Positions 1 to 64,000 of a DNA stretch of 64,000 bases are shown here, piece by piece. Positions within the stretch are counted from its first letter, which is position 1, and every line of letters begins with the position of its first letter. The stretch covers positions 806,001-870,000 of the forward strand of contig CP034928.1 in the NCBI GenBank assembly GCA_004102645.1, written 5' to 3'. A model generated the notes under the pieces. The model was not told the origin of the DNA. It ran no database searches and saw only the letters and a program-made list of their open reading frames with translations. The translations under genes and the position numbers were made by a program. The stretch is from Candidatus Bipolaricaulis sibiricus. GTDB taxonomy: Bacteria > Bipolaricaulota > Bipolaricaulia > Bipolaricaulales > Bipolaricaulaceae.

Positions 1-713
1 TTCGGGACAATGTCCCGGCCCACCTCCGGCGTACGCAGCTCCATTGGCACGGCACCTTCGTCGCGGGGATCATCGCCGCCCGCCTGACCGAGGGTGGCGC
101 GGCTGGGGTGGCCCCGAACGTTCGGATCATGGACGTGCGATTCCTCGACTCCCGTGGCTTGTTCACAACCAAGGACTGGGACCGCCTGGGAGCGGCCATT
201 CGCTACGCGGTGGACAACGGTGCGCGGATCATCAACCTCAGCCTGTACGCCAAGGGGACCCCGCCGGCGGTTGTGGAAGGAGCCCTTGCCTACGCGGCAT
301 CGCGCGGGGCGATCGTGGTGGGGATCGCCGGGAACGAAGCCCGGGCAGAGGTCCTCTATCCGGGTCGGTACAGCACCGTTCTCGCTGTGTCCGCCACGGA
401 TGCTGCCGACGCCCTGGCCTCGTTCAGCTCGTGGGGTCCGGAGGTCGCTGTGGCGGCCCCCGGGCACGAGGTCGTCTCTCTCCTACCAGGAGGGAGGTTG
501 GCCACGAACTCCGGCACCTCCTTCGCTGCCCCCCACGTGAGCGGCACGTTGGCCCTCATCCTGTCCGCGAATCCAGCTCTGAGTGCAGACGAGGCGGTGC
601 GGATCCTCCTTGCCACCAGCTCACCCCTTGCACCGACCCCGGACCCGCGCTTCGGGGCGGGCCTGGTGAACGCGGGGCGCGGGGTGGCCGCAGCGGCAGG
701 GATCGACCGCTAG
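1..713 (+). CDS. Subtilisin-like serine protease (peptidase S8), C-terminal part
   Basis: The gene enters from the left edge of the window; complete codons begin at position 3 and the stop is TAG at 711-713. The visible part holds most of the S8 catalytic domain. The catalytic histidine lies in HGTFVAGI (codon 48-50), the oxyanion region in the GIAGNE segment, and the catalytic serine in GTSFAAPHVSG (codon 519-521). The catalytic aspartate and any signal peptide or propeptide lie upstream of the window. Family members are usually exported endopeptidases; processing of the surface proteins encoded next door is a plausible role but only an inference. It ends just 14 nt before the promoter of the c-di-GMP locus, so it is probably a separate transcription unit. 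Confidence 0.93.
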   Translation, partial: RDNVPAHLRRTQLHWHGTFVAGIIAARLTEGGAAGVAPNVRIMDVRFLDSRGLFTTKDWDRLGAAIRYAVDNGARIINLSLYAKGTPPAVVEGALAYAASRGAIVVGIAGNEARAEVLYPGRYSTVLAVSATDAADALASFSSWGPEVAVAAPGHEVVSLLPGGRLATNSGTSFAAPHVSGTLALILSANPALSADEAVRILLATSSPLAPTPDPRFGAGLVNAGRGVAAAAGIDR

Positions 714-727
714 GGACAGATGTCCTC

Positions 728-755
728 TTGACAGCGGACCGCTGCCGCCTACACT
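728..755 (+). promoter_or_regulatory. Sigma-70-type promoter for the first c-di-GMP riboswitch unit
   Basis: A perfect -35 box TTGACA (728-733) is followed after 16 nt by TACACT (750-755), a 4/6 match to TATAAT. Transcription would start near 762, about 15 nt before the riboswitch aptamer. It directs expression of the regulator at 911 and probably also of the large surface protein at 1364. Confidence 0.75.
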
Positions 756-776
756 ACAAACCAACGTAAACACACC

Positions 777-850
777 CTGAAAAGGGCAAACCCACGGGAA
801 CGTGGGGGCGCAAAGCAACGGACCCAGGACGGGTGGCCGGGCTGCCAGGT
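777..850 (+). promoter_or_regulatory. c-di-GMP-I (GEMM-I) riboswitch 1
   Basis: The aptamer has all GEMM-I hallmarks: the GGGCAAACC segment (784-792), a stem CCCACG/CGTGGG closed by a GGAA (GNRA) tetraloop, the conserved GCGCAAAGC (809-817), and a 3' GGGCTGCC block (839-846). The family binds cyclic di-GMP. The 3' part overlaps a strong intrinsic terminator (839-876), so ligand binding should block terminator formation and act as an ON switch for the regulator gene at 911. The switching direction is inferred from base pairing only. Confidence 0.92.
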
Positions 851-876
851 GGAGGTACGACCTGGAGCCCGTTTTT
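839..876 (+). terminator. Intrinsic terminator forming the expression platform of riboswitch 1
   Basis: GGGCT (839-843) and CCAGGT (845-850) pair with ACCTGG (860-865) and AGCCC (866-870), giving 11 bp with one bulged G, followed by GTTTTTG. The 5' arm is also the conserved 3' segment of the c-di-GMP aptamer, so aptamer and terminator should be mutually exclusive. Confidence 0.85.
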
Positions 877-910
877 GTTGGCCCGGGATGACCGTGAGGA
901 GGGCGGAGAC

Positions 911-1237
911 GTGCAGGTGACGCTGTACTACAACGACGAGGATCAGTACCTGCTGGAGCTGGTCGATGAGCTGGCCGAACGAGAGCGGAAGTCACGTTCG
1001 GCTGTCATCATGTGCATTCTAGAGGAGCACTTCGAACGCGGGAAGCGGTTGGGAGAGATTCTCGTCGACATGAGGGCGATTACCCCCCAGGATGTGCAAG
1101 AGGCTCTGGTCGAGCAGAGTTCGAGTTCGGGAAACGGGCCTCGGAGACTGGGAGAGATTCTGGTCGCGAGGGGCTGCGTGCGGGATGAGACGGTGCGGCG
1201 GGCTCTCGTTGTTCAAGGGCGTTATTGCCGAGGTTGA
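911..1237 (+). CDS. Small ribbon-helix-helix regulator with two MshEN-type c-di-GMP-binding motifs
   Basis: This 108-residue protein starts at GTG 911, 8 nt after AGGAGG (897-902). Residues 1 to about 45 look like a CopG-type ribbon-helix-helix DNA-binding domain: a short beta strand (VTLYYND), a first helix, the turn RKSRSAV, and a second helix. Residues from about 46 carry two 24-residue repeats, each beginning RLGEILV and ending in Q, separated by a short serine/glycine linker. They match the MshEN c-di-GMP motif (RLG, hydrophobic pairs at fixed spacing, final Q); the first copy has R in place of the conserved mid-motif glycine, the second is a full match. I infer a c-di-GMP-responsive transcription factor whose own mRNA is under a c-di-GMP riboswitch. 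The DNA target is unknown; dimerisation through the RHH domain is expected. Confidence 0.75.
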   Translation: MQVTLYYNDEDQYLLELVDELAERERKSRSAVIMCILEEHFERGKRLGEILVDMRAITPQDVQEALVEQSSSSGNGPRRLGEILVARGCVRDETVRRALVVQGRYCRG

Positions 1238-1267
1238 GGTAGGGGGAATTCGATCGCAGTGTAGTCC

Positions 1268-1341
1268 GCCGAAAAGGTAAACCCGGAGCGATCCGGGGGC
1301 GCAAAGCCATGGACCTCCTGTAGGCCGCCAGGCTGCCGAAG
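1268..1341 (+). promoter_or_regulatory. c-di-GMP-I (GEMM-I) riboswitch 2
   Basis: The aptamer contains GGTAAACCC, a CCCGGA/TCCGGG stem capped by a GCGA tetraloop, GCGCAAAGCC (1300-1309) and the 3' GGCTGCCG block (1331-1338). It lies between the regulator gene and the giant surface protein. No terminator follows; a good Shine-Dalgarno AGGAGG (1353-1358) sits 5 nt before ATG 1364, so control is probably translational. The variable part of the aptamer holds CCTCCT (1314-1319), fully complementary to that Shine-Dalgarno. No clear promoter is visible just upstream, so it is probably cotranscribed with the regulator. Confidence 0.92.
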
Positions 1342-1363
1342 CGCAACCAGGTAGGAGGAAACC

Positions 1364-4300
1364 ATGGCGAACTTGATTGAGCTGTTCAGTGTGAGTTCGA
1401 ACCGCGTTCCGCGGTGGGCGGTTGGAGCGGTTCTTCTTTTGGCCGTGCTGGCGAGTGGGACGGTATCACCGTTGGTTTCGGCACAGAACTGCAACAACTA
1501 CACCGTGACATTCCTCGGGGCGACGTTTGACGGGACGAACACCACCTTTAGATACCGTGTATGCTCCAATGGCAACCCGGCGATCAGTCACTGGGTGATG
1601 GGCCTTCCTGGCGGATGTTCGACGTGCGCCGACGTGGTATCGGCAGGGCGAGTCGGCAGCAGCTCGGTAACTTGGTCGTGCGGAACGGATCCCACTACCG
1701 GCGTGTTCGGAGTGAAGTTCGATTTTGGGTTCACCTCAGTCGGGCAGTGCGAGGAGTTCTGGATCACGCTTCGCGGATACTGGCCTACCGGCTACACCAC
1801 AGCCGCGGTGAAGGCAGGGTCAGGCAACTGCTTCTATCAGGTTGAGGGGCCGGCATGTCCTCCTCCCGGCCAGCCGGGGCTGGTGCTCGAGAAGAAGACG
1901 AACGGGGTCGACGCCGATAGCCCGCCCGGTCCGGTGGTGGTGGTGGGGTCGACGGTGACGTGGACGTACGAAGTGACGAACACGGGGAACGTGACGCTGA
2001 CGGAGATCGTCGTGACCGACGATCAGGTAGGTTCGATCGGGACGATTTCGACGTTGGCGCCTGGAGCGAGCGCGACCCTGACGAAGGCGGGGGTAGCGGT
2101 AGCGGGCCAGTACGCGAACGTTGGGAAGGCCGAGACGACGTACAACGGTCAGACGGTGAGCGACACGGATCCGAGCCACTACTTTGGGGCGGCGCCGGGG
2201 CTGGTGCTCGAGAAGAAGACGAACGGGGTCGACGCCGATAGCCCGCCCGGTCCGGTGGTGGTGGTGGGGTCGACGGTGACGTGGACGTACGAAGTGACGA
2301 ACACGGGGAACGTGACGCTGACGGAGATCGTCGTGACCGACGATCAGGTAGGTTCGATCGGGACGATTTCGACGTTGGCGCCTGGAGCGAGCGCGACCCT
2401 GACGAAGGCGGGGGTAGCGGTAGCGGGCCAGTACGCGAACGTTGGGAAGGCCGAGACGACGTACAACGGTCAGACGGTGAGCGACACGGATCCGAGCCAC
2501 TACTTTGGGGCGGCGCCGGGGCTGGTGCTCGAGAAGAAGACGAACGGGGTCGACGCCGATAGCCCGACCGGTCCGGTGGTGGTGGTGGGGTCGACGGTGA
2601 CGTGGACGTACGAAGTGACGAACACGGGGAACGTGACGCTGACGGAGATCGTCGTGACCGACGATCAGGTAGGTTCGATCGGGACGATTCCGACGTTGGC
2701 GGTGGGAGCGAGCGCGACCCTGACGAAGACGGGGGTAGCGGTAGCGGGCCAGTACGCGAACGTTGGGAAGGCCGAGACGACGTACAACGGTCAGGCGGTG
2801 AGCGACACGGATCCGAGCCACTACTTCGGAGCAGACCCGTCGATCGATCTCGTGAAGACAGGCACGCTGAACCTGGGACCTAACGGGCAAGCGGATGCGG
2901 GGGACACGATCAGCTACACGTTCGCGGTGACGAACACTGGCAACGTGACGCTGACGAACGTGACCGTGGCGGACCCCAAGGTGACGGTGGTCGGAGGGCC
3001 GATCGCGTCGCTGGCGGCGGGGGCGACGGACACGACGACGTTCACGGGAACGTACGTACTGACGCAAGCGGACATCGACGCAGGGACGTTCACGAACACC
3101 GCGACGGCGACGGGGACGCCGCCGAGCGGACCGAACGTGAGCGATAGCGATTCCGACACGCAGACGCTCGTCGGGGTGCCGTCGATCGACATAGAGAAGC
3201 ACACGAACGGGGTCGACGCCGATAGCCCGACCGGTCCGGTGGTCGTGGTGGGGTCGACGGTGACGTGGACGTACGAGGTGACGAACACGGGGAACGTGAC
3301 GCTGACGGAGATCGTCGTGACCGACGATCAGGTAGGTTCGATCGGGACGATTTCGACGTTGGCGCCTGGAGCGAGCGCGACCCTGACGAAGACGGGGGTA
3401 GCGGTAGCGGGCCAGTACGGGAACGTTGGGAAGGCCGAGACGACGTACAACGGTCAGACGGTGAGCGACACGGATCCGAGCCACTACCTGGGGGTAGACG
3501 GGCACCTCGCGATCACGCCGGGGTCTGCGACGAACGAGGTGGGTGACCCGCACACGTTCTTGATCACGGCGTACGCACAAGGGGCGAGCCCCATTGGGTG
3601 GAGCCTGGTCTACACGGTGACCCCGACTCCGACCAGCGAGAGCCTGAGCACGCCCACGGTGGCGCCCGACGGGATGAGTGCCACCTGGAGCCTCACGATC
3701 AACAGCGCGGTACCCGGAACGTTCGTGGCGATCCCGACCGTGACGATGACGTTCCCCGGCGGGACCGAGGTCGTGCGGACGACGGACGGCCTGGGCGGGA
3801 GCACCGTGCCGGCGCAGAAGACCTACCTCCAGGGGCGGATCAGCCTGAGTCCGGCGGCAGCCACCAATGAGGTTGGAGATCCGCACACGCTGATTGCAGC
3901 GGTCGAGACGACGAGCGACGGACTCACCTGGATCCCGATGTCGGGGGTGCAGGTGGCGTTCTCCATCATCGGCGGAACGGCGAGCTTCGTGGGTGGGGTC
4001 AACACCTCTATCACCAACGGGGCGGGCCAGGCGGCAGCGCAGATCGTCTCTGCAACCCCGGGAACAGTCCTCGTGCAAGCCGCAGCTGACCTGTTCGGTG
4101 ATGGAACGTTCATCGCCACCACGGGCACAGCGGGCAACGGGGGCAATGCGCAGAAAACCTACGTGGACGCCAGGATCAGCGTGACCCCGCTGGGGTCAGT
4201 GAACCCGGTGGGCACGAACCACGCCGTGACCGCGCTTGTGGAGGTCAACACGGGCGCAGGCTGGGTGCCGGCGCCGAATGGAACGCCGGTCATGTTCACG

Positions 4301-6376
4301 CTGCTCAACAACACCGCCGGAGCTACGTTTGTCACAGCATCGACCACGTCGACCACGGGGGGGCAGGCCTCCGTGACCGTGTTCTCATCGAACCCTGGTG
4401 GCGTCGCCATCCGGGCGACGGCGGATGTGACGGTCGCGGGGCTGGTCGTGCGCCGGGCGACCGGGTCCGGTGGTCTGAACGGGTCGGACGCCGTCAAGAA
4501 CTGGGTGCGCAGTAACGAGCCGCCCACGGCGGACGGCCTATCTCTGGTGACGTGCCGGAACACGCCCCTTGCCTTCTCCCTCCGGGGGAGCGACCCTGAC
4601 GTGAACCTGGCCAGTCCGGACCAGCATCCGCTGGCGTTCGCGATCATCGGGGCGCCGACCTTCGGCGCGGTGAGCGGAGACCTGAGCGCTGTCACGTACA
4701 GCGCGCCGCACAGCGCGTCGGTGGAGGTGGTGTACACACCGCAGCTTGACTTCCTCGGCACGGACTTCGTCACCTACACGGTCACCGATCCCACTGGCAC
4801 GTTCGCGGTGGGTGCGATCCGGATCACTGTTGTGGACTGCGGCGGGGAGATTGCCGGTGGAGCCGGTGCCCTTGGGCCAAGGATCGTGATCAACGAGATC
4901 GCGTGGGGCGGGACGGCGGCAGACCCGAATCACGAGTGGATCGAGCTCTACAGCTCGCTGGGCGAACCGATCGATCTCACCGGGTGGACCCTTCGCTGGC
5001 GCCGGAAGCAACCGGCGACGGTGCTCGAGGAGTACGTGAAGGTTGTGGAACTCCGCGGGGCGATCGACGCGTTCGGGTTCTACCTCATGGAGCGCCGCAC
5101 CGACGACGTGGTGGCTGACATCGAGGCGGACCTCATCTACGAGGAGACGGGACCGATCGTGATCACGGAGATCGCGTGGGGGGGAACGGCGGCGAGCCGT
5201 GATGACCAGTGGATCGAGCTCACCAACGTCACGGAGAACGCGGTGGACCTCACGGGATGGACCCTCCGCTGGCGGCTCACCCAGCCGACGACGCCCGAAG
5301 AGCAGGCGTGGAAGGTGGTTCAACTCCGCGGGACCGTGACCGCCTACGGGACGTACTTGCTGGAGCGGGGCAGCGACGACGCGGTACGGGGAGTTCCGGC
5401 TGATCTCATCTACGCCGTGGCTCTCGACCCGCGCGGCGAGGTTCTGGAGCTCCTGGATCCGGCGGGGAACGTTGTGGACACGGCGAACGCGGAGCGCATG
5501 GGGCGCTCTGGCTGGGCGAGCGGGTACGGCCTAGGGGGTGTCCATCCGTACGCGTCGATGGAACGAGTGAACCCCTTTGTTCGCGACGCAGAGCACAACT
5601 GGCGTGGCAATGAGGGTGTTCTCACCCATGGTTTGGACCGGGATGGGGTACCCCTCGTCGCTACGCCGCGGGCGGTGAACGAGCAGTTCCTGCTCTGGGC
5701 GTACCCGGAGGTGAATCCGGCGGAACTCCCCTCGGATCTGGCATACCTTCCGTTCACCTTGGAGCTGTCCGACCGCGGCGAGATCCTGGAGCTGGTGGAT
5801 CGGGCGGGGAACGTTGTGGACACGGCGAACGCCGACAACCCGGATCGCGACGGGTGGGCGGTGGGATACGGTCTGCACGGGGCGCTGCTGCACGCGACGA
5901 TGGAGCGGGTGGACCCATCGCTGCCGGATCTCGACACGTCGTGGGACGCCAACGAGTACATCGTGATCAATGGTCTCGACACCGACGAGGCGTGCCTCGT
6001 GGCCACAGCCCGCACGACAAACGAACCGGTGGTCATGCGATCTGCGGCGGAACAGGCATCGCAGGCGATTGGGCGTGGTCAGATCCTCACGGTGGTTGTC
6101 GTGGCTCCACCGCTGTGTGACGCAGTTCGCTGTCTCCCCCACGCCGTGATCACCCGAGCTGACCCCGCGTTCGCCGACCAGGTGATGGTTGTTGGGGACA
6201 GCGGGGCTCGGGTCGTCTGGGGGGAACCGGTGGAGAGGACGGACAACTTCCGCTTCCTGGTCGACACCACGTCGCTCGAGGTCGGGAGCTACCGGGTGTG
6301 GATATCGTTGGGGAGCAGTCGGCTTCACGTAATCTCGTTCGAGGTGGTCGAGGAAGCCGTCGCGCGGAGCCGATAA
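1364..6376 (+). CDS. Giant modular surface protein (DUF11, Ig-like, cadherin-like and lamin-tail domains)
   Basis: A 1670-residue exported protein. Residues 1-40 form a signal peptide with a hydrophobic core and a VSA-Q cleavage site. A cysteine-containing N-terminal domain (about 41-170) is followed by three near-identical 107-residue DUF11-type repeats (about 172-492), a divergent DUF11 repeat, and a fourth copy (about 606-708). Next come invasin/Big-like Ig domains sharing a TNEVGDPHT motif (about 710-1040), a cadherin-like domain ending in LGTDFVTYTVTD (about 1047-1165), and two lamin-tail domains starting INEIAWGG and ITEIAWGG (about 1172 and 1264). Two GNVVDTAN repeats and a C-terminal beta domain follow. 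There is no LPXTG motif or obvious membrane anchor. The architecture suggests an adhesin or extracellular matrix protein, controlled by c-di-GMP riboswitch 2. The function is inferred from domains only. Confidence 0.9.
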   Translation: MANLIELFSVSSNRVPRWAVGAVLLLAVLASGTVSPLVSAQNCNNYTVTFLGATFDGTNTTFRYRVCSNGNPAISHWVMGLPGGCSTCADVVSAGRVGSSSVTWSCGTDPTTGVFGVKFDFGFTSVGQCEEFWITLRGYWPTGYTTAAVKAGSGNCFYQVEGPACPPPGQPGLVLEKKTNGVDADSPPGPVVVVGSTVTWTYEVTNTGNVTLTEIVVTDDQVGSIGTISTLAPGASATLTKAGVAVAGQYANVGKAETTYNGQTVSDTDPSHYFGAAPGLVLEKKTNGVDADSPPGPVVVVGSTVTWTYEVTNTGNVTLTEIVVTDDQVGSIGTISTLAPGASATLTKAGVAVAGQYANVGKAETTYNGQTVSDTDPSHYFGAAPGLVLEKKTNGVDADSPTGPVVVVGSTVTWTYEVTNTGNVTLTEIVVTDDQVGSIGTIPTLAVGASATLTKTGVAVAGQYANVGKAETTYNGQAVSDTDPSHYFGADPSIDLVKTGTLNLGPNGQADAGDTISYTFAVTNTGNVTLTNVTVADPKVTVVGGPIASLAAGATDTTTFTGTYVLTQADIDAGTFTNTATATGTPPSGPNVSDSDSDTQTLVGVPSIDIEKHTNGVDADSPTGPVVVVGSTVTWTYEVTNTGNVTLTEIVVTDDQVGSIGTISTLAPGASATLTKTGVAVAGQYGNVGKAETTYNGQTVSDTDPSHYLGVDGHLAITPGSATNEVGDPHTFLITAYAQGASPIGWSLVYTVTPTPTSESLSTPTVAPDGMSATWSLTINSAVPGTFVAIPTVTMTFPGGTEVVRTTDGLGGSTVPAQKTYLQGRISLSPAAATNEVGDPHTLIAAVETTSDGLTWIPMSGVQVAFSIIGGTASFVGGVNTSITNGAGQAAAQIVSATPGTVLVQAAADLFGDGTFIATTGTAGNGGNAQKTYVDARISVTPLGSVNPVGTNHAVTALVEVNTGAGWVPAPNGTPVMFTLLNNTAGATFVTASTTSTTGGQASVTVFSSNPGGVAIRATADVTVAGLVVRRATGSGGLNGSDAVKNWVRSNEPPTADGLSLVTCRNTPLAFSLRGSDPDVNLASPDQHPLAFAIIGAPTFGAVSGDLSAVTYSAPHSASVEVVYTPQLDFLGTDFVTYTVTDPTGTFAVGAIRITVVDCGGEIAGGAGALGPRIVINEIAWGGTAADPNHEWIELYSSLGEPIDLTGWTLRWRRKQPATVLEEYVKVVELRGAIDAFGFYLMERRTDDVVADIEADLIYEETGPIVITEIAWGGTAASRDDQWIELTNVTENAVDLTGWTLRWRLTQPTTPEEQAWKVVQLRGTVTAYGTYLLERGSDDAVRGVPADLIYAVALDPRGEVLELLDPAGNVVDTANAERMGRSGWASGYGLGGVHPYASMERVNPFVRDAEHNWRGNEGVLTHGLDRDGVPLVATPRAVNEQFLLWAYPEVNPAELPSDLAYLPFTLELSDRGEILELVDRAGNVVDTANADNPDRDGWAVGYGLHGALLHATMERVDPSLPDLDTSWDANEYIVINGLDTDEACLVATARTTNEPVVMRSAAEQASQAIGRGQILTVVVVAPPLCDAVRCLPHAVITRADPAFADQVMVVGDSGARVVWGEPVERTDNFRFLVDTTSLEVGSYRVWISLGSSRLHVISFEVVEEAVARSR
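1880..2842 (+). repeat. Three tandem 321-bp repeats inside the giant surface protein gene
   Basis: The units start at 1880, 2201 and 2522, exactly 321 bp (107 codons) apart. The first two appear identical; the third differs at a few bases. A fourth, slightly more divergent copy lies at about 3190-3490 after a different DUF11 unit. The near-identity at DNA level, including silent sites, points to recent duplication or gene conversion. The in-frame period means that slippage or recombination would change repeat number without breaking the frame. Confidence 0.95.
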
Positions 6377-6400
6377 GCAACTCGCAGATGGGTTGTCGTC

Positions 6401-6424
6401 GAGGCCGGGGCTTGCCCCGGCCTC
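6401..6424 (+). terminator. Terminator hairpin after the giant surface protein
   Basis: GAGGCCGGGG (6401-6410) pairs perfectly with CCCCGGCCTC (6415-6424) around a 4-nt CTTG loop, 24 nt after the stop codon. The following TGTCTGTGG is only weakly T-rich, so termination may be partial or helped by Rho. The rest of 6425-6631 shows no gene I can support. Confidence 0.7.
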
Positions 6425-6631
6425 TGTCTGTGGTCGGGTCCATCGTGCGGCTGCCGCGCTGGCCGCGGCGCACGCGACTTCGCGAAGGAGGATGGCTTCG
6501 GGGCCTGATCGGCTGGAGGAGTCTGTGGCGTCAGTGTGATCAAGGCTACGGACCAGTTTCCGTTCCTGCGCGGACTGAATCATCGGGCCAGCGGAACAAC
6601 TGATCACCCCTTTGGCGGCTCGCGGCGTACT

Positions 6632-7381
6632 GTGAGCACCACCGTGAACGAGCTACGCTTCGTGGCGGCCTGTGTGGCGGGAGCCATGCTGGTCGGTGGG
6701 GGAGGGGGGCTGGCCAGCTCGCCGCCTCGTGCGGGGAGTCAGGTTGTGTGGGTGGTTCCCGGTCGTCCGGTCTCCTTTCGGCTTCTGGGAGGCGACCCCG
6801 ACGGTGATCCGATCACGTTCTACGTGACAAGCGGGCCCTCGAGTGGGACGATCTCTGGACAGGCACCCGACCTCGTGTACGTCCCGTCCGCGGGGTTCGC
6901 GGGACGTGACCAGTTGACGTACCTCGTACAGGATCCTTCCGGGGCGTTCGACATCGGTCTGGTCGAGTTCAGATACGAAAGGCATAGCTCGGTGATTCGT
7001 GTCGGGCTACCGACTCCCGAGACAGGTGCGGATGGGCTCGTGGAGTCCCTGGCTGCAACCCTCGTCCAGCTGGGGGTCCGTCGGTGGTATGTCGCTTCGA
7101 TCCCGACGCTGCGGTGCGTGGCCGGTGAGGTGAGTCCGTTCTTCATCGGCGGCTGGAGCGACACGCCGAGATTCCTGGCCTTCGGTCCTCAGGATGAGCC
7201 ACGGCTGGTCTCGGTTGCCTGGGACGGGTCAGCCCGCACGCTTGATGTGTCTGCGCTTCCTGTGGGTAGCTACCTGATCGTGGTCATACTCGGAACGGAG
7301 GCGGTGTCGTTTCCAGCCCTGGTGTCGCCGCCGCGCGAGAAAGCTCCGCTCTTGTTGGGATCCGCGGCGGTGGGGCCATGA
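6632..7381 (+). CDS. Exported protein with one cadherin-like domain
   Basis: Probably 249 residues from GTG 6632; GTG 6644 is an alternative start, and neither has a convincing Shine-Dalgarno. The N-terminus has a hydrophobic stretch (AACVAGAMLVGG) typical of a signal peptide. Residues about 45-110 form a cadherin-like/Ig domain (GGDPDGDPITF, then GRDQLTYLVQDPSG), the same module as in the giant protein upstream and in the next gene. The C-terminal half is beta-rich and unrecognised; its ending (VGSYLIVVILGTEAVSF) resembles the C-terminus of the giant protein (VGSYRVWISLGSSRLHVISF). I infer a secreted accessory protein that diverged from part of the giant protein. Partner and function are unknown. 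Confidence 0.7.
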   Translation: MSTTVNELRFVAACVAGAMLVGGGGGLASSPPRAGSQVVWVVPGRPVSFRLLGGDPDGDPITFYVTSGPSSGTISGQAPDLVYVPSAGFAGRDQLTYLVQDPSGAFDIGLVEFRYERHSSVIRVGLPTPETGADGLVESLAATLVQLGVRRWYVASIPTLRCVAGEVSPFFIGGWSDTPRFLAFGPQDEPRLVSVAWDGSARTLDVSALPVGSYLIVVILGTEAVSFPALVSPPREKAPLLLGSAAVGP

Positions 7382-7481
7382 TGGGGAAGGCCCGCGGACG
7401 GTCATGTCCCGTGACGGCAGAGAGGGGAGCCTCGGTTCGCAGTGCCTGTGACGCCGCAACAACGACATGAGGTGGTCGACG

Positions 7482-8906
7482 ATGAAGAGCACAGGGTGGG
7501 TTGTGCTGGCTGTTCTCTTGCTTGCGGTGGGGGGCTCGCTGTTCGGCAACGACGGTCCCGTGGTGACGCAGGTGATCACCGTCCGCCAAGGGGCGGCAGC
7601 CCTGTTCTCTGTTGCCACAGGCGACGTGACGGACTATGCGTTCGTGATCCTTGAGGCTCCGGCCAACGGGATCCTCATCGGGGCCCCTCCCCACCTGATC
7701 TACATCCCTCGCGACGGGTTCTTGGGTAACGACTGGATGTCGTTTGCGGCAACCTCCCCCGCCGGAGTACTGCAGATCGGGACGGTGAAGATCCTTGTTG
7801 TGGGTCCGGAGGAAGGGATGGCGATGCCGGCCCTCCTTTCCGATGGGGAACTCGTGTTCTCTGGGCCGACGTTCGCTGTGGATTCGTACCGTCTTGTATT
7901 GAGTCTCCAACAGAGGTTTCGGTACTTCGAACAGTCTCTGCGAGCCACGTGGACCAATGTCGGCTTCACCTCGTTCATTGGAACGACACGGTTCGAGTTC
8001 GAAGGGTCGGCCCCTACCCCCTGGCGGTTGCCCGTTGTCTCGACCCTCGACTTCGACCCCACGCTGCCCGGGCTGAACTCGTGGACAGTGGAGGCCCGGA
8101 CGGACCTCTTTGGCGCAATGTGGATTTACACGTTCTTCTACTCGGGTACCGACCCGGAAGCTAGCTCCTACAACACGTTCCAGGTCCAGGGATCAGTCAA
8201 CCCGTTCGCGTTCGACGTCCTCACGCGATTCGAGAGGCTCACACCCACTTTCGGGAGCACACGGCTCATCGTCAAGGGTCCCTGGATCTGTGCGGGGTGT
8301 CCGACGAACTGGGAACTGGAGTTCCTACAGACCAAGGCCGGGTTCGGGCGCCTGTCGTTGTTGGTCAAGGACGTTGAGCTTCCTTGTCCGGTCTGCGCCG
8401 GGTTGAAGATCCTCCTTGATACGAAGGTCACCTTCACCACGGTCGACAAGACGGTCGAGCCGGCCCTCCGCATTGCGTCGGTCGTAACCGCTTGTGTCAA
8501 GCCGTTGGTGGCCTTGCCCACGGGAACGTCCTGGTTTGGGCTGGAGGGGATCGAGGTCTACGGATTCGAGATCCGGTGCGATCTGGGTGGGTACTCGTTG
8601 CGGTTGGCGACTTCGTTCACCGAGGCCCGGGACTCCGCCGTAACCGGCGACCTGCGGTTCTTCGAGCTGTGGCAGCTCGAGGGGCCTGTGGTACCGTGCT
8701 GCGGCAACCCAGGTCGGTTCCAAGTCACGGCGTACTTCGTGCGCGGGAGTGGCAACCTGTTCGGCTTCGGCATGGGGAACGTCGTGATCTACTTCCCCCT
8801 CTCCCGCGAGGTTCTTGTGAACCTCGGGCTAAAAGTGGGGATGGTGGACCCGCTGGACCCCGCCAAGGCCTGGATCTTGACTGCGGGGTGGCGCGGGATC
8901 TGGTAG
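7482..8906 (+). CDS. Exported beta-rich protein with N-terminal cadherin-like domain
   Basis: 474 residues from ATG 7482, chosen because GAGGTGG (7470-7475 region) lies about 6 nt upstream; ATG 7467 is an alternative. A signal peptide (KSTGWVVLAVLLLAVGGSLF) is followed by a degenerate cadherin-like module ending in GFLGNDWMSF. The remaining about 350 residues are rich in alternating beta strands and include two CxxC pairs (CAGC, CPVC) and a CC pair. Repeating strand patterns such as GYSLRLATSF and LVNLGLKVGM would suit a beta-barrel or beta-helix, but no family is recognised. It probably belongs to the same surface system as its upstream neighbours. Confidence 0.75.
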   Translation: MKSTGWVVLAVLLLAVGGSLFGNDGPVVTQVITVRQGAAALFSVATGDVTDYAFVILEAPANGILIGAPPHLIYIPRDGFLGNDWMSFAATSPAGVLQIGTVKILVVGPEEGMAMPALLSDGELVFSGPTFAVDSYRLVLSLQQRFRYFEQSLRATWTNVGFTSFIGTTRFEFEGSAPTPWRLPVVSTLDFDPTLPGLNSWTVEARTDLFGAMWIYTFFYSGTDPEASSYNTFQVQGSVNPFAFDVLTRFERLTPTFGSTRLIVKGPWICAGCPTNWELEFLQTKAGFGRLSLLVKDVELPCPVCAGLKILLDTKVTFTTVDKTVEPALRIASVVTACVKPLVALPTGTSWFGLEGIEVYGFEIRCDLGGYSLRLATSFTEARDSAVTGDLRFFELWQLEGPVVPCCGNPGRFQVTAYFVRGSGNLFGFGMGNVVIYFPLSREVLVNLGLKVGMVDPLDPAKAWILTAGWRGIW

Positions 8907-9008
8907 TAGTCGAGCAGGTTCAGACTAGACCAGGTTTCCGGAGCCGCCACGGGTTCTGGTCCGGCGTCCTGCCGACCGTCAACTTCGCCGCTGTTGCCCA
9001 AGCCGAGG

Positions 9009-9037
9009 TTGCAGACCACGACTCCGCATCGTAGCAT
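9009..9037 (+). promoter_or_regulatory. Promoter for the cation exchanger gene
   Basis: TTGCAG (9009-9014) is separated by 17 nt from TAGCAT (9032-9037). The predicted start near 9044 gives a leader of about 40 nt before the CaCA exchanger gene. This is sequence match only. Confidence 0.5.
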
Positions 9038-9083
9038 TGGGCCTCGACGTGGTTCGGCGAGACGAGGGGGTCGACATCGCGTG

Positions 9084-10091
9084 ATGCAGACGCTTGGCTG
9101 GACAGCGTTGTTCGTTGTGAGTGCAGCCATCGTGGTGCGCTGCGGGCTGAGCCTGTCCAGGGCGGGGGATCGCCTCGCCGAGACAACGGGGCTCGGACGG
9201 CTGTGGGTGGGCACGATTCTCCTTGCCGTGGCGACCTCGCTCCCCGAACTCGTCACGAATCTGGCCGCTGTCCGCCTCGATGCTCCGGCTCTTGCCGGTG
9301 GCAACATCCTCGGGGCGAACATGCTCAATGTAGTGGTCCTTGTCGGGCTGGTGAGCCTGTTCCCGAAGGCAGTGGTCCGACCCATGGGATCCGATCAGTG
9401 GTGGCTCGTGGGCACTGCGTTGGCCCTGACGGGCGTGGTGACGCTCCTGGTGGCCCTCGAGGGGCCGGGGAACGTGGGCCCAGTGAGCTTGGGGACCCTG
9501 CTCCTCCTCGGGGGGTACGTCGTGGGGATGGTCGCTGTCTACCGCACGCGCGGAGCCGTGGAGGCGGCCGTTGCCCTGGCCGATGGGCCGACGGATCAGG
9601 TTCCCGTCTCAGCGAAGCGCGCTTGGCTGGCGTTCGGTCTTGCGGCCGGCGGGGTCCTCGTGGCCGCTCCCCTTCTTGCGGCAAGCGCGGACCGGCTCGC
9701 TGACATCCTGGGGATCTCGGGGAGCTTCATGGGGGTGTTGGCGGTGGCGATCGTGACCACGATGCCCGAGACGAGCGTGACGTGGGGCGCGCTTCGGCTG
9801 GGGTCTGAGGAGATGGCGCTCGGGAACGTCTACGGTAGCTGCGCGTTCAACGTCCTCGTCCTCGGGCTCTCCGACCTCCTCTACGCGAGGCCGATCTTCA
9901 CCGTGCTCGACCGATCGCACCTCGTGGCCGGACTGGGGGCGCTGGCCCTGATGGGTGTGGGCCCGCTGTTCCTGTTCCTTCGCATGCGGCAGATGCTCAC
10001 GCTGTCGAGACTGGTGGCGGTGGGGGTTCTGGCAGGTTGGATCGGCGCGATGTTCCTGGTTCTGGCGTCTGCGCCGGGACCTGTGACGTGA
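9084..10091 (+). CDS. Ca2+/cation antiporter of the CaCA (Na+/Ca2+ exchanger-like) family
   Basis: About 335 residues, an inner-membrane protein with roughly ten hydrophobic segments. It has the two inverted alpha repeats that define the family: repeat 1 with VATSLPELVTN and GGNILGANMLN, and repeat 2 with VTTMPETSVT and LGNVYGSCAFNV. The acidic residue within each SLPE/TMPE motif is the expected cation-binding site. The family exchanges Ca2+ or related cations against Na+ or H+; specificity cannot be read here. The start is ATG 9084 or GTG 9081, after GAGGGGG (9064-9070). Its position between surface genes may be coincidental. It is convergent with the rimI-like gene, only 4 bp apart. Confidence 0.9.
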   Translation: MQTLGWTALFVVSAAIVVRCGLSLSRAGDRLAETTGLGRLWVGTILLAVATSLPELVTNLAAVRLDAPALAGGNILGANMLNVVVLVGLVSLFPKAVVRPMGSDQWWLVGTALALTGVVTLLVALEGPGNVGPVSLGTLLLLGGYVVGMVAVYRTRGAVEAAVALADGPTDQVPVSAKRAWLAFGLAAGGVLVAAPLLAASADRLADILGISGSFMGVLAVAIVTTMPETSVTWGALRLGSEEMALGNVYGSCAFNVLVLGLSDLLYARPIFTVLDRSHLVAGLGALALMGVGPLFLFLRMRQMLTLSRLVAVGVLAGWIGAMFLVLASAPGPVT

Positions 10092-10095
10092 TCGG

Positions 10096-10548
10096 CTAGG
10101 CCTGGCGCAGGTCGAGCTCCATCCGCAGGGCTGCCCCCCCATCTTCGTAGTAGCGGGGCAGCCGTCGCACGACCCTGAAGCCAAGGCGCGCGTAGAACGC
10201 CTGCGCGCTCTCGTTCTGGACCCGCACCTCCAACCGCACGCGCGGCACCCCCTGGTCGCGCGCGATCGCGATTACCTCGTTCAAAAGGGCTGTTCCTGCC
10301 CCCTGCCGCCGGCACGGGGGGGCGACGGCGAGGTCATGGATGTGCAGGGCGCGCCCGGTTCGCCGGGAGGACTCAACGCGGGCGATGACGAACCCTATGG
10401 GCTCAGGATCGTCGGCCACGAGGATCAAGGCTTGGGGATCCTCGAGATACGCCCCGAGGGACTCCGCGGCCCATGGGTCAGGGAAGCTTGTTTCCTCGAT
10501 CGCGGCGATGGCCGAAAGGTCAGTGGGGGTGGCCGGGCGGATCCGCAC
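10096..10548 (-). CDS. rimI: GNAT N-acetyltransferase, RimI-like
   Basis: 150 residues from a GTG start (complement of 10546-10548). It has the GNAT fold motifs: IHDLAVAPPCRRQGAGTALL (motif A, acetyl-CoA pyrophosphate loop R-x-x-G-x-G) and NESAQAFYARLGFRVV (motif B), ending in RYYEDGGAALRMELDL as in ribosomal-protein-alanine acetyltransferases. RimI acetylates the N-terminal alanine of ribosomal protein S18. The gene is the second in a two-gene minus-strand unit, 15 bp after its upstream neighbour. The RimI assignment is by resemblance; other GNAT substrates cannot be excluded. Confidence 0.8.
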   Translation of the reverse strand: MRIRPATPTDLSAIAAIEETSFPDPWAAESLGAYLEDPQALILVADDPEPIGFVIARVESSRRTGRALHIHDLAVAPPCRRQGAGTALLNEVIAIARDQGVPRVRLEVRVQNESAQAFYARLGFRVVRRLPRYYEDGGAALRMELDLRQA

Positions 10549-10563
10549 GCGAGTCCCTGGGGG

Positions 10564-11004
10564 CTAGCCGCGCTTCCAGAACTCCCAGAACCGGCGGGCG
10601 GTGAGCGTGGCGCGCACGGTGCCGTCGCGGAGCTCGAGCCGAAAGTCCATCTGGTGCCGGGTGCCGGTCTTCAGCTCGGTGAGCACGCACGTTGCGCTCA
10701 GCCGAGCCCGAAGCTGGCCCGAGTCGAGCCGGACCTCGATCGAGTCCACACGGACCTCCTCCACGACGAGCACCGCGTCCGCGGCGCTCGCATCGGCGAC
10801 GATCCGGACGTTCCGCTCGTTCAGGGTTACGGTCAGCCCATCCATGAACGGCCCGCGCACCGATGGGTCGGTCCGCTCCCACTGGGGGGGGCGGATGGCG
10901 ACCGTGTCCACGCGCGCCAGCGGGTCCGGCGGCGGCCACAGCACGATCACGAGCAAGGTCACAACGATCACTGCGGCGATCCCGAACGACGCCTTCTTCT
11001 TCAC
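10564..11004 (-). CDS. Small membrane-anchored protein, function unknown
   Basis: 146 residues from a GTG start (complement of 11002-11004), preceded on the minus strand by GGGAGG. The N-terminus KKKASFGIAAVIVVTLLVIVLW is a signal anchor or uncleaved signal peptide; there is no lipobox cysteine. The rest, with RGPFMDGLTVTLNERNVRIV and ADAVLVVEEVRVDSI, loosely resembles the organisation of LptE-type outer-membrane assembly proteins, but the similarity is too weak to name it. It is cotranscribed with the rimI-like gene and lies divergent from the promoter at 11188. Confidence 0.7.
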   Translation of the reverse strand: MKKKASFGIAAVIVVTLLVIVLWPPPDPLARVDTVAIRPPQWERTDPSVRGPFMDGLTVTLNERNVRIVADASAADAVLVVEEVRVDSIEVRLDSGQLRARLSATCVLTELKTGTRHQMDFRLELRDGTVRATLTARRFWEFWKRG

Positions 11005-11187
11005 GGGGCCTCCCTGCGCCCGGTTGGGGCGTGGGGCCATTGTAGGGCTGAGCGCGCTCCGCGTCTGCCGGCTTGGGCCGCAGTGCCCGGGGCGCGTGTC
11101 GGCCACGGGTCCCGTTCCGCAGATGTGCGACGTGGCGGGGGAATGAGTGTTGCCGGCCGACCGCTGTTCGAGTGTGATGAGCGTCAC

Positions 11188-11215
11188 TTGACGGGAGAAG
11201 CTAGGTGTATATACT
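11188..11215 (+). promoter_or_regulatory. Promoter for the second c-di-GMP riboswitch unit
   Basis: TTGACG (11188-11193) and TATACT (11210-11215) are separated by 16 nt. Each matches the sigma-70 consensus at 5 of 6 positions. The predicted start near 11222 gives a 56-nt leader before riboswitch 3. The interval 11005-11187 shows no gene. Confidence 0.75.
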
Positions 11216-11277
11216 GGAAACACCGATACAGATAGCCGGGGAGGGGAGGTGGCACCGGGCAACTGACCGACGACCGT

Positions 11278-11351
11278 CCGAAAAGGGCAAACCCACGGCA
11301 ACGTGGGGACGCAAAGCCGACAGGTCCCTCTGGGATGGCTGGGTTGCCGAA
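11278..11351 (+). promoter_or_regulatory. c-di-GMP-I (GEMM-I) riboswitch 3
   Basis: Hallmarks are GGGCAAACCC, a CCCACG/CGTGGG stem with a GCAA tetraloop, GACGCAAAGCC (11309-11319) and the 3' GGGTTGCCG block (11341-11349). The start codon of the next gene (11354) lies only about 3 nt after the aptamer, with no separate Shine-Dalgarno between them. Ligand binding could therefore affect ribosome access directly; a GTG at 11372 preceded by AGGAAGG is an alternative start. The direction of control is not clear. Confidence 0.9.
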
Positions 11352-11353
11352 GC

Positions 11354-11827
11354 ATGGTCAGGAAGGCGGTTGTGCTCGCGATGGTGGGGATGGTGGCCGG
11401 GGGCGCCCTCGGTTGTGCGAAGTCAACCACGGCGGGTGCTCAGGCCACGGTCGTGATTCCGGTGCTCGCCCGTCTCTCCGTTCAGGGCGCGAAGGAGTCG
11501 GGTCGGGAGATCCCTGTAGCGGTGGAGTTCCGAGCTCCGACGCCCGACCCTTCGGGCTCCGTTGAGCTCCGGCAGGTGGTCAGCCTTGTCGTGCGCAGCA
11601 ACGCGCCGTGGGCACTCGTCGTGCGCCCCCACGATCTCTCCTCGCAGGGGATCGTGGAGGTGCGCACCGAGCGTGGGGAATACCGGCCGGTTCGGCCGGA
11701 AGGGCTGGTCCTCGCCGCGGGGATGCCCGGCGTGTACGAGATCGTGCTCGACTACCGGGTGCACGTGGGCGCGGCCGGGTGGAATGGTGAGCGTGCGCTC
11801 ACCCTGATCTACGCGATCGAGGGATAG
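11354..11827 (+). CDS. Small exported protein, possible lipoprotein, of the locus's beta-sandwich family
   Basis: 157 residues from ATG 11354. The N-terminus (MVRKAVVLAMVGMV then GGALGCAKS) is a signal peptide; ALGC is a weak lipobox, so membrane attachment through cysteine 21 is possible. The mature part begins with a strand-rich segment (ATVVIPVLARLSV) and ends YEIVLDYRVHV…ALTLIYAIEG. This layout parallels the next gene, which has AQFTVPTLIRLSL near its start and DYSLAFTYTLTAP at its end, so I treat them as distant paralogues. The fold resembles WxL or spore-coat-U type beta-sandwiches only in general pattern. Expression is expected to depend on c-di-GMP through riboswitch 3. Confidence 0.75.
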   Translation: MVRKAVVLAMVGMVAGGALGCAKSTTAGAQATVVIPVLARLSVQGAKESGREIPVAVEFRAPTPDPSGSVELRQVVSLVVRSNAPWALVVRPHDLSSQGIVEVRTERGEYRPVRPEGLVLAAGMPGVYEIVLDYRVHVGAAGWNGERALTLIYAIEG

Positions 11828-12002
11828 ACGTGCCCACGTTGACGGACGGGCGCGACGTGGGAAGGTGGATGCTGGCAGAGAACTGGCGCGTGAGCCCCGT
11901 ATCCTGTGGTCAAGGGGAGGTGGTCGTCGGACTGAGGACAACGCGAGCTCGGGAGACCGTTCTCGCGGCAACGACAGGTTTCGGGATGACACACGAGGTG
12001 AT

Positions 12003-12083
12003 CGAACCGGCAAACCCGGGGCGACCCGGGGACGCAAAGCCACAGATCTCCCTCCTGTGGGGAGATGGCTGGGCTGCCGAAAC
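12003..12083 (+). promoter_or_regulatory. c-di-GMP-I (GEMM-I) riboswitch 4
   Basis: Hallmarks are GGCAAACCC, a CCCGGG/CCCGGG stem capped by GCGA, GACGCAAAGCC (12031-12041), a variable stem ATCTCC/GGAGAT and the 3' GGGCTGCCG block (12071-12079). It is followed directly by an Shine-Dalgarno-sequestering helix (12085-12128), so control should be translational. I see no convincing separate promoter in 11828-12002; the gene is probably cotranscribed with the preceding one. Confidence 0.92.
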
Positions 12084-12084
12084 G

Positions 12085-12128
12085 CCTCCAAGGTCAAACG
12101 GAGTACCCAACACAACTACCCTTGGAGG
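12085..12128 (+). promoter_or_regulatory. Shine-Dalgarno-sequestering hairpin (expression platform of riboswitch 4)
   Basis: CCTCCAAGG (12085-12093) is perfectly complementary to CCTTGGAGG (12120-12128), which contains the GGAGG ribosome-binding site of the gene at 12136. The 26-nt loop has no other obvious structure. The 5' arm lies 2-6 nt after the aptamer, so aptamer folding may change helix formation. Confidence 0.85.
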
Positions 12129-12135
12129 AGAAGTG

Positions 12136-12648
12136 ATGATGAAGGTTCGTACACTTACGGTTGGCATGTTGGCTTTGGGGCTGCTTGTGGGCGTGGCGGG
12201 GACGGCGCAGGTCACGGCGGGTTCGACGGCGCAGTTCACGGTGCCAACGTTGATCCGGCTGTCGCTCTCGACGAGCACGATCAACTTCGGGACGCTGACT
12301 GAGGCGGACTACGACGCCGGGCAGAAGACCGTTTTCTCTGCTCAGGGCATCCAGATCTGGAGCAACAAGAGCTGGACCCTCAGCGTCGCCGCTAACACCG
12401 CAACGTGGACTGGCCCGTGGGCGAAGCCGTCCACCGACCTGCTGTTCCGCGCGACGACGTCGGATGGACGCGTGTCTTCGTACGCGAGCACGTTCACCGG
12501 GCTCACGACGGGGGCAACGCAGGTCGCCGCGGGCACGAGGGGCGGGAATGTCCAGCTCTCCATGGACTTCGAGGTCCTCGTGAGCTGGGAGAACGACCCG
12601 GCCGGCGACTACAGCTTGGCGTTCACGTACACGCTCACCGCCCCGTAA
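12136..12648 (+). CDS. Exported beta-sandwich protein (WxL/spore-coat-U-like), founding member of the local family
   Basis: 170 residues from ATG 12136 (ATG 12139 is also possible), 5-7 nt after GGAGGAG. A signal peptide (VRTLTVGMLALGLLVGVAGTAQ) precedes a single beta-rich domain. Features are TINFGTLTEADYDAG, SNKSWTLSVAAN, a GGNVQLSMDFEVLVSWE strand pair, and the terminal strand DYSLAFTYTLTAP. The gene at 12725 shares the same domain, including the DYDAG/HYDAG motif and the xFTYTLTxP ending. The pattern of a short exported subunit with a conserved C-terminal strand would suit a polymerising or surface-attached subunit, which is an inference. An intrinsic terminator follows the gene. Confidence 0.8.
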   Translation: MMKVRTLTVGMLALGLLVGVAGTAQVTAGSTAQFTVPTLIRLSLSTSTINFGTLTEADYDAGQKTVFSAQGIQIWSNKSWTLSVAANTATWTGPWAKPSTDLLFRATTSDGRVSSYASTFTGLTTGATQVAAGTRGGNVQLSMDFEVLVSWENDPAGDYSLAFTYTLTAP

Positions 12649-12664
12649 TGAGGGGTCGAACATG

Positions 12665-12709
12665 GGCAGCCCGGGTTCACCGAGAATCCGGGCTGCCATT
12701 CCTCTTTGG
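12665..12709 (+). terminator. Intrinsic terminator between the two paralogous exported-protein genes
   Basis: GGCAGCCCGG (12665-12674) pairs perfectly over 10 bp with CCGGGCTGCC (12688-12697), followed by ATTCCTCTTT. It probably ends most transcripts of the riboswitch-4 gene, making it more abundant than the genes downstream. Confidence 0.8.
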
Positions 12710-12724
12710 AGCGGACGAACGACC

Positions 12725-13645
12725 ATGCCCATGAACGGGTTGCCGCTCTTGCTGACGCTGCTTCTCCTAGGGGCCACGGGACTGGCCCAGAACACAGGCT
12801 GGCTGAGCCCGTCGGCCGACGAGGGGCAGTTCGGGGACGGCCCTGAGGCGTATGCTCCCGCCGGCGGGTTCGCGGTTGGACTGAACCAGGTCCACCGGTA
12901 CGGGGGCTTCGCAGTGGTCGTGCCCGGGGGGAGCGAAATCGTCGGGATCGAGGTCCTTGTCCGGGCGCGGCGGTCGCCAACGCGGTGGGGGGCTTTGGGT
13001 GTCGAGCTCTCCGGTGACGGAGGGATGAGCTGGACGACCACCGGCTACACGACGGGGAGCCTTCACCCCACGCAGTGGCGCGACCACACGCTGGGGAGGA
13101 GCACGGACCTCTGGGGCCAGGCCTGGACACGGGGGGAGCTTGGGGACGGGGTGTTCTGGGTTCGGGTTCATGCCCAGGGCTACGCTGAGCTTGACTGGGT
13201 GGCGGTGCGCGTGCACTACCGGGAAGGGGTCACTCAGGCGCTGGCGGTAACGCCGCAGCTCATCGATCTGGGAGCGATCACCCTCGCTCACTACGATGCG
13301 GGCTACCGAGAGGTATCACCGGCACAGCGGATCACGGTATCCAGCGGTGCTCCGTGGTCCCTGCACGTCGCCGCCGACGCGGCGACCTGGGCGTACACCG
13401 GGTCCGAGCTGCCTCCGCACAAGCCGTGCGCGCACCTTGAGTGGCGGGTCAGCGCGTTCGGCGCCGGCGTCGCGGGCCCTCAGACGAGCTACGTGGGGCT
13501 GTCCACGGGGCAGCAGAAGGTGGCCGGGGGAACCGCCGGCACCGATCTGTGGCTGGAGGTCTCCCTGCGGCTTCGGGTGGACTACGACACCACGGTTCCG
13601 GGCACCTACGAGCTTCGGTTCACGTACACGCTGACCACTCCGTAG
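12725..13645 (+). CDS. Larger paralogue of the exported beta-sandwich protein
   Basis: 306 residues from ATG 12725; ATG 12731 is an alternative, and a weak GGAG lies 13 nt upstream. Signal peptide: NGLPLLLTLLLLGATGLAQ. Residues about 20-165 form an N-terminal beta domain (VVPGGSEIVGIEVLVRARRS, then VFWVRVHAQGYAELDWVAVRVHY), resembling galactose-binding-like jelly rolls in pattern. Residues about 170-306 are a copy of the 12136 domain (LIDLGAITLAHYDAG, SSGAPWSLHVAADAATW, ending ELRFTYTLTTP). A two-domain form next to a one-domain form recalls adhesin or tip subunit versus major subunit pairs, but this is only an analogy. Confidence 0.78.
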   Translation: MPMNGLPLLLTLLLLGATGLAQNTGWLSPSADEGQFGDGPEAYAPAGGFAVGLNQVHRYGGFAVVVPGGSEIVGIEVLVRARRSPTRWGALGVELSGDGGMSWTTTGYTTGSLHPTQWRDHTLGRSTDLWGQAWTRGELGDGVFWVRVHAQGYAELDWVAVRVHYREGVTQALAVTPQLIDLGAITLAHYDAGYREVSPAQRITVSSGAPWSLHVAADAATWAYTGSELPPHKPCAHLEWRVSAFGAGVAGPQTSYVGLSTGQQKVAGGTAGTDLWLEVSLRLRVDYDTTVPGTYELRFTYTLTTP

Positions 13646-13656
13646 GTCGCAGTGCG

Positions 13657-13662
13657 TATAAT
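13657..13662 (+). promoter_or_regulatory. -10 box of a probable leaderless promoter
   Basis: A perfect TATAAT lies exactly 7 nt before ATG 13670, so transcription would start at or beside the start codon. The -35 region is weak (TGACCA at 13632-13637, 19-nt spacing). There is no Shine-Dalgarno in front of ATG 13670. Confidence 0.6.
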
Positions 13663-13669
13663 CGCTTCG

Positions 13670-14674
13670 ATGCGGAGTCCCCTCTGGATCGCGATCGCTC
13701 TGCTGGCCACGACGGGCCTGGGTCTCGAGGTTGACCTCCTTGAGGTCGATTTGGACGTTGCTCCGGGCCAGACCTATGCGTTCTCGTTCATCGCCCGCAA
13801 CGAAACGGCAGTTGCCGAGACGTTCTCTGTCTACGTTGGGGATTGGGATCGCGATGAGATGGGCGGGAATCGGTTCTACCCCCCGGGGACGCTGCCACGC
13901 TCGCTTTCGGCGTGGCTCTCGGTATCTCCCGCGTCGTTTGTGCTGGGTCCAGGGGAGAGTCGGGAGGTGAGGGGAACGCTCCGCGTACCCGTCGACGCGC
14001 CGGCCGGCACGTACTGGGGTATCGTGTTCGTCCACGGTGAGCCGCGGCCCGTGGATCATGGAGGAACCACGGTGATGGTGGCTCGTCGGATCGGGGTCAA
14101 GGTCTACGCCACCGTGGGCCAGGCGCCGCTCCAAGGGGAGATCCGCGGGCTGCGCTTCGGGGGGCTCAACCCGCTGTGGCTGGTGGTGGAGTTCGCCAAC
14201 CCGGGGTTGGTGAACCTGCGCGCGGTGCGGTCCGAGGTCCGGATCTTCGACGCGCAGGGCGAGCAGATGGCGCAGTTCGAGCTGGACCCGTTCCCGTGCC
14301 TGCCCGGCGGGATACGGCAGGTGGTCGTGGAGACGGAGGTGCGCCCTGCTCCCGGGATGTACCTTGTGGTAGCGCGGGTGGACCCGGGCGGGGAGGAGAT
14401 CATCGCCGGTCAGGCCTACCTCAGGGTGCGGCCTCTGTCCCTCGCTCCACTCGCTGGGGGCTCCCTTCCCCGCGACTTGGACGGGGATGGCCTGTACGAG
14501 GACATCAACGGGGACGGGGTGTTCGACGAGCGTGATGTGGAGCTGTTCCGGGCGGTATGGGCTAGCCCGGAGGTGCAGGCCAACGTTCGGGCGTTCGATT
14601 TCGACAACAGCGGTCGTGTGGACGAGCGCGACGTCGATGCGCTGGCTGCGCTCCTCGCCGAACAGACGGAGTAG
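13670..14674 (+). CDS. Periplasmic-chaperone/DUF916-like protein with C-terminal dockerin repeats
   Basis: 334 residues from ATG 13670; GTG 13652 is possible but would overlap the -10 box. A signal peptide (RSPLWIAIALLATTGLGLE) is followed by an Ig-like domain with PGQTYAFSFIARNETAVAETF, WLSVSPASFVLGPGESREVR and VPVDAPAGTYWGIVFV. This resembles PapD-type pilus chaperones and the DUF916 domain of WxL-interacting proteins. A second beta domain spans about 145-255. Residues about 270-330 hold two dockerin-type calcium loops (DLDGDGLYEDINGDGVFDERD and DFDNSGRVDERDVD) with following helices. Dockerins bind cohesins in cellulosome-like complexes; no cohesin is visible here. It may present or hold the exported subunits encoded just upstream. 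Confidence 0.75.
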   Translation: MRSPLWIAIALLATTGLGLEVDLLEVDLDVAPGQTYAFSFIARNETAVAETFSVYVGDWDRDEMGGNRFYPPGTLPRSLSAWLSVSPASFVLGPGESREVRGTLRVPVDAPAGTYWGIVFVHGEPRPVDHGGTTVMVARRIGVKVYATVGQAPLQGEIRGLRFGGLNPLWLVVEFANPGLVNLRAVRSEVRIFDAQGEQMAQFELDPFPCLPGGIRQVVVETEVRPAPGMYLVVARVDPGGEEIIAGQAYLRVRPLSLAPLAGGSLPRDLDGDGLYEDINGDGVFDERDVELFRAVWASPEVQANVRAFDFDNSGRVDERDVDALAALLAEQTE

Positions 14675-14750
14675 CCCGCTCACGCCCGCTGCCGGCAGGA
14701 CTTCCCCTCACCCGCAGACCTCCTTCCTCGGCGCAGGCGGCGGGAATCCC

Positions 14751-14756
14751 TAGACT
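14751..14756 (+). promoter_or_regulatory. -10 box of a probable leaderless promoter
   Basis: TAGACT ends exactly 7 nt before ATG 14764, the same geometry as at 13657, 42728 and 45436. No good -35 box or Shine-Dalgarno is visible. Confidence 0.4.
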
Positions 14757-14763
14757 CCCAGCG

Positions 14764-17655
14764 ATGGGGCTTCGGATGGCGTGTCCGCACTGGGGAGTGG
14801 GGATTGGTCTGGCCTGGATGCTCTTCCTGACGGCTGGCCCCGGCGCGCTCGGCCAGCTGGCCGTCTCGGTGATCTCCCCTCCGCGCACGGTCTCCCCTGG
14901 CGACGTGGCGATTCATGTCTTCTTCCTGTCCAATCTGGACGCGTCACCCGTGGAGGTCACTCTGCGGGCAGGTGTCCCGCCGGGCTGGGGGCAGCTCGGG
15001 GTGCCCGCCACGGTCGTCCTCGCTGGCGGAGGAGAGGAACCTGTGTTCCTGACCGTGGTCGTGCCCCGGGGAGCCACGGCCGGGGTGCAGACCGTTCGGC
15101 TGGAGGCGACCTGGAGCGGAGGCACAGCATCGGCGGAGGCCGCGGTTCGGGTGCTGGCTGTGGCGGGGGTGGAGATCGTCTCCCCCCGGTCGGGTGAGGG
15201 CCAACCCGGCGACTCGATCGGCTACGAGCTGGTCATCGTGAACCGAGGCAACGTGCTGGACCGGTTCACCGTGGAGGCCTCTTCCGCACAGGGGTGGGTG
15301 GTGCGGGCCACTCCCCGGGAGTCCAGTCTCCGTCCGGGCGAAGCGGCCACGGTGAGGATCGTCCTCTCCATCCCAGCCCAGGCCGAGCCCGGGCGCGACT
15401 TCCTGACGGCGGTGGTTCGGACTCAAGAGGGCGCGGAGGGGCGCGCGGGGTGGGTCACAACCGTTCTTCCCCCCGGGCCGGGGGCGGTCGCCGGCACGGT
15501 TCTCTCCGCGCTCGGCATGCGGCTGGGACTGTCGCTGGGCTCCGATGCGATCTCCGATCGCCGGCTGTCCCGGCTGACGCTGACCGGGGGCGGCGGTGTG
15601 CTGGATGGCGAGGTGACGCTCGTCGCCTCCGCGAGCGGTCCCTGGGAACCTACGCCGTACAGGCTGATGCGGCTCGCTCTCTCCTTCGACGGGCCGTGGG
15701 CGTGGGTTACCCTGGGGGAGGTGGGGCTCGACCTGTCGTTGCTTCTTCTCCCACTCGGGGCAGAGGGGATGGGTGCGGGGATCAGAACCGACTACGGCTG
15801 GGCTGCCCTTCTCACCGGGTGGAGGGCGGAGGAGGCCCGGTTCGGCCTGAGTGGAGCCTGGGTCGGCCCGTGGGGAGAACTGGGGATTGCGCTGCGGGAG
15901 ACCCGGGGAGCAGACGGGGTTCGTGCCGGCGCCCTGCGGGTGAAGGCCGAGGTCGGCGAGTTTCTGACTGCCGAGGCCGAGGGCGGCGTAGCCTTCGCGG
16001 GGGGGCACCTCGATGCGGGCCTCCGTGTCGGGTTGGTGGTGGGTGCGGGTTCGGACTTCTCCGTGGGGGTGACGGGCTACGCGGTGGGCCCAAACATGCC
16101 CGGCCCGCGCGCCGACCGGGCGGGGATGGACCTGTCGGGAAAGCTCGTCATTGAGCCGCTCGGGCTCCGCTTCACCATGCGCTGGGAAAGGGACAACGTC
16201 CTCGTGATCCCCGTCGTGCCTACTGTGATGAGAACGGAGCTCACTGCTGCCTGGGATTGGCTGCCCTCCTGGGAAGTCGTTGGGCTTTTCGGGACAGCCT
16301 CCCTCCGCCGCAGCCAGGGATTCGGGCCGGGGTTGACCCCGGACGCTCAGGTCGGCTCGCTGGGGCTGTCACTCAACCTGGGAGAAGCCCCCCTCACCGT
16401 GCGGCTGGGGGGGCGGTGGCGCTGGGAAAGGGACGCGCCCGCCACGCCCAGCCGCTGGATCGCGGAGTACGAGGAGCGGATCAGCTTGACGCTCGCCCAG
16501 ACGCGGGCGACGCTCGTTCTCGCTCAGGCTGCAACCCGCGATGAGCTCGGTACGCTTGTTTTCACCGAGAACGACGTGCGCGCGGACTTGGTCACCCCAG
16601 CTGGCATCGCCGTTGACTTCCGGAGCCGGCCCAGCGGTAGCAGTCTCGGCATAGGGGTTCCCGTGGCCGTCGCCCCTTCGCTTTCGGCCACCGTGCGCGT
16701 GGAGGCAAGGTGGGGTGCCCTTGGCGAGGTGACCTCGCTGTTCGGGTTGATCTCGTTCGACTATGCGTTCACGTGGACGCCTCCCTTTCTTCCGTCGAAG
16801 GGGTGGTTGGAGGGGATGGTGTTCGTGGACGACAACGGGAATGGTCGGTTCGACGCGGGCGAACAAGGGATTCCCAACGCCGTTCTGGTGGCAGACGGCA
16901 AGCGGGTGGCCAGCGATGGGGACGGGCGGTTCCGGTTTCCGCCCCTGCCGCCGGGCACCTATGTGGTTACCCTGGAGCGGGTCCCTGCGGGCTTCCGATC
17001 CCTCGCGGATCTTCCCCTTCAGGTCGAGGTAGACCTCGCCGGACGGACGATCGTGCGTATCCCGTGCGAGCGGATCGGTACGATCTCGGGCGTGGTGTAC
17101 CGCGACGACGACCAGAGCGGGACCCGCTCGGCAGGTGAGCCTGGGGTGGGACGGGTGCGGGTCGTCCTGGAGCGGGGTGGCGTGGGTGTGGCTGAGGCCC
17201 TCACGACGCCGCTGGGTTCGTTCTCGTTCACTGATCTCTCTGCCGGGGAGTACCGGGTTCGGCTCGATGCAGGGGGACTTCCCGAGCGGTACGAACCCAC
17301 AACCCCCGCAGTTGTTGACGTGAAGCTGGCCCCGGGAGCTGGAGAGGAGGTCTTGTTCGGCATTCGGGAGAGACCGCGGCCTGTCGTGGTGGTGCTGCAG
17401 CCTCCGGTGGCGGATTTTACGTGGGCCCCACCGTCGCCTCGGGCGGGCGAAGTCACCGAGTTCGACGCTGGCCCGTCGCTGGGGCGGATCGTACGCTACG
17501 AATGGGACTTCACGGGGGACCGGACGCTCGATGCTGAGGGGATCCGTGCGGAGTGGACATTCCCCGACGCCGGGGTGTATCTGGTGACTCTGGTTGTGAC
17601 CGACGACGCGGGACTTGTCGATGAAGTCAGCCTACTGGTGCGCGTGATCCCGTGA
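14764..17655 (+). CDS. Predicted outer-membrane beta-barrel protein with N-terminal Ig-like and C-terminal SdrD-B and PKD domains
   Basis: 963 residues. A signal peptide ends near GALGQ (about 30). Residues 31-135 and 140-240 are two NEW3/COG1470-type Ig domains (e.g. GYELVIVNRGNVLDRF). Residues about 245-680 consist of alternating amphipathic strands without any cofactor motif, as in an outer-membrane barrel of roughly twenty or more strands. Two SdrD-B/CNA-B domains follow (about 690-770, with FVDDNGNGRFDAGE; about 775-860, with YRDDDQSGTRSAGE), then a PKD domain (about 885-963, with YEWDFTGD and WTFPDAGVYLVTLVV). The order Ig-barrel-Ig recalls pilus ushers, but the family match is not established. 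Placed directly after a chaperone-like gene, it is the best candidate for the secretion pore or anchor of this locus. Confidence 0.75.
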   Translation: MGLRMACPHWGVGIGLAWMLFLTAGPGALGQLAVSVISPPRTVSPGDVAIHVFFLSNLDASPVEVTLRAGVPPGWGQLGVPATVVLAGGGEEPVFLTVVVPRGATAGVQTVRLEATWSGGTASAEAAVRVLAVAGVEIVSPRSGEGQPGDSIGYELVIVNRGNVLDRFTVEASSAQGWVVRATPRESSLRPGEAATVRIVLSIPAQAEPGRDFLTAVVRTQEGAEGRAGWVTTVLPPGPGAVAGTVLSALGMRLGLSLGSDAISDRRLSRLTLTGGGGVLDGEVTLVASASGPWEPTPYRLMRLALSFDGPWAWVTLGEVGLDLSLLLLPLGAEGMGAGIRTDYGWAALLTGWRAEEARFGLSGAWVGPWGELGIALRETRGADGVRAGALRVKAEVGEFLTAEAEGGVAFAGGHLDAGLRVGLVVGAGSDFSVGVTGYAVGPNMPGPRADRAGMDLSGKLVIEPLGLRFTMRWERDNVLVIPVVPTVMRTELTAAWDWLPSWEVVGLFGTASLRRSQGFGPGLTPDAQVGSLGLSLNLGEAPLTVRLGGRWRWERDAPATPSRWIAEYEERISLTLAQTRATLVLAQAATRDELGTLVFTENDVRADLVTPAGIAVDFRSRPSGSSLGIGVPVAVAPSLSATVRVEARWGALGEVTSLFGLISFDYAFTWTPPFLPSKGWLEGMVFVDDNGNGRFDAGEQGIPNAVLVADGKRVASDGDGRFRFPPLPPGTYVVTLERVPAGFRSLADLPLQVEVDLAGRTIVRIPCERIGTISGVVYRDDDQSGTRSAGEPGVGRVRVVLERGGVGVAEALTTPLGSFSFTDLSAGEYRVRLDAGGLPERYEPTTPAVVDVKLAPGAGEEVLFGIRERPRPVVVVLQPPVADFTWAPPSPRAGEVTEFDAGPSLGRIVRYEWDFTGDRTLDAEGIRAEWTFPDAGVYLVTLVVTDDAGLVDEVSLLVRVIP

Positions 17656-17792
17656 GGGTTGGGGTCTGCCGCGGAGGAGCAAATCCCGATACGACCAGGA
17701 GACAAGGTACACTCCCCTCGGAACGCCCGACGAACACGCGAGCCGAGAAGCATCGGGATGGCAGAGGAGTTCGTGACGGGGAGGCGTGAGGC

Positions 17793-19049
17793 ATGGGGAC
17801 ACGGGGTCAGAGAGCATCGACTCGACTGCCGCGGACTACCCGCGGCCAGAGAACACTGGAGCGCATTCTGAGCAACGCCGAGGACGTGTTCCGCGAGCGA
17901 GGGTACGATGGGGCCTCTGTGTCGGCGATCTGTCGACGGGCGGGGATCGCCCAGGGCACGTTCTACCTCTACTTCGCGAACAAGGAAGAGCTGTATGTGC
18001 GGCTGGTGGAGGGCCTTCAGCACAAGCTCATCGTCCGGCTGAGGGGCGCCAGGGCAACGGGGCATCGTCCCACCGAGAGGCTCCTCCACGCGTACGCGAC
18101 TCTTCTCGACTTCATCTCGGAGAACGCCGGGACGTTTCAGGTGTTCCGCGAAGCCGAGTTCGTGAGCCCGGAAATCCCGATGCGGTTCTACGGGGCGATC
18201 TGCGACGAGCTCGTCGCAGTCATCCGTGAAGGGATCCGAACTGGCGACTTCCGCGATGCCGACCCCGAGGTTGTGGCGTACGGCGTTCTGGGAGTGGTCT
18301 TCTTTCTGGCGCTGCGGTACGTGATGTGGGGGGGAGGGGCTGTCCCCGATGCCGCGCGCCGCGTTGGCGCCGACCTGATTCGAAGGGGAATCGCTGGCCC
18401 GGGGCCGGTCGTCGACGACGGGCAGGGCCCTCCCACAGTCCATGCGGCGACGGGCGTTCCGGAGGCGGAGAGTGGTGAGGGCGCGGAGGCGACGCGGCGG
18501 GCGATTCTGCGGGCTGCGGAGCGGGCGTTCGGCCAAGCAGGGTTCCACCGGACCACGATCTCGACGATCACCTACCTCGCTGACGTCGGGCAGGGCACGT
18601 TCTACCTGCACTTTCCCAGCAAGGTCGCGGTGTTCAGTGAGCTTGTGCGGGAGATCAGCCGGCAGTTCCGGCGGCGACAGACGTTGGCGGCGAGGGCGTG
18701 CCGCGACCGGCGGATGGCGGAGGTCGCGGGGTTGCGGTCGTTCCTGCGATGGGTGCGAGATCACCCTGGGGCGTACCGGATCGTTCGCGAAGCGGAGTTC
18801 GTGGACGAGGGGGTTGGAAAGTGGTACTACACGCGGTTAGCCGAGGGATACGTGCGCGGGCTGGCTGGGGGCATGGATCGCGGGGAGATCCGCCGGTGTG
18901 ACCCAGAGGCCCTCAGCTATGCCCTCCTCGGGATCGCCCACTTCAGTGGCCAGCGGTGGGCGCTGTGGGAGGAGCCGGGCCGGCCGGCTGAAGAGGTGCT
19001 GCCCTCGCTGACCGAGTTCATCCTGCACGGCGTCGAACGGGCCGCCTGA
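17793..19049 (+). CDS. Tandem TetR-TetR transcriptional regulator
   Basis: 418 residues from ATG 17793, 9 nt after GGGGAGG. It contains two full TetR units in one chain. Each has an N-terminal helix-turn-helix: SAICRRAGIAQGTFYLYFANKEELY (about residues 43-67) and STITYLADVGQGTFYLHFPSKVAVF (about 255-280). Each is followed by its own helical ligand-binding domain of about 140 residues with a matching FREAEFV/VREAEFVDE segment. The two halves are clearly homologous, implying an internal duplication. TetR proteins normally dimerise, so this one may act as a pseudo-dimer. It probably controls the liv operon and CoA cluster downstream; the effector would be an acyl-CoA or the imported substrate, which is inference. 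Confidence 0.9.
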   Translation: MGTRGQRASTRLPRTTRGQRTLERILSNAEDVFRERGYDGASVSAICRRAGIAQGTFYLYFANKEELYVRLVEGLQHKLIVRLRGARATGHRPTERLLHAYATLLDFISENAGTFQVFREAEFVSPEIPMRFYGAICDELVAVIREGIRTGDFRDADPEVVAYGVLGVVFFLALRYVMWGGGAVPDAARRVGADLIRRGIAGPGPVVDDGQGPPTVHAATGVPEAESGEGAEATRRAILRAAERAFGQAGFHRTTISTITYLADVGQGTFYLHFPSKVAVFSELVREISRQFRRRQTLAARACRDRRMAEVAGLRSFLRWVRDHPGAYRIVREAEFVDEGVGKWYYTRLAEGYVRGLAGGMDRGEIRRCDPEALSYALLGIAHFSGQRWALWEEPGRPAEEVLPSLTEFILHGVERAA

Positions 19050-19059
19050 ACCGAGTGAG

Positions 19060-19088
19060 TTGACGCGGGCTGGGTGCGGCGCTATGCT
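19060..19088 (+). promoter_or_regulatory. livH: Promoter of the liv transport operon
   Basis: TTGACG (19060-19065) and TATGCT (19083-19088) are separated by the ideal 17 nt. Transcription should begin near 19095, leaving a leader of about 108 nt before livH. Confidence 0.75.
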
Positions 19089-19139
19089 GAGAGGTGATTC
19101 AGGTGTCAGAGGCTGGGCGGCGGACTAGAGCGGCCAGCC

Positions 19140-19169
19140 GCGGCTCACCCCGCAGTCAAGGTGAACCGC
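19140..19169 (+). promoter_or_regulatory. Inverted repeat in the liv leader, possible TetR operator or RNA hairpin
   Basis: GCGGCTCACC (19140-19149) and GGTGAACCGC (19160-19169) are inverted copies with one mismatch, centred 20 bp apart (about two helical turns). The repeat lies 45-75 bp after the predicted transcription start. It could be the operator of the tandem TetR protein encoded just upstream, or an RNA stem-loop. Confidence 0.4.
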
Positions 19170-19202
19170 ACACGGGGAGGTAGGCGTGGGGGCTGATGGC
19201 GT

Positions 19203-20084
19203 GTGTTGGCACAGCTGATCGTCAGCGGGCTGGCGGCGGGGAGTCTCTATGGGATCATGGCCCTCGGCCTGATCCTCATCTACAAGACAACCCACATCCT
19301 CAACTTTGGCCAGGGAGACATGGCGATGTTCAGCACGTTCATCGCCCTCTTGTTGTTCCGCAACTACGGGCTGCCCCTTCCGGCGGCACTGGGCGCGGCC
19401 CTTGTCGTCGGGGCCCTCCTCGGGATCGTGATCGACCGCGGGCTCCTGCGGTGGGCGAGGAACGCCCCGGTGACGAGCCTGTTCATCGCCACCCTCGGGG
19501 TGGGGATGATCCTTCAGGCGATTGCCCTGTGGATGGGCCTCATCGACTCGCGGCCGTTCCCCTACGCCCTGCGCGGTCCCCCGGTGTTCATCGGGGACGT
19601 GGTCCTGCGGCAGCACGATCTCGTCGTGTTCGGGGTCGCGCTCACGGTGTCCCTGGTCCTGTTCGCTGTGTTCAAGTTCACCAAGGTTGGTATCGCGATG
19701 CGGGCTACGTCCCAGAACAGGCGTGCCGCGCAGCTCATGGGGATCAATGTTGGTCGGATCGGGACGTGGAGCTGGGCGCTCGGGCTCGGAACGGGCGCGA
19801 TTGCAGGGTGCCTCGTTGCCCCGATCGTGTTCCTCGACCTGTCGTCGATGATCTTCGTGATGATCAAGGCGATCGCGGCAGCGGTGCTCGGCGGGTTCAC
19901 GAGCCTTCCCGGGGCGGTGGTAGGGGGCCTCCTGCTCGGGGTGATCGAGAACCTGTTCAGCGGGTACATGCCGCCGGCGATCGCCCCCCTCAAGACGACG
20001 TTCGTGTTCACCCTCATCATCCTCGTGCTCGTGTTCCGGCCCCACGGCCTTCTGGGCGAGCGGTCGGCAGGGGGGCATGGATGA
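19203..20084 (+). CDS. livH: Branched-chain amino acid-type ABC transporter permease LivH
   Basis: 293 residues from GTG 19203. The protein has about eight membrane helices and the LivH signatures SGLAAGSLYGIMALGLILIY and HILNFGQGDMAM near the N-terminus, plus KAIAAAVLGGFTSLPGAVVGG near the C-terminus. It forms the inner-membrane channel with LivM. Liv-type systems import branched-chain amino acids, but in catabolic clusters also aromatic acids, urea or amides; the neighbouring acyl-CoA genes suggest a carboxylic acid here. It is first of a five-gene operon and overlaps livM by 4 bp. Confidence 0.95.
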   Translation: MLAQLIVSGLAAGSLYGIMALGLILIYKTTHILNFGQGDMAMFSTFIALLLFRNYGLPLPAALGAALVVGALLGIVIDRGLLRWARNAPVTSLFIATLGVGMILQAIALWMGLIDSRPFPYALRGPPVFIGDVVLRQHDLVVFGVALTVSLVLFAVFKFTKVGIAMRATSQNRRAAQLMGINVGRIGTWSWALGLGTGAIAGCLVAPIVFLDLSSMIFVMIKAIAAAVLGGFTSLPGAVVGGLLLGVIENLFSGYMPPAIAPLKTTFVFTLIILVLVFRPHGLLGERSAGGHG

Positions 20085-21070
20085 AACGACTCATCTTCTG
20101 GGCGGTGATCGTCGCTGTTCTCGCGATGGCTCCGTTCGTCCTGCGAAGCTACAACCTCTACCTCCTCAACCTGGCGGCGGTGAAGGTCATCGCCGCGGTG
20201 GGTCTGGCCCTCCTCACCGGGTTCACCGGACAGCTCTCGATCGGGCACGCGGGGTTCCTCGCGATCGGAGCGTACGGCACCGCCCTCCTGGCGCAGTACT
20301 TCGGGATTCCCTTCTGGATCGGCATTCCCCTTGCGGGCCTCCTCAGCGGGCTGGCCGGATTCATCCTCCTTGTCCCCGCGCTCCGGCTGACCGCGATCTA
20401 CCTCGCGATCGCCACCCTCGCGTTCGGGACAGCCGTTGCAGAGGCGCTGCCCCGTTGGTCATCGGTCACCGGCGGGTATCAGGGGATGCGGGTCCCGCGC
20501 GCGAACCTGTTCGGGCTCGATGTACAGAACGACGTGGCGATGTTCTACCTCGCGCTGGCGATGGTCGTGGTGCTCATCCTGGTGGCGCGGAACCTCGTCC
20601 GGTCGCGGGTCGGTCGGGCGTTCATCGCCATCCGCGACAAGAGCGCGGCGGCCCAGGCGTGCGGGGTGAGCCTTGCCCGGTACAAGGCGTTGGCGTTCTT
20701 CGTGAGTGCGTTGTACGCTGGCCTGGCCGGTGGGCTCTACGCCCACGTCGTGGGGTACATCAGCCCCGCGGAATTCGGTCTGGCGAAGTCGATCGACCTG
20801 TTCATCATGATCGCCCTGGGCGGCATGGCGTCTCTTCCCGGACCCGTCCTCGGGGCCCTGTTCCTCACCTACCTCCCACACTGGCTGAGCGGGTTCCGGG
20901 GACTGCAGTCGATCATCTACGGAGCCTCGCTCATCGGAATCGTGATCTTCATGCCGTTCGGGATCTGGGGGTTCGTCCGTAAGTGGACTGCGCCGGACAA
21001 GGTCCGGGCGATGCCGAGGCCCCTGCGCGCGGTGGTCGAGTTCGTCCAAGGGGGGGCGAGCCATGGCTGA
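20081..21070 (+). CDS. livM: Branched-chain amino acid-type ABC transporter permease LivM
   Basis: 329 residues from ATG 20081, which overlaps the livH stop (ATGA). Typical LivM features are GLALLTGFTGQLSIGHAGFLAIGAY, the EAA-like loop IRDKSAAAQACGVSLARYK, and IALGGMASLPGPVLGALF. It pairs with LivH to form the membrane channel energised by LivG and LivF. The next gene starts 8 bp before its stop. Confidence 0.95.
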   Translation: MKRLIFWAVIVAVLAMAPFVLRSYNLYLLNLAAVKVIAAVGLALLTGFTGQLSIGHAGFLAIGAYGTALLAQYFGIPFWIGIPLAGLLSGLAGFILLVPALRLTAIYLAIATLAFGTAVAEALPRWSSVTGGYQGMRVPRANLFGLDVQNDVAMFYLALAMVVVLILVARNLVRSRVGRAFIAIRDKSAAAQACGVSLARYKALAFFVSALYAGLAGGLYAHVVGYISPAEFGLAKSIDLFIMIALGGMASLPGPVLGALFLTYLPHWLSGFRGLQSIIYGASLIGIVIFMPFGIWGFVRKWTAPDKVRAMPRPLRAVVEFVQGGASHG

Positions 21071-21842
21071 GCGTCTGCTGGCGGTACAGGGGCTGACGAA
21101 GCGGTTCGGCGGGCTGACCGCGGTGGATGACGTCAGCTTCGAGGTGGAGCGGGGCGAGATTGTGGGACTGATTGGCCCCAACGGCGCCGGGAAGACCACC
21201 GTGTTCAACCTCATCTCGCGGTTCTTCGATCCCACCAAGGGCACGATCGAGTTCGAAGGGAGAAACCTCCTTCGGGCAGCCCCGCACGAGATCGTGGGGC
21301 TTGGCATCGCTCGCACGTTCCAGAACTTGGGGCTGTTCCCGTACCTCTCGGTGCGCGACAACCTCCTGGCGGGGCGCCACACCCAGTTCCGGGGCTCCAT
21401 TCTCGGACTTGCGGTTGGGATGGGCCGACAGGAGGAACGAGCGGCGGTGACCGAGGTGATGGCCATGCTCGATGCCTTCGGCATGGGGGCCATCGCTCCC
21501 ATGCCCGCGTCGATGCTCCCCTACGGAAGCCAGAAGGCGGTCGAGCTCGTGCGGGCCCTCATGGCGAAGCCCCGTCTGGTGCTCCTCGACGAACCGGTGG
21601 CGGGGATGAATGCCACGGAGACTCAGGCGATGGGCCAGTTCATCCGCCGCGTTCGGGACGAGCGCGGGGTGACCGTGCTCCTCGTCGAGCACGACATGTC
21701 GCTCGTGATGGAGATCTGCGATCGGATCGTGGTCTTGGACTTCGGCCGCAAGATCGCGGACGGGACGCCCCACGAGATCCAGACGAACCCCCGGGTCGTC
21801 GAGGCGTACCTCGGCGAGGAGGTGGACCGTGCTCAGGTATGA
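21063..21842 (+). CDS. livG: ABC transporter ATP-binding protein LivG
   Basis: 259 residues. Walker A is GPNGAGKTT, the Q-loop lies in ARTFQNLGLFPYLSV, and Walker B is LVLLDEPVAGMN, followed by the switch histidine in VEHDM. The signature motif is LPYGSQ rather than the canonical LSGGQ, a variation often seen in LivG. It forms a heterodimeric ATPase with LivF at the cytoplasmic face of LivHM. It overlaps both neighbours. Confidence 0.95.
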   Translation: MAERLLAVQGLTKRFGGLTAVDDVSFEVERGEIVGLIGPNGAGKTTVFNLISRFFDPTKGTIEFEGRNLLRAAPHEIVGLGIARTFQNLGLFPYLSVRDNLLAGRHTQFRGSILGLAVGMGRQEERAAVTEVMAMLDAFGMGAIAPMPASMLPYGSQKAVELVRALMAKPRLVLLDEPVAGMNATETQAMGQFIRRVRDERGVTVLLVEHDMSLVMEICDRIVVLDFGRKIADGTPHEIQTNPRVVEAYLGEEVDRAQV

Positions 21843-22584
21843 GGGGATCAACGCCTTCTACGGGCCGATCCACGCCCTGAAGGACGTCACGTTCGAGGTG
21901 CCCCGAGGATCGCTCGTGGCCGTGCTGGGAGCGAACGGCGCGGGAAAGACGACGCTCATGAACACCACCTCGGGCCTCATCCGCCCGCGGTCGGGGCAGA
22001 TCTTGCTCGACGGGACGCGGATCGACCGCCTGCCCCCAGAGCGCATCGTGCGACTGGGAGTGACCCAGGTTCCCGAAGGGCGGCAGCTGTTCCCCGACCT
22101 CACGGTGGCCGAGAACCTCCGGATGGGGGCCTACGCGCGGCGGGATGGCGGGGCGATTCGCAAGGAACAAGAAGAGGTGCTGAACCGCTTCCCGGCTCTC
22201 AAGGGCCGGACGCGGCAGCTGGCGGGCACGTTGAGCGGGGGGGAGCAGCAGATGCTCGCCATCGGTCGGGCGCTGATGGCGCGGCCGCGGGTGCTCCTCC
22301 TCGACGAGCCTTCCCTCGGGCTGTCCCCGCTCCTCGTCCGCCAGCTGTTCGAGAGCCTCGCCGCCTTGGGGCGAGAGGGGATGACGATGGTGGTGGCCGA
22401 GCAGAACGCCTACCTCTCCCTGGCAATAGCGGCGCTGGGCATCGTTCTGGAGACGGGCAGGGTGGCCCTGGCGGGATCGAGTGACGAGCTTCGCCAGACC
22501 GACAGGGTTCGGCAGCTGTACTTGGGGTCGAGGGCCGGGGCGGCAGTGCCGCCTCAGGACACAGGAGGTGGTCGAAGCAACTAG
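21829..22584 (+). CDS. livF: ABC transporter ATP-binding protein LivF
   Basis: 251 residues from GTG 21829, overlapping livG by 14 bp. Walker A is GANGAGKTT, the Q-loop region is VPEGRQLFPDLTV (typical of LivF), the signature is LSGGEQQ, and Walker B is VLLLDEPSLGLSP. It partners LivG. A gap of 85 bp with a strong ribosome-binding site separates it from livK. Confidence 0.95.
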   Translation: MLRYEGINAFYGPIHALKDVTFEVPRGSLVAVLGANGAGKTTLMNTTSGLIRPRSGQILLDGTRIDRLPPERIVRLGVTQVPEGRQLFPDLTVAENLRMGAYARRDGGAIRKEQEEVLNRFPALKGRTRQLAGTLSGGEQQMLAIGRALMARPRVLLLDEPSLGLSPLLVRQLFESLAALGREGMTMVVAEQNAYLSLAIAALGIVLETGRVALAGSSDELRQTDRVRQLYLGSRAGAAVPPQDTGGGRSN

Positions 22585-22669
22585 GGGCGAGGTGTGGTGG
22601 AGAGCAACGACGGTCTGCTGGAAGCAGGGTCAAGCGTGCATGGTGTGGAAGGCATGGAGGAGGCAGAGG

Positions 22670-23857
22670 ATGAAGCGTGTTGCGATCGTAGCGGTAGCGA
22701 TGCTGGTGGTGGCAGCGGCGTGGGGGGGGATGGCCCAGACTCCGGGGGTCACCGACACCACGATCAAGCTGGGGTCGTTCATTGTGCAGTCGGGTCCGGT
22801 GGCATTCATCGGCGTTCCCGTGATGCGTGGCGCTCAGGCCTGGTACAACTACGTCAACGATGAGCTAGGCGGGATTCACGGGCGAAAGATCGAGTTCATC
22901 GCTCTGGACGACGGGTTCAACCCGGCGAACACGGTGGCGGTGATGAAGCGACTCGTGGAGCAGGAGAACATCTTCGCCCTCGTCAACCCTCTGGGAACGA
23001 TCGGCATGGCGGCGGTGTGGGGCTACATTCTCGAGAACAAGCTTCCGGTGGTGTCCCCCCACATGAACTGGCTCACGTTGGCCTCTCCCACGGTCCCGCA
23101 CGTGTTTGCAATCCAGCCGAACAACGAGTCGTTCGGGCGCGCGGCCGCGCAGTACGCCGTCCGCGAGCTTGGGGCGAAGCGTGTGGCGATCGCTGTGGTT
23201 GAGGATGCAATGGGAACGGAGCTCCTGAACTTCGCTCTCGACGAGCTCAAGGTACAGGGGATGCAGCCGGTGATCGTCGTCAAGTACCCGGGGACCGAGA
23301 CAAGCTTCAGCGCCTACGCGTTGGCGCTCCGGCAGGCGCGAGCCGAAGTCGTACTCCTGTTCAGCTACGTCAGCGACGCGGCGAAGCTCATCGTGGAGTG
23401 CGACCTTCTTGGGTTCAAGCCGAAGTACGTGGGGATCAACACGATTACCCTCCAGCTCTACGATCTGGCGGGCGAGGCTGCGGAGGGCGTGATCTTCCCC
23501 GGGTTTGGGACGGACCCCCAGGACCCGACGAGCGAAGCTGCGGCGAGGATGCGCGAGGTCTACGCTCGCTACTACCCGGGTGACCTGATGAACGCGTACG
23601 CAATGATCGCCTACGTGGGTGCCCAGATGGTGACGAAGGCGCTCACGGACGCGGGCCCGAACCTGACCCGCGAGGCGTTCATCGCCGCGCTCGATGCGTT
23701 CACGGACTGGAATGCCGATGGGATGATCCCGCCGGTCACCTACCGGCCGGACGACCACTACGGCATCAAGACCCTCTGGATGAACCAGCTGAAGACGGTC
23801 AACGGTGTGCGGACCGCCGAGTTCATCACCGAGTGGGATTGGACGAAGCACCGCTAG
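22670..23857 (+). CDS. livK: Periplasmic substrate-binding protein of the Liv transporter
   Basis: 395 residues from ATG 22670, 6 nt after GGAGGAGG. A signal peptide (KRVAIVAVAMLVVAAAWGGMAQ) precedes a type I periplasmic-binding fold with the usual ITDTTIKLGSF-like start (GVTDTTIKLGSF), the MRGAQAWYNYVNDELGGIHGRKI segment in the first lobe and YPGTETSFSAY in the linker. The ligand set cannot be read; homologues that bind aromatic or aliphatic acids have the same layout. It closes the liv operon and is followed by a strong hairpin that probably stabilises or ends the transcript. Confidence 0.9.
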   Translation: MKRVAIVAVAMLVVAAAWGGMAQTPGVTDTTIKLGSFIVQSGPVAFIGVPVMRGAQAWYNYVNDELGGIHGRKIEFIALDDGFNPANTVAVMKRLVEQENIFALVNPLGTIGMAAVWGYILENKLPVVSPHMNWLTLASPTVPHVFAIQPNNESFGRAAAQYAVRELGAKRVAIAVVEDAMGTELLNFALDELKVQGMQPVIVVKYPGTETSFSAYALALRQARAEVVLLFSYVSDAAKLIVECDLLGFKPKYVGINTITLQLYDLAGEAAEGVIFPGFGTDPQDPTSEAAARMREVYARYYPGDLMNAYAMIAYVGAQMVTKALTDAGPNLTREAFIAALDAFTDWNADGMIPPVTYRPDDHYGIKTLWMNQLKTVNGVRTAEFITEWDWTKHR

Positions 23858-23870
23858 ACGGAGAAACCAA

Positions 23871-23897
23871 CGGGGGCCCCGCCTGTTGGGGCCCCCG
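23871..23897 (+). terminator. Strong hairpin after livK (terminator or mRNA stabiliser)
   Basis: CGGGGGCCCC (23871-23880) pairs perfectly with GGGGCCCCCG (23888-23897) around a 7-nt loop, 13 nt after the livK stop. There is no T-tract, so it is either a weak intrinsic terminator or a 3' stabilising structure that protects livK mRNA. Confidence 0.6.
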
Positions 23898-23976
23898 CTG
23901 GTCCAGGACCGAGTGCGAGCCCGATCAGCGGACGGATGATGGCCTGCGGTCTCGTGATGGGGCAAGAGGGGTAAGG

Positions 23977-25023
23977 ATGAGCAGATCGGATCGTTCGGTG
24001 GGGATTGTCAGCGTGGGGATGTATCTCCCCGAGCGGGTGATCACCGCGGCCGAGATCGCGGTGGAAAGCGGCCTCCCGGAGTGGGTGGTCCGCGAGAAGC
24101 TGGGGATCGTCGAGAAGCGGATGGCCCCACCGGACCTCCACCCGAACGAAATGGGGGTCCTCGCGGCGAAGGACTGTCTCGCCCAGTGCGACATTCCCCC
24201 TGAAGAGATCGATCTCGTCATCTGCACGACCGAAGAGTGGCGGGAGTACCTCCTGTGGACGTCAGGGATCGACCTTGCCTACCAGATCGGGGCGACCCGG
24301 GCGTGGGGGATGGACATCCACATGCGCTGCTGCACGACCGTGGCCGCGATGAAGATCGCCAAAGACATCATGCGCTCCGACCCTGAGATCCGCACCGTCC
24401 TCATCGCGGGCGGGTACCGAATCGGTGATCTCATCAACTTCAGGAACCTGCGCACGACGTTCCTGTTCAACATCGGGGCGGGGGCGGGCGCGATGCTCCT
24501 CCGCCGTGGCTGGCCGCGGAACCACGTTCTGGGCTCCCACCTCATCACGGATGGCTCGATGAGCCGGGACGTGATCGTTCCCGCGAGCGGGACGATCCGG
24601 TTCCCGACCGACGAAGCGGTGGCCCAGGGTCTGTTCAAGTTCGATCTTGTGGCCGAGGAGAAGATGAAGGCCCGTCTGAACGAAGTCTCGATGGACAACT
24701 GGATGCGGTGCATCGACGAGGCCCTGCGCAAGAGCGGGCACACTCGGGGCGATGTGGATTTCCTGAACATGGTCCTCATCAAGCCGTCCGGGTACCGGGA
24801 CATGCTCGGCCGCCTGGGCCTCACCGAGGAGCAGGGGGTGTACAACGACCGCTACGGCCACATCGGGGAGCAGGACACGATCATCAACATCATCGAGGGG
24901 CTCCGGCTCGGGCGGCTGAAGGACGGGGACCTGATGGTCATGGTCGGGGCGGGGATTGGGTATGTGTGGGGCGCGGGCGTGGTGCGGTGGGGCCCGTGCC
25001 AGGAGGGAGACCGATGCGACTAG
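23977..25023 (+). CDS. KAS III/HMG-CoA-synthase-like condensing enzyme, divergent clade
   Basis: 348 residues from ATG 23977, after GAGGGG. The overall layout is that of FabH-type thiolase-fold enzymes, with the nucleophilic cysteine in HMRCCTTVAAM (about residue 115). The other two canonical residues are missing: the HQAN histidine region reads IKPSGYRDML and the GN(T/S) asparagine region reads YGHIGEQDT, which puts a histidine at the asparagine position. The end GDLMVMVGAGIGYVWGAGVVRW is typical of the family. A normal decarboxylative condensation is therefore unlikely; an acyl-transfer or CoA-ester reaction is more plausible. It opens the CoA cluster and overlaps the next gene by 10 bp. 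Confidence 0.8.
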   Translation: MSRSDRSVGIVSVGMYLPERVITAAEIAVESGLPEWVVREKLGIVEKRMAPPDLHPNEMGVLAAKDCLAQCDIPPEEIDLVICTTEEWREYLLWTSGIDLAYQIGATRAWGMDIHMRCCTTVAAMKIAKDIMRSDPEIRTVLIAGGYRIGDLINFRNLRTTFLFNIGAGAGAMLLRRGWPRNHVLGSHLITDGSMSRDVIVPASGTIRFPTDEAVAQGLFKFDLVAEEKMKARLNEVSMDNWMRCIDEALRKSGHTRGDVDFLNMVLIKPSGYRDMLGRLGLTEEQGVYNDRYGHIGEQDTIINIIEGLRLGRLKDGDLMVMVGAGIGYVWGAGVVRWGPCQEGDRCD

Positions 25024-25778
25024 AGGGGAAGGTGGCGCTGATCACCGGCGGCGCGGCGGGGATCGGCCTTGCCACCGCGAGGCGGTTCGTGGAGGAGGGG
25101 GCGACGGTCTCAATCTGCGACGTGGCCGGGGACGCAGGGGAGCGTGCGGCGCGGGACCTTGGGCCGCGAGCTGAGTTCCGGCGGGTCGACGTCACGGACA
25201 AGGCCGCGGTCAATGCGTGGGTGGCCGACGTACATCGCCGCCGGGGGCGGGTCGATGTTCTCGTGAACAACGCCGGGATCATCCGCGACCACCAGCTCGT
25301 CCGGGTCAAGGACGGGGTCGTGGTGGGCCAGATGTCGGAGGCCGACTTCGACCTCGTCCTGGCAGTGAACCTCAAGGGGACGTTCCTCTGCACCCAGGCC
25401 GTGGTCCCGATCATGATCGCCCAGCGGTCGGGGGTCGTCCTCAACGCGACCTCGATCGCCGGCCTCGATGGGAACTTCGGCCAGACGAACTACGTCGCGA
25501 CCAAGGCCGGCCTCGTCGGGATGACGAAGGTGTGGGCCCGCGAGTTGGGCAAGTACGGGATCCGGGTGAACGCGGTCGCGCCGGGGTTCACGGCCACGGA
25601 AATCCTGCGCACGATGCCGGAGAAGGTCCTCGAGGGGATGCGGTCCCGGACCCCCCTCGGCCGGTTGGGGGAGCCCGTGGACATCGCCAACGCCTACCTC
25701 TTCCTCGCCTCGGACGAGGCGGCGTACGTCTCGGGGGCGGTCCTCCGGGTGGACGGCGGGATGGTCCTCGGGACCTGA
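25014..25778 (+). CDS. Short-chain dehydrogenase/reductase, FabG-like
   Basis: 254 residues from ATG 25014, after AGGAGGGAG. A classical SDR: the nucleotide-binding motif is TGGAAGIG, the NNAG motif is present (LVNNAGIIRD), and the catalytic residues are serine in NATSIAG and YxxxK in NYVATKAG. The C-terminus GAVLRVDGGM is typical of FabG/3-hydroxyacyl-CoA dehydrogenase relatives. It probably oxidises a 3-hydroxyacyl-CoA or alcohol intermediate of the pathway. NAD versus NADP preference is suggested only by the acidic residue after the second beta strand (ICDVAG), which favours NAD. Confidence 0.9.
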   Translation: MRLEGKVALITGGAAGIGLATARRFVEEGATVSICDVAGDAGERAARDLGPRAEFRRVDVTDKAAVNAWVADVHRRRGRVDVLVNNAGIIRDHQLVRVKDGVVVGQMSEADFDLVLAVNLKGTFLCTQAVVPIMIAQRSGVVLNATSIAGLDGNFGQTNYVATKAGLVGMTKVWARELGKYGIRVNAVAPGFTATEILRTMPEKVLEGMRSRTPLGRLGEPVDIANAYLFLASDEAAYVSGAVLRVDGGMVLGT

Positions 25779-25788
25779 GGGGGGCGAG

Positions 25789-27336
25789 ATGTACGAGACG
25801 CGGACGATGGACGCAGCGCACCTCCTCTCCCGCCGGGCCGAGCTCACACCCCACCGGATCGCGGTGGTCGACCGGAGCGACGGCCGGCGGTACACCTACG
25901 CCGAGCTCAACGTCCGCGCCTGCCGGACCGCGCACTACCTCCGCGCGCTCGGGGTGGGGGTGGGGGACCGGGTGTCGATCCTCGCCCACAACAGTCTCGT
26001 CTACCTCGACCTCCTCTACGCGGTGGGGAAGATCGGGGCCGTCCTTGCCCCGCTCAACTGGCGGCTTCAGCCGCGGGAGCTCGCCTACATCGTGGGCGAC
26101 TGCACCCCGAAGGCGCTGTTCTGTGGCCCGGAGTTCGCCGACTCCGCGCGCCAGATCGTCGCCGAGGCTCCCGTCCCCCACCTCGTGGGCGTGGACGGGG
26201 CGGCGGTCGGCGGCCGAGCCTACGACCGGGAGGTCGCGGCCCACCCGGAGGCCGAGCCCCCCCGAACCGTTGTGAGCGAGGACCACACCTACCTCCTCCT
26301 CTACACGTCGGGGACTACGGGCCGCCCCAAGGGGGCGATGATCCCCCACCGCCAGGTCCTGTGGAACTGCATCAACACGGTCGCGAGCTGGGGTCTGACC
26401 GAGCACGACGTGTCGCCGCTGTTCATGCCCCTGTTCCACGCCGGGGGGTTGTTCGCGTTCCTGACCCCGCTCCTCTACATCGGGGGCCGGGTTGTCCTCG
26501 TCAGGACGTTCGACCCCGATGAGGTGCTACGGGTGATCGCTGAGGAGCGGTGCACGGTCGTCTTGGGGGTGCCCACGATCTACCGGATGCTCCTCGACGC
26601 CCCGGGGTTCGCCCGGGCCGACTTCTCGTCTGTGCGGTTCTTCATCAGCGGCGGGGCGCCCCTCCCGGTGGACCTCGTCCGGGAGTGGATGGGGAAGAAG
26701 GGCGGTGTGTTCCGCCAGGGGTACGGCCTGACCGAGGTCGGGGCCAACTGCTTCTCGATGACCGACGAGGACTCGGTGCGCAAGCTCGGCTCGGTCGGGA
26801 AGCCCATCTTCCACAGCGAGATGCGGCTCGTGGACGACGGGGGGCGACAGGTCTCCCCGGGGGACCCGGGCGAACTCCTCATCCGCGGGCCCCACGTCTG
26901 CACCGGGTACTGGGGGAACCCCCAGGCGACGGCGGAGGCGATCACCGACGGTTGGTTCCGCACCGGGGACGTGGCCCGGATGGACGATGACGGGTTCTAC
27001 TACATCGTGGGACGGGCGAAGGACATGATCATCAGCGGCGGGGAGAACATCTACGCCGCGGAGGTGGAGGCCGCGTTCCGTGAGCACCCTGCGGTGCAAG
27101 ATGCCGCCCTGATCGGGATGCCGGACCCCAAGTGGGGCGAGGTGGGGTTGATCGTTGTCGTCCTCAAGCCCGGAGCTACGGCCACCGCCGAGGAGCTCCA
27201 GGCGTTCTGCGGGGAGCGGCTCGCCCGGTACAAGGTCCCGAAGAAGGTCGTGTTCGCGGACGCGCTCCCCTACTCCGCGTACGGGAAGGTCGTCAAGGCC
27301 GAGCTCCGCGCCCGCTACCTCTCGGGGAAGGAGTAG
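25789..27336 (+). CDS. AMP-forming acyl-CoA ligase (first of two)
   Basis: 515 residues from ATG 25789. The ATP/AMP-binding motifs of the ANL superfamily are present: YTSGTTGRPKGAM (about residues 172-184), YGLTEVG, GWFRTGDVARMD and the C-terminal hinge/lysine region GRAKDMIISGGENIYAAEVE, ending with SAYGKVVKAEL. The reaction activates a carboxylic acid to its CoA thioester via an acyl-adenylate. It resembles medium/long-chain or aromatic acid ligases; substrate unknown. A paralogue follows directly, 2 bp downstream, suggesting either two substrates or one duplicated step. Confidence 0.93.
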   Translation: MYETRTMDAAHLLSRRAELTPHRIAVVDRSDGRRYTYAELNVRACRTAHYLRALGVGVGDRVSILAHNSLVYLDLLYAVGKIGAVLAPLNWRLQPRELAYIVGDCTPKALFCGPEFADSARQIVAEAPVPHLVGVDGAAVGGRAYDREVAAHPEAEPPRTVVSEDHTYLLLYTSGTTGRPKGAMIPHRQVLWNCINTVASWGLTEHDVSPLFMPLFHAGGLFAFLTPLLYIGGRVVLVRTFDPDEVLRVIAEERCTVVLGVPTIYRMLLDAPGFARADFSSVRFFISGGAPLPVDLVREWMGKKGGVFRQGYGLTEVGANCFSMTDEDSVRKLGSVGKPIFHSEMRLVDDGGRQVSPGDPGELLIRGPHVCTGYWGNPQATAEAITDGWFRTGDVARMDDDGFYYIVGRAKDMIISGGENIYAAEVEAAFREHPAVQDAALIGMPDPKWGEVGLIVVVLKPGATATAEELQAFCGERLARYKVPKKVVFADALPYSAYGKVVKAELRARYLSGKE

Positions 27337-27338
27337 CC

Positions 27339-28883
27339 GTGGTCATCGGCGACTACCTCGGACGGCGGGAGCTGTACAGCCCCGACAAGGTGGGGATCGT
27401 GGACCACGGCAAGTCCCCCCCGCTGCGGCTCACGTTCCGGGACATGAACCGCCGCGCGAACCGCCTTGCCCACTGGCTGCGCGACATAGCCGGGGTGGGG
27501 AGGGGCGACCGGGTGTCGATCCTCGCCCGGGACGGGGTCGAGCACCTCGATCTCTACTACGCGTGCGGGAAACTGGGGGCGATCCACGTTCCGTTGAACT
27601 GGCGGCTCCACCAGGAGGAGCTGCGGGCGCTCGCGGGGAAGACCACCCCCCGGGCCCTCGTCTACGAGGAGGAGTTCCGGCCAGCGGCCGCGGCCCTGGG
27701 GGGGGCCCACCCGGGGCTCGCCCTGGTCCACCTCGACGGGGAGGGGCTCCCGGGCTCGGTTCCGTTCCCGGAGCTGGTCGACGGCCCCCCGGTTGCCCCG
27801 GTGACGTGCGACGACCTCGACCCGGAGGACCCGGCGTGCATCCTGTTCACCGGGGGGACGACCGGGCTTCCCAAGGCGGTGCTCGTCAGCCACCGCATGA
27901 TCGCGTGGAACGTCCTCAACACCGTGATCCACGACCTGACCCACGATGACGTTGTCCTGAACGTGTTTCCGTTGTTCCACGCCGGGGGACTGTTCTGCTA
28001 CTGGTCGTCCCAGGTCGTGTTTGGGAACACGACGATCCAGGTGCGGCGGTTCGACCCGGCCCAGGTCCTCGACCTCATCGAGCGGGAGCGGGTGACGGTG
28101 TTCGCCGGGGTCCCGTCGATGTACCAGATGCTGACCGAGGCCCCGAACTGGAATCGGGCCGACCTCTCCTCGTTGCGGTTCTGTACGAGTGGCGGGGCCC
28201 CGCTCCCTGTTCCACTGATCGAGCGGTACGTCCGGGAGAAGGGAGTCCGGTTCAAGCAGGGGTTTGGGATGACCGAGTTTGGGCCCGGGGTGTTCGCCCT
28301 CGCCCCCGAGGATGCGGTGCGCAAGGCGGGGAGCATCGGCCGTCCGAACTTCTTCGTCGAGGCGCGGGTGGTGGACGACGAGAACCGGTTCCTGGGGCCC
28401 GGTGCGGTGGGGGAGCTTGTCCTCAAGGGCCCGTCCCTCTGCTCGGGGTACTTCGGGGATCCGGCGGCGACGGCCGAGCTCGTGGACGAGCGTGGTTTCT
28501 TCCACACCGGGGACCTCGTGACCTATGACGAAGAGGGGTATTTCACCGTCGTCGGGCGCACGAAGGACATGTTCATCTCCGGGGGGGAGAACGTCTACCC
28601 GCTGGAGATCGAGGAGGTCCTGTACCGTCATCCGGCCGTGGCGAGCTGCGCCGTGGTGGGGATCCCCGACCCGAAGTGGGGCGAGGTCGGGGCGGCGTGC
28701 GTCGTCCTCAAGGCGGGGGCGGCGGCCACGGCGGAGGAACTCCTGGCGTACCTCGCGGGGCAGCTCGCTCGGTACAAGGTCCCGAAGCGGGTCGTGTTCC
28801 TCGACGCCCTGCCCCTGTCGGGGATGGGGAAACCCCTCAAGGACGACCTCCGCCGGGGCTTGATCGAAGGGAGGTTCGGATGA
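27339..28883 (+). CDS. AMP-forming acyl-CoA ligase (second of two)
   Basis: 514 residues from GTG 27339, after AAGGAG. Motifs are FTGGTTGLPKAVL (a variant P-loop with TGG instead of TSG), FGMTEFGPG, GFFHTGDLVTYDEEGYFTVVGRTKDMFISGGENVYPLEIEE in pieces, and SGMGKPLKDDL. It is a close paralogue of the preceding ligase, with both encoded in frame after each other with almost no gap. The GGTTG variant keeps the phosphate-loop threonines, so the enzyme is probably active. It overlaps the next gene by 4 bp. Confidence 0.92.
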   Translation: MVIGDYLGRRELYSPDKVGIVDHGKSPPLRLTFRDMNRRANRLAHWLRDIAGVGRGDRVSILARDGVEHLDLYYACGKLGAIHVPLNWRLHQEELRALAGKTTPRALVYEEEFRPAAAALGGAHPGLALVHLDGEGLPGSVPFPELVDGPPVAPVTCDDLDPEDPACILFTGGTTGLPKAVLVSHRMIAWNVLNTVIHDLTHDDVVLNVFPLFHAGGLFCYWSSQVVFGNTTIQVRRFDPAQVLDLIERERVTVFAGVPSMYQMLTEAPNWNRADLSSLRFCTSGGAPLPVPLIERYVREKGVRFKQGFGMTEFGPGVFALAPEDAVRKAGSIGRPNFFVEARVVDDENRFLGPGAVGELVLKGPSLCSGYFGDPAATAELVDERGFFHTGDLVTYDEEGYFTVVGRTKDMFISGGENVYPLEIEEVLYRHPAVASCAVVGIPDPKWGEVGAACVVLKAGAAATAEELLAYLAGQLARYKVPKRVVFLDALPLSGMGKPLKDDLRRGLIEGRFG

Positions 28884-30139
28884 AAAGGAAGCTGGGACGG
28901 GGCGTGGCCGTAGTCGGCGCCGGGGTCGGGAAGTTCGGGGCGTTCCCCCGCCACGACAGTCGGGATCTGTTTGCCCAGGCATTTCGGGAGCTCCGGGCGA
29001 GCGTGGACCGGGGGTTCGATCCGGCCGAGGTCGAGGCCTTGTACCTCGGGAACTACTCGAGCGACCTCTTCGAGCACCAGGGGCACCTTGCCCCGATCGT
29101 GGCGAGCTGGGTCGGCCTGACCCCGCGGGCGGCGCTGCGGGTCGAAGACGCGTGCGCGAGCGGGGGGGTTGCCCTCCGCCAAGCGGTCCTCGCCGTGGCG
29201 TCGGGCCTGTACGACGTGGTCCTCGTTGGGGGGGTGGAGCGAATGACGGCGCTCCCGACCGAGGCCGTGACGGACACCCTCGCCACCGCGGGGGACGTCC
29301 TGTACGAGTTCTCAGCCGGGTTCACCTTCCCTGGATTCTACGCGGCGATGGCCACCGCCTACGCCGCGAAGTACGGGATGCCCTACGAGGCCCTGTTCGC
29401 TGTCGCGCGGAAGAACCACGCCCACGGGGCCCTCAACGACAAGGCCCAGTTCGGGATGACGATCCGCGCGATCATGGACCGGCGGATGGCCAAGGCCCGG
29501 GAGAAGGGCGGCCCCGTTCCGTCGTGGGAGGACGAGCTCGACTTCCTCCGCGATCCGGGAGCCAACCCCCCGGTGGCGTGGCCTCTCAGGCTGTTTGACT
29601 GTTCGCCGATCACGGACGGGGCAGCAGCGCTCCTCGTGGTGGCTGAGAAGGTCGCCCGGCGGTACACGGACCGGCCCCTGCGCGTGTTGGGGACGGGACA
29701 GGCGAGCGACGCATGCCTGTACGGCCGGGCGGACCTCGCGTCCCTCCGCGCGGCGCGCGAGGCCGCAGCCCAGGCCTACGCGATGGCCGGGGTCACCCCG
29801 GACCAGATCAAGCTCGCCGAGGTTCACGACTGCTTCACGATTGCCGAGGTCCTGGCGATCGAGGACCTGGGGCTCTTTCCCCCCGGCCAGGGATGGCGGG
29901 CGGCCGCGGACGGGGCGACGAGCCGGGAGGGGCGGATTCCTGTCAACACCTCGGGCGGGCTCAAGGCGAAGGGGCACCCCGTCGGCGCGTCGGGCGTGGC
30001 CCAGGTGGTGGAGCTGTGGAAGCAGATGCGGGGCGAGGCCGGACCGCGCCAGGTCGCCCGCGACGTGGACCTCGCGCTGGCCCACAACGTCGGCGGCACC
30101 GGCCAGACCTGCGTCGTGCACATCTTGGAGAGGGGGTAG
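28880..30139 (+). CDS. Thiolase, SCP-x type
   Basis: 419 residues from ATG 28880, 5 nt after GGGAGG and overlapping the ligase stop. The acyl-binding cysteine lies in VEDACASGG, a catalytic histidine in AEVHDCFTIAE, and the second active-site region is SGGLKAKGHPVGASG. This is the layout of the SCP-x/archaeal thiolase group rather than FadA. These enzymes cleave or form 3-ketoacyl-CoA, often with a DUF35 zinc/OB protein encoded next door, as here. Thiolytic release of acetyl-CoA at the end of the pathway is the most economical reading. Confidence 0.92.
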   Translation: MKRKLGRGVAVVGAGVGKFGAFPRHDSRDLFAQAFRELRASVDRGFDPAEVEALYLGNYSSDLFEHQGHLAPIVASWVGLTPRAALRVEDACASGGVALRQAVLAVASGLYDVVLVGGVERMTALPTEAVTDTLATAGDVLYEFSAGFTFPGFYAAMATAYAAKYGMPYEALFAVARKNHAHGALNDKAQFGMTIRAIMDRRMAKAREKGGPVPSWEDELDFLRDPGANPPVAWPLRLFDCSPITDGAAALLVVAEKVARRYTDRPLRVLGTGQASDACLYGRADLASLRAAREAAAQAYAMAGVTPDQIKLAEVHDCFTIAEVLAIEDLGLFPPGQGWRAAADGATSREGRIPVNTSGGLKAKGHPVGASGVAQVVELWKQMRGEAGPRQVARDVDLALAHNVGGTGQTCVVHILERG

Positions 30140-30141
30140 GC

Positions 30142-30549
30142 ATGGTCGAACGCGAGTTCACCCACGCGTCGTGGGCGGAGTTCCTCGCCGAGGGGAAGCT
30201 GATGGGAGTCCGTTGCCGGGCCTGTGGGGCTCTGTCCGCCGTTCCCCGCCTCGTGTGCCCAGCCTGTCGGGTGGAGGACCTGGAATGGGTCGAGCTCTCC
30301 GGACGGGGCGCGGTCGAGGGGTTCACCGTCATCCACGTTCCCCCGACCCCCCTGGCGGCGGCGGGGTACGGCCGGGACCGCCCGTACGCGTCGGCCGTGG
30401 TCCGGCTGGACGAGGGACCGTGGATCACCGCCCAGCTCGTGGGGGTCGACCCGCAGCGGCCGGAATCCCTCCGGGTCGGGATGCGGGTGCGCGCGGAGGT
30501 CGTGCACCAGGGAGAGGCGGTTCGGCTCGGGTTCCGGCCGGAGGGGTAG
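30142..30549 (+). CDS. Zn-ribbon/OB-fold protein (DUF35), thiolase partner
   Basis: 135 residues from ATG 30142. An N-terminal helix is followed by a rubredoxin-like zinc ribbon (CRACG about residue 25, CPAC about 39) and an OB-fold acyl-CoA-binding domain (GRGAVEGFTVIHV, then RPYASAVVRLDEGPWITAQL). Proteins of this family form complexes with SCP-x-type thiolases and HMG-CoA synthases, channelling the intermediate between them. It sits 2 bp after the thiolase gene, which fits that role; the KAS III-like enzyme at 23977 could be the third partner. Confidence 0.9.
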   Translation: MVEREFTHASWAEFLAEGKLMGVRCRACGALSAVPRLVCPACRVEDLEWVELSGRGAVEGFTVIHVPPTPLAAAGYGRDRPYASAVVRLDEGPWITAQLVGVDPQRPESLRVGMRVRAEVVHQGEAVRLGFRPEG

Positions 30550-30550
30550 C

Positions 30551-31372
30551 GTGCCCCGCGCTCGGGTCGGCGGGATCGAGCTCTACTACGAGACCCACGG
30601 CTGGGACAGCGATGCCGACGTCGTGGTCCTCTCCAACGGCGTCCTCATGAGCACGACGAGTTGGGCGTACCAGGTCCCGGCCCTGGCGCGCCGGTTTCGG
30701 CTCCTCCTCTACGACGCGCGGGGGATGTGGCGGTCCGACCACCCGCCCGGACCGTACACGATGGAGCTCCACGCCTCCGACCTCGCCGGCCTCCTCGACG
30801 CGGTGGGGGTTGACCGAGCTCACATCGCGGGGATCTCGTACGGGGGCGAGGTGAGCCTCCAGTTCGCCCTCTCCTATCCCGAGCGGACGCGGAGCCTGTT
30901 CGTCGCGTCGGCGGTGAGCGAGGTGGGGCCGCTCGTGCGGGCGACGATCGAGGCCTGGATCGCCGCCGCCGAGGCCCGCGACCCCGGGCTCCTCCACCGC
31001 CTCGTCGTGGCGACGGGGTTCTCCGAGCGGTGGGCGGCCGCGCATCCGGACGAGATCGCCCAGGCTCGGTCCCGGTACGCCGCGCTCGACTTCCGGGCGG
31101 TGGCCGAGCTGTGTCGGTGCTTCCTCCGCCTCGACCTCACAGGCGAGCTCCACCGCATCCAGGCCCCGACCCTCGTCCTCGCCGGGGAGGAGGACGTCCT
31201 CAAGCCCCGTGGCTACGCGGCCCAGATTGCGCGGGAGATCCCCGGTGCCCAGCTGTTGATGGTTCCGGCGGCGGGCCACGCCCTGTGCCTGGAGCGGCCG
31301 GCGGAGTTCAACACCGCGCTCGTGGGCTTCCTGGCCCAGCACGCCGAGAAGATGAAAGGAGGAGACGGATGA
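30551..31372 (+). CDS. Alpha/beta hydrolase 1
   Basis: 273 residues from GTG 30551, one base after the DUF35 stop. The oxyanion strand reads VLSNGVLMSTTSW, the nucleophile elbow is GISYGGE (serine about 98), the acid is likely D in GEEDVLKPRG, and the histidine lies in AAGHALCLERP. The fold and length fit esterases, lactonases and C-C bond hydrolases of catabolic pathways (3-oxoadipate enol-lactonase-like layout). The substrate cannot be assigned. It overlaps the next hydrolase by 4 bp. Confidence 0.88.
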   Translation: MPRARVGGIELYYETHGWDSDADVVVLSNGVLMSTTSWAYQVPALARRFRLLLYDARGMWRSDHPPGPYTMELHASDLAGLLDAVGVDRAHIAGISYGGEVSLQFALSYPERTRSLFVASAVSEVGPLVRATIEAWIAAAEARDPGLLHRLVVATGFSERWAAAHPDEIAQARSRYAALDFRAVAELCRCFLRLDLTGELHRIQAPTLVLAGEEDVLKPRGYAAQIAREIPGAQLLMVPAAGHALCLERPAEFNTALVGFLAQHAEKMKGGDG

Positions 31373-32430
31373 TTCCAACGATCGAGGGGGTAGAGGCGAA
31401 GAGGGTTACGACCGGGCGGCTCGCGACGCGGGTCTTGTTCACGGGTCCTGAGGACGGGATCCCGGTCTTGTTCCTCCACGGGAACCTCGCGTCCGCCACG
31501 TGGTGGGAGGAGACGATGGTCCGCCTCCCGACGGGGTACCGGGGGATCGCCCCCGACCAGCGCGGATACGGAGATGCCGACCCGGAGGCGAAGATCGACG
31601 CCAGGCGCGGGTTGGGGGATCTCGCCGACGACGCGCTCGCTCTCCTCGATGCCTTGGGGGTCGAGCGGGCCCACGTCGTGGGGAGCTCGCTCGGGGGGAA
31701 CGTGGTGTGGCACCTCCTCGCCCGGGCGCCGGGGCGGCTCCGGTCGGCGACCCTCGTCGCCCCGGGGTCCCCGTACGGGTTCGGGGCGACGGAGGGCCTC
31801 GCCGGGACCCCGACCACGCCCGACTTCGCCGGTTCAGGGGCTGGGCTCGTGAACCCCGAGCTCGTGGGGCGGCTGGCCCAGGGCGACCGGTCGACGGACA
31901 GCCCGTTCTCCCCCCGGGCGGCGCTGCGGACCCTCGTGTTCGGGGCAGGGTTCGTCCCCGCCCGGGAGGAGGACCTCCTCTCCGCTACCCTGGCCGTCCA
32001 CCTTGGGGAGAAGGACTACCCGGGGGACTTCGTCCGGTCCCCCCACTGGCCGTTCGTCGCCCCAGGTGCGTGGGGGCCGAACAACGCCCTGTCCCCGAAG
32101 TACGTCCTCTCCCCCGAGGAGATCGTGGCCGCGACCCCGAAGGTCCCCGTCCTGTGGGTCCGCGGGGCGAGGGACCTCGCCGTGTCCGACGCCGCGGCGT
32201 CCGATCCCGGGAACCTCGGCCGGGTGGGGCTCCTTCCCGGCTGGCCCGGGCCCGAGGCGTACCCCCCCCAGCCGATGGTGGGCCAGACCCGCCGCGTGCT
32301 GGAGCGCTACGCCGCCGCCGGCGGATCGTTCGCGGAGGTCGTCCTCCCCGGGAGCGGGCACGTCCCGTTTCTCGACGACCCGGATGGGTTCGACCGGGCG
32401 TTTCACGCCCACCTCGCCCGCGCCCGATGA
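31369..32430 (+). CDS. Alpha/beta hydrolase 2 (tandem paralogue A)
   Basis: 353 residues from ATG 31369, after AAAGGAGGAG. The oxyanion strand is VLFLHGNLASATWWEE, the nucleophile elbow GSSLGGN (serine about 103), and the catalytic histidine lies in GSGHVPFLDDP. It is longer than hydrolase 1 because of a large lid insertion (about residues 130-245) with FAGSGAGL and ALSPKYVLSPEE. It is strongly similar along its length to the following gene, so the pair arose by tandem duplication. Probably a CoA-ester or ring-cleavage-product hydrolase, by context. Confidence 0.88.
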   Translation: MIPTIEGVEAKRVTTGRLATRVLFTGPEDGIPVLFLHGNLASATWWEETMVRLPTGYRGIAPDQRGYGDADPEAKIDARRGLGDLADDALALLDALGVERAHVVGSSLGGNVVWHLLARAPGRLRSATLVAPGSPYGFGATEGLAGTPTTPDFAGSGAGLVNPELVGRLAQGDRSTDSPFSPRAALRTLVFGAGFVPAREEDLLSATLAVHLGEKDYPGDFVRSPHWPFVAPGAWGPNNALSPKYVLSPEEIVAATPKVPVLWVRGARDLAVSDAAASDPGNLGRVGLLPGWPGPEAYPPQPMVGQTRRVLERYAAAGGSFAEVVLPGSGHVPFLDDPDGFDRAFHAHLARAR

Positions 32431-33497
32431 GCTACGCGTCCCGGATCCCGACCCTGGACGGGGTCACCGCGCGGTGGGTCGTGACCCCGCGCCTCGCGAC
32501 GCGGGTCCTGTTCTCGGGGCCGGAGGACGGGACCCCGGTCCTGTTCCTCCATGGGAACCTCTCCTCCGCCACGTGGTGGGAGGAGACCCTCGTCGCCCTG
32601 CCCCGGGGGGTTCGGGGGATCGCCCCCGACCTGCGGGGGTTCGGGGAGGCGGATCCGGCGGCGGTCGTGGACGCCACCCGGGGGATGGGGGACCTCGCCG
32701 ACGACGCGATCGCCCTCCTCGACCACCTGCGGATCGAGCGGGCCCACCTCGTGGGGAACTCGCTTGGGGGGGTGATCGTCTACCACCTCGTGGCCCTCCA
32801 CCCGAACCGGTGGATCACGGCGACGTTGGTGGGCCCCGGGTCGCCCCATGGGTTCGGGGGGACGAAGGACGAGACAGGGACGCCGTGCTACCCCGACTTC
32901 GCGGGGTCGGGTGGAGGCCTGTTCAGCCCGAAGCTCATCGCCCGCATCGAGGCGGGCGACCGGTCCACGGACCACCGCTTCTCGCCCCGCAACGCGCTGC
33001 GGGACCTTGTGTACAAGCGGCCGTTCGTCCCCGTGCGCGAGGAGGAGATCCTCGACGCCCTGTTCCAGGTCCATCGGGGGGAGCGGGCCCTCCCCGGCGA
33101 CATCGTCCGCTCACCGAACTGGCCGTACTTCGCCCCCGGGAGGTGGGGAGCGACGAACGCCCTCTCTCCAAGGTACCTCCTCCCCCCCGACCGGCTGTGG
33201 GCGGCCCAGCCGAAGCCACCCATCCTGTGGATCCGCGGGGCGGACGACGTGGCGATCTCGGATCGGGCGGCATCCGATCCGGCCACGTTTGGGGAGATGG
33301 GGCTCATCCCGGGATGGCCGGGGCGGGAGGTGTACCCGCACCAGCCGATGCTCAGGCAGACCCGGTACGCCCTCGATCGGTACCGGGAGGCGGGGGGAAC
33401 GTATGCCGAGGTCGTGATCCCGGACTGCGGCCACGTCGCGTTCCTCGAGAAGCCACGGGAGTTCAACGACGCGTTCCATGCCCACCTCGGACGATGA
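32427..33497 (+). CDS. Alpha/beta hydrolase 3 (tandem paralogue B)
   Basis: 356 residues from ATG 32427, overlapping the previous stop (ATGA). It matches hydrolase 2 block by block: VLFLHGNLSSATWWEE, GNSLGGV (nucleophile serine), FAGSGGGLFSPKL in the lid, and DCGHVAFLEKP (histidine). Both copies keep all catalytic residues, so they probably hydrolyse related but different substrates, or stereoisomers of one. Confidence 0.88.
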   Translation: MSYASRIPTLDGVTARWVVTPRLATRVLFSGPEDGTPVLFLHGNLSSATWWEETLVALPRGVRGIAPDLRGFGEADPAAVVDATRGMGDLADDAIALLDHLRIERAHLVGNSLGGVIVYHLVALHPNRWITATLVGPGSPHGFGGTKDETGTPCYPDFAGSGGGLFSPKLIARIEAGDRSTDHRFSPRNALRDLVYKRPFVPVREEEILDALFQVHRGERALPGDIVRSPNWPYFAPGRWGATNALSPRYLLPPDRLWAAQPKPPILWIRGADDVAISDRAASDPATFGEMGLIPGWPGREVYPHQPMLRQTRYALDRYREAGGTYAEVVIPDCGHVAFLEKPREFNDAFHAHLGR

Positions 33498-33532
33498 GGG
33501 TGGGGCACGAGCTGACGGAGGAGAGGATCACG

Positions 33533-35443
33533 ATGCGAACCTACGACGAGGTGTACCGGAAGTCGGTCGAGGACCCCGAGGCGTTCTGGGGGGCGGAGGC
33601 AGAGAAGCTGCACTGGTTCAAGCGCTGGGATCGGGTTCTCGACGATTCGAAGGCCCCGTTTGCCCGCTGGTTCCCCGGCGGGAAGACGAACCTCTGCACC
33701 AACGCCGTGGACCGCCACGTTCTGGCGGGGCGGGGCGACCGGCCGGCGATCCTCTGGGAGAGCCCGGAGTCGGGCGGGAGCCGGACCCTCACGTTCCGCG
33801 AGCTCTATGGGGAGGTGAACCGGTTTGCCGCCGTGCTCCGCGCGCGGGGTGTCGAGAAGGGCGACCGCGTCCTCGTCTACATGCCGATGGTTCCCGAGGC
33901 GCTCGTGGCCGCGCTTGCCTGCGTCCGGATCGGGGCCGTCCACTCCGTGGTCTTCGCCGGGTTCTCCGTGGAGTCCCTTGCCCACCGGATCGAGGACTCG
34001 GGGTCGCGGGTCGTGGTGTGCGCCGACGGCGGGCTTCGCAAGGGGAAGGCGATCGACCTCAAGGGGATCGTGGACCGCGCTGTGGACCAAGCCCAGACAG
34101 AGGTCGAGCACGTGATCGTCCTCGACCGGAGGATCGTCCCGTGGACCCCGGTCCCCGGCCGCGACGTCCGCTGGGGCGAGGCGATGGCGGAGGTGGGGGA
34201 CGCCGAGGTGCCGGCCGAGCCGCTCGACGCCACAGACCCGAGCTACATCCTCTACACGTCGGGCACCACGGGGAAGCCGAAGGGCGTGGTGCGCGACACG
34301 GGTGGGTACATGGTCGCCCTCCACACGTCGATGGACCTGATCTACGGTTGCACCCCCGACGACGTCTACTGGTCCACGTCCGACATCGGGTGGGTCGTCG
34401 GCCACAGCTACATCATCTACGGACCTCTGCTGTACGGGATTCCCACCCTCGTCTACGAGGGGACGCCGGACAGCCCGAACCCCGGGGTCTGGTGGGAGAC
34501 GATCGCCAAGCACCGCGTGTCCGTGCTCTTCTCCGCACCGACCGCGATGCGGATGCTCCGCAAGTTTCCGGCGAGCTGGCTCGAGGGCCGCGACCTGTCC
34601 TCGCTGCGGCACGTGTTCCTCGCCGGGGAGCCCCTCGACGAACCCACCTACCGCTGGGCGGTGGAGACCCTGAACAAGCCGGTGATCGACCACTACTGGC
34701 AGACCGAGAGCGGGTGGCCGATGATCACGAACCACATGGGGCTCGAGCCCCTACCGGTCAAGCCCGGCTCCCCGACCCGGGAGGCGATTGGGTGGAAACT
34801 CGACGTGGTGGACGAGCACGGGAAGCCCGTCCCCCGCGGCCAACGGGGGTACTTGGTGGGCCATCCGCCGCTTCCGCCAGGCGCGCTCCAGACCCTGTGG
34901 GGCGACGACGAGCGGTTCGTGGAGAGCTACTGGAAGTACTTCGCCCGCCACGGGAGGCGGTTCTACTTCTCCGGCGACTACGCGATCAAAGACGAGGACG
35001 GGTACTACTGGCTCCTCGGCCGGGCTGACGAGGTGATCAACGTCGCCGGGCACCGCATGGGCACGCGCGAGGTGGAGGAGGTCATCTCCGGTCACCCCGG
35101 GGTGGCCGAGGTGTCGGCGATCGGCGTAGACGACGAGATCAAGGGCCAGGCGATCGCGGCGTTCGTGGTCCTCAAGAAGGACGTCCACGACACCCCCGAG
35201 CTCCATCAGGAGATCATCCGCCTCATCCGCGACAGCATTGGCCCGATCGCGACCCCGAAGGTGTTGCGGGTCGTCCCGCGTCTTCCCAAAACCCGGTCCG
35301 GGAAGGTGATGCGCCGCGTCCTGCGGGCGATCTGCGAGGAGAAGGCCCTCGGCGACCTGTCCACGATCGAGGACGGGGCTAGCGTGGACGAGGTCCGCCA
35401 GGCGTTCGCCGAGCTGGGGGGCGCCTCACCGGCGACGGGCTGA
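33533..35443 (+). CDS. Acetyl/propionyl-CoA synthetase-type ligase (AMP-forming)
   Basis: 636 residues from ATG 33533, 6-8 nt after GGAGGAGAGG; ATG 33494 is possible but has no ribosome-binding site. The N-terminal ACS domain (HWFKRWDRVLD, then TNLCTNAVDRHV) and the core motifs YMPMVPEALVA, YTSGTTGKPKGVVRDTGG, YWQTESGWPMI and FSGDYAIKDEDGYYWLLGR identify the Acs/PrpE family. The C-terminal KTRSGKVMRR holds the lysine usually regulated by acetylation. It would convert acetate, propionate or a similar short acid to the CoA ester, perhaps recycling the acid released by the hydrolases. Confidence 0.92.
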   Translation: MRTYDEVYRKSVEDPEAFWGAEAEKLHWFKRWDRVLDDSKAPFARWFPGGKTNLCTNAVDRHVLAGRGDRPAILWESPESGGSRTLTFRELYGEVNRFAAVLRARGVEKGDRVLVYMPMVPEALVAALACVRIGAVHSVVFAGFSVESLAHRIEDSGSRVVVCADGGLRKGKAIDLKGIVDRAVDQAQTEVEHVIVLDRRIVPWTPVPGRDVRWGEAMAEVGDAEVPAEPLDATDPSYILYTSGTTGKPKGVVRDTGGYMVALHTSMDLIYGCTPDDVYWSTSDIGWVVGHSYIIYGPLLYGIPTLVYEGTPDSPNPGVWWETIAKHRVSVLFSAPTAMRMLRKFPASWLEGRDLSSLRHVFLAGEPLDEPTYRWAVETLNKPVIDHYWQTESGWPMITNHMGLEPLPVKPGSPTREAIGWKLDVVDEHGKPVPRGQRGYLVGHPPLPPGALQTLWGDDERFVESYWKYFARHGRRFYFSGDYAIKDEDGYYWLLGRADEVINVAGHRMGTREVEEVISGHPGVAEVSAIGVDDEIKGQAIAAFVVLKKDVHDTPELHQEIIRLIRDSIGPIATPKVLRVVPRLPKTRSGKVMRRVLRAICEEKALGDLSTIEDGASVDEVRQAFAELGGASPATG

Positions 35444-35450
35444 GGGCGGG

Positions 35451-36746
35451 ATGGCGAAGAGGTCGGTACGGGAGGGGACCGTGTTCGGGATGAGGCCTGC
35501 GGTCGGGCGGTGGGGGTTCGTGGCCCTCGGGCTCACGATCAACCTCTGCTTGGGGGCGGTGTACGCGTTCAGCGTGTTCAAGACCCCGCTCAGGGACCTG
35601 TGGGGGATCTCCGCGACCGCGAGCGGGTTCCTGTTCATGGTGTTCCTGGCCATGTTCGCGGTGGGGATGGCCGTCACCGGCCCGTTCCTCGCCCGCCACG
35701 GGCCGCGCCGGGTGAGCCTCGTCGGCGGAGCGCTGGTCGGCCTGGGCTGGCTCCTGGCGGGCTTCTCCCCGAACATCGGCGTCCTCACCCTGTTCTACGG
35801 CGGCGTGGCGGGAGGGGGCGTGGGCGTCCTCTACGGGTGCCCGATCGCGACCTCGACCGCGTGGTTCCCCGACCGGCGGGGGCTCGCCGTGGGGCTCACC
35901 GTCCTCGGGTTCGGCGTTTCTCCCCTCGTCACCGCGCCCTTGCTGGCCCTGTCCATCGCCCAGCTGGGGGTGCTTCCCACGTTCACCGTGTTCGGCGCCC
36001 TGTTCCTCACTCTGTTAGTCTTCCTTGCCCTTCCGCTGCGGTTCCCTCCCCCGGGCTGGGCGCCGGCGGGGTGGGTTCCCACAGCGAAGCAAAGGGCGAG
36101 GGCCGGGATCGAGCTCGATCGGGCGCAGATCGTGCGCACGGTCCAGTTCTACGCCCTGTGGGGCGGGTTCACCCTTGGCTCGGTCGCCGGGCTGATGGCG
36201 GTGAGCTTGTCCAAGGACTTCGGGGTCGAGGTCGCCGGCGCGGGCGCGGGCCTGGCCACGCTTGCCGTGTCCCTGTTCGCGGTGTTCAACGGGGCCGGCC
36301 GCCCGGCGTTCGGGTGGCTCATCGACCGCACCACGCCCCGGTTCGCGGCCGCGGTGTCGTTCACCCTGATCCTCCTCGCCGCGGCGGGGCTCTACGGGTG
36401 GGGGGAGGGGAGCCTCGCGGTGTACCTCGTCGCGTTCAGCGTCCTCTGGCTCAACCTCGGGGGGTGGGTGGCGATGGCCCCCGCCTCCACCGCGGCCCTG
36501 TTCGGCCCGAGGCACTACCCGCGCAACTTCGCCCTCGTCTTCTCCGGGTACGGGGTGGGGGCGATCGGGGGGACGCTCCTCTCCGGCGCGATCCGCGACG
36601 CGACCGGGAGCTACCTCCCCGTGTTCCTGCCCGTGATGGGCCTCGCCGCGCTCGGAATCGCAACGAGCGTTCTCGGGCTCAGGCCCGTCCGGCCTCCGCT
36701 CAGCGCGGGAACAGCTCCCGGTAGTGGGCGTGCAGCCGCGCGGTGA
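35451..36746 (+). CDS. MFS transporter, oxalate/formate antiporter (OFA) family
   Basis: 431 residues from ATG 35451, after GAGGGCGGG and 7 bp after the ligase gene. About 12 membrane helices. Typical OFA features are GLTINLCLGAVYAFSVF in helix 1, FLARHGPRRVSLVGG in the 2-3 loop and GVGVLYGCPIATSTAWFPDRRGLAVGLT in the middle of the N-half. The family exchanges small carboxylates. Its place at the end of the CoA cluster suggests uptake or export of a pathway acid. Its 3' end overlaps the convergent acyltransferase gene by 47 bp. Confidence 0.9.
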   Translation: MAKRSVREGTVFGMRPAVGRWGFVALGLTINLCLGAVYAFSVFKTPLRDLWGISATASGFLFMVFLAMFAVGMAVTGPFLARHGPRRVSLVGGALVGLGWLLAGFSPNIGVLTLFYGGVAGGGVGVLYGCPIATSTAWFPDRRGLAVGLTVLGFGVSPLVTAPLLALSIAQLGVLPTFTVFGALFLTLLVFLALPLRFPPPGWAPAGWVPTAKQRARAGIELDRAQIVRTVQFYALWGGFTLGSVAGLMAVSLSKDFGVEVAGAGAGLATLAVSLFAVFNGAGRPAFGWLIDRTTPRFAAAVSFTLILLAAAGLYGWGEGSLAVYLVAFSVLWLNLGGWVAMAPASTAALFGPRHYPRNFALVFSGYGVGAIGGTLLSGAIRDATGSYLPVFLPVMGLAALGIATSVLGLRPVRPPLSAGTAPGSGRAAAR

Positions 36747-37635
36747 TCGCGGCCGGGTCGTCCGGACGGGGAACGAGCGTGGCCAGGAGCTGGGGCTCCG
36801 CGAACCGAACCGTGACCGGCCGGCGGTAGACGAACCGGCGTTGTACCCAGGCACGCCGATTGCGTCGGAGAGAGGCGCACACGCGTCGCTTCGAGATGTG
36901 CTCCTCGTGGTACGGGATGAGAAACACGCGTTCGCCTGCCCCGTCCTCCGCGAGCTTGCGGGCGATCCTCCCGATGCCTTGGTACCAGGCCCGAGGCCGT
37001 GCCGAGCCTGCCCCTGGGGCAAGGAGGAGGCACCCCCCACCTGCAACGTGATCTGCTCCGCGAAGGATGGAGTTCAGATTCCGCTCCTTCGCGTCCGCCA
37101 CCGGGGCGGTGCCAAGGAGGAGGGCGAGGAGCTTCGTCTGCAGGAGCGCCGGGACCCCGGAGCGTAGGTACTCCATCCACCCGCCTCGACGCGGAGGCCA
37201 GATCTCGACGGGCAGGGAGTAGCGTGCGTAGCGGGGGAGGAAGAGGTGCACGTAGCTTGCGGAGAGGATTCGGAGGTCGTCGCGGTTCACCGCGGCGCTG
37301 ATGAGGAACGGCGTGAGCATCGAGGGGTGGTTCCCGTAGATCACGGCCGGGCGGGAGGAGAGGACGGCCGCGGCTGCTTCCGGGATCTCCGCCCTCCACG
37401 GTGTGAAGTGGGTGTCCAGTAGCCATCGGCTCGCTGTGGCCAGGCTGTGGGAGGCGATCCGCGCGTCGAGCTCCGGGGCGAGGTGGACGATCTCCGGTAC
37501 GGGGTAGGTCGCCTCGGCCAAGCGCAGGAGCGGCGCGAGAAGGGGTCTGTGGCGAAGCCGGTCGTATTCAGATGCCAGGCGCTGCGGGTCGCCGGCGGCG
37601 AACGCGGCCCGGAGGGCCTCTATCCAGCGCGGCAT
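36700..37635 (-). CDS. Divergent 1-acyl-glycerol-phosphate acyltransferase (PlsC)-like protein
   Basis: 311 residues from ATG (complement of 37633-37635). A PlsC-like block begins with VIYGNHPSMLTPFLISA. The family catalytic motif H-x4-D is altered here: the histidine is present but the aspartate position is threonine. Later blocks include RGADHVAGGGCLLLAPGAG, similar to the EG(T/x)RS region but without it. It is therefore either a diverged acyltransferase or an inactive relative. It overlaps the hyuB-like gene by 16 bp and is the last gene of this minus-strand operon. Confidence 0.65.
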   Translation of the reverse strand: MPRWIEALRAAFAAGDPQRLASEYDRLRHRPLLAPLLRLAEATYPVPEIVHLAPELDARIASHSLATASRWLLDTHFTPWRAEIPEAAAAVLSSRPAVIYGNHPSMLTPFLISAAVNRDDLRILSASYVHLFLPRYARYSLPVEIWPPRRGGWMEYLRSGVPALLQTKLLALLLGTAPVADAKERNLNSILRGADHVAGGGCLLLAPGAGSARPRAWYQGIGRIARKLAEDGAGERVFLIPYHEEHISKRRVCASLRRNRRAWVQRRFVYRRPVTVRFAEPQLLATLVPRPDDPAAITARLHAHYRELFPR

Positions 37636-39224
37636 GGGCTGATTCCCCCTTCTTCCGACGGGCTGTACCCTCCTCCGCCTGGGGTGCGGATGCTGAGGGT
37701 CTCCCCCGGGTGGAGGTCGAACTCGACCTTGCCGGGGAGAGGGATCTCCTCCCCGTCCCGGATGAGGACGTTCTCCCCCGGTGCTCCCGGCCCCCCGCCC
37801 GCGAGGCCGTAGGGCCGGGTCACGCGGCGATCGGTGAGGAGTGAGACGCGGGCGGTGTGCCCGAGCGGGGTGAGGTCGCGGCGGATCCCCCACCCGCCGC
37901 GGAACCGTCCCTTCCCCCCGCTCCCGGGCCTCAACTCGTACCGCTCCACGCGGAGGGGGTACGCGAGTTCCAGGGCCTCCACCGGCGTGTTGAGGGTGTT
38001 CGTCATCCCGGTGTGGACCCCGTCCACGCCGTCCCCCTTCGGCCGCCCCCCCGCCCCGCCCCCGACCGTCTCGTAGAACGCGTACGGCCTACCGGTTCGA
38101 GGGTCCGTGCCCCCGATTGCGACGTTGTTCATCGTTCCCTGGCTCGCCGCGGGAACGCGGTCCGGAACGAGCCTGGACAGGGCCCCGAGGACGACGTCGA
38201 CGACCCGCTGCGAGGTCTCGAGGTTCCCTCCCACCACCGGGGCCGGTGGGCGCGGGTTCACGAGCGACCCCTTCGGTGCCAGGACCTCGATTGGCCGGTA
38301 ACATCCCGCGTTCGGGGGGATCGTGGGGTCCGTCACCGCGCGTAGGGCGAAGTACACCGCGGATGCCGTCACCGCAAGCACGGCGTTGACCGGCCCCCGA
38401 GCTTGGGCAGCGGTCCCGGCGAAGTCCACCCGCACCTGGTCCCCCGTGACCTCGACCCGGGCCCTGATCGGGAGCAGGCCGCTCCCGGTTCCGTCGTCGT
38501 CGAGGGCGTCTTCGAACTCCGCACTGCCCTGAGGTAGGCACCGGATCTCCGTCCGCATCCGGCGCTCGCTGTAGTCGAGCACCGCGTCCATCCCCGCGCG
38601 GAGGAGTTCCCCCCCATACCGGGCGACGAGGTCCCGGACTCGGGAGATCCCGGTCCGGCACGCTGCGTGCTGGGCGCGGAGGTCGCCCCATCGCTCGCCC
38701 GGCGTGCGCACGTTCAGAAGCAGAAGCCCCTGCAGGTCAGCGTCGAGTTGGCCGCCCTTCCACAGCTTGACCGGCGGGATCCTGAGCCCCTCCCCGTACA
38801 CGTCACCCGCGGTCGGGGACAGGCTCCCCGGCGCTGCCCCGCCGATGTCGGCGTGGTGGGCGCGGCAGGCGACGAACGCCACGAGGACGTCTCCGGCGAA
38901 CACCGGGGCCACGAACGTGACGTCCGGGAGGTGCGCTCCCCCGAGGTAGGGATCGTTGAGAACGACCACGTCCCCGTCTTGCCAGTCCCGCACCGCGGCG
39001 AGCGCGGATCGGACCGAGGACGGCATCGCCCCGAGGTGGACGGGGATCGACTCCGCTTGGGCCACGAGCTCACCGCTTGCCGTGAACAGGGCCGACGAGC
39101 AGTCCCGCCGCTCCTTGATGTTGGGGCTGTAGGAGGAGCGGACGAGGTTCGCGTTCATCTCCTCCGCCACCCCGGCCAGCGCGTGGCGGAGGACCTCGAG
39201 CGCGATCGGGTCGAGTGCCCTCAT
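37620..39224 (-). CDS. hyuB: Hydantoinase B/ketone carboxylase-type subunit
   Basis: 534 residues from ATG (complement of 39222-39224). Typical HyuB blocks are [45 protein letters not shown], and [12 protein letters not shown]; the end [15 protein letters not shown] is also diagnostic. HyuA and HyuB form either an ATP-dependent 5-oxoprolinase/hydantoinase or, in acetone and acetophenone carboxylases, the core of a ketone carboxylase. With CoA ligases and a thiolase next door, ketone carboxylation is possible but unproven. It overlaps hyuA by 4 bp. Confidence 0.92.
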
Positions 39225-41245
39225 CCGACCTCCACGACGAGCGTCCCGTGCCCGTCCACGGTTCCCCGGCACCCCGGGGGGAGGAGGGCCGTCGCGTCAG
39301 GGCCCAAGAGGATCGCTGGCCCTTCGATTCGCGTCCCCGGACCGAGCTCCGCTCGGTGGACGACCCGCGCCGCGACAGAACCCGACCGGTCGAACCACGC
39401 GGGACAGGTCGGGGGGAGGTCCGGAGCCGGGGGCAGCGCGGGCCGGACGTTCGTCTCCGGTGGGGAGGTACTCGCCCGGACGCGGACGGCGACGAGTTCG
39501 ACCTCCTCCTCCGGCGCGGCGTGGCCGTACCGGGCCCGATGCGCGTCGTGGAACGCCCCCTCGAGGGCGGCGATCCACTTCAGTCCGACCTCCCCCGGCG
39601 GGAGGGGAACGTCGAGCTCGTGGGCCTGTCCCGCGTAGCGGACGGCAGCGACGGCCGCGAACCGGACGGCCTCCCTTGGCGCCCCCTGGCCGACGAGCTC
39701 CTCCTCCGCCCTCCTCCGCAGGCGGCCGAGGATCCCGGCCAGGTCTCCCAGCGGGATCGATCGGAGCGGGCGAACGATCCCCTGGCTCGTCTCGTGCCCG
39801 ACCTCGGCCAGGAGGAGCCCGAGCGCGGACAGGACCCCCGCTGTGGGCGGGATGAGGACCGTCGGGATTCCCAGTCTTTGGGCGAGGGAGACGGCGTGGA
39901 GGGGGCCCGCTCCCCCGAACGCGAGGAGGGCGAACCCCCGCGGGTCGTGGCCCCGCTCGACGGAGATCACGCGGATCGCCCGTTCCATCGCTGCGTCAGC
40001 TACCGCGAGGATCCCCAGCGCCGCCTCCTCGACCGTCATCCCCAGGGGTTCGGAGGTCCGGCGGATGGCGTCCTGAGCCGCGCCGAGATCAAGCCGGTCA
40101 AGCCCGCCCAGGGGGAACTCGGGGAGGAGGTGGCCCAGGACGAGGTGGGCGTCGGTGACTGTGGCCTCCTGGCCCCCGCGGCCGTAGCACGCCGGGCCGG
40201 GGTCCGCTCCCGCGCTTTCCGGCCCCACCCGGAGGGCGCCGCCCGGGTCGAGCCGGGCGAGGCTCCCCCCGCCGGCGCCGATCGTGTGGATGTCCGTCGT
40301 TGGGAGCGCGACCGGGTACCCGCCCACCGCCCCCCCCACCGTCCGGGCGACCTCGCCGCCTCGGACGAGGGCGACGTCGCAGCTCGTTCCGCCCATGTCA
40401 AGCGTGATCAGATTCGGAAACCCGGACCGGCGCCCAACCTTGCGCGCCCCCTCCACCCCGCCCGCGGGGCCGGAGAGGAGGATCCGCGCCGGCTCCCGCT
40501 CCGCCGTCGCCGCGGCGACGATCGCTCCGCTCGACCCCATCACCTGCCACCGCGCGGGAAGACCGAGCCGGGCCGATCCCTCCTCCAGCGCGACCAGATA
40601 GCTCCCGACCACCGGGCGCAGGGCGGCGTTGATCACGGTGGTCGAGGCCCGTTCGTACTCCCGGAACTCGGGGAGGAGATCGCTCGACAGGGTGATCGGA
40701 ACCCCGAGCTCGGTGAGGATCTCCCCTGCCTCCCGTTCGTGGGCAGGGTTGAGGAACGAGAACAGGAAGCACACCGCCACCGCCTCGACCCCGGCTTGGC
40801 GGAGGGCGGGGAGGAGTCCCTCTACAGCCGCTCGGTCCAGCGGCCGGACGACGGCGCCATCTGCTCCGATTCGCTCGGGGACCTCGAACCGGAGCTCGCG
40901 GGGAACGATCGGCCGGGGCCGGGTGAACAAGAGATCGTACAGGGAAGGCCGGTTCTGGCGGCCGATCTCCAGGACGTCGCGGAACCCCTCGGTGGTGACG
41001 AGCGCCGTCTTTCCCAGCTTCCCCTCGAGAAGGGCGTTCGTGGCCACCGTCGACCCGTGGGCGATCCGCGCCACGGCGCCCGGATCGAACTCTCCCTGCG
41101 CGACCAGGGCCGCCAGCGCCGCTAGGACACCCCGCGCTGGGTCATCGGGCGTGGTGGGGAACTTGTGGAGGAGCAGCCCGCCTGCGTCGAGGACGACGAC
41201 GTCCGTGAACGTCCCCCCGATGTCAATCCCCATCGCCTTGTCCAC
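39221..41245 (-). CDS. hyuA: Hydantoinase A/ketone carboxylase-type subunit
   Basis: 674 residues from a GTG start (complement of 41243-41245); an ATG lies four codons later. An ASKHA-type ATP-binding protein: phosphate-1 loop GIDIGGTFTDVVV, HGSTVATNALLE, phosphate-2 loop LDMGGTSCDVAL, and GAGGGSLARLD plus GPESAGADPGPACYGRGG, all typical of HyuA. It supplies ATP hydrolysis for the HyuAB reaction. No Shine-Dalgarno precedes the start; the -10 box lies 9 nt upstream, so the mRNA is nearly leaderless. It leads a three-gene minus-strand operon. Confidence 0.93.
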   Translation of the reverse strand: MDKAMGIDIGGTFTDVVVLDAGGLLLHKFPTTPDDPARGVLAALAALVAQGEFDPGAVARIAHGSTVATNALLEGKLGKTALVTTEGFRDVLEIGRQNRPSLYDLLFTRPRPIVPRELRFEVPERIGADGAVVRPLDRAAVEGLLPALRQAGVEAVAVCFLFSFLNPAHEREAGEILTELGVPITLSSDLLPEFREYERASTTVINAALRPVVGSYLVALEEGSARLGLPARWQVMGSSGAIVAAATAEREPARILLSGPAGGVEGARKVGRRSGFPNLITLDMGGTSCDVALVRGGEVARTVGGAVGGYPVALPTTDIHTIGAGGGSLARLDPGGALRVGPESAGADPGPACYGRGGQEATVTDAHLVLGHLLPEFPLGGLDRLDLGAAQDAIRRTSEPLGMTVEEAALGILAVADAAMERAIRVISVERGHDPRGFALLAFGGAGPLHAVSLAQRLGIPTVLIPPTAGVLSALGLLLAEVGHETSQGIVRPLRSIPLGDLAGILGRLRRRAEEELVGQGAPREAVRFAAVAAVRYAGQAHELDVPLPPGEVGLKWIAALEGAFHDAHRARYGHAAPEEEVELVAVRVRASTSPPETNVRPALPPAPDLPPTCPAWFDRSGSVAARVVHRAELGPGTRIEGPAILLGPDATALLPPGCRGTVDGHGTLVVEVG

Positions 41246-41254
41246 GGAGGGAGG

Positions 41255-41283
41255 AGTATAGATTGGACCTCCGTTACCGACAA
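41255..41283 (-). promoter_or_regulatory. Promoter of the hyuAB-acyltransferase operon
   Basis: On the minus strand, TTGTCG (41278-41283) and TATACT (41255-41260) are spaced by 17 nt. The -10 box ends 9 nt before the GTG start of hyuA, predicting a leader of at most a few nucleotides. Confidence 0.75.
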
Positions 41284-41753
41284 TGGTGGGGAGCGACAGA
41301 CCCCGCCGCCGGAAAGGCCACTCCGACTGAAACGGACTGCGGCTCGATCGCGCCCGGGGGCGGGATGATCGGACGGGCGACTCTGGGCCCGCGCGAACTG
41401 CTCTCGCGATGCTGCAGCGGGAGCGAGCTCTCCGTTTGGGATCGCGTCATCGGAACCGCGTCCGACTCCACCCCGCGTGCTGCGCTACACCGACCCGCTC
41501 CGGTACTGTGGTCACCTGACCCCCCGTGACAGAGCCACCACGGGGTCTCCGGGGTCTGCGGACGGGGTCCGCTTCCCTCGGTTGGGTTCCGGTGCCTGAA
41601 CCGAGTGTGAACGACTCCGCGCCGGCACGGATCAGGTTGCTGAACGGAGGAGTCCGCCCACGGTCCAGCATGCCGTGCCGGACACCGAGCGTCCTCGTAC
41701 TGGACCGTCCACGTGCAGGAGGTCCAGGGACCATAGCGGGTGCCCACGGTCCG
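41284..41753. other. 470-bp region without a recognisable gene
   Basis: Open frames here are short, lack plausible starts and show no known motifs. There is a 6-bp hairpin GCGGAC/GTCCGC (41558-41572) and an imperfect stem ACCATAGCGG/CCGCTACGGT (41730-41760) overlapping the end of the metallopeptidase gene, which could help end the minus-strand transcript. I see no tRNA or other known RNA. Confidence 0.6.
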
Positions 41754-42524
41754 CTACGGTATCACGAGGCCCGTCTGTCGGGCAAGCTCATCCCGAAGGT
41801 CAGTGGAAACCGCTTGTCTCCACGCCCGCTGCAGCGCTTCCCGTTCGCTGGGCAGGAGGGACAGCACGTCTCCATCGGCGCATGTGGCGACGATCTCCCG
41901 GACCGTGGTTGCTCCATAGGTGTGCTCGACGAACCAGACCCAGGTCCAGCCCCAGTTGTTGGCGTGACGACGGCTCCCCTCGATCTCGCTCAGCGATGGA
42001 ACAATCCCTGCGCCGATGCCCGTCTGTGCCGCGTGAGCGAAAGCCGGCTCGTGGGCCCACTGCCGAGACAGGTAGACCGCCAGTCCCTCACTCCACCACA
42101 GGGGTACCGCCTCGATGTTGGGGGATAGGAACTCCTCACCGATGTGCACGAGCTCGTGGTGGAGCAGTCGTCGGAAGTGAGCTGGGACGAAGCGGAACGT
42201 GGATTCGGTTGCGTACGCCGACGGGGACAACACGACCATGTTCAGCTTCTGAGCCTGGGCGATTCGCGCCGGGTGCGATGGCCGCTCGATGTTCACCTTC
42301 AGGAGATCGTGCACCAGCCGGTCGAACTCGTCGCGGCGAGGGGCAAGGACCACACCGACCTGTGGGAATCCTTGCTCAAGAGCGAAGTAGGAGAGGACGC
42401 TCGGGAGTGCCTCGCGGATCGCCCCCAGAGCATCCTCTGCGTACGCGCGTTCTCCTGGAGCGTAGCGCACCTCCACCTGGGGGTCCCCGATCCGCGAGTA
42501 GCCAGCGAGCATGTCGGTGTCCAT
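41754..42524 (-). CDS. HExxH metallopeptidase-like protein
   Basis: 256 residues from ATG (complement of 42522-42524). The zinc-binding motif is LLHHELVHIGEE (about residues 127-138), followed by PLWWSEGLAVYLS, the layout of gluzincin peptidases of the MA clan, in which the glutamate of WxxEGLA is the third zinc ligand. There is no signal peptide, so it is probably cytoplasmic unless the start lies upstream. It is divergent from the oligoendopeptidase gene, 216 bp apart. Substrate unknown. Confidence 0.8.
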   Translation of the reverse strand: MDTDMLAGYSRIGDPQVEVRYAPGERAYAEDALGAIREALPSVLSYFALEQGFPQVGVVLAPRRDEFDRLVHDLLKVNIERPSHPARIAQAQKLNMVVLSPSAYATESTFRFVPAHFRRLLHHELVHIGEEFLSPNIEAVPLWWSEGLAVYLSRQWAHEPAFAHAAQTGIGAGIVPSLSEIEGSRRHANNWGWTWVWFVEHTYGATTVREIVATCADGDVLSLLPSEREALQRAWRQAVSTDLRDELARQTGLVIP

Positions 42525-42704
42525 TATGGGCCGGTTACGGTGATGGGTCCATGGGGTCGGGGTCGGAGTTCACCACCGCGGGGCGGTGCGGTCGCGGGGG
42601 CGGGCCATCGCGGGCGCGTGCCGAGTCGGCGGCGAGATGGTGCCTGGTCACTGCTGGACCCGCTAGCGTCCGGATCACCTTCGGCTACCGGTTGCCCAGG
42701 CCGC

Positions 42705-42733
42705 TTGCGGAGACCGACAGCCCCCACTACCCT
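42705..42733 (+). promoter_or_regulatory. Leaderless promoter of the oligoendopeptidase gene
   Basis: TTGCGG (42705-42710), 17 nt, TACCCT (42728-42733), then exactly 7 nt to ATG 42741. No Shine-Dalgarno is present. The spacing to the start codon predicts a leaderless mRNA. Confidence 0.65.
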
Positions 42734-42740
42734 CCGCCTC

Positions 42741-44549
42741 ATGTCCGAGACAACGATGCTGCCTGATCGTTCGGCTGTCCCGATCGAGGAGACCTGGGAC
42801 CTCGAAAGCGTGTTCGCCACCCCTCAAGACTGGGAGGCAGCGTGTCGGGAGCTCGTGGCGCAGCTGCCGAAGCTCATCGGGTACCAGGGCCGCCTCAAGG
42901 AGGGGCCGTCGGTCCTTCTCGAGTTCATTCCGCTGTACGAGGATGCCGCACGGCTCATGGGAAGGATCTTCGTCTACGCAAGCAACGCCTCGGCGGTGAA
43001 CGCGCTCGATCAAGCGGCGGTCGGCCGGAGTGGGCAGGCCCGCGGCTTGTTCGCTCGGTTCGGCGCAGCGGTCGCGTTTGTGGATCCGGAGCTCGTAGCG
43101 ATCGGGTTCGACACCCTCCGCCGGTGGATGGACGAGACCCCGGACCTGCGGTTCTTCGCCCACTATGTGGACCGGCTCGAGAAGCAGCACGCCCACGTCC
43201 GCTCGGGGGATGTGGAGCAGGTGCTGGCGATGGTCTCCGACCCCCTGTCCACGCCGTTCAGCGTCTTCAACAGCCTCACCGGCGCCGACATGACGTTCCG
43301 GCCCGCCACCGATGCCAACGGCAACGCGCTCGAGGTGGGACAGGCGAGCATCGAGTCGCTGCGGACCCACCCCGATCGCGCCGTCCGGCGGACGGCGTGG
43401 GAGAGCTACGCCGACGGGTACCTCGCGCTCAAGAACACGCTCGCGGGTTCCCTCCTCGGAGCGGTCAAGGCCGACGTGTTCCGGATGCGCGTTCGCGGAT
43501 ACTCCTCCAGCCTCGAGGCGTCCCTCGCCCCGAACTTCATCCCCGTCGAGGTGTTCCACAACCTGATCGACGTGTTCCGGCGGAACCTCCCCACCTGGCA
43601 CCGCTACTGGGCGCTCCGCCGCAAGCTTCTCGGCTACGATGCGTTGCACGTTTACGACATCAAGGCCCCGCTCACGGGGGACAAGCCGGTGGTTCCGTTT
43701 CGGCAGGCCGTCGACTGGATCTGTGCGGGGATGAGGCCGCTGGGCGAGGAGTATGTCGCGGTGTTACGGCGGGGGTGCCTTGAGGAACGGTGGGTCGACC
43801 GCGCCCGCAACCGCGGAAAGCGGGAAGGCGCCTTCTCCAGCGGCTCTCAGGGCACCCACCCGTTCGTCATGATGAGCTACGCCGACGACGTGTTCAGCCT
43901 GAGCACGCTTGCCCACGAGCTCGGCCACTCGATGCACTCCTACTACAGCCGCCTGAGCCAGCGCATGATCTACAGCCGCTACGGGTTGTTCGTGGCCGAA
44001 GTGGCGTCGAACTTCAACCAGGCGATGGTCCGGGACCATCTGTTCCGCACCGTGACCGACAAGGCTCTTCAGATCGCGCTGATCGAGGAGGCGATGTCGA
44101 ACTACCACCGCTACTTCTTCATCATGCCCACCCTGGCGCGGTTCGAGCTCGAGGTCCACGAGCGGGTGGAGCGCGGGGCCCCGGTGAGCGCCGATACGCT
44201 GATTGGGGTCACGGCGGACCTGTTCCGCGAGGGCTATGGTGACGAGGTGGTCTTTGACCGCGAGCGGATCGGGATTACGTGGGCTCAGTTCCAGCACATG
44301 TACATGAACTTCTACGTGTACCAGTACGCCACGGGAATCTCTGGGGCCCACGCCCTGGTAGCGAAGGTTCTGTCTGAGGGCGAGCCAGCGGCGGCGCGGT
44401 ACCTCGACTTCCTCAAGGCGGGCGGCTCGCGCTACCCGCTCGATGCTCTCCAGAAGGCGGGTGTCGACCTCCGGTCGCCCCAACCGGTGGAGGCAGCGTT
44501 TGCCAACCTTGCGGCGCTCGTGGACCGCCTCGAGAAGCTGCTGGGGTAG
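42741..44549 (+). CDS. pepF: M3-family oligoendopeptidase (PepF-like)
   Basis: 602 residues from ATG 42741; longer upstream readings lack any start signal. The zinc site is STLAHELGHSMHSYYS (about residues 385-400) with a downstream glutamate in FVAEVASNFNQ, as in PepF. The N-terminal region (IEETWDLESVFATPQDWEAA) and the substrate-binding ending (ITWAQFQHMYMNFYVYQYATG) are also typical. The enzyme degrades oligopeptides in the cytoplasm. A terminator-like hairpin follows at 44656. Confidence 0.93.
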   Translation: MSETTMLPDRSAVPIEETWDLESVFATPQDWEAACRELVAQLPKLIGYQGRLKEGPSVLLEFIPLYEDAARLMGRIFVYASNASAVNALDQAAVGRSGQARGLFARFGAAVAFVDPELVAIGFDTLRRWMDETPDLRFFAHYVDRLEKQHAHVRSGDVEQVLAMVSDPLSTPFSVFNSLTGADMTFRPATDANGNALEVGQASIESLRTHPDRAVRRTAWESYADGYLALKNTLAGSLLGAVKADVFRMRVRGYSSSLEASLAPNFIPVEVFHNLIDVFRRNLPTWHRYWALRRKLLGYDALHVYDIKAPLTGDKPVVPFRQAVDWICAGMRPLGEEYVAVLRRGCLEERWVDRARNRGKREGAFSSGSQGTHPFVMMSYADDVFSLSTLAHELGHSMHSYYSRLSQRMIYSRYGLFVAEVASNFNQAMVRDHLFRTVTDKALQIALIEEAMSNYHRYFFIMPTLARFELEVHERVERGAPVSADTLIGVTADLFREGYGDEVVFDRERIGITWAQFQHMYMNFYVYQYATGISGAHALVAKVLSEGEPAAARYLDFLKAGGSRYPLDALQKAGVDLRSPQPVEAAFANLAALVDRLEKLLG

Positions 44550-44655
44550 GTCCGGGATAGTTCGACGGCATCGAGCGGGGACGGTTCGAGCTCCATCTGC
44601 CTGCGGCGAGCCGCTGTGGCACGGATGGCAGCGTGCAGACGGGCTTGCGGTGGGT

Positions 44656-44678
44656 GGGCGGCGTCCGCCGCCCGCTTT
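44656..44678 (+). terminator. Terminator hairpin after pepF
   Basis: GGGCGGC (44656-44662) pairs perfectly with GCCGCCC (44667-44673) around GTCC and is followed by GCTTT. It lies about 110 nt after the pepF stop and just before the next promoter. Confidence 0.6.
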
Positions 44679-44707
44679 GGCTCGCTGGGGGGCTTCGGGC
44701 GCGTGCG

Positions 44708-44735
44708 TTGAGGCGCGCCCTCTCGGAGCTAGAAT
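44708..44735 (+). promoter_or_regulatory. Promoter upstream of the GNAT-like gene
   Basis: TTGAGG (44708-44713) and TAGAAT (44730-44735) are separated by 16 nt. Transcription from about 44742 would give a leader of about 50 nt. Confidence 0.65.
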
Positions 44736-44791
44736 GAGCCAGCAGTTGGGACTGGGGTGAACGTCGGACGCGCAGAGGCTGGGGTGTTGCT

Positions 44792-45358
44792 GTGACGCAG
44801 ATGGCACAGAGGATCGAGGTGCGCGAGATGGGGCGGATCGAGGACTCGGCCGAACGGCACCGTCTGTGGTCCATCTATGAGGCGGCGTTCGCCCCACTGC
44901 AGGTCGCGACTCCAATGCGGCATGGGAGCTACACGCGGCCTGAGTTCGAGGCGCTCCTGGATGACCCTGACTTTCGCAAGTACGTCGCCCGCGTGGGGGG
45001 GATCCTTGTCGGGCTTTGTGTGATCACGACGCGGCTGGACAAGATCCCGTGGGTCAGCTCGTCCTACTATGCCCACCGGTTCCCGGACCTCACCGCCCGG
45101 GGCAAGGTGTTCTTTCTCACGGGTGTGATCGTAGATCCCGCTTACCAGACGGCACAGCGGGTGGGTGCGGTCCTGCTGGCGAAGGCTGTTCGCTCCCTGG
45201 GCGATGAGGGCGTTCTGTGCGCCGACTACTCCGAGAACCTGCGCTCTGGGCTGCGGCCGTTCGTCGAACGAACGCTCGGCCAAGCTGCGGTCGAGGAGGT
45301 TCTCGACCGCCAGGTGTTCGTTGCCTACTCGTACCGGAAGAAGAACCGTGGTCCGTGA
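44792..45358 (+). CDS. GNAT-like protein, function unknown
   Basis: 188 residues from GTG 44792 (ATG 44801 is an alternative). The middle part (GKVFFLTGVIVDPAYQTAQRVGAVLLAKAVRSL) fits a GNAT motif A in a weak form (V-x-P-x-x-Q-x-x-x-x-G). The N-terminal part (WSIYEAAFAPLQVATPMRHG) and the C-terminus are not familiar. I would call it an acetyltransferase-like protein with low certainty about activity. It precedes miaB by 90 bp, with a separate predicted promoter for miaB between them. Confidence 0.7.
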   Translation: MTQMAQRIEVREMGRIEDSAERHRLWSIYEAAFAPLQVATPMRHGSYTRPEFEALLDDPDFRKYVARVGGILVGLCVITTRLDKIPWVSSSYYAHRFPDLTARGKVFFLTGVIVDPAYQTAQRVGAVLLAKAVRSLGDEGVLCADYSENLRSGLRPFVERTLGQAAVEEVLDRQVFVAYSYRKKNRGP

Positions 45359-45420
45359 ACCGTTGCCCCTGGTCTGTCGCCCGTGGTCCGTAGGCCGCAG
45401 CGCGGTGTCCGTGGACCGGG
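45348..45420 (+). repeat. Cluster of short degenerate repeats (GTGGTCCGT)
   Basis: The spacer before miaB contains two perfect copies of GTGGTCCGT (about 45348 and 45383), a shortened GTGTCCGTGG (about 45405), and a related CTGGTCTGTCG. Another GTGGTCCG occurs in the gene-free stretch near 57600. They may be a genome-wide short repeat; meaning unknown. Confidence 0.5.
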
Positions 45421-45435
45421 GAGGCCGGCACCGGG

Positions 45436-45441
45436 TATCGT
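45436..45441 (+). promoter_or_regulatory. -10 box of a probable leaderless promoter for miaB
   Basis: TATCGT ends exactly 7 nt before ATG 45449. A weak -35 TGGACC (45412-45417) lies 18 nt upstream. No Shine-Dalgarno is present. Confidence 0.5.
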
Positions 45442-45448
45442 TCGGGTG

Positions 45449-46747
45449 ATGAAGGCGTGTATCCTGACCTGGGGTTGCCAGCAGAACGAGCACAAGAGTG
45501 AGGCGATTGCCGGGGTTCTTCGGGCAACGGGCTACGTCCTCGTGCCCAACCCAGACGAGGCCGATGTTGTCCTCCTCAACACGTGCATGGTCCGCGGCCG
45601 GGCGGAGGACAAGGTCATCGGCCGGGTCGGTGAGCTGCAAAGGCTTCGGCGCACCCGCCCCCGTGTCATCGGGGTCGGGGGGTGCATGGCCCAGGGACGA
45701 GGAGAGGCGATCCTCGATCTCCTTCCGGGGGCGGACTTTGCGTTCGGGACGGCGCGGCTCGCCGACCTCCCGTCGCTCATTGCCCGTGCCCGGGACGGGG
45801 AGCGGTTCGCCTGTCTCCCGCCCCCGAACGGGATCGAGCGCCTGCCCGTTGTTCGGAGAAGCGCTTTCCAGGCCTACGTTACCATCGCCGAAGGTTGCTC
45901 GCACGCTTGCGCCTACTGTGTGGTCCCCCGGGTCCGTGGGCCGCTGCGCTCCCGGCCCCTGGAGGAGGTCGTGGCCGAGCTGCGGGATCTCGGCAGGGCG
46001 GGGTACCAAGAGGTCACGCTTCTCGGTCAGAACGTCGACGCCTACGGAACGGACCTTGGCGGGGGGACCACGTTCGCGGCTCTGCTCCGCGCCGCCCAGC
46101 AGGTGTCCATTCCGCGGATCCGGTTCACCACTTCGCACCCGGCCTACCTGACGGATGAGGTGATCGAGGTTCTCGCTACGGGGGGGAGCCTCTGTCCGCA
46201 TGTCCATCTCGCGGTCCAGTCGGGGAGCGACCGAGTGCTGGCTGCAATGGGCCGCGGCCACACGCGCGCCGAGTTCCTCGATCTCGTCGCTCGCCTTCGG
46301 AGCAGGGTGCCCGGGCTGAATGTGACGACAGACGTGATCGTCGGATTCCCCGGCGAGGATGACTGGGACTTCCACCAGACCCTGTCTCTGATCGAAGAGG
46401 CTGCCTTTGGCACGGTGTTCGCGGCCATGTTCTCGCCACGTCCGGGCACGCGCGCGGCGGCGCTTCACGACGACGTTCCGCCGCGGGAGAAGGGGCGGCG
46501 GCTGGCGGTAGTGCTCGATCTCAGCCGCCGGCTGGCCCTCGAGTCCCACCGGGCACGGATCGGAACGACGGTTGAGGTTCTTGTCGAGGCGTTTCTGCCG
46601 GAGAAGAGGCAGCTCAGCGGCAAAACACGCGACTTCCGCACCGTGCTCTTCCCTGGGGATCCCGCTATGATCGGGCGGTTCGCGATGGTGAAGATCGAGG
46701 GGGCTACGGCAGGCGCGTTGCATGGTCAGCGAACGGAGGCGGGATGA
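45449..46747 (+). CDS. miaB: tRNA-2-methylthio-N6-dimethylallyladenosine synthase MiaB
   Basis: 432 residues from ATG 45449. The N-terminal UPF0004 domain carries three cysteines for the auxiliary Fe-S cluster (WGCQQNEHKSE, NTCMVRG, GGCMAQ). The radical-SAM motif is CSHACAYCVVP (about residues 150-160), followed by LLGQNVDAYG typical of MiaB rather than RimO or MtaB. A C-terminal TRAM domain follows. The enzyme adds a methylthio group to A37 of tRNAs reading UNN codons. It overlaps the next gene (ATGA). Confidence 0.93.
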   Translation: MKACILTWGCQQNEHKSEAIAGVLRATGYVLVPNPDEADVVLLNTCMVRGRAEDKVIGRVGELQRLRRTRPRVIGVGGCMAQGRGEAILDLLPGADFAFGTARLADLPSLIARARDGERFACLPPPNGIERLPVVRRSAFQAYVTIAEGCSHACAYCVVPRVRGPLRSRPLEEVVAELRDLGRAGYQEVTLLGQNVDAYGTDLGGGTTFAALLRAAQQVSIPRIRFTTSHPAYLTDEVIEVLATGGSLCPHVHLAVQSGSDRVLAAMGRGHTRAEFLDLVARLRSRVPGLNVTTDVIVGFPGEDDWDFHQTLSLIEEAAFGTVFAAMFSPRPGTRAAALHDDVPPREKGRRLAVVLDLSRRLALESHRARIGTTVEVLVEAFLPEKRQLSGKTRDFRTVLFPGDPAMIGRFAMVKIEGATAGALHGQRTEAG

Positions 46748-47712
46748 TCCTCACCGTCACCCTCAACCCGACCCTCGATAAGTTCTACTGGGTTGATGAT
46801 CTCCCGCTTTCTCTGGACCGGCCGGAGGAGGCGATCCTCATCCGGAGCTCTCGGTCGCTTACCTCGGCGGGCGGGAAGGGAATCAATGTGTCGACGTTCC
46901 TTGCGTGCCACGGGGTGGAGACGGTGGCCCTGGGGTTTCTCGCTGGCCACACCGGGCAGATCATCCTGCAGGATCTTCTTGCCCGAGGTGTGACGGCAAA
47001 TTTCGTGTGGATGCCCGGTGAGAACCGAACGAACATCACGGTGATCGCGAAGGGCCGCGAGTTCCATCCCCTGCTTATCCATGAGGAAGGACCGCCCGTG
47101 TCGGAAGAAGCGATGGCGATCTTCCTCCGCAAGTACGAGCGAATGCTGGGGCGAGCCGAGTACGTGGTCCTCGGAGGTTCGCTCCCCCCGGGCTGTTCCT
47201 CAGACTGCTACCGCACGCTCGTGCAGCGGGCGCATCGGGCCGGACTCCGCGTGATCGTCCACGCCGGTGGCGAGGCCCTGGTGCAGGCTGTGGCCGAGGG
47301 GCCGTTCCTCGTGAAGCCAGATGTCCGCGAGGAACTGAGGTTGGGGGATCTCCCGGTCCGATCGGTGGAGGAAATCGTGCGCGCTGGACAGCAGGTGGTC
47401 AAGCAGGGGGGACAGGCGTGCCTCATTTCCCATCACATCACGGGCGACATCCTGGTTACCCGTGACGGAGTATGGGAGCTTGAAGCCCCCGTGCCGCTCA
47501 CCGCGCTCAAGAACCTCGTTGGTGCGGACGATGCGCTTGTAGGAGGGCTCCTTGTGGCGCTGTCCCGTGGGGAGGGCCTGCTGGAGGCGGTGCGCTATGG
47601 GATGGCGGCAGCTCTGGCTACGGCAGAGGTCGAGGAGAAGTTGTGTCTTGATGCCGGGGCGATCGATCGGGAGTTTGGACACGTGACGATGCGCGAATGG
47701 GGGAAGAGGTGA
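46744..47712 (+). CDS. PfkB-family sugar kinase (1-phosphofructokinase/tagatose-6-phosphate kinase-like)
   Basis: 322 residues from ATG 46744, after GGAGGCGGG. Typical features of the FruK/LacC subgroup are LTVTLNPTLDKFY at the start, SAGGKGINVSTFL, and VLGGSLPPGCSSDCY. The conserved ATP/catalytic motif GAGD is changed: the sequence is VGADDALVGGLLVAL, with aspartate replacing the second glycine of the anion hole. It may have altered activity or substrate. It belongs to a four-gene chain miaB-kinase-CBS-dinG with overlapping ends. Confidence 0.88.
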   Translation: MILTVTLNPTLDKFYWVDDLPLSLDRPEEAILIRSSRSLTSAGGKGINVSTFLACHGVETVALGFLAGHTGQIILQDLLARGVTANFVWMPGENRTNITVIAKGREFHPLLIHEEGPPVSEEAMAIFLRKYERMLGRAEYVVLGGSLPPGCSSDCYRTLVQRAHRAGLRVIVHAGGEALVQAVAEGPFLVKPDVREELRLGDLPVRSVEEIVRAGQQVVKQGGQACLISHHITGDILVTRDGVWELEAPVPLTALKNLVGADDALVGGLLVALSRGEGLLEAVRYGMAAALATAEVEEKLCLDAGAIDREFGHVTMREWGKR

Positions 47713-48146
47713 AGGCGCGCGAGTTCATGCGTCGCGACCTGACGTCGGTCGACCTCGACACGACGGTGTCCCACGTGATCTACCTCCTGCACGAGTCGGG
47801 CCTGGCTTCGCTGCCGGTGCTGGACGAGGAGGGCCGCGTGGTCGGTGTGATCTCGGAACGAGACCTCATCCGCGCTGCCCTTCCCGGATACGTCGACATG
47901 CTCCAGTCGGTGGCGTTCCTGCCGAGCCTGAACCAACTCAGCCGCAGGCTGCGGGAGATCGGGGACAAGCCGGTTTCGGAGTTCATGTCCACCGAGGTGA
48001 TCGCTGCCCGTCCTGACGACAATGACCTCTACCTGGCGGATCTCATGATCCGGAAGGGCCTCAAGCAGATCCCAGTGCTGGATGACCACAAACGGCTGGT
48101 AGGCGTGGTGCGGAGGATCGACCTGCTCTACCGCCTCCGGCAGTGA
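47709..48146 (+). CDS. CBS-domain pair protein
   Basis: 145 residues from GTG 47709, chosen because it overlaps the kinase stop (GTGA) and yields the usual MKAREFMRRDLTSVD start; ATG 47697 is an alternative. Two CBS motifs: residues about 5-60 (ESGLASLPVLDEEGRVVGVISERDL) and about 90-143 (LKQIPVLDDHKRLVGVVRRIDLL). CBS pairs bind adenine nucleotides such as AMP, ATP or c-di-AMP and act as sensors. Being stand-alone, it probably acts on a partner protein, possibly the kinase before it. Confidence 0.88.
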   Translation: MKAREFMRRDLTSVDLDTTVSHVIYLLHESGLASLPVLDEEGRVVGVISERDLIRAALPGYVDMLQSVAFLPSLNQLSRRLREIGDKPVSEFMSTEVIAARPDDNDLYLADLMIRKGLKQIPVLDDHKRLVGVVRRIDLLYRLRQ

Positions 48147-50563
48147 GCCGGGAGTTCATCGCCCTGGCGCTGAGGGGGGGCGCCGTGGGCGCAGTGCACA
48201 TCCGCGCGGGCGGGGTTGCGGAACGCCTTGGGTGGCCTCTGTCCGATGCGCAAGCCTTGAGAGCGAACCTGCGCCGGTTCTCGGGGCTCCCCGTCGTTGT
48301 GCATGACATCGCCTCCTTCCGCGCCGTGTCGGGATGGGCGGACAGTGGTCAGGGCACCTTGTGGGTGGACACCCGCACTCTGGCGTGGGCGGTGTGGCCG
48401 GAGGAGTTGGACTCGACCCTCGCCCATCTTGTGGGGAGGATTCCGTACATGCCGTCCGACGAGGCCGCGGGTTGGGCCGAGGCCACGGCGCGCCTTCTCG
48501 TGCGCCTCCTCGACGACGCGGGATCGGCTCCGCCTGCAGCTCAGGACATGATTGCGATGCTGCTCCCCGACCGCGGGTGGATTGGAGCGCCGGCGGCTCC
48601 TTCCCCCTCGCGCGAGCGGAGGGTCGCCGTGCGGTCGGTGGGTGAGGCGTTCGCGATGCTCACCGCGAGTGGAACCCTTGCCCACCGCCGGGCCCAGGTA
48701 GCCTACGCCGAAGCGGCGGCAGAAGCATTTGGGGGGGGCGGGATCTACCTTCTTGAGGCCGGCCCGGGAACAGGCAAGACGATCGGATACCTCGTGCCGC
48801 TTCTGCTCGCCCTTGGGGAGAGCGATGGCCGGGCGGTGGTTGCCACGCGGACGCGTGCGCTCCAGGAGCAGCTCTGGCGCCGGGACCTCCCGCTCCTCTG
48901 CGAGGAGATGGGCGTTGACCTAGAGTGCGCGCTCCTCAAGGGTCGGGAGAACTACCTGTGCTTGCGCCAGCTGGAAGAGGTTCGGCATCGGCTCCTGCCG
49001 CGCGAGATCCTTGCTCCGCTCCTCGCGTGGGCAGCACAGACGGATACCGGGGACCTCGACGGGCTGGCAGGGTTGCGGTCGGATCCAGTGGGTCGCGAGG
49101 TCATCCGTGGGCTGCCCGATCTCTCCTACCGTTGCGGAGGGCGGGCCTGTCTGTTCTGGGACCGCTGCCCATCGCGGCGAGCACGGGAGATGGCCCGCGC
49201 AGCACGTCTTGTGGTGGTCAACCACGCGTTGCTCGGCGCCGACCTCGCCAGTGGAGGGGCAATTCTGGGTCCGTACGATCTCCTCGTCGTCGATGAGGCG
49301 CACGCGCTGCCCGAGGCGCTTCGCGATGCGCTGAGCGATGCCCTTTCGCCCGCGGTCATCCCCCGCCTGCTCGGTGAGCTGCGCCGCGGCCAAGCGGGCC
49401 TGCTTGCGGCATGGGCCGGACCGGCGGCTGTGGGCAGGGCGGCCGAGGCTTGGGAGCAGGTCGCTGCCGCCCACCGCCAGTTCTGGGCTGATGCCAGTGC
49501 TGCGCTGCCGCGGGACATCGGCCGGTACGGTCCAGCCGACGTCGGCAGGCTTCTCCCCGCTGGACGGCTTCTGGGGCAGACCCTGGAGGGTTTGGCGGAG
49601 ACGATCGGCGAGCTCGCGCCCAACCTCTCGGAGGACGCTGCCGTCCAGGCGCGTGGGTTGGGGAGCGAGATGCGGCGCATGGCGGGATTGGTCGAATGCC
49701 TTCTGAGGCCTGAGAGAGAAGATACGGTGTTCTGGTACGTCCGGGACCCCCGAGGGCTGACCCTCACGGCATCGCCACTGGACGTTGGTGACAGACTCCG
49801 GGCCGCGCTCTGGCCAGACCTGGTGGGAGGGGTTCTCACCTCCGCTACCCTTTCCGTCGGTGACGACGGGTGTGCACTCGCGCGCGACCTCGGGCTCGAT
49901 TCCCCCCCTCCATTCAGGGCGTGGCCCTCTCCGTTTCCCTACGACCGGGTAGGGGCGTTCGTCCTTCGCTACCTGCCGCACCCCGATGACCCGGCGTTCC
50001 CGGAAGCCCTCGCCTCCACCCTCCGCCGTGTCCTGGCTGACGTTCCACGGCGGGCGCTCGCCCTTTTCACCTCCCGCCGCCTTCTCGAGGCCACCGCTGG
50101 ACACCTCGTCGGTACGCCCCATCTTGTCCAGCGCCGGGACGGGGAGCGCGAGGGCCTCCTCGCCCGGTTCCGGCACTCCCCCCCTCCAGTGGTCCTGTTG
50201 GGGCTGGACACGCTGTGGGAGGGGATCGACCTCCCCGGGGAGCAGCTCGAACTGCTGGTCGTCGCGCGCCTGCCGTTCCCTGTACCCGGCGATCCTCTCA
50301 TCCAGGCTCAGGCCGAACGCATGGCCAACCGAGGTGAGAACCCGTTCCAGCAGCTATTCATCCCGCGGGCGGTGCTCCGGCTCCGCCAGGGTGTGGGGCG
50401 GTTGGTGAGGACGCCGACCGACCGGGGGGCAGTTCTCCTGGCGGACCCACGGATCGCCACCCGCCCCTACGGCGATGCGTTTCTGCGGACGCTCCCAGTA
50501 CATGCGCAGTGGATGGATGGTCCAGATCAGCTGATCGTTGCCCTGAACGACCTTTTTCGCTAA
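48143..50563 (+). CDS. dinG: DinG-like ATP-dependent helicase with degenerate exonuclease domain
   Basis: 806 residues from GTG 48143, overlapping the CBS stop. Residues about 1-130 look like a worn DnaQ-type 3'-5' exonuclease domain (VVVHDIASF, LWVDTRTLAWAVWP) without the acidic catalytic set. The superfamily 2 helicase core follows: Walker A EAGPGTGKT (about 208-216), VVATRTRALQEQ (Ia), four cysteines of an Fe-S cluster (ENYLC, then CGGRACLFWDRC), DEAH box VVDEAHAL, GVLTSATL (III), and motif VI RLRQGVGRLVRT. It unwinds DNA with 5'-3' polarity in characterised relatives and serves in repair. Confidence 0.9.
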   Translation: MSREFIALALRGGAVGAVHIRAGGVAERLGWPLSDAQALRANLRRFSGLPVVVHDIASFRAVSGWADSGQGTLWVDTRTLAWAVWPEELDSTLAHLVGRIPYMPSDEAAGWAEATARLLVRLLDDAGSAPPAAQDMIAMLLPDRGWIGAPAAPSPSRERRVAVRSVGEAFAMLTASGTLAHRRAQVAYAEAAAEAFGGGGIYLLEAGPGTGKTIGYLVPLLLALGESDGRAVVATRTRALQEQLWRRDLPLLCEEMGVDLECALLKGRENYLCLRQLEEVRHRLLPREILAPLLAWAAQTDTGDLDGLAGLRSDPVGREVIRGLPDLSYRCGGRACLFWDRCPSRRAREMARAARLVVVNHALLGADLASGGAILGPYDLLVVDEAHALPEALRDALSDALSPAVIPRLLGELRRGQAGLLAAWAGPAAVGRAAEAWEQVAAAHRQFWADASAALPRDIGRYGPADVGRLLPAGRLLGQTLEGLAETIGELAPNLSEDAAVQARGLGSEMRRMAGLVECLLRPEREDTVFWYVRDPRGLTLTASPLDVGDRLRAALWPDLVGGVLTSATLSVGDDGCALARDLGLDSPPPFRAWPSPFPYDRVGAFVLRYLPHPDDPAFPEALASTLRRVLADVPRRALALFTSRRLLEATAGHLVGTPHLVQRRDGEREGLLARFRHSPPPVVLLGLDTLWEGIDLPGEQLELLVVARLPFPVPGDPLIQAQAERMANRGENPFQQLFIPRAVLRLRQGVGRLVRTPTDRGAVLLADPRIATRPYGDAFLRTLPVHAQWMDGPDQLIVALNDLFR

Positions 50564-50566
50564 CCT
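50538..50566 (+). promoter_or_regulatory. Promoter of proS, inside the end of dinG
   Basis: TTGCCC (50538-50543), 17 nt, TAACCT (50561-50566); the -10 box begins with the dinG stop codon. ATG 50577 lies 10 nt after it and has no Shine-Dalgarno, so the mRNA would be leaderless or nearly so. Confidence 0.6.
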
Positions 50567-50576
50567 CAGGCCCATC

Positions 50577-52304
50577 ATGCCCTGCGTTCGTTGGAGCCGG
50601 TACTTCCTCCCGACGTGGAAGGAGGAACCCGCGGAGGCGGATCTCGCCAGTCACAGGCTGTCCCTGCGCGCTGGGCTGATCCGTGCGTTGGCGGCCGGGA
50701 TCTACACCTACCTGCCGCTGGGGTGGCGGGCGCTGCGGAAGATCGAGGCGATCGTGCGCGAGGAAATGGACGCGATCGGCGGTGCCGAGCTCCACATGCC
50801 GGTCGTGCACCCCGCCGAGCTGTGGGCGAGGACGGGAAGGTTGGTGGATGCCGGCGAGATCCTTGTCCGGTTCCAGGATCGGGCTGGGCGGGACATGGTC
50901 CTCGGGCCAACCCATGAGGAGGTCGTGACGGACCTCGCCCGACGAGAAGTCCAGTCTTGGCGGCAGCTCCCGTTCATGTTGTACCAGATTCAGACCAAGT
51001 TTCGGGACGAGCCCCGTGCCCGCGGGGGCCTGATCCGCGTCCGCGAGTTCACGATGAAGGATGGGTACAGCTTCCACGAGAACATCGCTGACCTCGATCG
51101 GTACTACCCTGAGGTGTACCGCGCGTACCTCACGATCTTCCGTCGCTGCGGGCTTTCCCCAGTGCCTGTCGAGGCGGACCCGGGGCTGATGGGCGGGTCG
51201 GGTTCGCACGAGTTCATGCTCGTGAGTGACCACGGCGAGGACACGTTTGTTCTCTGTTCGGGCTGCGGGTACAGCGCCAACCGCGAGGGGGCGGTGGCAG
51301 CGAAGGAATCCGGCCCCGATGAGGCACCTCGGCCACGGGAGGAGGTGGCAACACCCGGCTGTCACACCATCGAGGCGGTGGCGAGGGCCCTCGGTGTTCC
51401 CCGACAGAAGACGGCGAAGGCGGTGTTCTACCGGGCGGCGGACCGACTCGTGTTCGTCGTGATCCGGGGAGACCTTGAGGTCAACGAGGCCAAGTTGGCC
51501 CGCGTGATCGGCGTTGCAGAACTCGTGCCGGCGACGGAGGAGGAGATCACCGCGGTCGGTGCGGTGCCGGGGTTCGCTTCGCCGATCGGGATCTCCGCTC
51601 GTGGTGTGCTAGTCGTGGTGGACGACTCGATTCCGGCTGCCCGGAACCTCGTGGCGGGGGCAAACCGCGAGGGGTTTCACGTTCGGAACGTGAACTTTCC
51701 GCGGGACTTTCAAGCTCAGATCGTCGCCGACGTGGCGCTCGCTCGTGACGGGGACCGTTGCCTCCGCTGCGGGGGAGAGCTTCGCGTTCAGCGGGGGATC
51801 GAGCTTGGTCACATCTTCAAGCTCGGGACGAAGTACTCCCAGGCACTCGGGGCGACGTTCCTCGATCGAGATGGCCAGGCCCAGCCCCTGGTCATGGGGT
51901 GCTATGGGATCGGGATCGGCCGCCTGCTCGCTGCGGTGCTCGAGGCACACCACGATGATGCGGGGATCGTCTGGCCAGTCTCGGTTGCTCCGTTCCACGT
52001 GCTGGTGACGGTTCTCAACCCGAGGGAAGAGGAGCCGCTGGGATTCGCGCTCGGGGTCGCGGAGCATCTCAGCCGGACAGGCCTGGATGTCCTCGTCGAT
52101 GATCGAGAGCGGAGCCCGGGTGAGAAGTTTCACGATGCGAAGCTCATCGGGATCCCTGTGCTCGCTGTGGTCGGCCCGCGCAGCCTGGGGAAGGGCCAGG
52201 TTGACCTCGAACGGCGTCGCGACGGCGCCCGCACCGCTGCTCCCGCCGCGCCTGAGGCCATCGAGCACGCCGTGCGCGACCTGCTCAGGGCCGAGCGCGG
52301 TTGA
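50577..52304 (+). CDS. proS: Prolyl-tRNA synthetase, bacterial type
   Basis: 575 residues from ATG 50577. Class II motifs: motif 1 region around HMPVVHP, motif 2 FRDEPRARGGLIRVREFTMKDGYSF in pieces, and motif 3 MGCYGIGIGRLLAA. The bacterial editing insertion (YbaK-like INS domain) spans about residues 235-385 (TIEAVARALGVPRQKTAKAV), which removes alanine mischarged on tRNA-Pro. Two CxxC pairs (CSGCG, CLRCG) flank it. A C-terminal anticodon-binding domain ends the protein. Confidence 0.95.
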   Translation: MPCVRWSRYFLPTWKEEPAEADLASHRLSLRAGLIRALAAGIYTYLPLGWRALRKIEAIVREEMDAIGGAELHMPVVHPAELWARTGRLVDAGEILVRFQDRAGRDMVLGPTHEEVVTDLARREVQSWRQLPFMLYQIQTKFRDEPRARGGLIRVREFTMKDGYSFHENIADLDRYYPEVYRAYLTIFRRCGLSPVPVEADPGLMGGSGSHEFMLVSDHGEDTFVLCSGCGYSANREGAVAAKESGPDEAPRPREEVATPGCHTIEAVARALGVPRQKTAKAVFYRAADRLVFVVIRGDLEVNEAKLARVIGVAELVPATEEEITAVGAVPGFASPIGISARGVLVVVDDSIPAARNLVAGANREGFHVRNVNFPRDFQAQIVADVALARDGDRCLRCGGELRVQRGIELGHIFKLGTKYSQALGATFLDRDGQAQPLVMGCYGIGIGRLLAAVLEAHHDDAGIVWPVSVAPFHVLVTVLNPREEEPLGFALGVAEHLSRTGLDVLVDDRERSPGEKFHDAKLIGIPVLAVVGPRSLGKGQVDLERRRDGARTAAPAAPEAIEHAVRDLLRAERG

Positions 52305-52329
52305 AACCGCCCGACGCACTCGCTATACT
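52301..52329 (+). promoter_or_regulatory. Promoter of the glycosyltransferase gene, overlapping the end of proS
   Basis: TTGAAA (52301-52306), 17 nt, TATACT (52324-52329). Transcription would begin near 52336, giving a leader of about 19 nt without a Shine-Dalgarno before ATG 52355. Confidence 0.7.
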
Positions 52330-52354
52330 GAGTCGCGCTAGATCACGATACCGC

Positions 52355-52990
52355 ATGAAGGTCTCCGCTATCATCCCGGCATTCAACGAAGCGGAACGGA
52401 TCGCGGCTGTGCTCGAACCCGTCGTCTCCTCACCTGCCGTAGACGAGGTCGTCGTCGTCGACGATGGATCGACGGACGCGACGGCGGCAGTGGCCGAGGG
52501 GTTCGGGGTACGGGTGGTCCGTCTCTGCGCGAACCGCGGCAAGGCGGCGGCGATGGCGGCCGGAGTCGAGGCTGCCCACGGGGACGTGCTCCTGTTCCTC
52601 GATGCTGACCTCACCGGGTTGACCCCATCGCACGTTGAGGAGATGGTGGATGCGTACCGGGCCGGAGACGCGGATGTGGTCATCGGGGTGTTCCGCAACG
52701 GTCGGATCGGGACCGATATCTCGCAGCGGATTGCGGCGTTCCTGTCCGGGCAGCGCGTGATGTCCCGCGCGCACTGGGAGCGGGCTCGGGGTGCGGTTGA
52801 AGACACGGAGTTTGGGATCGAGACAGCGCTGACTCGGCTGGCCATGAAGGAAGGGTGGCGGAAGAAGAAGGTCGAGTTGCACGGCGTGAGTCATGTCCGC
52901 AAGGAGGAGAAGCGCGGCTTTTGGCTCGGTTTCACCGACCGCATGGCCATGTACTGGGATGTTGCTCGGTCGTTCTTCCGCAAGCTGTGA
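52355..52990 (+). CDS. Family 2 glycosyltransferase (small, dolichyl-phosphate-sugar-synthase-like)
   Basis: 211 residues from ATG 52355. GT-A fold: SAIIPAFNEAERI, VVVVDDGSTDAT (nucleotide-sugar site, aspartate pair), ANRGKAAAMAAGVEAA and the metal-binding LFLDADLTGL. There are no membrane helices, so it is cytoplasmic or peripheral. The short length and GKAAAMAAG segment resemble polyprenyl-phosphate sugar transferases or glucosyl-phosphoglycerate-type enzymes; donor and acceptor are unknown. Confidence 0.88.
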   Translation: MKVSAIIPAFNEAERIAAVLEPVVSSPAVDEVVVVDDGSTDATAAVAEGFGVRVVRLCANRGKAAAMAAGVEAAHGDVLLFLDADLTGLTPSHVEEMVDAYRAGDADVVIGVFRNGRIGTDISQRIAAFLSGQRVMSRAHWERARGAVEDTEFGIETALTRLAMKEGWRKKKVELHGVSHVRKEEKRGFWLGFTDRMAMYWDVARSFFRKL

Positions 52991-53054
52991 ACAGAGGCCC
53001 GGAGGCCATCGTCTCCGCGGGCCGCACGAACTGAATCGTCAGAGGTGATGTGCC

Positions 53055-54302
53055 ATGGAAATGAGCGAAGTCCGCGGCCTGGGGTTGGAGAAGCTGACGG
53101 GACTGGCTCAAACCCTCGGGGTCAACGGAAGCGGCGACCTGTCGTCGGTCGAGCTCGAGCTGGCGGTGATGCGAGTCCTGGCTGAGCGGCAGGAGCTGGC
53201 TGTGGAAGGGATCCTCGAGATCATGCCCGATGGCTACGGGTTCCTGCGCGAGCGGTCGTGCCTTCCCAGCCGGTACGACGTCTACGTGTCCCCATCGCAG
53301 ATCAAGCGGTTCGCCCTCAAGGACGGCGACCTCATCCGTGGGCCGGTGCGCCAGCCTCGGGAAGGCGAGCGGTACTTTGCCCTTCTGAAGGTCGACCAGG
53401 TCAGCGGGCTTGACCCGGAGCAGGTCCGAAAGCGGGTCGATTTCCAGCAGCTGACGCCTCTTCACCCCAATCAGCATCTCGTCCTCGAACACAACCCTGA
53501 CGAGCCCTCCACGCGGATGATCGACCTCTTCGCTCCGATCGGGAAGGGGCAGCGCGGCCTCATCGTCTCCCCGCCCAAGGCGGGGAAGACGACCCTCCTC
53601 AAGCACATCGCCCAGGGGATCGAGGCCAACCACCCGGATGTCCGCCTGCTGATCCTGCTCGTCGACGAGCGGCCGGAGGAGGTGACCGACTTCCGGCGCT
53701 CGGTGAAGAGAGCCGAGGTCATCGCCGCGACGTTCGACATGGAACCCCAGCATCACACTCGGATTGCCGAGCTGGCCACCGCGGAGGGGAAGCGCCTCGT
53801 CGAATCGGGCTACGACGTCGTCATCCTCATGGACTCCCTCACCCGGCTCGGGCGGGCGTATAACCTCTCCATCAGCCCGTCGGGCAAGCTCCTCTCGGGC
53901 GGAATCGACCCCACTGCCCTCTACAAGCCCAAGGAGTTCTTTGGGGCGGCGCGGAACATCGAGGAGGGCGGATCGCTGACCATCATCGCCACGGCTCTCA
54001 TCGATACCGGGTCACGCCTCGACCAAGTGGTGTTCGAGGAGTTCAAGGGCACCGGCAACATGGAGCTTGTTCTGAACCGCGATCTCGCCAATCGGCGGGT
54101 GTTCCCGGCCATTGACCTTGTGCAGTCGGGCACAAGAAAAGAGGAACTCCTCCTTCAGCCAGATGTCCTTCGCCGGGTGTGGATCCTCCGTAAGCTCTTG
54201 ATCGAGATGCCCGACCCCGGCGCGGCGCTGGAGTTCATCAAAGGCAAGATGGAGCAGACGAGGACGAATAAGCAGTTCTTGGAGCTGATGAACAGTGAGT
54301 GA
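53055..54302 (+). CDS. rho: Transcription termination factor Rho
   Basis: 415 residues from ATG 53055, after GAGGTGA. N-terminal Rho domain and CSD/OB RNA-binding domain ([17 protein letters not shown]), Walker [10 protein letters not shown] (about residues 176-184), Walker [18 protein letters not shown]-loop/R-loop region [11 protein letters not shown], and arginine-finger region [11 protein letters not shown]. It forms the hexameric RNA-dependent ATPase that ends transcription. A GC-rich stem just upstream (52998-53025) may be part of the leader. The next gene overlaps its end by 8 bp. Confidence 0.96.
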
Positions 54303-55137
54303 GAACCCCTTCCTCGTGGCGGCACTGGCGCTGCTCGTGGTGCCGCTGGTCCTGGCTGCGTTCCTCCCCGCCGCCCCGGCCGGAGGGCCGGTGGTCCCCA
54401 TCGCCGCCACGTGGTTGTCCTGGCCTACGTACACCGTTCAGGTCGGTGACACGATGGCCAGCATTGCGCAGAAGGTGGGGGTCCCACTCGACTACCTCAT
54501 TGCCAGCAATGACGTCGACCCTTCGCGACTGCGCCCAGGCCAGCAGCTCCTGCTCCCCAGCGGTGGCGTGTTGCACACGGTTAAACCCGGACAGACCTTG
54601 ACGGACATCGCCAAGAGCTACGAGGTGACCGAAGGAGCGCTTCGGCTGGCGAATGGGCTGAGCGCTGAGCCCGCTCCGGGAACGCGGATCGTCGTACCGA
54701 TGCCACCCGTAGTCCCCCAGGCAACTGCAGTGGCCCTGGGCAAAGGAGAGACGACCCGCTTCGCCTGGCCAGCCCGGGGAACGATCACTTCGGCGTACGG
54801 ACCCCGCATCCATCCAATCTACCACGTATCCTCGTTCCACTCAGGGATCGACCTCGCCCTGGCCGAGGGGACCCGGGTGTGCGCCGCGGCGCCGGGCCGG
54901 GTCAGCGTGGCTGGCTGGGAGGGCGGATACGGGCTTCTGGTCGTTCTGGACCACGGCGACGGCTACAGCACGTACTACGCTCACCTGTCACAGATCGTTG
55001 TCTCGGTCGGGCAGTTCGTGGAGATCGGGCAGATGATTGCCCGCTCCGGCAACACCGGGCTGTCCACGGGGCCGCACCTCCACTTTGAGATCCGCCGCGA
55101 CGGTGTGGCGGTGGATCCGCTGTTGTTCCTCCCGTGA
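54295..55137 (+). CDS. LysM/M23 murein hydrolase-like protein
   Basis: 280 residues from GTG 54295. A single N-terminal hydrophobic segment (FLVAALALLVVPLVLAAFL) is followed by two LysM motifs (YTVQVGDTMASIAQKVGV, about 46-90; HTVKPGQTLTDIAKSYEV, about 96-140) that bind peptidoglycan. The C-terminal M23/LytM domain (about 165-280) retains the zinc ligands: H in FHSGIDLA plus its aspartate, and the HLHFEI motif. It probably trims or activates cell-wall remodelling in the periplasm. It lies directly before murA. Confidence 0.92.
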   Translation: MSENPFLVAALALLVVPLVLAAFLPAAPAGGPVVPIAATWLSWPTYTVQVGDTMASIAQKVGVPLDYLIASNDVDPSRLRPGQQLLLPSGGVLHTVKPGQTLTDIAKSYEVTEGALRLANGLSAEPAPGTRIVVPMPPVVPQATAVALGKGETTRFAWPARGTITSAYGPRIHPIYHVSSFHSGIDLALAEGTRVCAAAPGRVSVAGWEGGYGLLVVLDHGDGYSTYYAHLSQIVVSVGQFVEIGQMIARSGNTGLSTGPHLHFEIRRDGVAVDPLLFLP

Positions 55138-56381
55138 TACACGTCCGCGGGGGTCGACCCCTGGCCGGTTCCGTTGCAGCAGCTGGTTCCAAGAACGCGG
55201 CCCTGCCGGCGGTGATGGCGAGCCTGCTCACCGCGGAGCCGGTGATCCTGCACAACGTGCCCCACCTGCTGGATGTCGATGCGGCTGTTGCACTGGCGCG
55301 GGCGCTGGGAAAGGAGGTGACGTGGCAGGACTCCCGCATCGCGCTCTGCGGCGGGGAGACCCTTGCTGCGGAGGCACCGGCTGATCTCGTGCAGCGGATG
55401 CGGGCCTCGTTTGTGGCGCTGGGGCCCATTCTCGCCCGCGTTGGGGAGTGCCGAATGCCGCTTCCCGGAGGGTGCGCGATTGGCCCTCGGCCGGTCGACC
55501 TCCATCTCGCGGGACTGCGCCGGCTGGGGGCATCGTTCGAGGTGCGCGGCGGGACGGTCCACGCGTCGGCCACCCGGTTGAAGGGGGCCACGGTGTACCT
55601 TGATTACCCCTCGGTTGGAGCCACCGAGCAGCTGCTTCTCGCGGGCGCACTCGCCGACGGGACCACAGTGATCGTGAACCCGGCGCGCGAGCCGGAGGTC
55701 GTCGACGTGGCGCGCCTCCTGACGGCGATGGGGGCGAAGGTGTGCTGGCACGAGGATCGGGTGGCGATACGGGGGCAGTCCAGCCTTGGCGGGGCTGAGC
55801 ACCGTGTGATCCCGGATCGCGTCGAGGCGGGGACGTACTTGCTCGCGGCGGCCATCACCCGGGGCGAGGTCACCGTCCAGGGATGCCGCGCAGACCACCT
55901 CGACGCGCTTCTGACCAAGCTTGGCGAGGCGGGGGCCGAGGTGTTGACAGATGGGGACGCGGTGACGGTCCGTCTTGCCGCCCGGGCGAGGGCCGTGAAC
56001 GTGCAGACCCTGCCGTACCCAGGGTTCCCCACCGACCTCCAGCCACCGATGATCGCGTTCCTTGCCACGGCATCTGGCCGGTCTACGGCCCGGGAGACGG
56101 TGTTCGCCTCGCGCTTCAACTACGTCGGTGCGCTGACGCGGATGGGCGCGCAGATCCAGGTCAGCGGGGACACGGTGCTCACAGATGGGGTGGAGACGCT
56201 GCACGGTGCAGCGGTAGAAGCGACCGACATCCGCGCCGGGGCGGCCTTGGTTCTCGCGGCCCTCGCCGCGGATGAGCATACCGGGATCCGCGGTGAGACC
56301 CACGTGGCGCGGGGCTACGCGGACCTTCCGGAGAAGCTGCGCAGCCTGGGTGCGGAGGTATGGGTCACGGACGAGTCCTAG
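55134..56381 (+). CDS. murA: UDP-N-acetylglucosamine 1-carboxyvinyltransferase MurA
   Basis: 415 residues from GTG 55134, overlapping the previous stop (GTGA). EPSP-synthase fold with substrate motif AAGSKNAALPA near the N-terminus and the catalytic loop LPGGCAIGPRPVDLH, where cysteine marks fosfomycin-sensitive enzymes. Further blocks are PSVGATEQLLLAG and GFPTDLQPPMIAF. It carries out the first committed step of peptidoglycan synthesis in the cytoplasm, adding enolpyruvate to UDP-GlcNAc. Confidence 0.95.
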   Translation: MIHVRGGRPLAGSVAAAGSKNAALPAVMASLLTAEPVILHNVPHLLDVDAAVALARALGKEVTWQDSRIALCGGETLAAEAPADLVQRMRASFVALGPILARVGECRMPLPGGCAIGPRPVDLHLAGLRRLGASFEVRGGTVHASATRLKGATVYLDYPSVGATEQLLLAGALADGTTVIVNPAREPEVVDVARLLTAMGAKVCWHEDRVAIRGQSSLGGAEHRVIPDRVEAGTYLLAAAITRGEVTVQGCRADHLDALLTKLGEAGAEVLTDGDAVTVRLAARARAVNVQTLPYPGFPTDLQPPMIAFLATASGRSTARETVFASRFNYVGALTRMGAQIQVSGDTVLTDGVETLHGAAVEATDIRAGAALVLAALAADEHTGIRGETHVARGYADLPEKLRSLGAEVWVTDES

Positions 56382-57532
56382 CGATCGAGGACTACCTGGG
56401 CCGACGGGCCCGAGTCTACGGCGGGGAGCGGGCAATCCTCGCCGATGTCCTCCCCCCGGGCACAGACGAGGCTGAGCACTTCGAGGAGCTGGCTGCCCTC
56501 GCGTCCACGGCCGGTGTCGCCGTCGTTGGCCACACCGTGCAACGCCGACGGCGTCCCCATCCCGCGACGTACCTCGGGCGGGGGAAGGCTGAGGAGATCA
56601 AGGACCGTGCCCATAGCGAACGTGCCGATACGCTTGTTGTGGGGTCGGAGGTGTCGCCTGGTCAGGCCCGCAACCTGGAGGAAGCGACAGGGCTGAAGGT
56701 CATCGACCGCTCGCAGCTCATCCTCGACATCTTTGCCCACCGGGCTGGGACAAGGGAAGCGGTCCTTGCCGTCGAGCTGGCCCAGCTGGAGTACCTGCTC
56801 CCCCGGCTGCGGGGATGGGGTAAGGCCTTGACCGATCCGGGTGCGGGCATCGGCACGAGCGGGCCGGGGGAGACGCGGCTTGAGCAGGGGCGACGGGCGA
56901 TCCGGCGTCGCATCCAGGCTGTGCGCGAGGAGCTGGCCAAGGCAGCTCAGGATCGCGCGGTACAGCAGGCACGTCGGCGCCGATCGGGCCCTCCCGAGAT
57001 CGCCATCGTCGGGTACACGAACTCGGGCAAGTCCACGCTGTTCAACCGCCTTACTGGGAGCGATGTGCGGGTGGAGGACAGGTTGTTCGCCACGCTGGAC
57101 ACGCGGGTGCGGCGCGTTTCGCTACCGGATGAGGAGGCACTGCTTGCGGACACGGTCGGCTTCATCCGCGCGCTGCCGCACCAGCTTGTGCCGGCGTTCC
57201 GCGCCACGTTGGGGGCCGTGCGCGATGCAGCGGCCCTTCTGCTCGTCCTAGATGGGACCGCGCGGGCCGCGGAGGACCATCTGCGGGTGGTCCGCGAGGT
57301 CGTGGCGGACGTTGTGGGACCTGATCGGGCCCCTCCTCCGGTGCTGCACGTGCTGAACAAGGCTGACCTGATCGCGACGCCGGAGCAGGAGGCCCGTCTG
57401 GCAACGCTGCGAAGCGCAGCCGTGCCTCATGTGGTCGTCTCGGCCAAGACGGGCTACAACATCCCGCAGCTCCTGATGGCGATCCAGGCACTCCTGGCCC
57501 GCCGCGGTGCCGTGCCGGCGGCGATGGGCTAG
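56360..57532 (+). CDS. hflX: Ribosome-associated GTPase HflX
   Basis: 390 residues from ATG 56360, overlapping murA by 22 bp. The N-terminal HflX domain (ATYLGRGKAEEI and ERADTLVVGSEVSPGQARNLE) is followed by a helical linker with GPGETRLEQGRRAIRRRI. The GTPase core has G1 GYTNSGKST, G2 LFATLDTRVR, G3 DTVGFIRALP and G4 NKADL. HflX splits or rescues stalled ribosomes. The last gene of the rho-murA-hflX chain. Confidence 0.93.
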   Translation: MGHGRVLAIEDYLGRRARVYGGERAILADVLPPGTDEAEHFEELAALASTAGVAVVGHTVQRRRRPHPATYLGRGKAEEIKDRAHSERADTLVVGSEVSPGQARNLEEATGLKVIDRSQLILDIFAHRAGTREAVLAVELAQLEYLLPRLRGWGKALTDPGAGIGTSGPGETRLEQGRRAIRRRIQAVREELAKAAQDRAVQQARRRRSGPPEIAIVGYTNSGKSTLFNRLTGSDVRVEDRLFATLDTRVRRVSLPDEEALLADTVGFIRALPHQLVPAFRATLGAVRDAAALLLVLDGTARAAEDHLRVVREVVADVVGPDRAPPPVLHVLNKADLIATPEQEARLATLRSAAVPHVVVSAKTGYNIPQLLMAIQALLARRGAVPAAMG

Positions 57533-57867
57533 GCGGTCGGTGGGGGAGCGCGGGTTTCGCGGTTGCAGGGCGTGCGAACTCGGGGTCCGCAGACGACCGT
57601 GGTCCGGTGCCCCCGGGGTAGAGGACGGGCTAGGGCAGCCGTTCCGAACCGCGATGAGAGCCCTCGGTCGGCGGTCCGATCCCCTTCCGGGACCAGGACC
57701 TGACGGCGGGGGTCCGGCCTTCTCTGCAGGGACGAAAGCTTCGCAGGGCGTGCGCACAGGGGCGGCGAACGGCTCGGGGTGGGGCGCTGTGTGAAGCCGG
57801 GGCGAGAACCCGCGGCATTGCACCCTCCCCCTCACTGGGTAAGATGACGGAAAGGTAGGTGATCCCC
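57533..57867. other. 335-bp region with a promoter and no recognisable gene
   Basis: I find no credible coding frame and no known RNA. It contains a GTGGTCCG repeat near 57600 and, at its end, the promoter for the DUF4139 gene: TTGCAC (57818-57823), 16 nt, TAAGAT (57840-57845). Confidence 0.6.
57818..57845 (+). promoter_or_regulatory. Promoter of the DUF4139 gene
   Basis: TTGCAC (57818-57823) and TAAGAT (57840-57845) are separated by 16 nt. Transcription would begin near 57852, leaving a very short leader with AAGGTAGGTG as a possible ribosome-binding site. Confidence 0.55.
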
Positions 57868-59109
57868 ATGCTCAGAAGGATGGCAGTTGGGGTGTTCCTG
57901 TTTGGGGTGACGACCGGCGTCGCTGCTCCAGTCGTGACCCTCTACTCCGGCGGTTTCGGCTATATCCACGAGGTGCGCACGGTTCACGTGGCCCAAGAGG
58001 GAGACCTCGTGTTGGACGCCCTTCCCCTGACCCTTGTTCTGGACAGCCTCGTTCTTGATGGTCTGACCGTTATCCGCCTGGATCCAGTGCGGCCGACTGT
58101 GCCGTCGATCGCCGATCTCGTCGGGACTACGGTCACGGTCTTCGCTCACGGGGAGCGCCTCCAAGGGAGGTTGATCGCCACGACCCCCGACCTCGTGTTG
58201 GCGACCCCAGAGGGATGGGTGTTCCTGCCCTCGTACGAACGCATGGTGGCGTCCGCGCCGCCCTCGACCTCACCCATCGACCAGCTCTCGGTGAGGGTCC
58301 GCTACCGCGACGCGACGCCCGGGGAGTCAACCGTGGGTCTCCGGTACCTTGCGAACGGGCTGTCATGGCGCGCGGCCTACACTGCGGTCCTTGACGACGA
58401 CACGCTCTCCCTGTGGGGGCTGGTCACGCTGGAGAACCAGAGCGGGGTGGAGTTCATGGGGGCCCAGGTTTCGCTGGTGGCGGGCGACGTGTACCGCCCG
58501 ACCGGTACTGCCCCTGTGGGCTATGGCACGCGGGCGCTGGCCGCGTTCGCCGAGTTCGACGTCGGAGCGGCGTTCGAGTACCACCGCTACACGTTCCCCA
58601 CACCGGTGGACCTCACGGCGGGCGTTGCCGTTGCCCCGCTCTTGGCTGGTGAGGTGATGTTCGCGCGGGCGTACCGATTCTCCGGCGGCCCAGTCGAGGT
58701 GAGGGTCCGATTCACGAACGCCCTCGGCCCCCTTCCTGGAGGGGAGGTGCGGGTGTACGACATGAAGGGTGCGCTGTTCGTGGGTGCGGCGACCCTCGGT
58801 CACACCCCTGTGGGAAGCGACGTGGACCTTGCGATCGGGGCAGCGTTTGACCTGACGGGGGAGCGGGTTCAGGAAGCGCGGGTGCGGATTGCGGACAACT
58901 TCTACCGCGACACGTACCGTATCACCCTTCGTTCGGCGAAGGACACGCCCGTCGAGGTCGAGGTGGTGGAGAGTCTGTCCGGAACGTGGATCGTCACCCA
59001 GCACAGCTTGCCCTATGAGCGTCTGGATGCTCAGCGCATCTTGTTCAGGGTCTCCGTTCCGGCTGGCGGGAGCGCGGAGGTGCGGTACACCGTGGAGTGG
59101 CGGTACTGA
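57868..59109 (+). CDS. DUF4139-type exported protein
   Basis: 413 residues from ATG 57868 (GTG 57859 possible). A signal peptide (RMAVGVFLFGVTTGVAA) precedes a beta-rich protein of the DUF4139 type, with VTLYSGGFGYIHEVRTV at the start, YLANGLSWRAAYTAVLDDDTLSLWGLVTLENQSG in pieces in the middle, and VSVPAGGSAEVRYTVEWRY at the end. Proteins of this family are exported and widespread but of unknown role. The FYRDTYRITLRSAKD segment is also typical. Confidence 0.85.
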   Translation: MLRRMAVGVFLFGVTTGVAAPVVTLYSGGFGYIHEVRTVHVAQEGDLVLDALPLTLVLDSLVLDGLTVIRLDPVRPTVPSIADLVGTTVTVFAHGERLQGRLIATTPDLVLATPEGWVFLPSYERMVASAPPSTSPIDQLSVRVRYRDATPGESTVGLRYLANGLSWRAAYTAVLDDDTLSLWGLVTLENQSGVEFMGAQVSLVAGDVYRPTGTAPVGYGTRALAAFAEFDVGAAFEYHRYTFPTPVDLTAGVAVAPLLAGEVMFARAYRFSGGPVEVRVRFTNALGPLPGGEVRVYDMKGALFVGAATLGHTPVGSDVDLAIGAAFDLTGERVQEARVRIADNFYRDTYRITLRSAKDTPVEVEVVESLSGTWIVTQHSLPYERLDAQRILFRVSVPAGGSAEVRYTVEWRY

Positions 59110-59118
59110 CCGCTGGGC

Positions 59119-59370
59119 ATGGAAGCCTTGGAACAGGACCTGTCCCGCATGGCGGACGGGTATCGGCGCGCGATCGAGAGGGCACTGGAGCGTGTCATGG
59201 TTCGGAACGGGATCGTCTCGATTCGTGATTTGTGGTTCGAGACCGCACTCCCGATGGACCTGATCGCCGACCTTCTTCAGGCAGATGGGATCAAGATGCC
59301 CGCCCATGTGGTACGGGTCGATCTGGAACGTCCATCATCGCGAAAGGGGCGACATGGCCGCAAGCGATAG
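59119..59370 (+). CDS. Small helical protein, function unknown
   Basis: 83 residues from ATG 59119, 9 bp after the DUF4139 stop and overlapping the mutase gene by 17 bp. The protein is mostly helical (YRRAIERALERVMVRNGIVS) with a central LPMDLIADLLQADG that could be a winged-helix fragment, and a basic C-terminus (KGRHGRKR). No clear ribosome-binding site is visible, so the start is uncertain. The tight position between two real genes supports it being a gene. Confidence 0.6.
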   Translation: MEALEQDLSRMADGYRRAIERALERVMVRNGIVSIRDLWFETALPMDLIADLLQADGIKMPAHVVRVDLERPSSRKGRHGRKR

Positions 59371-60814
59371 CGTCAAGTTCGGAACCGACGGTTGGCGAGG
59401 GCTGATCGCCGACGACTTCACCTACACGAACGTCGCACGGGTCGGTGCGGCAATCGCAGCGTGCCTCCACGACCCACGGCGGCGGGATCTCGCTCCGTAC
59501 CGGGAGTGGGGGGTTCCCCACCGGCCCGGGGCGTCGGGTGTGATCGTGGGCTATGACACTCGGTTCCTGGCGGCCGAGTTCGCTCACCACCTGGGTCGGG
59601 TCATTGCCCGCGCAGGGATTCCCGTCCGCATCACAGACGCGCCGGTTCCGACCCCGGCCTTGTCGCTGGCGGTGGTCGAACAGGGACTGGCGGGGGGAGT
59701 GATGATCACGGCGTCCCACAACCCGCCCCAGTGGAGCGGGGTCAAGGTCAAGCCCGAGTACGGCGGATCGGCGACTCCGGAGATCACAGCGCTCATCGAA
59801 TCCCACCTCCCGCCTCGTCCTCCCGAGGTCGGTGCACAGCCGTTGGAGACGGTAGCGATCAAGGAGGCATACCTCGCTCGGCTGCGGGAGGCTGTTGACA
59901 TGCGCGAGCTGGCTCGCGCCCCGCTGTACGTGGTTGTCGACGCGATGTACGGATCTGCTCAGGGGTACTTGGCAGATCTCCTCCGGGGGGTGCGGATTCC
60001 CCATCTCGCTGTGCGGTCGACCTTGGACCCGCTGTTTGGGGGCAAGAAGCCCGAACCATTGCCGGAGAACGTGGTGCCGCTCAAGGCGGTGATCCGCTCG
60101 CTTCGCGGGCGGGCGCGGGGCCGGCTCGTGGCCGGGCTGATCACGGATGGAGACGGGGACCGAGCAGCGGCGATGGATGAGCACGGGCAGTTCCTTGACA
60201 CCCACCGCACCGCAGCCCTCGTTCTGTGGCACCTCATCCGCCACCGCAAGCTCGACGGAATGGTGCTGAAGTCGTTTGCCCTCTCGGACATGATCGGCAA
60301 ACTGGCGGACCACGCCGGTGTGCCGTGGCGGGAGATCCAGGTCGGGTTCAAGTGGGCTGTGGCTGACCTCGTGATGCGGAGGGCCGCGTTTGCGGGTGAG
60401 GAGTCAGGGGGATACGGGTATGGGTGGCACATTCCCGAGCGGGACGGGGTCCTGTCCAATCTGCTTCTCCTTGAGCTCCTGGCCGCGACGGGGAAGTCCC
60501 TCGCGGCGCTGGTCGAGGATCTGTTCGCGCTTGTTGGGCCGCATCACTATGCGCGGCGCGATCTTGAGCTGACGACGCGGCTCGAGGTGGTCGAACGGCT
60601 CACCCAGACGCCGCCGGAGCGACTCGCTGGGCAGCGGGTGGTGCGGGTGGAGACCCTCGACGGACTGAAGCTGCGTCTCGATCGCGGATGGGTGCTGTTC
60701 CGTGCCTCGGGCACGGAGCCTATCCTCCGCCTGTACTGCGAGATGGACGCTCCGGATGTCGTGCAGCACGTGCTGGATGCGGCGGAACGGTTGGCAGTGG
60801 GAGGTCTACTGTGA
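59354..60814 (+). CDS. Phosphoglucomutase/phosphomannomutase-family phosphohexomutase
   Basis: 486 residues from ATG 59354, 4 nt after AAAGGGG. All four active-site motifs are present: catalytic serine loop [14 protein letters not shown] (about residues 118-131), metal-binding DGDGDRAA (about 259), sugar-binding [10 protein letters not shown] (about 350), and phosphate-binding [10 protein letters not shown] near the C-terminus. It interconverts hexose 1- and 6-phosphates for sugar-nucleotide and envelope synthesis. Glucose versus mannose preference cannot be decided. It overlaps leuS by 4 bp. Confidence 0.93.
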
Positions 60815-63375
60815 GGCCCGCTCCGTACGACCCGCGGGCGATCGAGGACCGCTGGAGGGGTTTCTGGCGGGAGAAGGGGTACTTTCGAGCCCGCACGGCG
60901 GCCGGCGGACGGAAGAAGTTCTACTACCTGAACATGTTCCCGTACCCGTCGGGCTACCTCCATGTCGGGCATGGGCGGAACTACATTATCGGCGATGCGA
61001 TCGTTCGGTTTCTCCTCATGCGTGGGTACAACGTTCTCAATCCCATGGGATGGGATGCGTTCGGCCTCCCGGCCGAGAACGCAGCGATCGAGCGGGGGAT
61101 CCACCCCCGGGATTGGACGCTGGCCAACATTGCCTACGCTAAGAAGCAGTTTGAGGCGTGGGGCATCGAGTACGACTGGGACCGTGAGGTCACGACGTGC
61201 CTTCCCGAGTACTACCGGTGGACACAGTGGCTGTTTCTGAAGCTGTATGAGCACGGGCTCGCCTACAAGAAGCGGGCCGATGTGAACTACTGCCCCAGCT
61301 GCAAAACCGTGCTCGCCAACGAACAGGTGGTCGGTGGTGAGTGCGAGCGGTGCGGGTCGGCACCGGAGCCGAGGACGCTCGATCAGTGGTTCTTCCGGAT
61401 CACCGCATACGCCGAGCGGCTCCTCAGCGGACTGGCGGACCTGGACTGGCCTGATCACGTCAAGAAGATGCAGGAGAACTGGATCGGTCGCTCCGAGGGT
61501 GCCACGATCGCCTTCCGTTGCGAGCGCGGCGACCCGATTCCCGTGTTCACGACGCGCCCAGACACTCTGTGGGGGGCGACATTCGTCGTGCTTGCCCCGG
61601 AGCACCCGCGGGTGGATGAACTGACCGTGCCCGAGAGACGTGCGGAGGTGGAGCTGTACCGCCGCGCGGCAAGTCGGGCCACGGAGGTCGAGCGGCTGTC
61701 CACAGAGCGGCAGAAGACGGGGGTGTTCACCGGAAGTCGCGTTCAGAACCCGGTCACAGGAGAACCAATTCCTGTCTGGATCGCCGACTATGTGCTTCCC
61801 GGGTACGGTACGGGTGCGGTGATGGCCGTTCCCGCTCACGATCAGCGCGATCTCGAGTTCGCGCGGAAGTTCGGCCTCCCGATACGGGTTGTGATCGCCC
61901 CTCCCGGGGGGGCCCTCCCCGATTCGCGGACGATGACCCGCGCCTACGAAGGTCCGGGTACGATGGTGAGCTCTGGACCCCTCAGCGGCACGCCGGCTTC
62001 GGAAGCCATGGAGCGCACCCTCGCCTACCTGGAGGACCATGACTACGGTCGGCGGACCGTTACGTACCGGTTGCGGGATTGGCTGATCTCGCGCCAGCGG
62101 TACTGGGGGGCGCCGATCCCGATCGTCTACTGCGCGCGGTGCGGGGTTGTCCCGGTTCCCGAGGACGAGCTGCCGGTTCGCCTGCCCGAGGTCTCGTTCA
62201 TCGGCAAGATGGGCCTGGCGGACATCCGAGGGTACGCGGACACCGTCTGCCCCCGGTGTGGGGATGCTGCAAGGCGGGACACGGACACCATGGACACGTT
62301 CGTGGACTCGTCGTGGTACTTCCTGCGCTTCGTCTCCCCTCACGAACAGAACGCGCCCTTCGTTTCCGCTGACGTGAACCAGTGGCTCCCTGTAGACCAG
62401 TACGTGGGTGGCGTGGAGCATGCCATTCTGCACCTTCTGTACTCGCGGTTCGTCACGATGGCCCTTCACGATATGGGGTATGTTGCCTTTGACGAGCCGT
62501 TCCGGAGGCTATTCACTCAAGGGATGGTGTGCCACACCGCCTACAAGTGCCCTCAGCACGGCTGGCTCTACCCGAAGGAAGTGGACAACCTGCGGTGCAC
62601 GAAGTGTGGAGGCCAGGTGACAACCTCCTACTTCTCGATGTCGAAGTCGAAGCGCAACGTTGTCGAACCCGCAGACATCATCGCCCGCTATGGGGCGGAC
62701 ACCGAACGGTTGTACACCCTGTTCATGGGCCCGCCGGACCGGGACATCGAGTGGTCGGAGGACGGAATCCGTGGAGCATGGCGATTCCTGAACCGGGTCT
62801 GGAACCTGGTGGTCGGAGAACTGCCCCGGCTCGCCGAAGTTCGCGGCGACCCCGATCCGTCGGGTTTCGGCTCAGCGGAGCGCGCCCTATGGCAGAAGCT
62901 CCATGCGACAGTGAAGAAGGTGACTGAGGAGTTCGCGGAACGGCTCGGTCTGAACACAGCGATCGCGGCGATCATGGAACTCGTCAACGCTGTCTCGAGC
63001 TACATTGAAGGCCCGCAGCCCGACCTCCGACTGGTGCGACACACGCTGAGCCGGGTGGTACTCCTGCTCTCTCCGTTCACCCCCTTTCTCGCCGAGGAGC
63101 TGTGGCAGAGGTTGGGGGAGGGGATCCCTGTTCTCGAGGTACCGTGGCCGGACTACGACCCGGCTGCGGTTGCGGGGGACGAAGTGGAGATCCCGGTCCA
63201 GATCAACGGGAAGGTGCGGGCAAGACTTCGCCTGGCCGCGTCTGTCGCGGCGGACGCCGTCACGCTTCGAGCTGCCGCTCTCGCCACCGACGAGGTCCAG
63301 GAACGCATTCAGGGTCACGAGGTGGAACGGGTCGTCGCCGTTCCCGGCAAGCTCGTGTCGATCGTCGTACGATGA
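60811..63375 (+). CDS. leuS: Leucyl-tRNA synthetase
   Basis: 854 residues from GTG 60811, 7 nt after GGGAGG and overlapping the mutase stop. Class I motifs are [16 protein letters not shown] (HIGH form HVGH, about residues 45-60) and SMSKSKRN (KMSKS, about 610). A zinc ribbon (CPSCK, CERCG) follows the first motif, and the CP1 editing domain ([19 protein letters not shown] in pieces; [15 protein letters not shown]) spans about 225-410. The anticodon-binding and C-terminal domains are complete. It overlaps the next gene by 4 bp. Confidence 0.96.
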
Positions 63376-64000
63376 CGGACGGCCCGCACGAGGTGACGAA
63401 CCGACCGGCGTTCACGGTCGTGGTTCCGGTTCTGAACGAGGAGCAGCTTCTTGAGGCGACGCTGCGCTCGTTGCGTGCCCAGACCTTCACGGAGTTCGAG
63501 CTCATCGTGGTTGACAACGGGAGTACCGACTGCAGCCCCGAAATCGCGGCCCGGTTCGCCGATCAGGTGTTGGTTGAGCCGGAGCGCGGGGTGTTGCGGG
63601 CGATGCACCGCGGGTTCCTCGCCGCCCAGGGCGAGCTGATTGCAGCTGCCGATGCTGACACGATCTATCCCCGTCGCTGGTTGGCACGGATGGCGGCTGC
63701 CCTGCGGGGACCCGATGTCGTCGCGGCGTACGGTCCGATGGGGTTCCGTGAGAGTAGGCGGCCGCTGCAGATCCTTCAGGCCGGGGGGTACTGCGTGCTT
63801 GCGGGGTTGTCCCGGGTCGGCGGAGTCCGTCTCGCGGGGGCGGCCAACCTCGGAATGCGGAGAGCCGCGTATCTTGAGGTAGGCGGATACCTCCCGTTCA
63901 TGGACCGCGCGTCGCCCGACTTCCGGCTTGTTCTGGCACTCGCAAGGCTGGGGCGGGTCCGGTTCGTCCCGACGATGGCCTGTTACACGTCGAACCGCCG
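63372..64000 (+). CDS. Family 2 glycosyltransferase, N-terminal part (continues beyond window)
   Basis: The frame starts at ATG 63372, overlapping the leuS stop (ATGA), and stays open to the window edge, giving at least 209 residues. GT-A motifs are [20 protein letters not shown] in pieces, [16 protein letters not shown] (nucleotide binding) and [13 protein letters not shown] (DxD-type metal site); [20 protein letters not shown] is the acceptor-side block of this family. No membrane helix appears in the visible part. Sugar and acceptor are unknown; envelope or surface glycans are likely by context. Confidence 0.88.

Follow-up and report, generated by a model that had tools for sequence, protein, structure and literature searches.

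The gene at positions 911-1237 of the window (the whole 64,000-nt stretch of DNA analysed), here called rhh-mshEN, encodes a 108-residue protein in which a ribbon-helix-helix (RHH) domain is followed by two MshEN motifs. With moderate confidence, we interpret this protein as a one-component transcription factor that responds to c-di-GMP, regulates its own gene, probably as an activator, and works in a double-reading loop; ligand binding, DNA binding, the ON direction of its riboswitch and activation are all inferred. In the proposed loop, c-di-GMP bound by a riboswitch would permit synthesis of the mRNA, c-di-GMP bound by the MshEN domain would activate the protein, and the protein would act on its own promoter and on the region of a diguanylate cyclase (DGC) gene. 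One signal would probably be read twice, at the RNA and at the protein level, to control surface proteins, although binding of the ligand is an inference. The new element is a predicted palindromic site upstream of the rhh-mshEN promoter, which recurs beside the DGC gene. Sequence or prediction shows the domains and their folds, the aptamers, a terminator overlapping the leader aptamer, and an operator that is conserved and helically phased.

911-1237, forward strand: rhh-mshEN gene, GTG start, RHH-MshEN protein of 108 residues
Residues 1-42 of the RHH-MshEN protein: RHH domain
Residues 46-69: MshEN motif 1 (24 residues)
Residues 70-78: spacer between the MshEN motifs (9 residues)
Residues 79-102: MshEN motif 2 (24 residues)

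An AGGAGG Shine-Dalgarno sequence lies 5' of the GTG start codon, and the open reading frame translates as MQVTLYYNDEDQYLLELVDELAERERKSRSAVIMCILEEHFERGKRLGEILVDMRAITPQDVQEALVEQSSSSGNGPRRLGEILVARGCVRDETVRRALVVQGRYCRG (GTG taken as M). It is a genuine, constrained gene, since comparison with six orthologues gave a dN/dS of about 0.04-0.2, corresponding to purifying selection, and most changes were located at third codon positions.

The initial annotation had described the product as an RHH fold joined to two 24-residue MshEN motifs and had proposed a search with MshEN and RHH profiles. This composition was borne out by profiles, solved structures, AlphaFold/Foldseek and residue conservation, and we are highly confident of both domain identities. 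The profile search itself succeeded in part: PF01402 (Pfam RHH_1) matched residues 14-42 (23.7 bits, cut-off 20.5) and NF053729 (NCBIfam, MshE-related c-di-GMP motif) covered residues 46-102 (74.7 bits, cut-off 38, E = 3.6e-21), but PF05157 (Pfam MshEN) had no match in the protein at E ≤ 1. A whole-genome search with PF05157 also returned nothing at the rhh-mshEN locus, and one weak, unrelated match elsewhere. As the PF05157 model has 90 positions, versus 53 residues for the tandem motif, this miss reflects the sensitivity of the model as much as family membership. All 63 of the 63 RHH-MshEN family members were matched by NF053729, and only 15 of them were reached by PF01402 at E ≤ 0.01. Among solved structures, PilF and PilB were the top phmmer matches of the protein, and a profile built from the 63 members reached MshE (5htl, E = 3.4e-6). 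Pfam matches to Fumarase_C and DUF4388 were rejected as spurious or remote, fold support being absent.

The AlphaFold2 model (alignment A1; mean pLDDT 92) was characterized, from the N-terminus to the C-terminus, by an extended stretch (residues 1-8), two RHH helices (9-25 and 29-42) and an MshEN half of four helices (47-53, 59-71, 80-86 and 92-106); DSSP assigned no strand in this monomer model. Foldseek matched the C-terminal half to c-di-GMP-bound PilF-GSPIIB of Thermus (8pfa; probability 1.00, 0.9 Å over 58 columns) and to MshE with c-di-GMP (5htl_B, 1.1 Å), and ligand-bound PilF/MshE structures superposed on the model at 0.9-1.2 Å. The N-terminal half matched Arc (1baz, probability 0.96), CopG on DNA (1ea4, target TM-score 0.80) and, at fold level and in the RHH half only, CdbA (6sbx). 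The Foldseek E-values were modest (0.03 and up) because both halves are short; the matches of both agreed with the sequence profiles. Overall, the protein meets what is expected of an RHH domain (PF01402 above cut-off, two helices, Arc and CopG-DNA matches) and, according to AlphaFold2 and Foldseek, of a four-helix MshEN_N fold.

The regulatory elements and neighbouring genes were as follows.

728-733 and 750-755, forward strand: -35 (TTGACA) and -10 (TACACT) boxes of a sigma-70 type promoter, the aligned hexamers being conserved in relatives
776-850, forward strand: c-di-GMP-I-GGC aptamer in the rhh-mshEN leader (RF03167, 61.1 bits, E = 5.8e-12)
838-871 and 872-876, forward strand: stem and U5 tract of an intrinsic terminator (-23.9 kcal/mol, z = -3.23)
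1267-1341, forward strand: second c-di-GMP-I-GGC aptamer, in the leader of the surface-protein gene (RF03167, 64.1 bits)
1306-1368, forward strand: translational expression platform (MFE fold)
1364-6376, forward strand: secreted repeat protein of 1670 residues (Pfam DUF7507/DUF11 repeats, Lamin Tail Domains)
108-713, forward strand: 3' part of a subtilase S8 gene (Pfam PF00082), upstream of rhh-mshEN
G000:C1:805570-805644, directly outside the window: RF03167 aptamer of the subtilase gene
11277-11352, forward strand: c-di-GMP-I-GGC aptamer of the gene at 11303-11827 (RF03167, 63.6 bits)
12000-12082, forward strand: c-di-GMP-I-GGC aptamer upstream of a secreted-protein gene ending at 12648 (RF03167, 61.6 bits)

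The site at 728-755 was the only promoter-like site within 600-1500. A c-di-GMP riboswitch terminator had already been claimed for the rhh-mshEN leader, and this was upheld: the RF03167 aptamer at 776-850 overlaps the terminator at 838-876, the stem and the aptamer having 13 nt in common (838-850), and relatives show the same layout. Aptamer and platform are mutually exclusive, as is required of a riboswitch, which was judged on sequence and folding only. Since the terminator overlaps the aptamer, a ligand-stabilised aptamer should permit read-through, and the leader is predicted to be a ligand-ON switch, this direction being inferred.

The second aptamer has counterparts downstream of rhh-mshEN in relatives. 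Base-pairing is possible between its segment 1306-1319 (GCCATGGACCTCCT) and 1353-1368 (AGGAGGAAACCATGGC), where the surface-protein gene has its ribosome-binding site and start codon. GCCAUGGACCUCCU is the part of the aptamer engaged in this pairing, which was stable in 12 of the 12 orthologues, with compensating changes. The secreted repeat protein is the target of this second riboswitch, and the aptamer probably controls this giant surface protein at translation. Within the surface-protein gene, five 321-bp tandem repeats were observed (1873-3494), some of them nearly identical in DNA, which suggests recent expansion or gene conversion.

A total of five RF03167 aptamers was found in the 1.70-Mb genome, all located at the rhh-mshEN locus (genome positions 805570-818082) and all above the gathering score of 59. 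They are ordinary members of the c-di-GMP-I-GGC family; what is unusual is the linkage to an RHH-MshEN gene. Besides the subtilase and the repeat surface protein carrying Lamin Tail Domains, the riboswitch-led genes of the locus encode further secreted proteins, a set that we infer to suit a c-di-GMP-controlled attachment or matrix programme. Among 77 rhh-mshEN copies, an aptamer was present at most 350 nt upstream in 39, at most 250 nt downstream in 32, and in either position in 44; this linkage recurs across several families of the class. Sister families have canonical c-di-GMP-I (RF01051) aptamers at the corresponding place, which argues that the GGC variant probably senses c-di-GMP like the canonical one, although its ligand is inferred. 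Two loci of sister families (L085, 1640-1888; L105, 1661-1940) carry tandem aptamers before RHH-MshEN, one GGC and one canonical. Moreover, the leader of the paralogue in L065, L066 and L067 resembles a degenerate GEMM aptamer (AAGGCCAACCCATCGCGAAGGTGGG in L066), a likeness seen by eye and without covariance-model support.

Two copies of a palindrome were considered as predicted sites of action of the protein.

714-725, forward strand: predicted operator GGACAGATGTCC, inverted repeat GGACA-nn-TGTCC, upstream of the gene's own -35 box
G000:C1:307757-307768, reverse strand: copy of the 12-mer operator in the same genome, upstream of a GGDEF gene

A GAC[AG]NATGTCC element beside the -35 box was first noticed in a side-by-side reading of upstream regions, and the consensus is GGAC[AG][AG][AG]TGTCC. 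Allowing at most one mismatch, 23 of the 24 family f1 copies linked to a riboswitch carry it, 60-63 nt upstream of the aptamer, versus 0.1 expected from shuffling; these sequences are related and non-independent, though many genera are covered. An operator common to all aptamer promoters was ruled out, as only 1 of 31 other aptamer-led promoters of family f1 carried the site, and so was a class-wide operator (0 of 13 aptamer-linked promoters outside the family). The initial annotation had proposed gel shifts on promoters at 728 and 11188. The first has the predicted operator beside it, but the promoter-like TTGACG/TATACT at 11188-11216, before the 11277 aptamer, has none (best match, 3 mismatches). 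Across 12 genomes, GGACRRRTGTCC was counted 54 times versus 28 for the reversed control; as this excess is only about 2-fold, few further targets and a small regulon are expected, and a large operator regulon is unsupported.

The DGC-adjacent operator was observed in 10 of the 10 orthologous intergenic regions of the genus, mostly exact and in two with one base changed, as a conserved island in diverged DNA. It faces a divergently transcribed gene whose product, a small membrane protein, matches 8xMP weakly (L113-L122); a conserved TTGAACCGAT box was also seen there between the operator and the divergent promoter.

It could be supposed that the palindrome is the site of another regulator and that RHH-MshEN binds elsewhere. 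No palindrome is seen beyond family f1 or in several of its genera, although the RHH strand residues are unchanged there, and in G007, a member of the genus, the DGC-adjacent site is present without a detected RHH-MshEN gene. However, the palindrome is present in nearly every riboswitch-linked f1 rhh-mshEN promoter and beside a gene for c-di-GMP synthesis, these being the two places where the protein would be expected to act, and in genome G011 aptamer, operator and DGC orthologue are absent all together. This explanation is possible but doubtful, and we regard the palindrome at 714-725 as the likely operator of RHH-MshEN, in the absence of binding data.

Most rhh promoters have 30-32 bp between the operator centre and the -10 box; this distance was 41-42 bp in genus g13 and in one g7 promoter, and 51 bp in 10 of the 10 divergent promoters beside the DGC gene, for which the -10 boxes (CCTA.GgT) were assigned by eye. 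Spacings of about 31, 41 and 51 bp correspond to the same helix face, and a shift by roughly one helical turn at a time suits contact with polymerase and therefore an activator. Characterized RHH proteins are mostly repressors, many of them acting on their own promoters, and the operator abuts the -35 box. A c-di-GMP-relieved autorepressor, in which the apo protein represses at the operator and c-di-GMP releases it, must thus be considered. CdbA, an RHH receptor of c-di-GMP, shows mutual exclusion of DNA and ligand (PMC7156744). Yet autorepression seems unlikely, since the operator lies upstream of the -35 box and not over -35/-10, its spacing shifts by about one helical turn, as polymerase contact predicts, and the CdbA ligand occupies the RHH surface whereas RHH-MshEN has a separate ligand domain. 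An activator rather than a repressor is accordingly inferred to be the fairly probable mode of action.

The residues of the protein were compared in 74 distinct homologues. In motif 1, G3, E4, L6, L21 and Q24 were invariant and position 1 was R or K in 73 of the 74; in motif 2, G3 and A20 were invariant, Q24 was present in 73 (the exception being an unread residue), L21 in 72 and L6 in 71. The protein thus has the R1, G3, L6, L21 and Q24 that define the tandem 24-residue motif. In the RHH half, Q2, T4, R26, S28 and S30 were invariant and Y6 was found in 73 homologues. We take the Q2/T4/Y6 region to be the DNA-reading strand of RHH proteins, and dimeric DNA binding through this strand is a putative inference from the conservation of these three residues.

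Some departures from MshE were also observed. The spacer between the motifs has 9 residues in the window protein and 6-9 in homologues, versus 5 in MshE; turn position 10 of motif 1 is R, against G in 54 of the 74 homologues; and position 17 is V, not L, in both motifs. The protein consequently lacks the five-residue spacer and the turn glycine in each motif of the MshE type. In Wang et al. 2016 (PMC5013675), the conserved motif positions are described as c-di-GMP contacts in MshE, and the MshEN units of MshE, PilF, PilB and other proteins likewise consist of two 24-residue RLGxxL...LxxxLxxQ motifs forming a near-superposable four-helix c-di-GMP-binding unit. Binding of c-di-GMP by the MshEN domain is very likely, though inferred without binding data. 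An MshEN part that has ceased to bind c-di-GMP and is kept for oligomerisation or partner binding alone, with the riboswitch as sole sensor, would fit the changes at position 17 and the turn glycine, the missing PF05157 match and a relative without one of the two motifs (L069, G005). This is very improbable given that both motifs keep Q24, G3, L6 and L21 practically without exception over the class, that MshEN_N of MshE binds on its own at 0.35 µM (PMC5013675) and that the fit to ligand-bound structures is 0.9-1.2 Å.

In the mechanism we propose, read-through into rhh-mshEN would require c-di-GMP in the leader aptamer, whose occupancy prevents the overlapping terminator. The four-helix C-terminal MshEN domain (46-69, 79-102) would bind c-di-GMP and set the activity of a dimeric RHH head (strand Q2/T4/Y6, helices 9-25 and 29-42), which would read GGAC[AG][AG][AG]TGTCC. 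The protein would then probably act as an activator from 714-725, upstream of the -35 box of its own gene, with a second site of action beside the DGC gene, so that c-di-GMP would turn on the synthesis of the regulator as well as its activity, in the neighbourhood of surface proteins under riboswitch control. If this is true, RHH-MshEN would be a minimal c-di-GMP transcription factor of 108 residues, in a genome without a detected PilZ receptor and in a poorly studied phylum; sensing of one messenger by RNA and by protein would be joined in a single gene; and DNA-binding regulators would be added to the MshEN outputs. A named operator and two target promoters make the c-di-GMP wiring of Bipolaricaulota testable with purified parts.

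Among known systems, the nearest protein is CdbA which, with CdbB of Myxococcales, is likewise a small, c-di-GMP-responsive RHH DNA-binding protein; however, it has no MshEN, its c-di-GMP site being on the RHH face itself, acts mainly in nucleoid organisation, and has homologues reported in Myxococcales only (PMC7156744). With 108 residues including an MshEN domain, our protein does not belong to the CdbA family of RHH-only proteins without an extra ligand domain. MrkH-type PilZ regulators, BldD, FleQ and VpsT are likewise one-component or response-type c-di-GMP transcription factors, but with different DNA-binding folds and ligand sites. MshEN partners described in the main text of Wang 2016 (PMC5013675) are ATPase, glycosyltransferase, REC, HD-GYP, CheA, CheX, cyclase and kinase domains, and no DNA-binding-domain fusion is named there. 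In the full-text literature, the combination of MshEN and ribbon-helix-helix returned only CdbA and one Myxococcus MrpC paper, subscription papers being mostly outside the scope. The Vc2 riboswitch-TfoY pair of Vibrio cholerae likewise places a regulator gene under a c-di-GMP-I riboswitch, and the TfoY protein is also listed as c-di-GMP dependent (table of PMC10519070; Joshi 2020 as cited in PMC12564702). TfoY is a precedent for double reading of c-di-GMP, but the protein is TfoX-like and has neither MshEN nor RHH.

In the cell context, three GGDEF proteins were found in the genome, and a PilZ search of the genome gave no match. Only two MshEN-family proteins are encoded, both fused to RHH, the second being the RHH-MshEN paralogue of the genus (G000:C1:1357740-1358045, reverse strand).

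The initial annotation had also called for a search for the same architecture in related genomes, and it was recovered in 72 of 100 genomes of the phylum Bipolaricaulota (E ≤ 1e-6). Nearly all matches were full-length fusions, a few spanning the RHH half or the MshEN half alone. In public records, close relatives are labelled Bipolaricaulota/Acetothermia. No RHH-MshEN relative was found in plasmid and phage collections, and viral contigs gave a single MshEN-only match. A contig scan with peptide patterns returned only Bipolaricaulota-type loci, but these patterns reach close relatives only, so that absence outside the phylum is not shown. The odds seem to us evenly balanced that RHH-MshEN proteins across the phylum form a family of one-component c-di-GMP transcription factors that has not been described before and closes a feed-forward/feedback loop.

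One contig titled 'Thermotoga sp.' (L034, DYGJ01000065.1) carries a Bipolaricaulota-type locus with 83% identity and is probably a mislabelled MAG. In family f5 (L079, L081), several RHH-MshEN copies were observed within about 10 kb, behind c-di-GMP-I aptamers. Finally, the complete relative L069 (G005:C1, about 1045194-1045415, reverse strand) is down to one MshEN motif, a hybrid that apparently arose when the two repeats recombined; its product consists of RHH and this single motif, which bears on whether a dimer forms one pocket.

Follow-up and report, generated by a model that had tools for sequence, protein, structure and literature searches.

The 64,000-nucleotide window of Candidatus Bipolaricaulis sibiricus that we analyzed contains, on the forward strand from position 11354 to 17655, five open reading frames, which we confirmed: three encode subunits (sub1, sub2 and sub3) and these are followed by the genes for a chaperone-like protein and a large barrel protein (Table 1). 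Taken together, the genes look like an operon encoding an undescribed relative of pilus-building machines, and they carry c-di-GMP riboswitches. Sigma-70-type promoter-like sites, one of which precedes sub1, number two in 12 kb, against a shuffle mean of 0.6.

Table 1. Features of the five-gene locus (positions are those of the window)
Feature	Position	Strand	Remarks
Promoter-like site, sigma-70-type, TTGACG-16-TATACT	11188..11215	+	consensus match only, 10/12
5′ flank, CTGACCG at 11263-11269 (GACC at 11272-11275 as second candidate), can pair with sub1 start region TGGTCAG 11355-11361	11263..11275	+	
c-di-GMP-I-GGC aptamer (RF03167) before sub1	11277..11352	+	63.6 bits, gathering 59
sub1, putative exported minor subunit, 157 aa	11354..11827	+	
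Lengthened P1, 5′ strand GAGGTG, pairs with CGCCTC 12083-12088	11995..12000	+	
c-di-GMP-I-GGC aptamer (RF03167) before sub2	12000..12082	+	61.6 bits, above gathering score
Anti-Shine-Dalgarno hairpin, 12083-12093 (CGCCTCCAAGG) with 12120-12130 (CCTTGGAGGAG); Shine-Dalgarno GGAGG 12124-12128	12083..12130	+	
sub2 (170 aa), probably the major subunit; has W-x-L motif and an N-terminal strand with alternating residues	12136..12648	+	
Terminator-like hairpin 3′ of sub2	12665..12697	+	pattern match; strong stem in 15/15 genomes
sub3, 306 aa: N-terminal beta domain and C-terminal subunit domain (tip-adhesin layout)	12725..13645	+	
Chaperone-like protein: two WxLIP-related Ig domains and C-terminal dockerin-like domain	13652..14674	+	start GTG 13652; ATG 13670 also possible
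Large barrel protein, 963 aa: 2 NEW3/Ig, 26 barrel strands (residues 250-671), 2 SdrD_B-type, PKD	14764..17655	+	

The initial annotation had described three proteins of related layout, and these indeed form one family. Sub2 is 37% identical to the C-terminus of sub3 and sub1 is 23% identical to sub2; profiles seeded by sub1, sub2 or sub3 each converge on 81 genes, and the sub2 profile gave 0 matches against reversed ORFs. The iterated HMM E-values refer to the loci on which the profiles themselves were trained; the Deinococcus matches described below are independent of that training. No Pfam match was obtained for sub3. Signal peptides were assigned by eye and, so judged, all three subunits appear to be exported. 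TLP-1a and TLP-1b were the top fold matches of the sub2 structure model (pLDDT 88.4; Z 10.8 and 10.6, respectively), followed mostly by chaperone-usher pilins (FimG, Z 8.1; PapA, Z 8.0). Residues 32, 34 and 36 of the N-terminal strand are hydrophobic in 90, 100 and 95% of the members, and residues 31, 33 and 35 in just 10, 24 and 10%. The N-terminal strand of sub2 thus alternates between hydrophobic and polar residues in a donor-strand-like manner, and the sub2 model matches the donor-strand pilus subunits TLP-1, FimG and PapA.

The profile of the chaperone family matches EfmWxLIP1 collinearly over both domains (E 2.4e-6), and WxLIP_PGBD is matched by 11 of the 39 family members at E up to 0.1. 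Judged by these profiles, the chaperone-like protein with its two Ig domains is remotely related to WxLIP over both of them. At the C-terminus, where WxLIP proteins have a transmembrane helix, it has a Dockerin_1 domain, which was found in 28 of the 39 family members. The genome yielded no cohesin partner for this dockerin (PF00963, E up to 1).

In its AF2 model (pLDDT 88.0) the barrel protein has 26 strands, two Ig domains N-terminal to them and three domains C-terminal to them, and thus soluble domains on both sides of a large barrel, as in chaperone-usher systems. FimD was the best membrane-barrel match in Foldseek (E 2.9e-14). A second fold comparison ranked the porin-like MtrB first (Z 22.1), with PapC/FimD at 15-18 and OprD-type porins at about 16; a Deinococcus envelope protein in 7zgx was also matched (Z 15.9). 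Because MtrB outranks PapC/FimD, and OprD-type porins follow closely, the fold of the barrel is not specific to ushers. For the two proteins that were modelled, the folds are nevertheless of the kinds that had been foreseen: the sub2 model resembles a pilus subunit and the other model a large outer-membrane barrel.

The order of the genes is kept in many Bipolaricaulaceae and varies across the phylum, and the gene set recurs on Deinococcus plasmids. Among the 23 family-level loci fetched, 14 have the order sub1-sub2-sub3-chaperone; the barrel gene comes next in 13 of these (once with an extra gene between), and in the 14th the contig ends. Of all 40 loci fetched around chaperone matches, 34 have a subunit gene, 28 a barrel gene and 22 all three kinds, so that co-occurrence in related genomes, as had been proposed, was observed. 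A recognisable subunit is absent in the other 6 loci, and the barrel gene is absent from the fetched stretch in 12, in some of them owing to contig ends. The Deinococcus plasmid operon (CP058536.1, NZ_CP140100.1, NZ_CP026517.1) consists of genes mostly annotated as hypothetical. Alignment to the Bipolaricaulota profiles with hhalign gave E-values of 1.5e-31 for its chaperone, 1.1e-40 for its barrel and 2.7e-10 for its subunit. The barrel was found by profile, a tblastn search of the plasmids with the barrel region having given no match. For the first protein of this operon (291 aa), the hhalign probability against the subunit family was 2.3%, with no alignment; the subunit HMM matches its last strand (E 1.6e-5).

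A terminator after sub2, making it the most abundant subunit, had also been proposed. A strong stem lies directly 3′ of sub2 in all 15 genomes folded, which upholds the structure; the count of terminator-like patterns does not add to this, since 4 matches in 12 kb against 5.2 in shuffles are not significant alone.

The suggested control by c-di-GMP holds at the level of Rfam, as two RF03167 aptamers score above the gathering threshold. Throughout the loci, 49 of 58 strong aptamers (ten weak matches of 25-35 bits excluded) lie at most 700 nt upstream of a subunit gene, and the genome encodes three GGDEF domains. No paper linking Bipolaricaulota to riboswitches was found among open-licence PMC papers. 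The start codon of sub1 lies 1 nt past the end of its aptamer, and the start directly follows the aptamer in 15/15 genomes (GTG in one). The 5′ flank and the start region of sub1 can form a helix of at least 5 bp in 15/15 genomes. In register 11-14/95-98 of this leader, 91.1% of the cells are paired and 6 cells are changed on both sides, a number that 0 of 500 shuffles reach. With the start codon abutting the aptamer and pairing across it, this leader is predicted to switch sub1 OFF in response to c-di-GMP.

In the sub2 leader, the lengthened P1 is paired in 95.6% of the cells, 6 of which are changed on both sides (3/500 shuffles), counting one sequence (L042) that is misaligned by one base. 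The anti-Shine-Dalgarno hairpin is paired in 89.9% of the cells, counting four sequences in shifted register (L045, L047, L048 and L049). The shuffle controls for the pairings take no account of kinship among the 15 sequences. The hairpin and the P1 3′ strand have bases in common, and in 11 of the 15 leaders the forced anti-Shine-Dalgarno fold is at most 1 kcal/mol above the MFE. Competition between the lengthened P1 and the hairpin is predicted to make this an ON switch. A simple helix scan of 18 further subunit leaders, run with no shuffle control, gave mixed designs, both start-adjacent and anti-Shine-Dalgarno.

The best explanation for these results, to which we give a probability of about 0.6, is a chaperone-usher-like machinery with a lineage of its own, building a surface fibre across the outer membrane. 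After export, sub1, sub2 and sub3 would meet the two-Ig-domain chaperone in the periplasm and receive from it a strand that completes their open beta-sandwich. The barrel protein, with both sets of terminal domains in the periplasm, would be the outer-membrane site of assembly and exit, where each incoming subunit would displace the chaperone with its N-terminal strand. The role of major subunit would fall to sub2, its abundance maintained by the hairpin 3′ of the gene, and sub3, with a subunit domain and an extra N-terminal domain, would be the likely tip adhesin. Binding of c-di-GMP would lengthen P1, free the Shine-Dalgarno sequence and turn sub2 translation on; analogous reasoning from the sub1 leader sequence predicts that c-di-GMP turns sub1 off.

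A less probable explanation, though one of some weight, is a WxL-like surface complex without a fibre, in which a subunit coat or adhesin patch is held by the WxLIP-like protein and the barrel is an adjacent porin or envelope anchor. WxL clusters contain one WxLIP plus small and large WxL proteins, and WxLIP has been modelled as inserting a strand into WxL (PMC10599100). The gene content at our locus resembles such a cluster, the chaperone is nearest to WxLIP by sequence, and the subunits have a proximal W-x-L (W in 36/43, L in 37/43) and, at the distal motif position, Y in 37/43 (Y-x-L); the MtrB and 7zgx matches of the barrel would also fit. However, a scan of the genome with E up to 10 allowed gave no match for the WxL domain (PF13731) or WxLIP (PF06030), and hhalign gave the subunit profile a probability of 1.1% against WxL (a thin profile of 5 WxL rows), so canonical WxL membership was rejected. 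Moreover, the subunit fold ranks pilins, the alternating N-terminal strand and the stem behind the major subunit gene are traits of pilus operons, and the barrel stays with the chaperone as far as Deinococcus.

A very divergent branch of true chaperone-usher systems is improbable. The roles follow in the same order and the folds match pilins and FimD/PapC, but PapD_N (PF00345) is matched by 1 of the 39 chaperone family members, at E 0.016, and the usher model PF00577 matched nothing in this genome (E up to 10), an E. coli control being positive. In addition, no plug domain is inserted in the barrel model, the longest loop having 10 residues, and there are 26 strands, where ushers have 24. Canonical chaperone-usher membership was therefore rejected as well. 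By sequence criteria the operon falls outside both families, in agreement with the initial annotation, which had likened the gene order to both while calling the families different. Least probable is a TasA/thread-like fibre formed by donor-strand self-assembly, with barrel and chaperone serving another purpose: TLP-1 is the top fold match and the archaeal pili 7pnb (thread) and 7ueg (bundling pili) are in the sub2 fold lists, but chaperone and barrel genes adjoin subunit genes across phyla.

More tentatively, and at somewhat less than even odds, a separate outer-membrane fibre pathway may be common to Bipolaricaulota and Deinococcus. With its WxLIP-kin chaperone and pilin-fold subunits, such a pathway would form a bridge from WxL clusters to chaperone-usher pili. 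Two oppositely acting c-di-GMP riboswitches in the operon would swap subunits in Bipolaricaulota (sub2 on, sub1 off), and another one, joined to a surface subtilase, would turn that protease off. If this lineage is right, Gram-positive WxL clusters would be linked to Gram-negative chaperone-usher pili, which is testable in culturable Deinococcus, and a pair of same-class riboswitches that seem to act in opposite directions within a single operon would, if true, constitute a compact subunit-exchange switch. Nothing on-point joining WxL with an usher or barrel was found among the open-licence PMC matches listed. Bipolaricaulota are largely uncultured, and a riboswitch-controlled surface-assembly system conserved across the phylum is a candidate adhesion organelle for it; one member is prosthecate, and its 2018 genome paper reported no fimbriae, pili or adhesins (PMC6092417).

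In a comparison with known systems, the Deinococcus plasmid operon has homologous chaperone, subunit and barrel but no Rfam riboswitch, and no dockerin in the single chaperone scanned. TLP-1a/TLP-1b (PDB 9ikj, 9ikk; cryo-EM structures with a single chain in 16 copies) provide the top fold match of sub2 (144 residues, rmsd 4.0), whereas the sequence match is weak (E 0.09) and TLP-1 has 236-237 aa; no TLP-1 paper (open-licence PMC) or plasmid relative was found. The WxL/WxLIP cluster (DUF916/DUF3324; PMC10599100; PDB 9i25, 9i1y) likewise has one two-Ig-domain partner with small and large beta-sandwich proteins and the W-x-L motif, and the profile match runs collinearly through the two Ig domains; the distal Y-x-L, large barrel protein, riboswitch control and dockerin in place of the C-terminal helix set our operon apart. 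Chaperone-usher pili (PapD/PapC, FimC/FimD) differ in their unrelated Pfam families, the usher plug and strand number, their other N- and C-terminal barrel domains and the lack of a counterpart of the dockerin domain found here, but share the subunit fold, a two-Ig-domain chaperone, a two-domain subunit, a large barrel flanked by soluble domains and a stem 3′ of the major subunit gene.

The operon encoding three probably exported beta-sandwich subunits (sub1, sub2 and sub3), a chaperone and a 963-aa barrel protein is conserved, forms a separate lineage and most likely works like a chaperone-usher system. The window covers positions 806001-870000 of a genome consisting of one contig (1,701,655 bases). 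All five ORFs described in the initial annotation are present, at the positions listed in the table. A chaperone homologue was found in 87 of 100 Bipolaricaulota genomes, some matches being partial or limited to the dockerin. Among 40 stretches fetched around chaperone matches in 39 genomes, 34 contain a subunit gene, 28 the barrel gene, and 22 a subunit, the chaperone and the barrel together. The order sub1-sub2-sub3-chaperone is kept in 14 of the 23 stretches that belong to the family of the window; the barrel gene comes next in 13 (at locus L041 after an extra dockerin gene), and in the 14th the contig ends. The other nine have different or incomplete arrangements, for example with subunits downstream of the barrel. 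Profiles seeded with sub1, sub2 or sub3 converged on a single family, and those of sub2, chaperone and barrel gave no matches to reversed ORFs. When named genomes were scanned using the two Ig domains of the chaperone (alignment A8, 18 of 39 rows), 27 loci were retrieved. Bipolaricaulota or Acetothermia appears in the titles of 25; the other two are titled "uncultured bacterium" and "Neomarinimicrobiota". The Neomarinimicrobiota contig contains two subunit genes, chaperone and barrel; perhaps this genome bin is mislabelled.

Coordinates of the operon, its leader helices and the neighboring riboswitch genes
Feature	Window	Genome or locus
c-di-GMP-I aptamer before subtilase		805570-805644
Subtilase	1-713 and upstream	805643-806710; L001:1574-2641
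Riboswitch and RHH_1 gene	776-1237 (riboswitch 776-850)	
Riboswitch and 1670-aa surface protein gene	1267-6376 (riboswitch 1267-1341)	
Two Big_9 protein genes	6536-8906	
sub1	11354-11827	
sub2 lengthened P1	11995-12000 (GAGGTG) with 12083-12088 (CGCCTC)	
sub2 Shine-Dalgarno helix	12083-12093 with 12120-12130	
sub2	12136-12648	
sub3	12725-13645	
Chaperone	13652-14674	
Barrel	14764-17655	

Relatives were also detected on plasmids. A tblastn search with the chaperone gave 20 plasmid records, at least 4 of them Deinococcus, aligned across the Ig domains; the non-Deinococcus records among the best 15 of these 20 were Arthrobacter (first domain) or dockerin-only matches. Three Deinococcus stretches share an operon encoding proteins of ∼291 aa, the chaperone, ∼189 aa and 1013-1090 aa. 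In hhalign comparisons the chaperones matched each other (99.9%, E 1.5e-31), and the large protein matched the barrel (100%, E 1.1e-40, 872 columns). The subunit family was matched by the 189-aa protein (96.8%, E 2.7e-10) and not by the 291-aa protein (2.3%). HMMs built from Bipolaricaulota loci alone also support these homologies. No Rfam family matched in the three stretches.

Pfam searches with 43 members of the subunit family gave stray single matches only, DUF4402 among them once (E 0.0033), and no family stood out. The predicted structure of sub2 (pLDDT 88.4, pTM 0.77) retrieved TLP-1a (E 5.9e-6), TLP-1b (1.0e-5) and then PapA (2.6e-3) in Foldseek, and TLP-1a (Z 10.8), TLP-1b (10.6), FimG (8.1) and PapA (8.0) in VIA. 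The rest of the VIA list consists for the most part of pilins at Z 7-8; values below 8 would be weak taken singly, but a single type of protein prevails among these matches. After the signal peptide, residues 32, 34 and 36 are hydrophobic in 90, 100 and 95% of members, and residues 31, 33 and 35 in 10, 24 and 10%. Such an alternating N-terminal strand is the donor-strand pattern of chaperone-usher pilins.

The barrel model (pLDDT 88.0, pTM 0.55) comprises two N-terminal Ig domains, 26 strands at residues 250-671, two SdrD_B-type domains and a PKD domain, and contains no plug domain. Loops counted by hand on the model average 5.5 residues after odd strands and 2.9 after even ones, which would fit N- and C-terminal ends that are both periplasmic. 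FimD was the top membrane barrel in Foldseek (E 2.9e-14), where large Ig-repeat proteins score too; VIA gave MtrB at Z 22.1, PapC/FimD at 15-18 and OprD-type porins at ∼16. The predicted fold points to a large barrel with an usher-like layout; it does not indicate an usher as such, because MtrB outscores PapC/FimD and OprD-type porins score similarly.

The c-di-GMP-I-GGC riboswitch aptamer RF03167 was detected in 94 of 100 Bipolaricaulota genomes (E ≤ 0.001; above cut-off in 86) and in none of 14 control genomes. All five aptamers of this genome fall inside 12.5 kb. Of the 58 strong aptamers in the fetched loci, 49 precede a subunit gene by no more than 700 nt, a proportion that applies to chaperone-selected loci and is not a genome-wide rate. 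At seven loci (L056, L058, L061, L062, L069, L070 and L075) a weak second aptamer-like match (25-35 bits) directly adjoins the strong one, possibly a degenerate tandem riboswitch.

In the sub2 leader, the lengthened closing helix P1 and the anti-Shine-Dalgarno (anti-SD) helix cannot coexist, because bases of the P1 3' strand also pair with the Shine-Dalgarno sequence. P1 is paired in 95.6% of cells (slid versions, 42-56%), with six cells showing two-sided change, a number reached by 3 of 500 shuffles; the anti-SD helix is paired in 89.9% (slid versions, 43-59%). In 11 of 15 leaders folded without ligand terms, the forced anti-SD structure lies less than 1 kcal/mol above the MFE; the remaining four have a shifted anti-SD register. 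Binding of c-di-GMP would stabilize P1, expose the Shine-Dalgarno sequence and switch sub2 ON. The hairpin behind sub2, previously read as a terminator, is a long stem close behind the stop codon in all 15 genomes folded; transcripts that extend into sub3, chaperone and barrel are therefore expected to be scarcer, which agrees with the earlier proposal that sub2 is the major subunit.

The sub1 start codon lies ∼1 base past the aptamer end in 15 of 15 genomes, and in all 15 the bases following it form at least 5 bp with the flank 5' of the aptamer (91.1% of cells paired in a single register). The closed aptamer would conceal this start and switch sub1 OFF, a direction we infer less firmly than the ON direction of sub2. 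Plain folding, which is not decisive here, gave the start codon an unpaired value of 0.01 in a single leader and of 0.40-0.77 in the other 14.

Other riboswitch genes lie nearby. One encodes a small ribbon-helix-helix protein (RHH_1) with RLGEIL...ALV.Q repeats in its tail, which we take to resemble MshEN, a domain that binds c-di-GMP; Pfam reported no MshEN on this tail. The product of another is a surface protein of 1670 aa that contains five DUF7507 stretches and two lamin-tail domains. The interval separating these genes from the operon encodes two further proteins, both probably exported and carrying Big_9 domains on their N-terminal side. A subtilase (Peptidase_S8, E 2.1e-46) has a start codon that overlaps its aptamer end, a design as at sub1, and orthologues in several genomes of the genus also have a listed aptamer directly upstream. 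This gene recalls the C. difficile adhesin and protease pair, which is linked to c-di-GMP (PMC6366702).

In the chaperone, two Ig domains are followed by a dockerin at the C-terminus; 28 of 39 members have Dockerin_1. Its profile positions 30-258 match EfmWxLIP1 (PDB 9i25, E 2.4e-6; 9i1y, E 2.6e-6), which in 9i25 stands beside a WxL chain. The Enterococcus WxLIP query also matched, at 74.6% identity, a protein on a Klebsiella pneumoniae plasmid record (CP069367.1, 101758-102474), which is likely contamination or mislabelling. The subunits carry a W-x-L motif at residues 80-82 (W in 36 and L in 37 of 43); at the C-terminal site where the WxL domain has W, they differ in having Y165 (37 of 43). 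Against a thin WxL profile (5 rows) the family gave an hhalign probability of 1.1%. The operon fails the sequence tests of both chaperone-usher and WxL systems, and for this reason we class it as a variant of donor-strand assembly of a putative fibre. According to PMC10599100, a single WxLIP accompanies small and large WxL proteins in WxL clusters, and in an AlphaFold prediction a WxLIP strand fills a gap in WxL, completing its sandwich. By analogy, WxLIP, small WxL and large WxL may parallel chaperone, sub2 and sub3.

Follow-up and report, generated by a model that had tools for sequence, protein, structure and literature searches.

In adenine riboswitches of the add type, which turn translation ON, pairing of the P1 3' strand and of the Shine-Dalgarno sequence (SD) is mutually exclusive, and the ligand frees the SD. 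The closest described aptamers to those considered here are the class-I c-di-GMP aptamers (c-di-GMP-I or GEMM-I; Rfam RF01051). In the Vc2 representative the ligand is contacted by G20, A47 and C92, and a 2016 source calls the mechanism of Vc1 and Vc2 unclear or unknown (PMC4744006). The leader of Candidatus Bipolaricaulis sibiricus that we describe below shares with RF01051 the aptamer architecture and the contact residues G20 and A47, and differs in that its expression platform can be read, namely as capture of the SD by the 3' strand of P1. Later work on Vc2 reportedly found the ribosome site to be masked. From c-di-GMP-I-GGC (RF03167), the family to which cmscan assigns it, the leader differs by an A for the consensus G at position 47. 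With the add adenine type it shares the exclusion between P1 3' strand and SD, on a different aptamer, but its P1 5' strand is a mimic of the SD, whereby the anti-SD strand has two near-identical partners.

We consider it quite probable that this leader, copy 4 of its locus, is a c-di-GMP-I riboswitch acting as a translational ON switch for the gene starting at 12136. A strand-exchange switch is a known kind of device; it is its wiring and its neighbours that are worth testing. The analysed stretch, hereafter the window, comprises 64,000 nucleotides (806001-870000) of a single-contig genome of 1.70 Mb. It holds four class-I c-di-GMP aptamers detected by cmscan (Table 1), and a fifth, copy 0, lies just beyond its edge (G000:C1:805570-805644); all five are on the same strand and lie within 12.5 kb. 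Searches of the whole genome with RF03167 and RF01051 returned no c-di-GMP-I aptamer beyond these five. A second, degraded aptamer within 11050-12160 was ruled out, as no further c-di-GMP match appeared there up to an E of 5.

Table 1. Features of the locus in window coordinates, and the nested copies of related genomes
Feature	Position	Strand	Remarks
c-di-GMP-I aptamer, copy 1	776..850	+	RF03167 61.1 bits
Terminator-like hairpin, bulged, GGGCTGCCAGGT/ACCTGGAGCCC plus T-run	839..876	+	formed from copy 1 3' strands; read and folded
c-di-GMP-I aptamer, copy 2	1267..1341	+	RF03167 64.1 bits
Copy 2 aptamer strand GCCATGGACCTCC	1306..1318	+	can pair with SD and AUG of next gene (1354-1368); MFE
c-di-GMP-I aptamer, copy 3	11277..11352	+	RF03167 63.6 bits
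Copy 3 gene, signal-peptide-like start MVRKAVVLAMVG	11354..11827	+	start picked by heuristic
P1-extension 5' strand GAGGTG	11995..12000	+	SD mimic; pairs with 12083-12088; paired in 22/22 leaders
c-di-GMP-I aptamer, copy 4	12000..12082	+	RF03167 61.6 bits, RF01051 67.0 bits; G at position 20, A at position 47
P1-extension 3' strand CGCCTC	12083..12088	+	last four bases are the first four of the anti-SD
Anti-SD strand CCTCCAAGG	12085..12093	+	exact complement of SD strand; conserved pairing
SD strand CCTTGGAGG	12120..12128	+	exact complement of anti-SD; SD core GGAGG at 12124-12128
Controlled gene, 170 aa	12136..12648	+	signal-peptide-like start; predicted fold nearest TLP-1a/b fibre proteins
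Nested copies L009, L033, L091, L092, L111, L116, L119, L122, L127, L130, L143, L148, L180, L182, L195, L199, L205

A conserved helix over the ribosome-binding site of copy 4

A sequence-only reading of this DNA had described a perfect 9-bp helix at 12085-12128, placed behind riboswitch 4 and hiding the ribosome-binding site of the 12136 gene, and all three elements of this description hold as far as sequence, comparison and predicted folding go. The two strands are exact in sequence and position and are full complements of each other, with 26 bases between them; the aptamer ends upstream of the helix; and seven bases (12129-12135) separate the SD strand from ATGATG, which begins at 12136. In computationally folded leaders cut just past the SD, the SD core is unpaired at only 0-0.3% in 16 of 22, and at 20% in the other six, which have a bulged A. 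With the SD strand fixed and the 80 nt upstream shuffled, the exact 9-mer arose in 15 of 20,000 shuffles. The window has 81 sites with an SD and a start, counted on both strands and with spurious ORFs, and at two of them the SD is covered by a Watson-Crick helix of 9 bp formed within 80 nt: the copy 4 helix and one at 42177.

Conservation is a stronger test than these chance figures. Starting from 40 genomes, 24 had a relative of the controlled protein and 21 of these gave 22 leaders; the set leaves out G028 (by eye lacking an aptamer in the 215 bases before the gene), G039 (aptamer of another layout), G031 (weak partial match) and second, more distant matches within the same genomes. These leaders make up alignment A1 (22 leaders, 21 distinct), alongside a smaller alignment A2 (16 leaders, 15 distinct). 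In A2, a 10-bp version of the helix pairs in 97.3% of 148 cells, against 42.6-52.4% when slid, and two pairs are changed on both sides, a count equalled by 9 of 500 shuffles. In A1 the paired share of 231 cells is 89.2%, sliding brings it to 43.7-60.4%, and the covariation score is 0.167, below the 0.202 obtained at slide -1. The A1 score is not the highest because six leaders of one genus have an anti-SD one base shorter; once a bulged A is allowed, 14 of 14 positions pair in these, and it is their retention in the plain register that pulls the A1 pairing down to 89.2%. The plain 9-bp form occurs in this genome, G013 and G007, and elsewhere among the leaders its base is lengthened by GGTG/C(A,G)CC pairs. 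Thus the SD of copy 4 is sequestered by a helix that is confirmed as real and as conserved, with compensatory changes, in Candidatus Bipolaricaulota.

Proposed strand exchange with the aptamer and the probable sign of the switch

The sequence-only reading did not include the competing strand GAGGTG, and hence offered neither a route for the ligand nor a likely sign (ON). This SD-like strand lies directly 5' of the aptamer and, with CGCCTC, extends helix P1 outward. As the bases CCTC (12085-12088) are common to both helices, the P1 extension and the SD hairpin are mutually exclusive, and the same sharing of anti-SD bases with the aptamer P1 recurs in all 22 leaders. Every one of these leaders, drawn from 21 genomes, has the extension fully paired; taken with two pairs of the P1 core, it pairs in 100% of 168 cells over 21 distinct rows, against 38-63% when slid. 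In 8 of the 21 distinct rows both bases of one pair of the extension are changed, giving G-C in place of A-U (shuffled mean 2.9, none of 500 shuffles as high), with the caveat that this double-sided change concerns a single pair, that 455 of 500 shuffles also have one such pair, and that four of the six extension pairs are invariant and so uninformative on covariation. On the protein tree the change needs two steps, and a single origin is not excluded. In G025 and G026 all three strands are altered together (GGGGTG, CACCCCCAAG and CTTGGGGGTG). The distance from the extension to the conserved CG/CG of P1 is two bases on the 5' side (one in G014) and three on the 3' side, and the 5' edge pattern G(A/G)GGTG is present in all 22 leaders, none having been lost by it. 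The same three-strand design is seen in L189 (G036), before a different gene start sequence: there P1 is GGAGG/CCTCC, and CCTCCT also pairs with the SD AGGAGG.

We propose that as the leader is synthesized the aptamer would fold and GAGGTG would pair with CGCCTC as the outer part of P1. With ligand bound, P1 would be kept, the anti-SD strand occupied and the SD left free; with no ligand, the newly made SD strand would capture the anti-SD strand, the outer P1 would be lost, and the landing site of the ribosome would be shut. The ON sign derives from this arrangement, in that a ligand holding P1 would leave the SD free. We infer c-di-GMP as the ligand, a shift of the balance on binding, the ON sign and a role in making surface fibres.

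In computed transcripts beginning at 11985, the probability of the P1 extension is 0.93-0.99 for 3' ends from 12088 to 12124 and 0.00 at 12128, which is the point where the SD strand is complete. Over the 22 leaders the extension exceeds 0.5 before the SD strand in 20 (G011 at 0.08 and G020 at 0.46 being the two in which it is not favoured) and falls below 0.1 after it in all 22. The ensemble gap between ON and OFF forms is 2.5 kcal/mol for 11985-12150 and 1.7 kcal/mol for 11913-12150; when the SD is forced open, ON is worse than OFF by 4.7-15.1 kcal/mol over the 22 leaders (the G015 value being invalid through an enforced U-U pair). Given so large a cost, ligand binding might not suffice at equilibrium, and the outcome would then depend on kinetics. 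Without ligand the SD core is unpaired at 0.2-74% over 10 choices of transcript ends, the highest value being that of 11913-12135, where the P1 extension stands at 0.75; the predicted folding balance is dependent on the transcript ends. A further point against the ON switch is that a short P1 core might allow ligand binding while the SD stays closed.

The least improbable alternative is that the SD hairpin acts as a constant damper, or as an RNA thermometer, lowering translation independently of the aptamer, with the SD-like P1 strand unused. The segment 12083-12150 alone folds into the SD hairpin and a small hairpin with an MFE of -14.6 kcal/mol, and all but one of the 22 leaders have the OFF form as their MFE, as such a device would have it. 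However, a damper would not need a P1 extension that occupies these anti-SD bases, pairs in every one of the 22 leaders and co-changes with them, and we regard this explanation as improbable. A second alternative, which we hold to be somewhat less probable still, is that the ligand turns the 12136 gene OFF, the bound aptamer leaving the anti-SD available to sequester the SD, which in the absence of ligand would be opened by a different pairing. The MFE of 11985-12170 has the aptamer core and the SD hairpin side by side, so that opening of the SD need not follow from binding, and c-di-GMP riboswitches of both signs are reported (PMC4744006). Yet the sole conserved competitor for the anti-SD that emerged is the P1 strand, whose pairing the ligand should promote rather than oppose. 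The other possible partner, a 5' element of the form GGAGGTG or GGGGGTG, is inconsistent in following the anti-SD.

This element, located at 11916-11922 in the window (GGAGGTG) and also in the leaders of L041-L060 and L064, is shared by all 22 related leaders and precedes the matched gene start by 171-220 bases; it reads GGGGGTG in G018, G019 and G020. Its pairing with the anti-SD was not adopted, as the sequence remains GGAGGTG, despite an anti-SD of CACCCC, in G025, in G026 and in half of the six leaders of genus g6; the remaining three of that genus are the GGGGGTG cases. A conserved leader peptide following the element was set aside since the frames differ, by eye, between relatives. Translational coupling to the copy 3 gene also appears unlikely, as that gene ends 308 bases upstream, at 11827.

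The probable ligand and the controlled gene

Returning to the ON switch, we predict its ligand from the aptamer itself. Copy 4 scores 67.0 bits with RF01051 (curated cut-off 35), and the other four copies of the genome 56.5-69.4; with RF03167 the four window copies score 61.1-64.1 bits (curated cut-off 59). At position 47 the RF03167 consensus has a G (GACGC[G]AA), to which we take the "GGC" of the family name to refer; all four window copies, and all 150 copies examined from the phylum, have an A there. Position 20 is G in the 147 pattern-matched copies and the other three read GGCAAAA, whereas aptamers of the cGAMP type have an A there; both positions were placed by counting along the Vc2 sequence. 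A C stands at the expected place of C92 (GCTGCCGAA), with the numbering across P3 being approximate. GGDEF domains number three in this genome, and 97 of the 100 genomes examined from the phylum encode them. By these residues the binding pocket looks like that of an ordinary c-di-GMP-I aptamer, and c-di-GMP is the likely ligand. Another ligand might be suggested by RF03167, which wins the clan comparison at every copy in the window and has more bits than RF01051 at four of the five copies in the genome. That the aptamer senses such a ligand is highly improbable in view of the A at position 47, the G at position 20 and the higher score of RF01051 at copy 4 (67.0 against 61.6 bits). In the phylum Bipolaricaulota, the Rfam label c-di-GMP-I-GGC is therefore an unsafe guide to the ligand.

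The protein encoded by the controlled gene has no family match in Pfam or NCBIfam. Among the relatives of this protein, 16 of 17 named records are titled Candidatus Bipolaricaulota, Bipolaricaulis or Acetothermia and one Thermotoga sp. An AlphaFold2 model built from 23 sequences (mean pLDDT 83.8) is closest to the cryo-EM structures of TLP-1a (9ikj; Z 11.1, rmsd 4.6 over 144 aligned residues) and TLP-1b (9ikk; Z 10.9), for which Foldseek gave E values of 6.8e-06 and 2.0e-05; the first structure of another family has a Z of 8.3. Chaperone-usher pilins, with a Z of about 8, were not used as a fold match, such values being common. The predicted fold is like that of the TLP-1a and TLP-1b fibres, with an identity of 18-20%. 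We take TLP to stand for TasA-like, and no literature naming "TLP-1a" or "9ikj" was found. TasA of B. subtilis forms polymers through donor-strand exchange, and it has structural relatives among archaeal fibres (PMC9674648). On the strength of the model, the 12136 product is a probable TasA-like subunit of a surface fibre, and the next gene (12662-13645) codes for a related domain. A fibre subunit opened by c-di-GMP, if true, would suit the biology of biofilms.

Predicted outputs of the other copies and nested aptamers

Other genes near the aptamers are also of the surface type, and include those for a 1670-residue protein with DUF11/DUF7507 repeats, for two Big_9-domain proteins and for one with SdrD_B and PKD domains. 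Elsewhere in the window, 17793-19049 codes for a protein of 418 residues whose single chain carries two DNA-binding domains of the TetR type, TetR-family models matching it twice. Sigma-70-like promoter matches (10/12) lie upstream of copy 3 (11188-11215) and copy 1 (728-755), and a promoter scan of 11100-12200 gave no such match for copy 4.

The view that several platform types coexist at this locus is supported by our analysis, in which the copies appear to use a terminator-like hairpin, SD/AUG capture, a start codon at P1 and the SD helix. At copy 1 the hairpin is followed by TTTTT and would exclude the aptamer, which points to ligand-dependent read-through; a pattern scan for terminators did not list it, and the leaders L140 and L176 have a perfect 11-bp version. 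The gene behind it (833-1237) codes for a ribbon-helix-helix domain and two RLGEILV repeats, the first deviating at several places, that resemble the c-di-GMP-binding motif of MshEN (PMC5013675); perhaps it is a c-di-GMP-reading regulator itself under a c-di-GMP riboswitch. At copy 2, the capture of SD and AUG is the MFE here and in the leaders of G025 and G026, and the gene behind it is that of the 1670-residue, adhesin-like protein. At copy 3 the ATG (11354-11356) is one base past the aptamer and touches a possible P1 extension, CTGACC (11263-11268)/GGTCAG (11356-11361); in the counterpart in G018 the extension CCTGACCATT/AATGGTCAGG includes the whole start codon, and that in G021 has a P1 extension with GGCC.

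Start codons in or right after the P1 3' strand, often lacking an SD, are seen at 11277-11361, at G000:C1:805570-805660 and in L022, L023, L024, L128 and L178. Such abutting starts are common: of the copies with a signal-like start, 52 of 102 have it no more than 16 bases from the end of the aptamer, by a heuristic that finds such a start in only 102 of 150 copies and some of whose picks are doubtful. A first automatic classing of platforms over the 150 copies favoured SD-bearing starts, mis-called those located in P1 and was replaced. We predict OFF for the start codons abutting P1, and the output signs of all the other copies are likewise ones that we infer. It is a tentative proposal, which we hold to be possible rather than probable, that the five aptamers read one signal and pass it on by four or more kinds of output device, opposite in sign: ON at copies 4 (fibre), 1 (regulator, by antitermination) and 2 (giant adhesin-like protein), and OFF at copies 3 (lipoprotein-like) and 0.

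Nearly universal in the phylum Bipolaricaulota, c-di-GMP-I aptamers were recovered with RF03167 in 94 of 100 genomes at an E of 0.001 or better and in 86 over the cut-off; no literature linking "Bipolaricaul" with riboswitch was found in a search under the current name of the phylum. Among copies with a distant start, 10 of 38 have a helix score of at least 8 between the post-aptamer bases and the SD, against 82 of 1,520 shuffles (5.4%) and 190 of 1,469 swaps between copies (12.9%). Eight of the ten are nested, and seven of those share one helix; hence the generality of the exact copy 4 design is modest. Nesting, whereby a whole c-di-GMP-I aptamer takes the place of the P3 loop of an outer one, is seen in 17 of 150 copies (16 genomes; Table 1). 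A scan gave a putative outer P1 of 6-8 bp in 16 of the 17, GCACCTA/TAGGTGC in some of them and GCATCTA/TAGATGC in others. The word "nested" is absent from a 2022 review of tandem riboswitches (PMC9481103), and among the literature matches listed neither "nested riboswitch" nor "nested aptamer" occurred, only "aptamer within". The mixed outputs at one locus and the nested aptamers of relatives are the more unusual leads.

Copy 4 offers a complete and testable wiring for a translation-controlling c-di-GMP-I riboswitch in a phylum known mainly from metagenomes, and this wiring ties c-di-GMP to a probable biofilm fibre. Since the copies around it apparently work through different outputs, ON and OFF wirings of one aptamer can be tested next to each other in this locus. 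If its signs are indeed mixed, it would represent an RNA-only programme for building the cell surface, which is perhaps the rule in the phylum.
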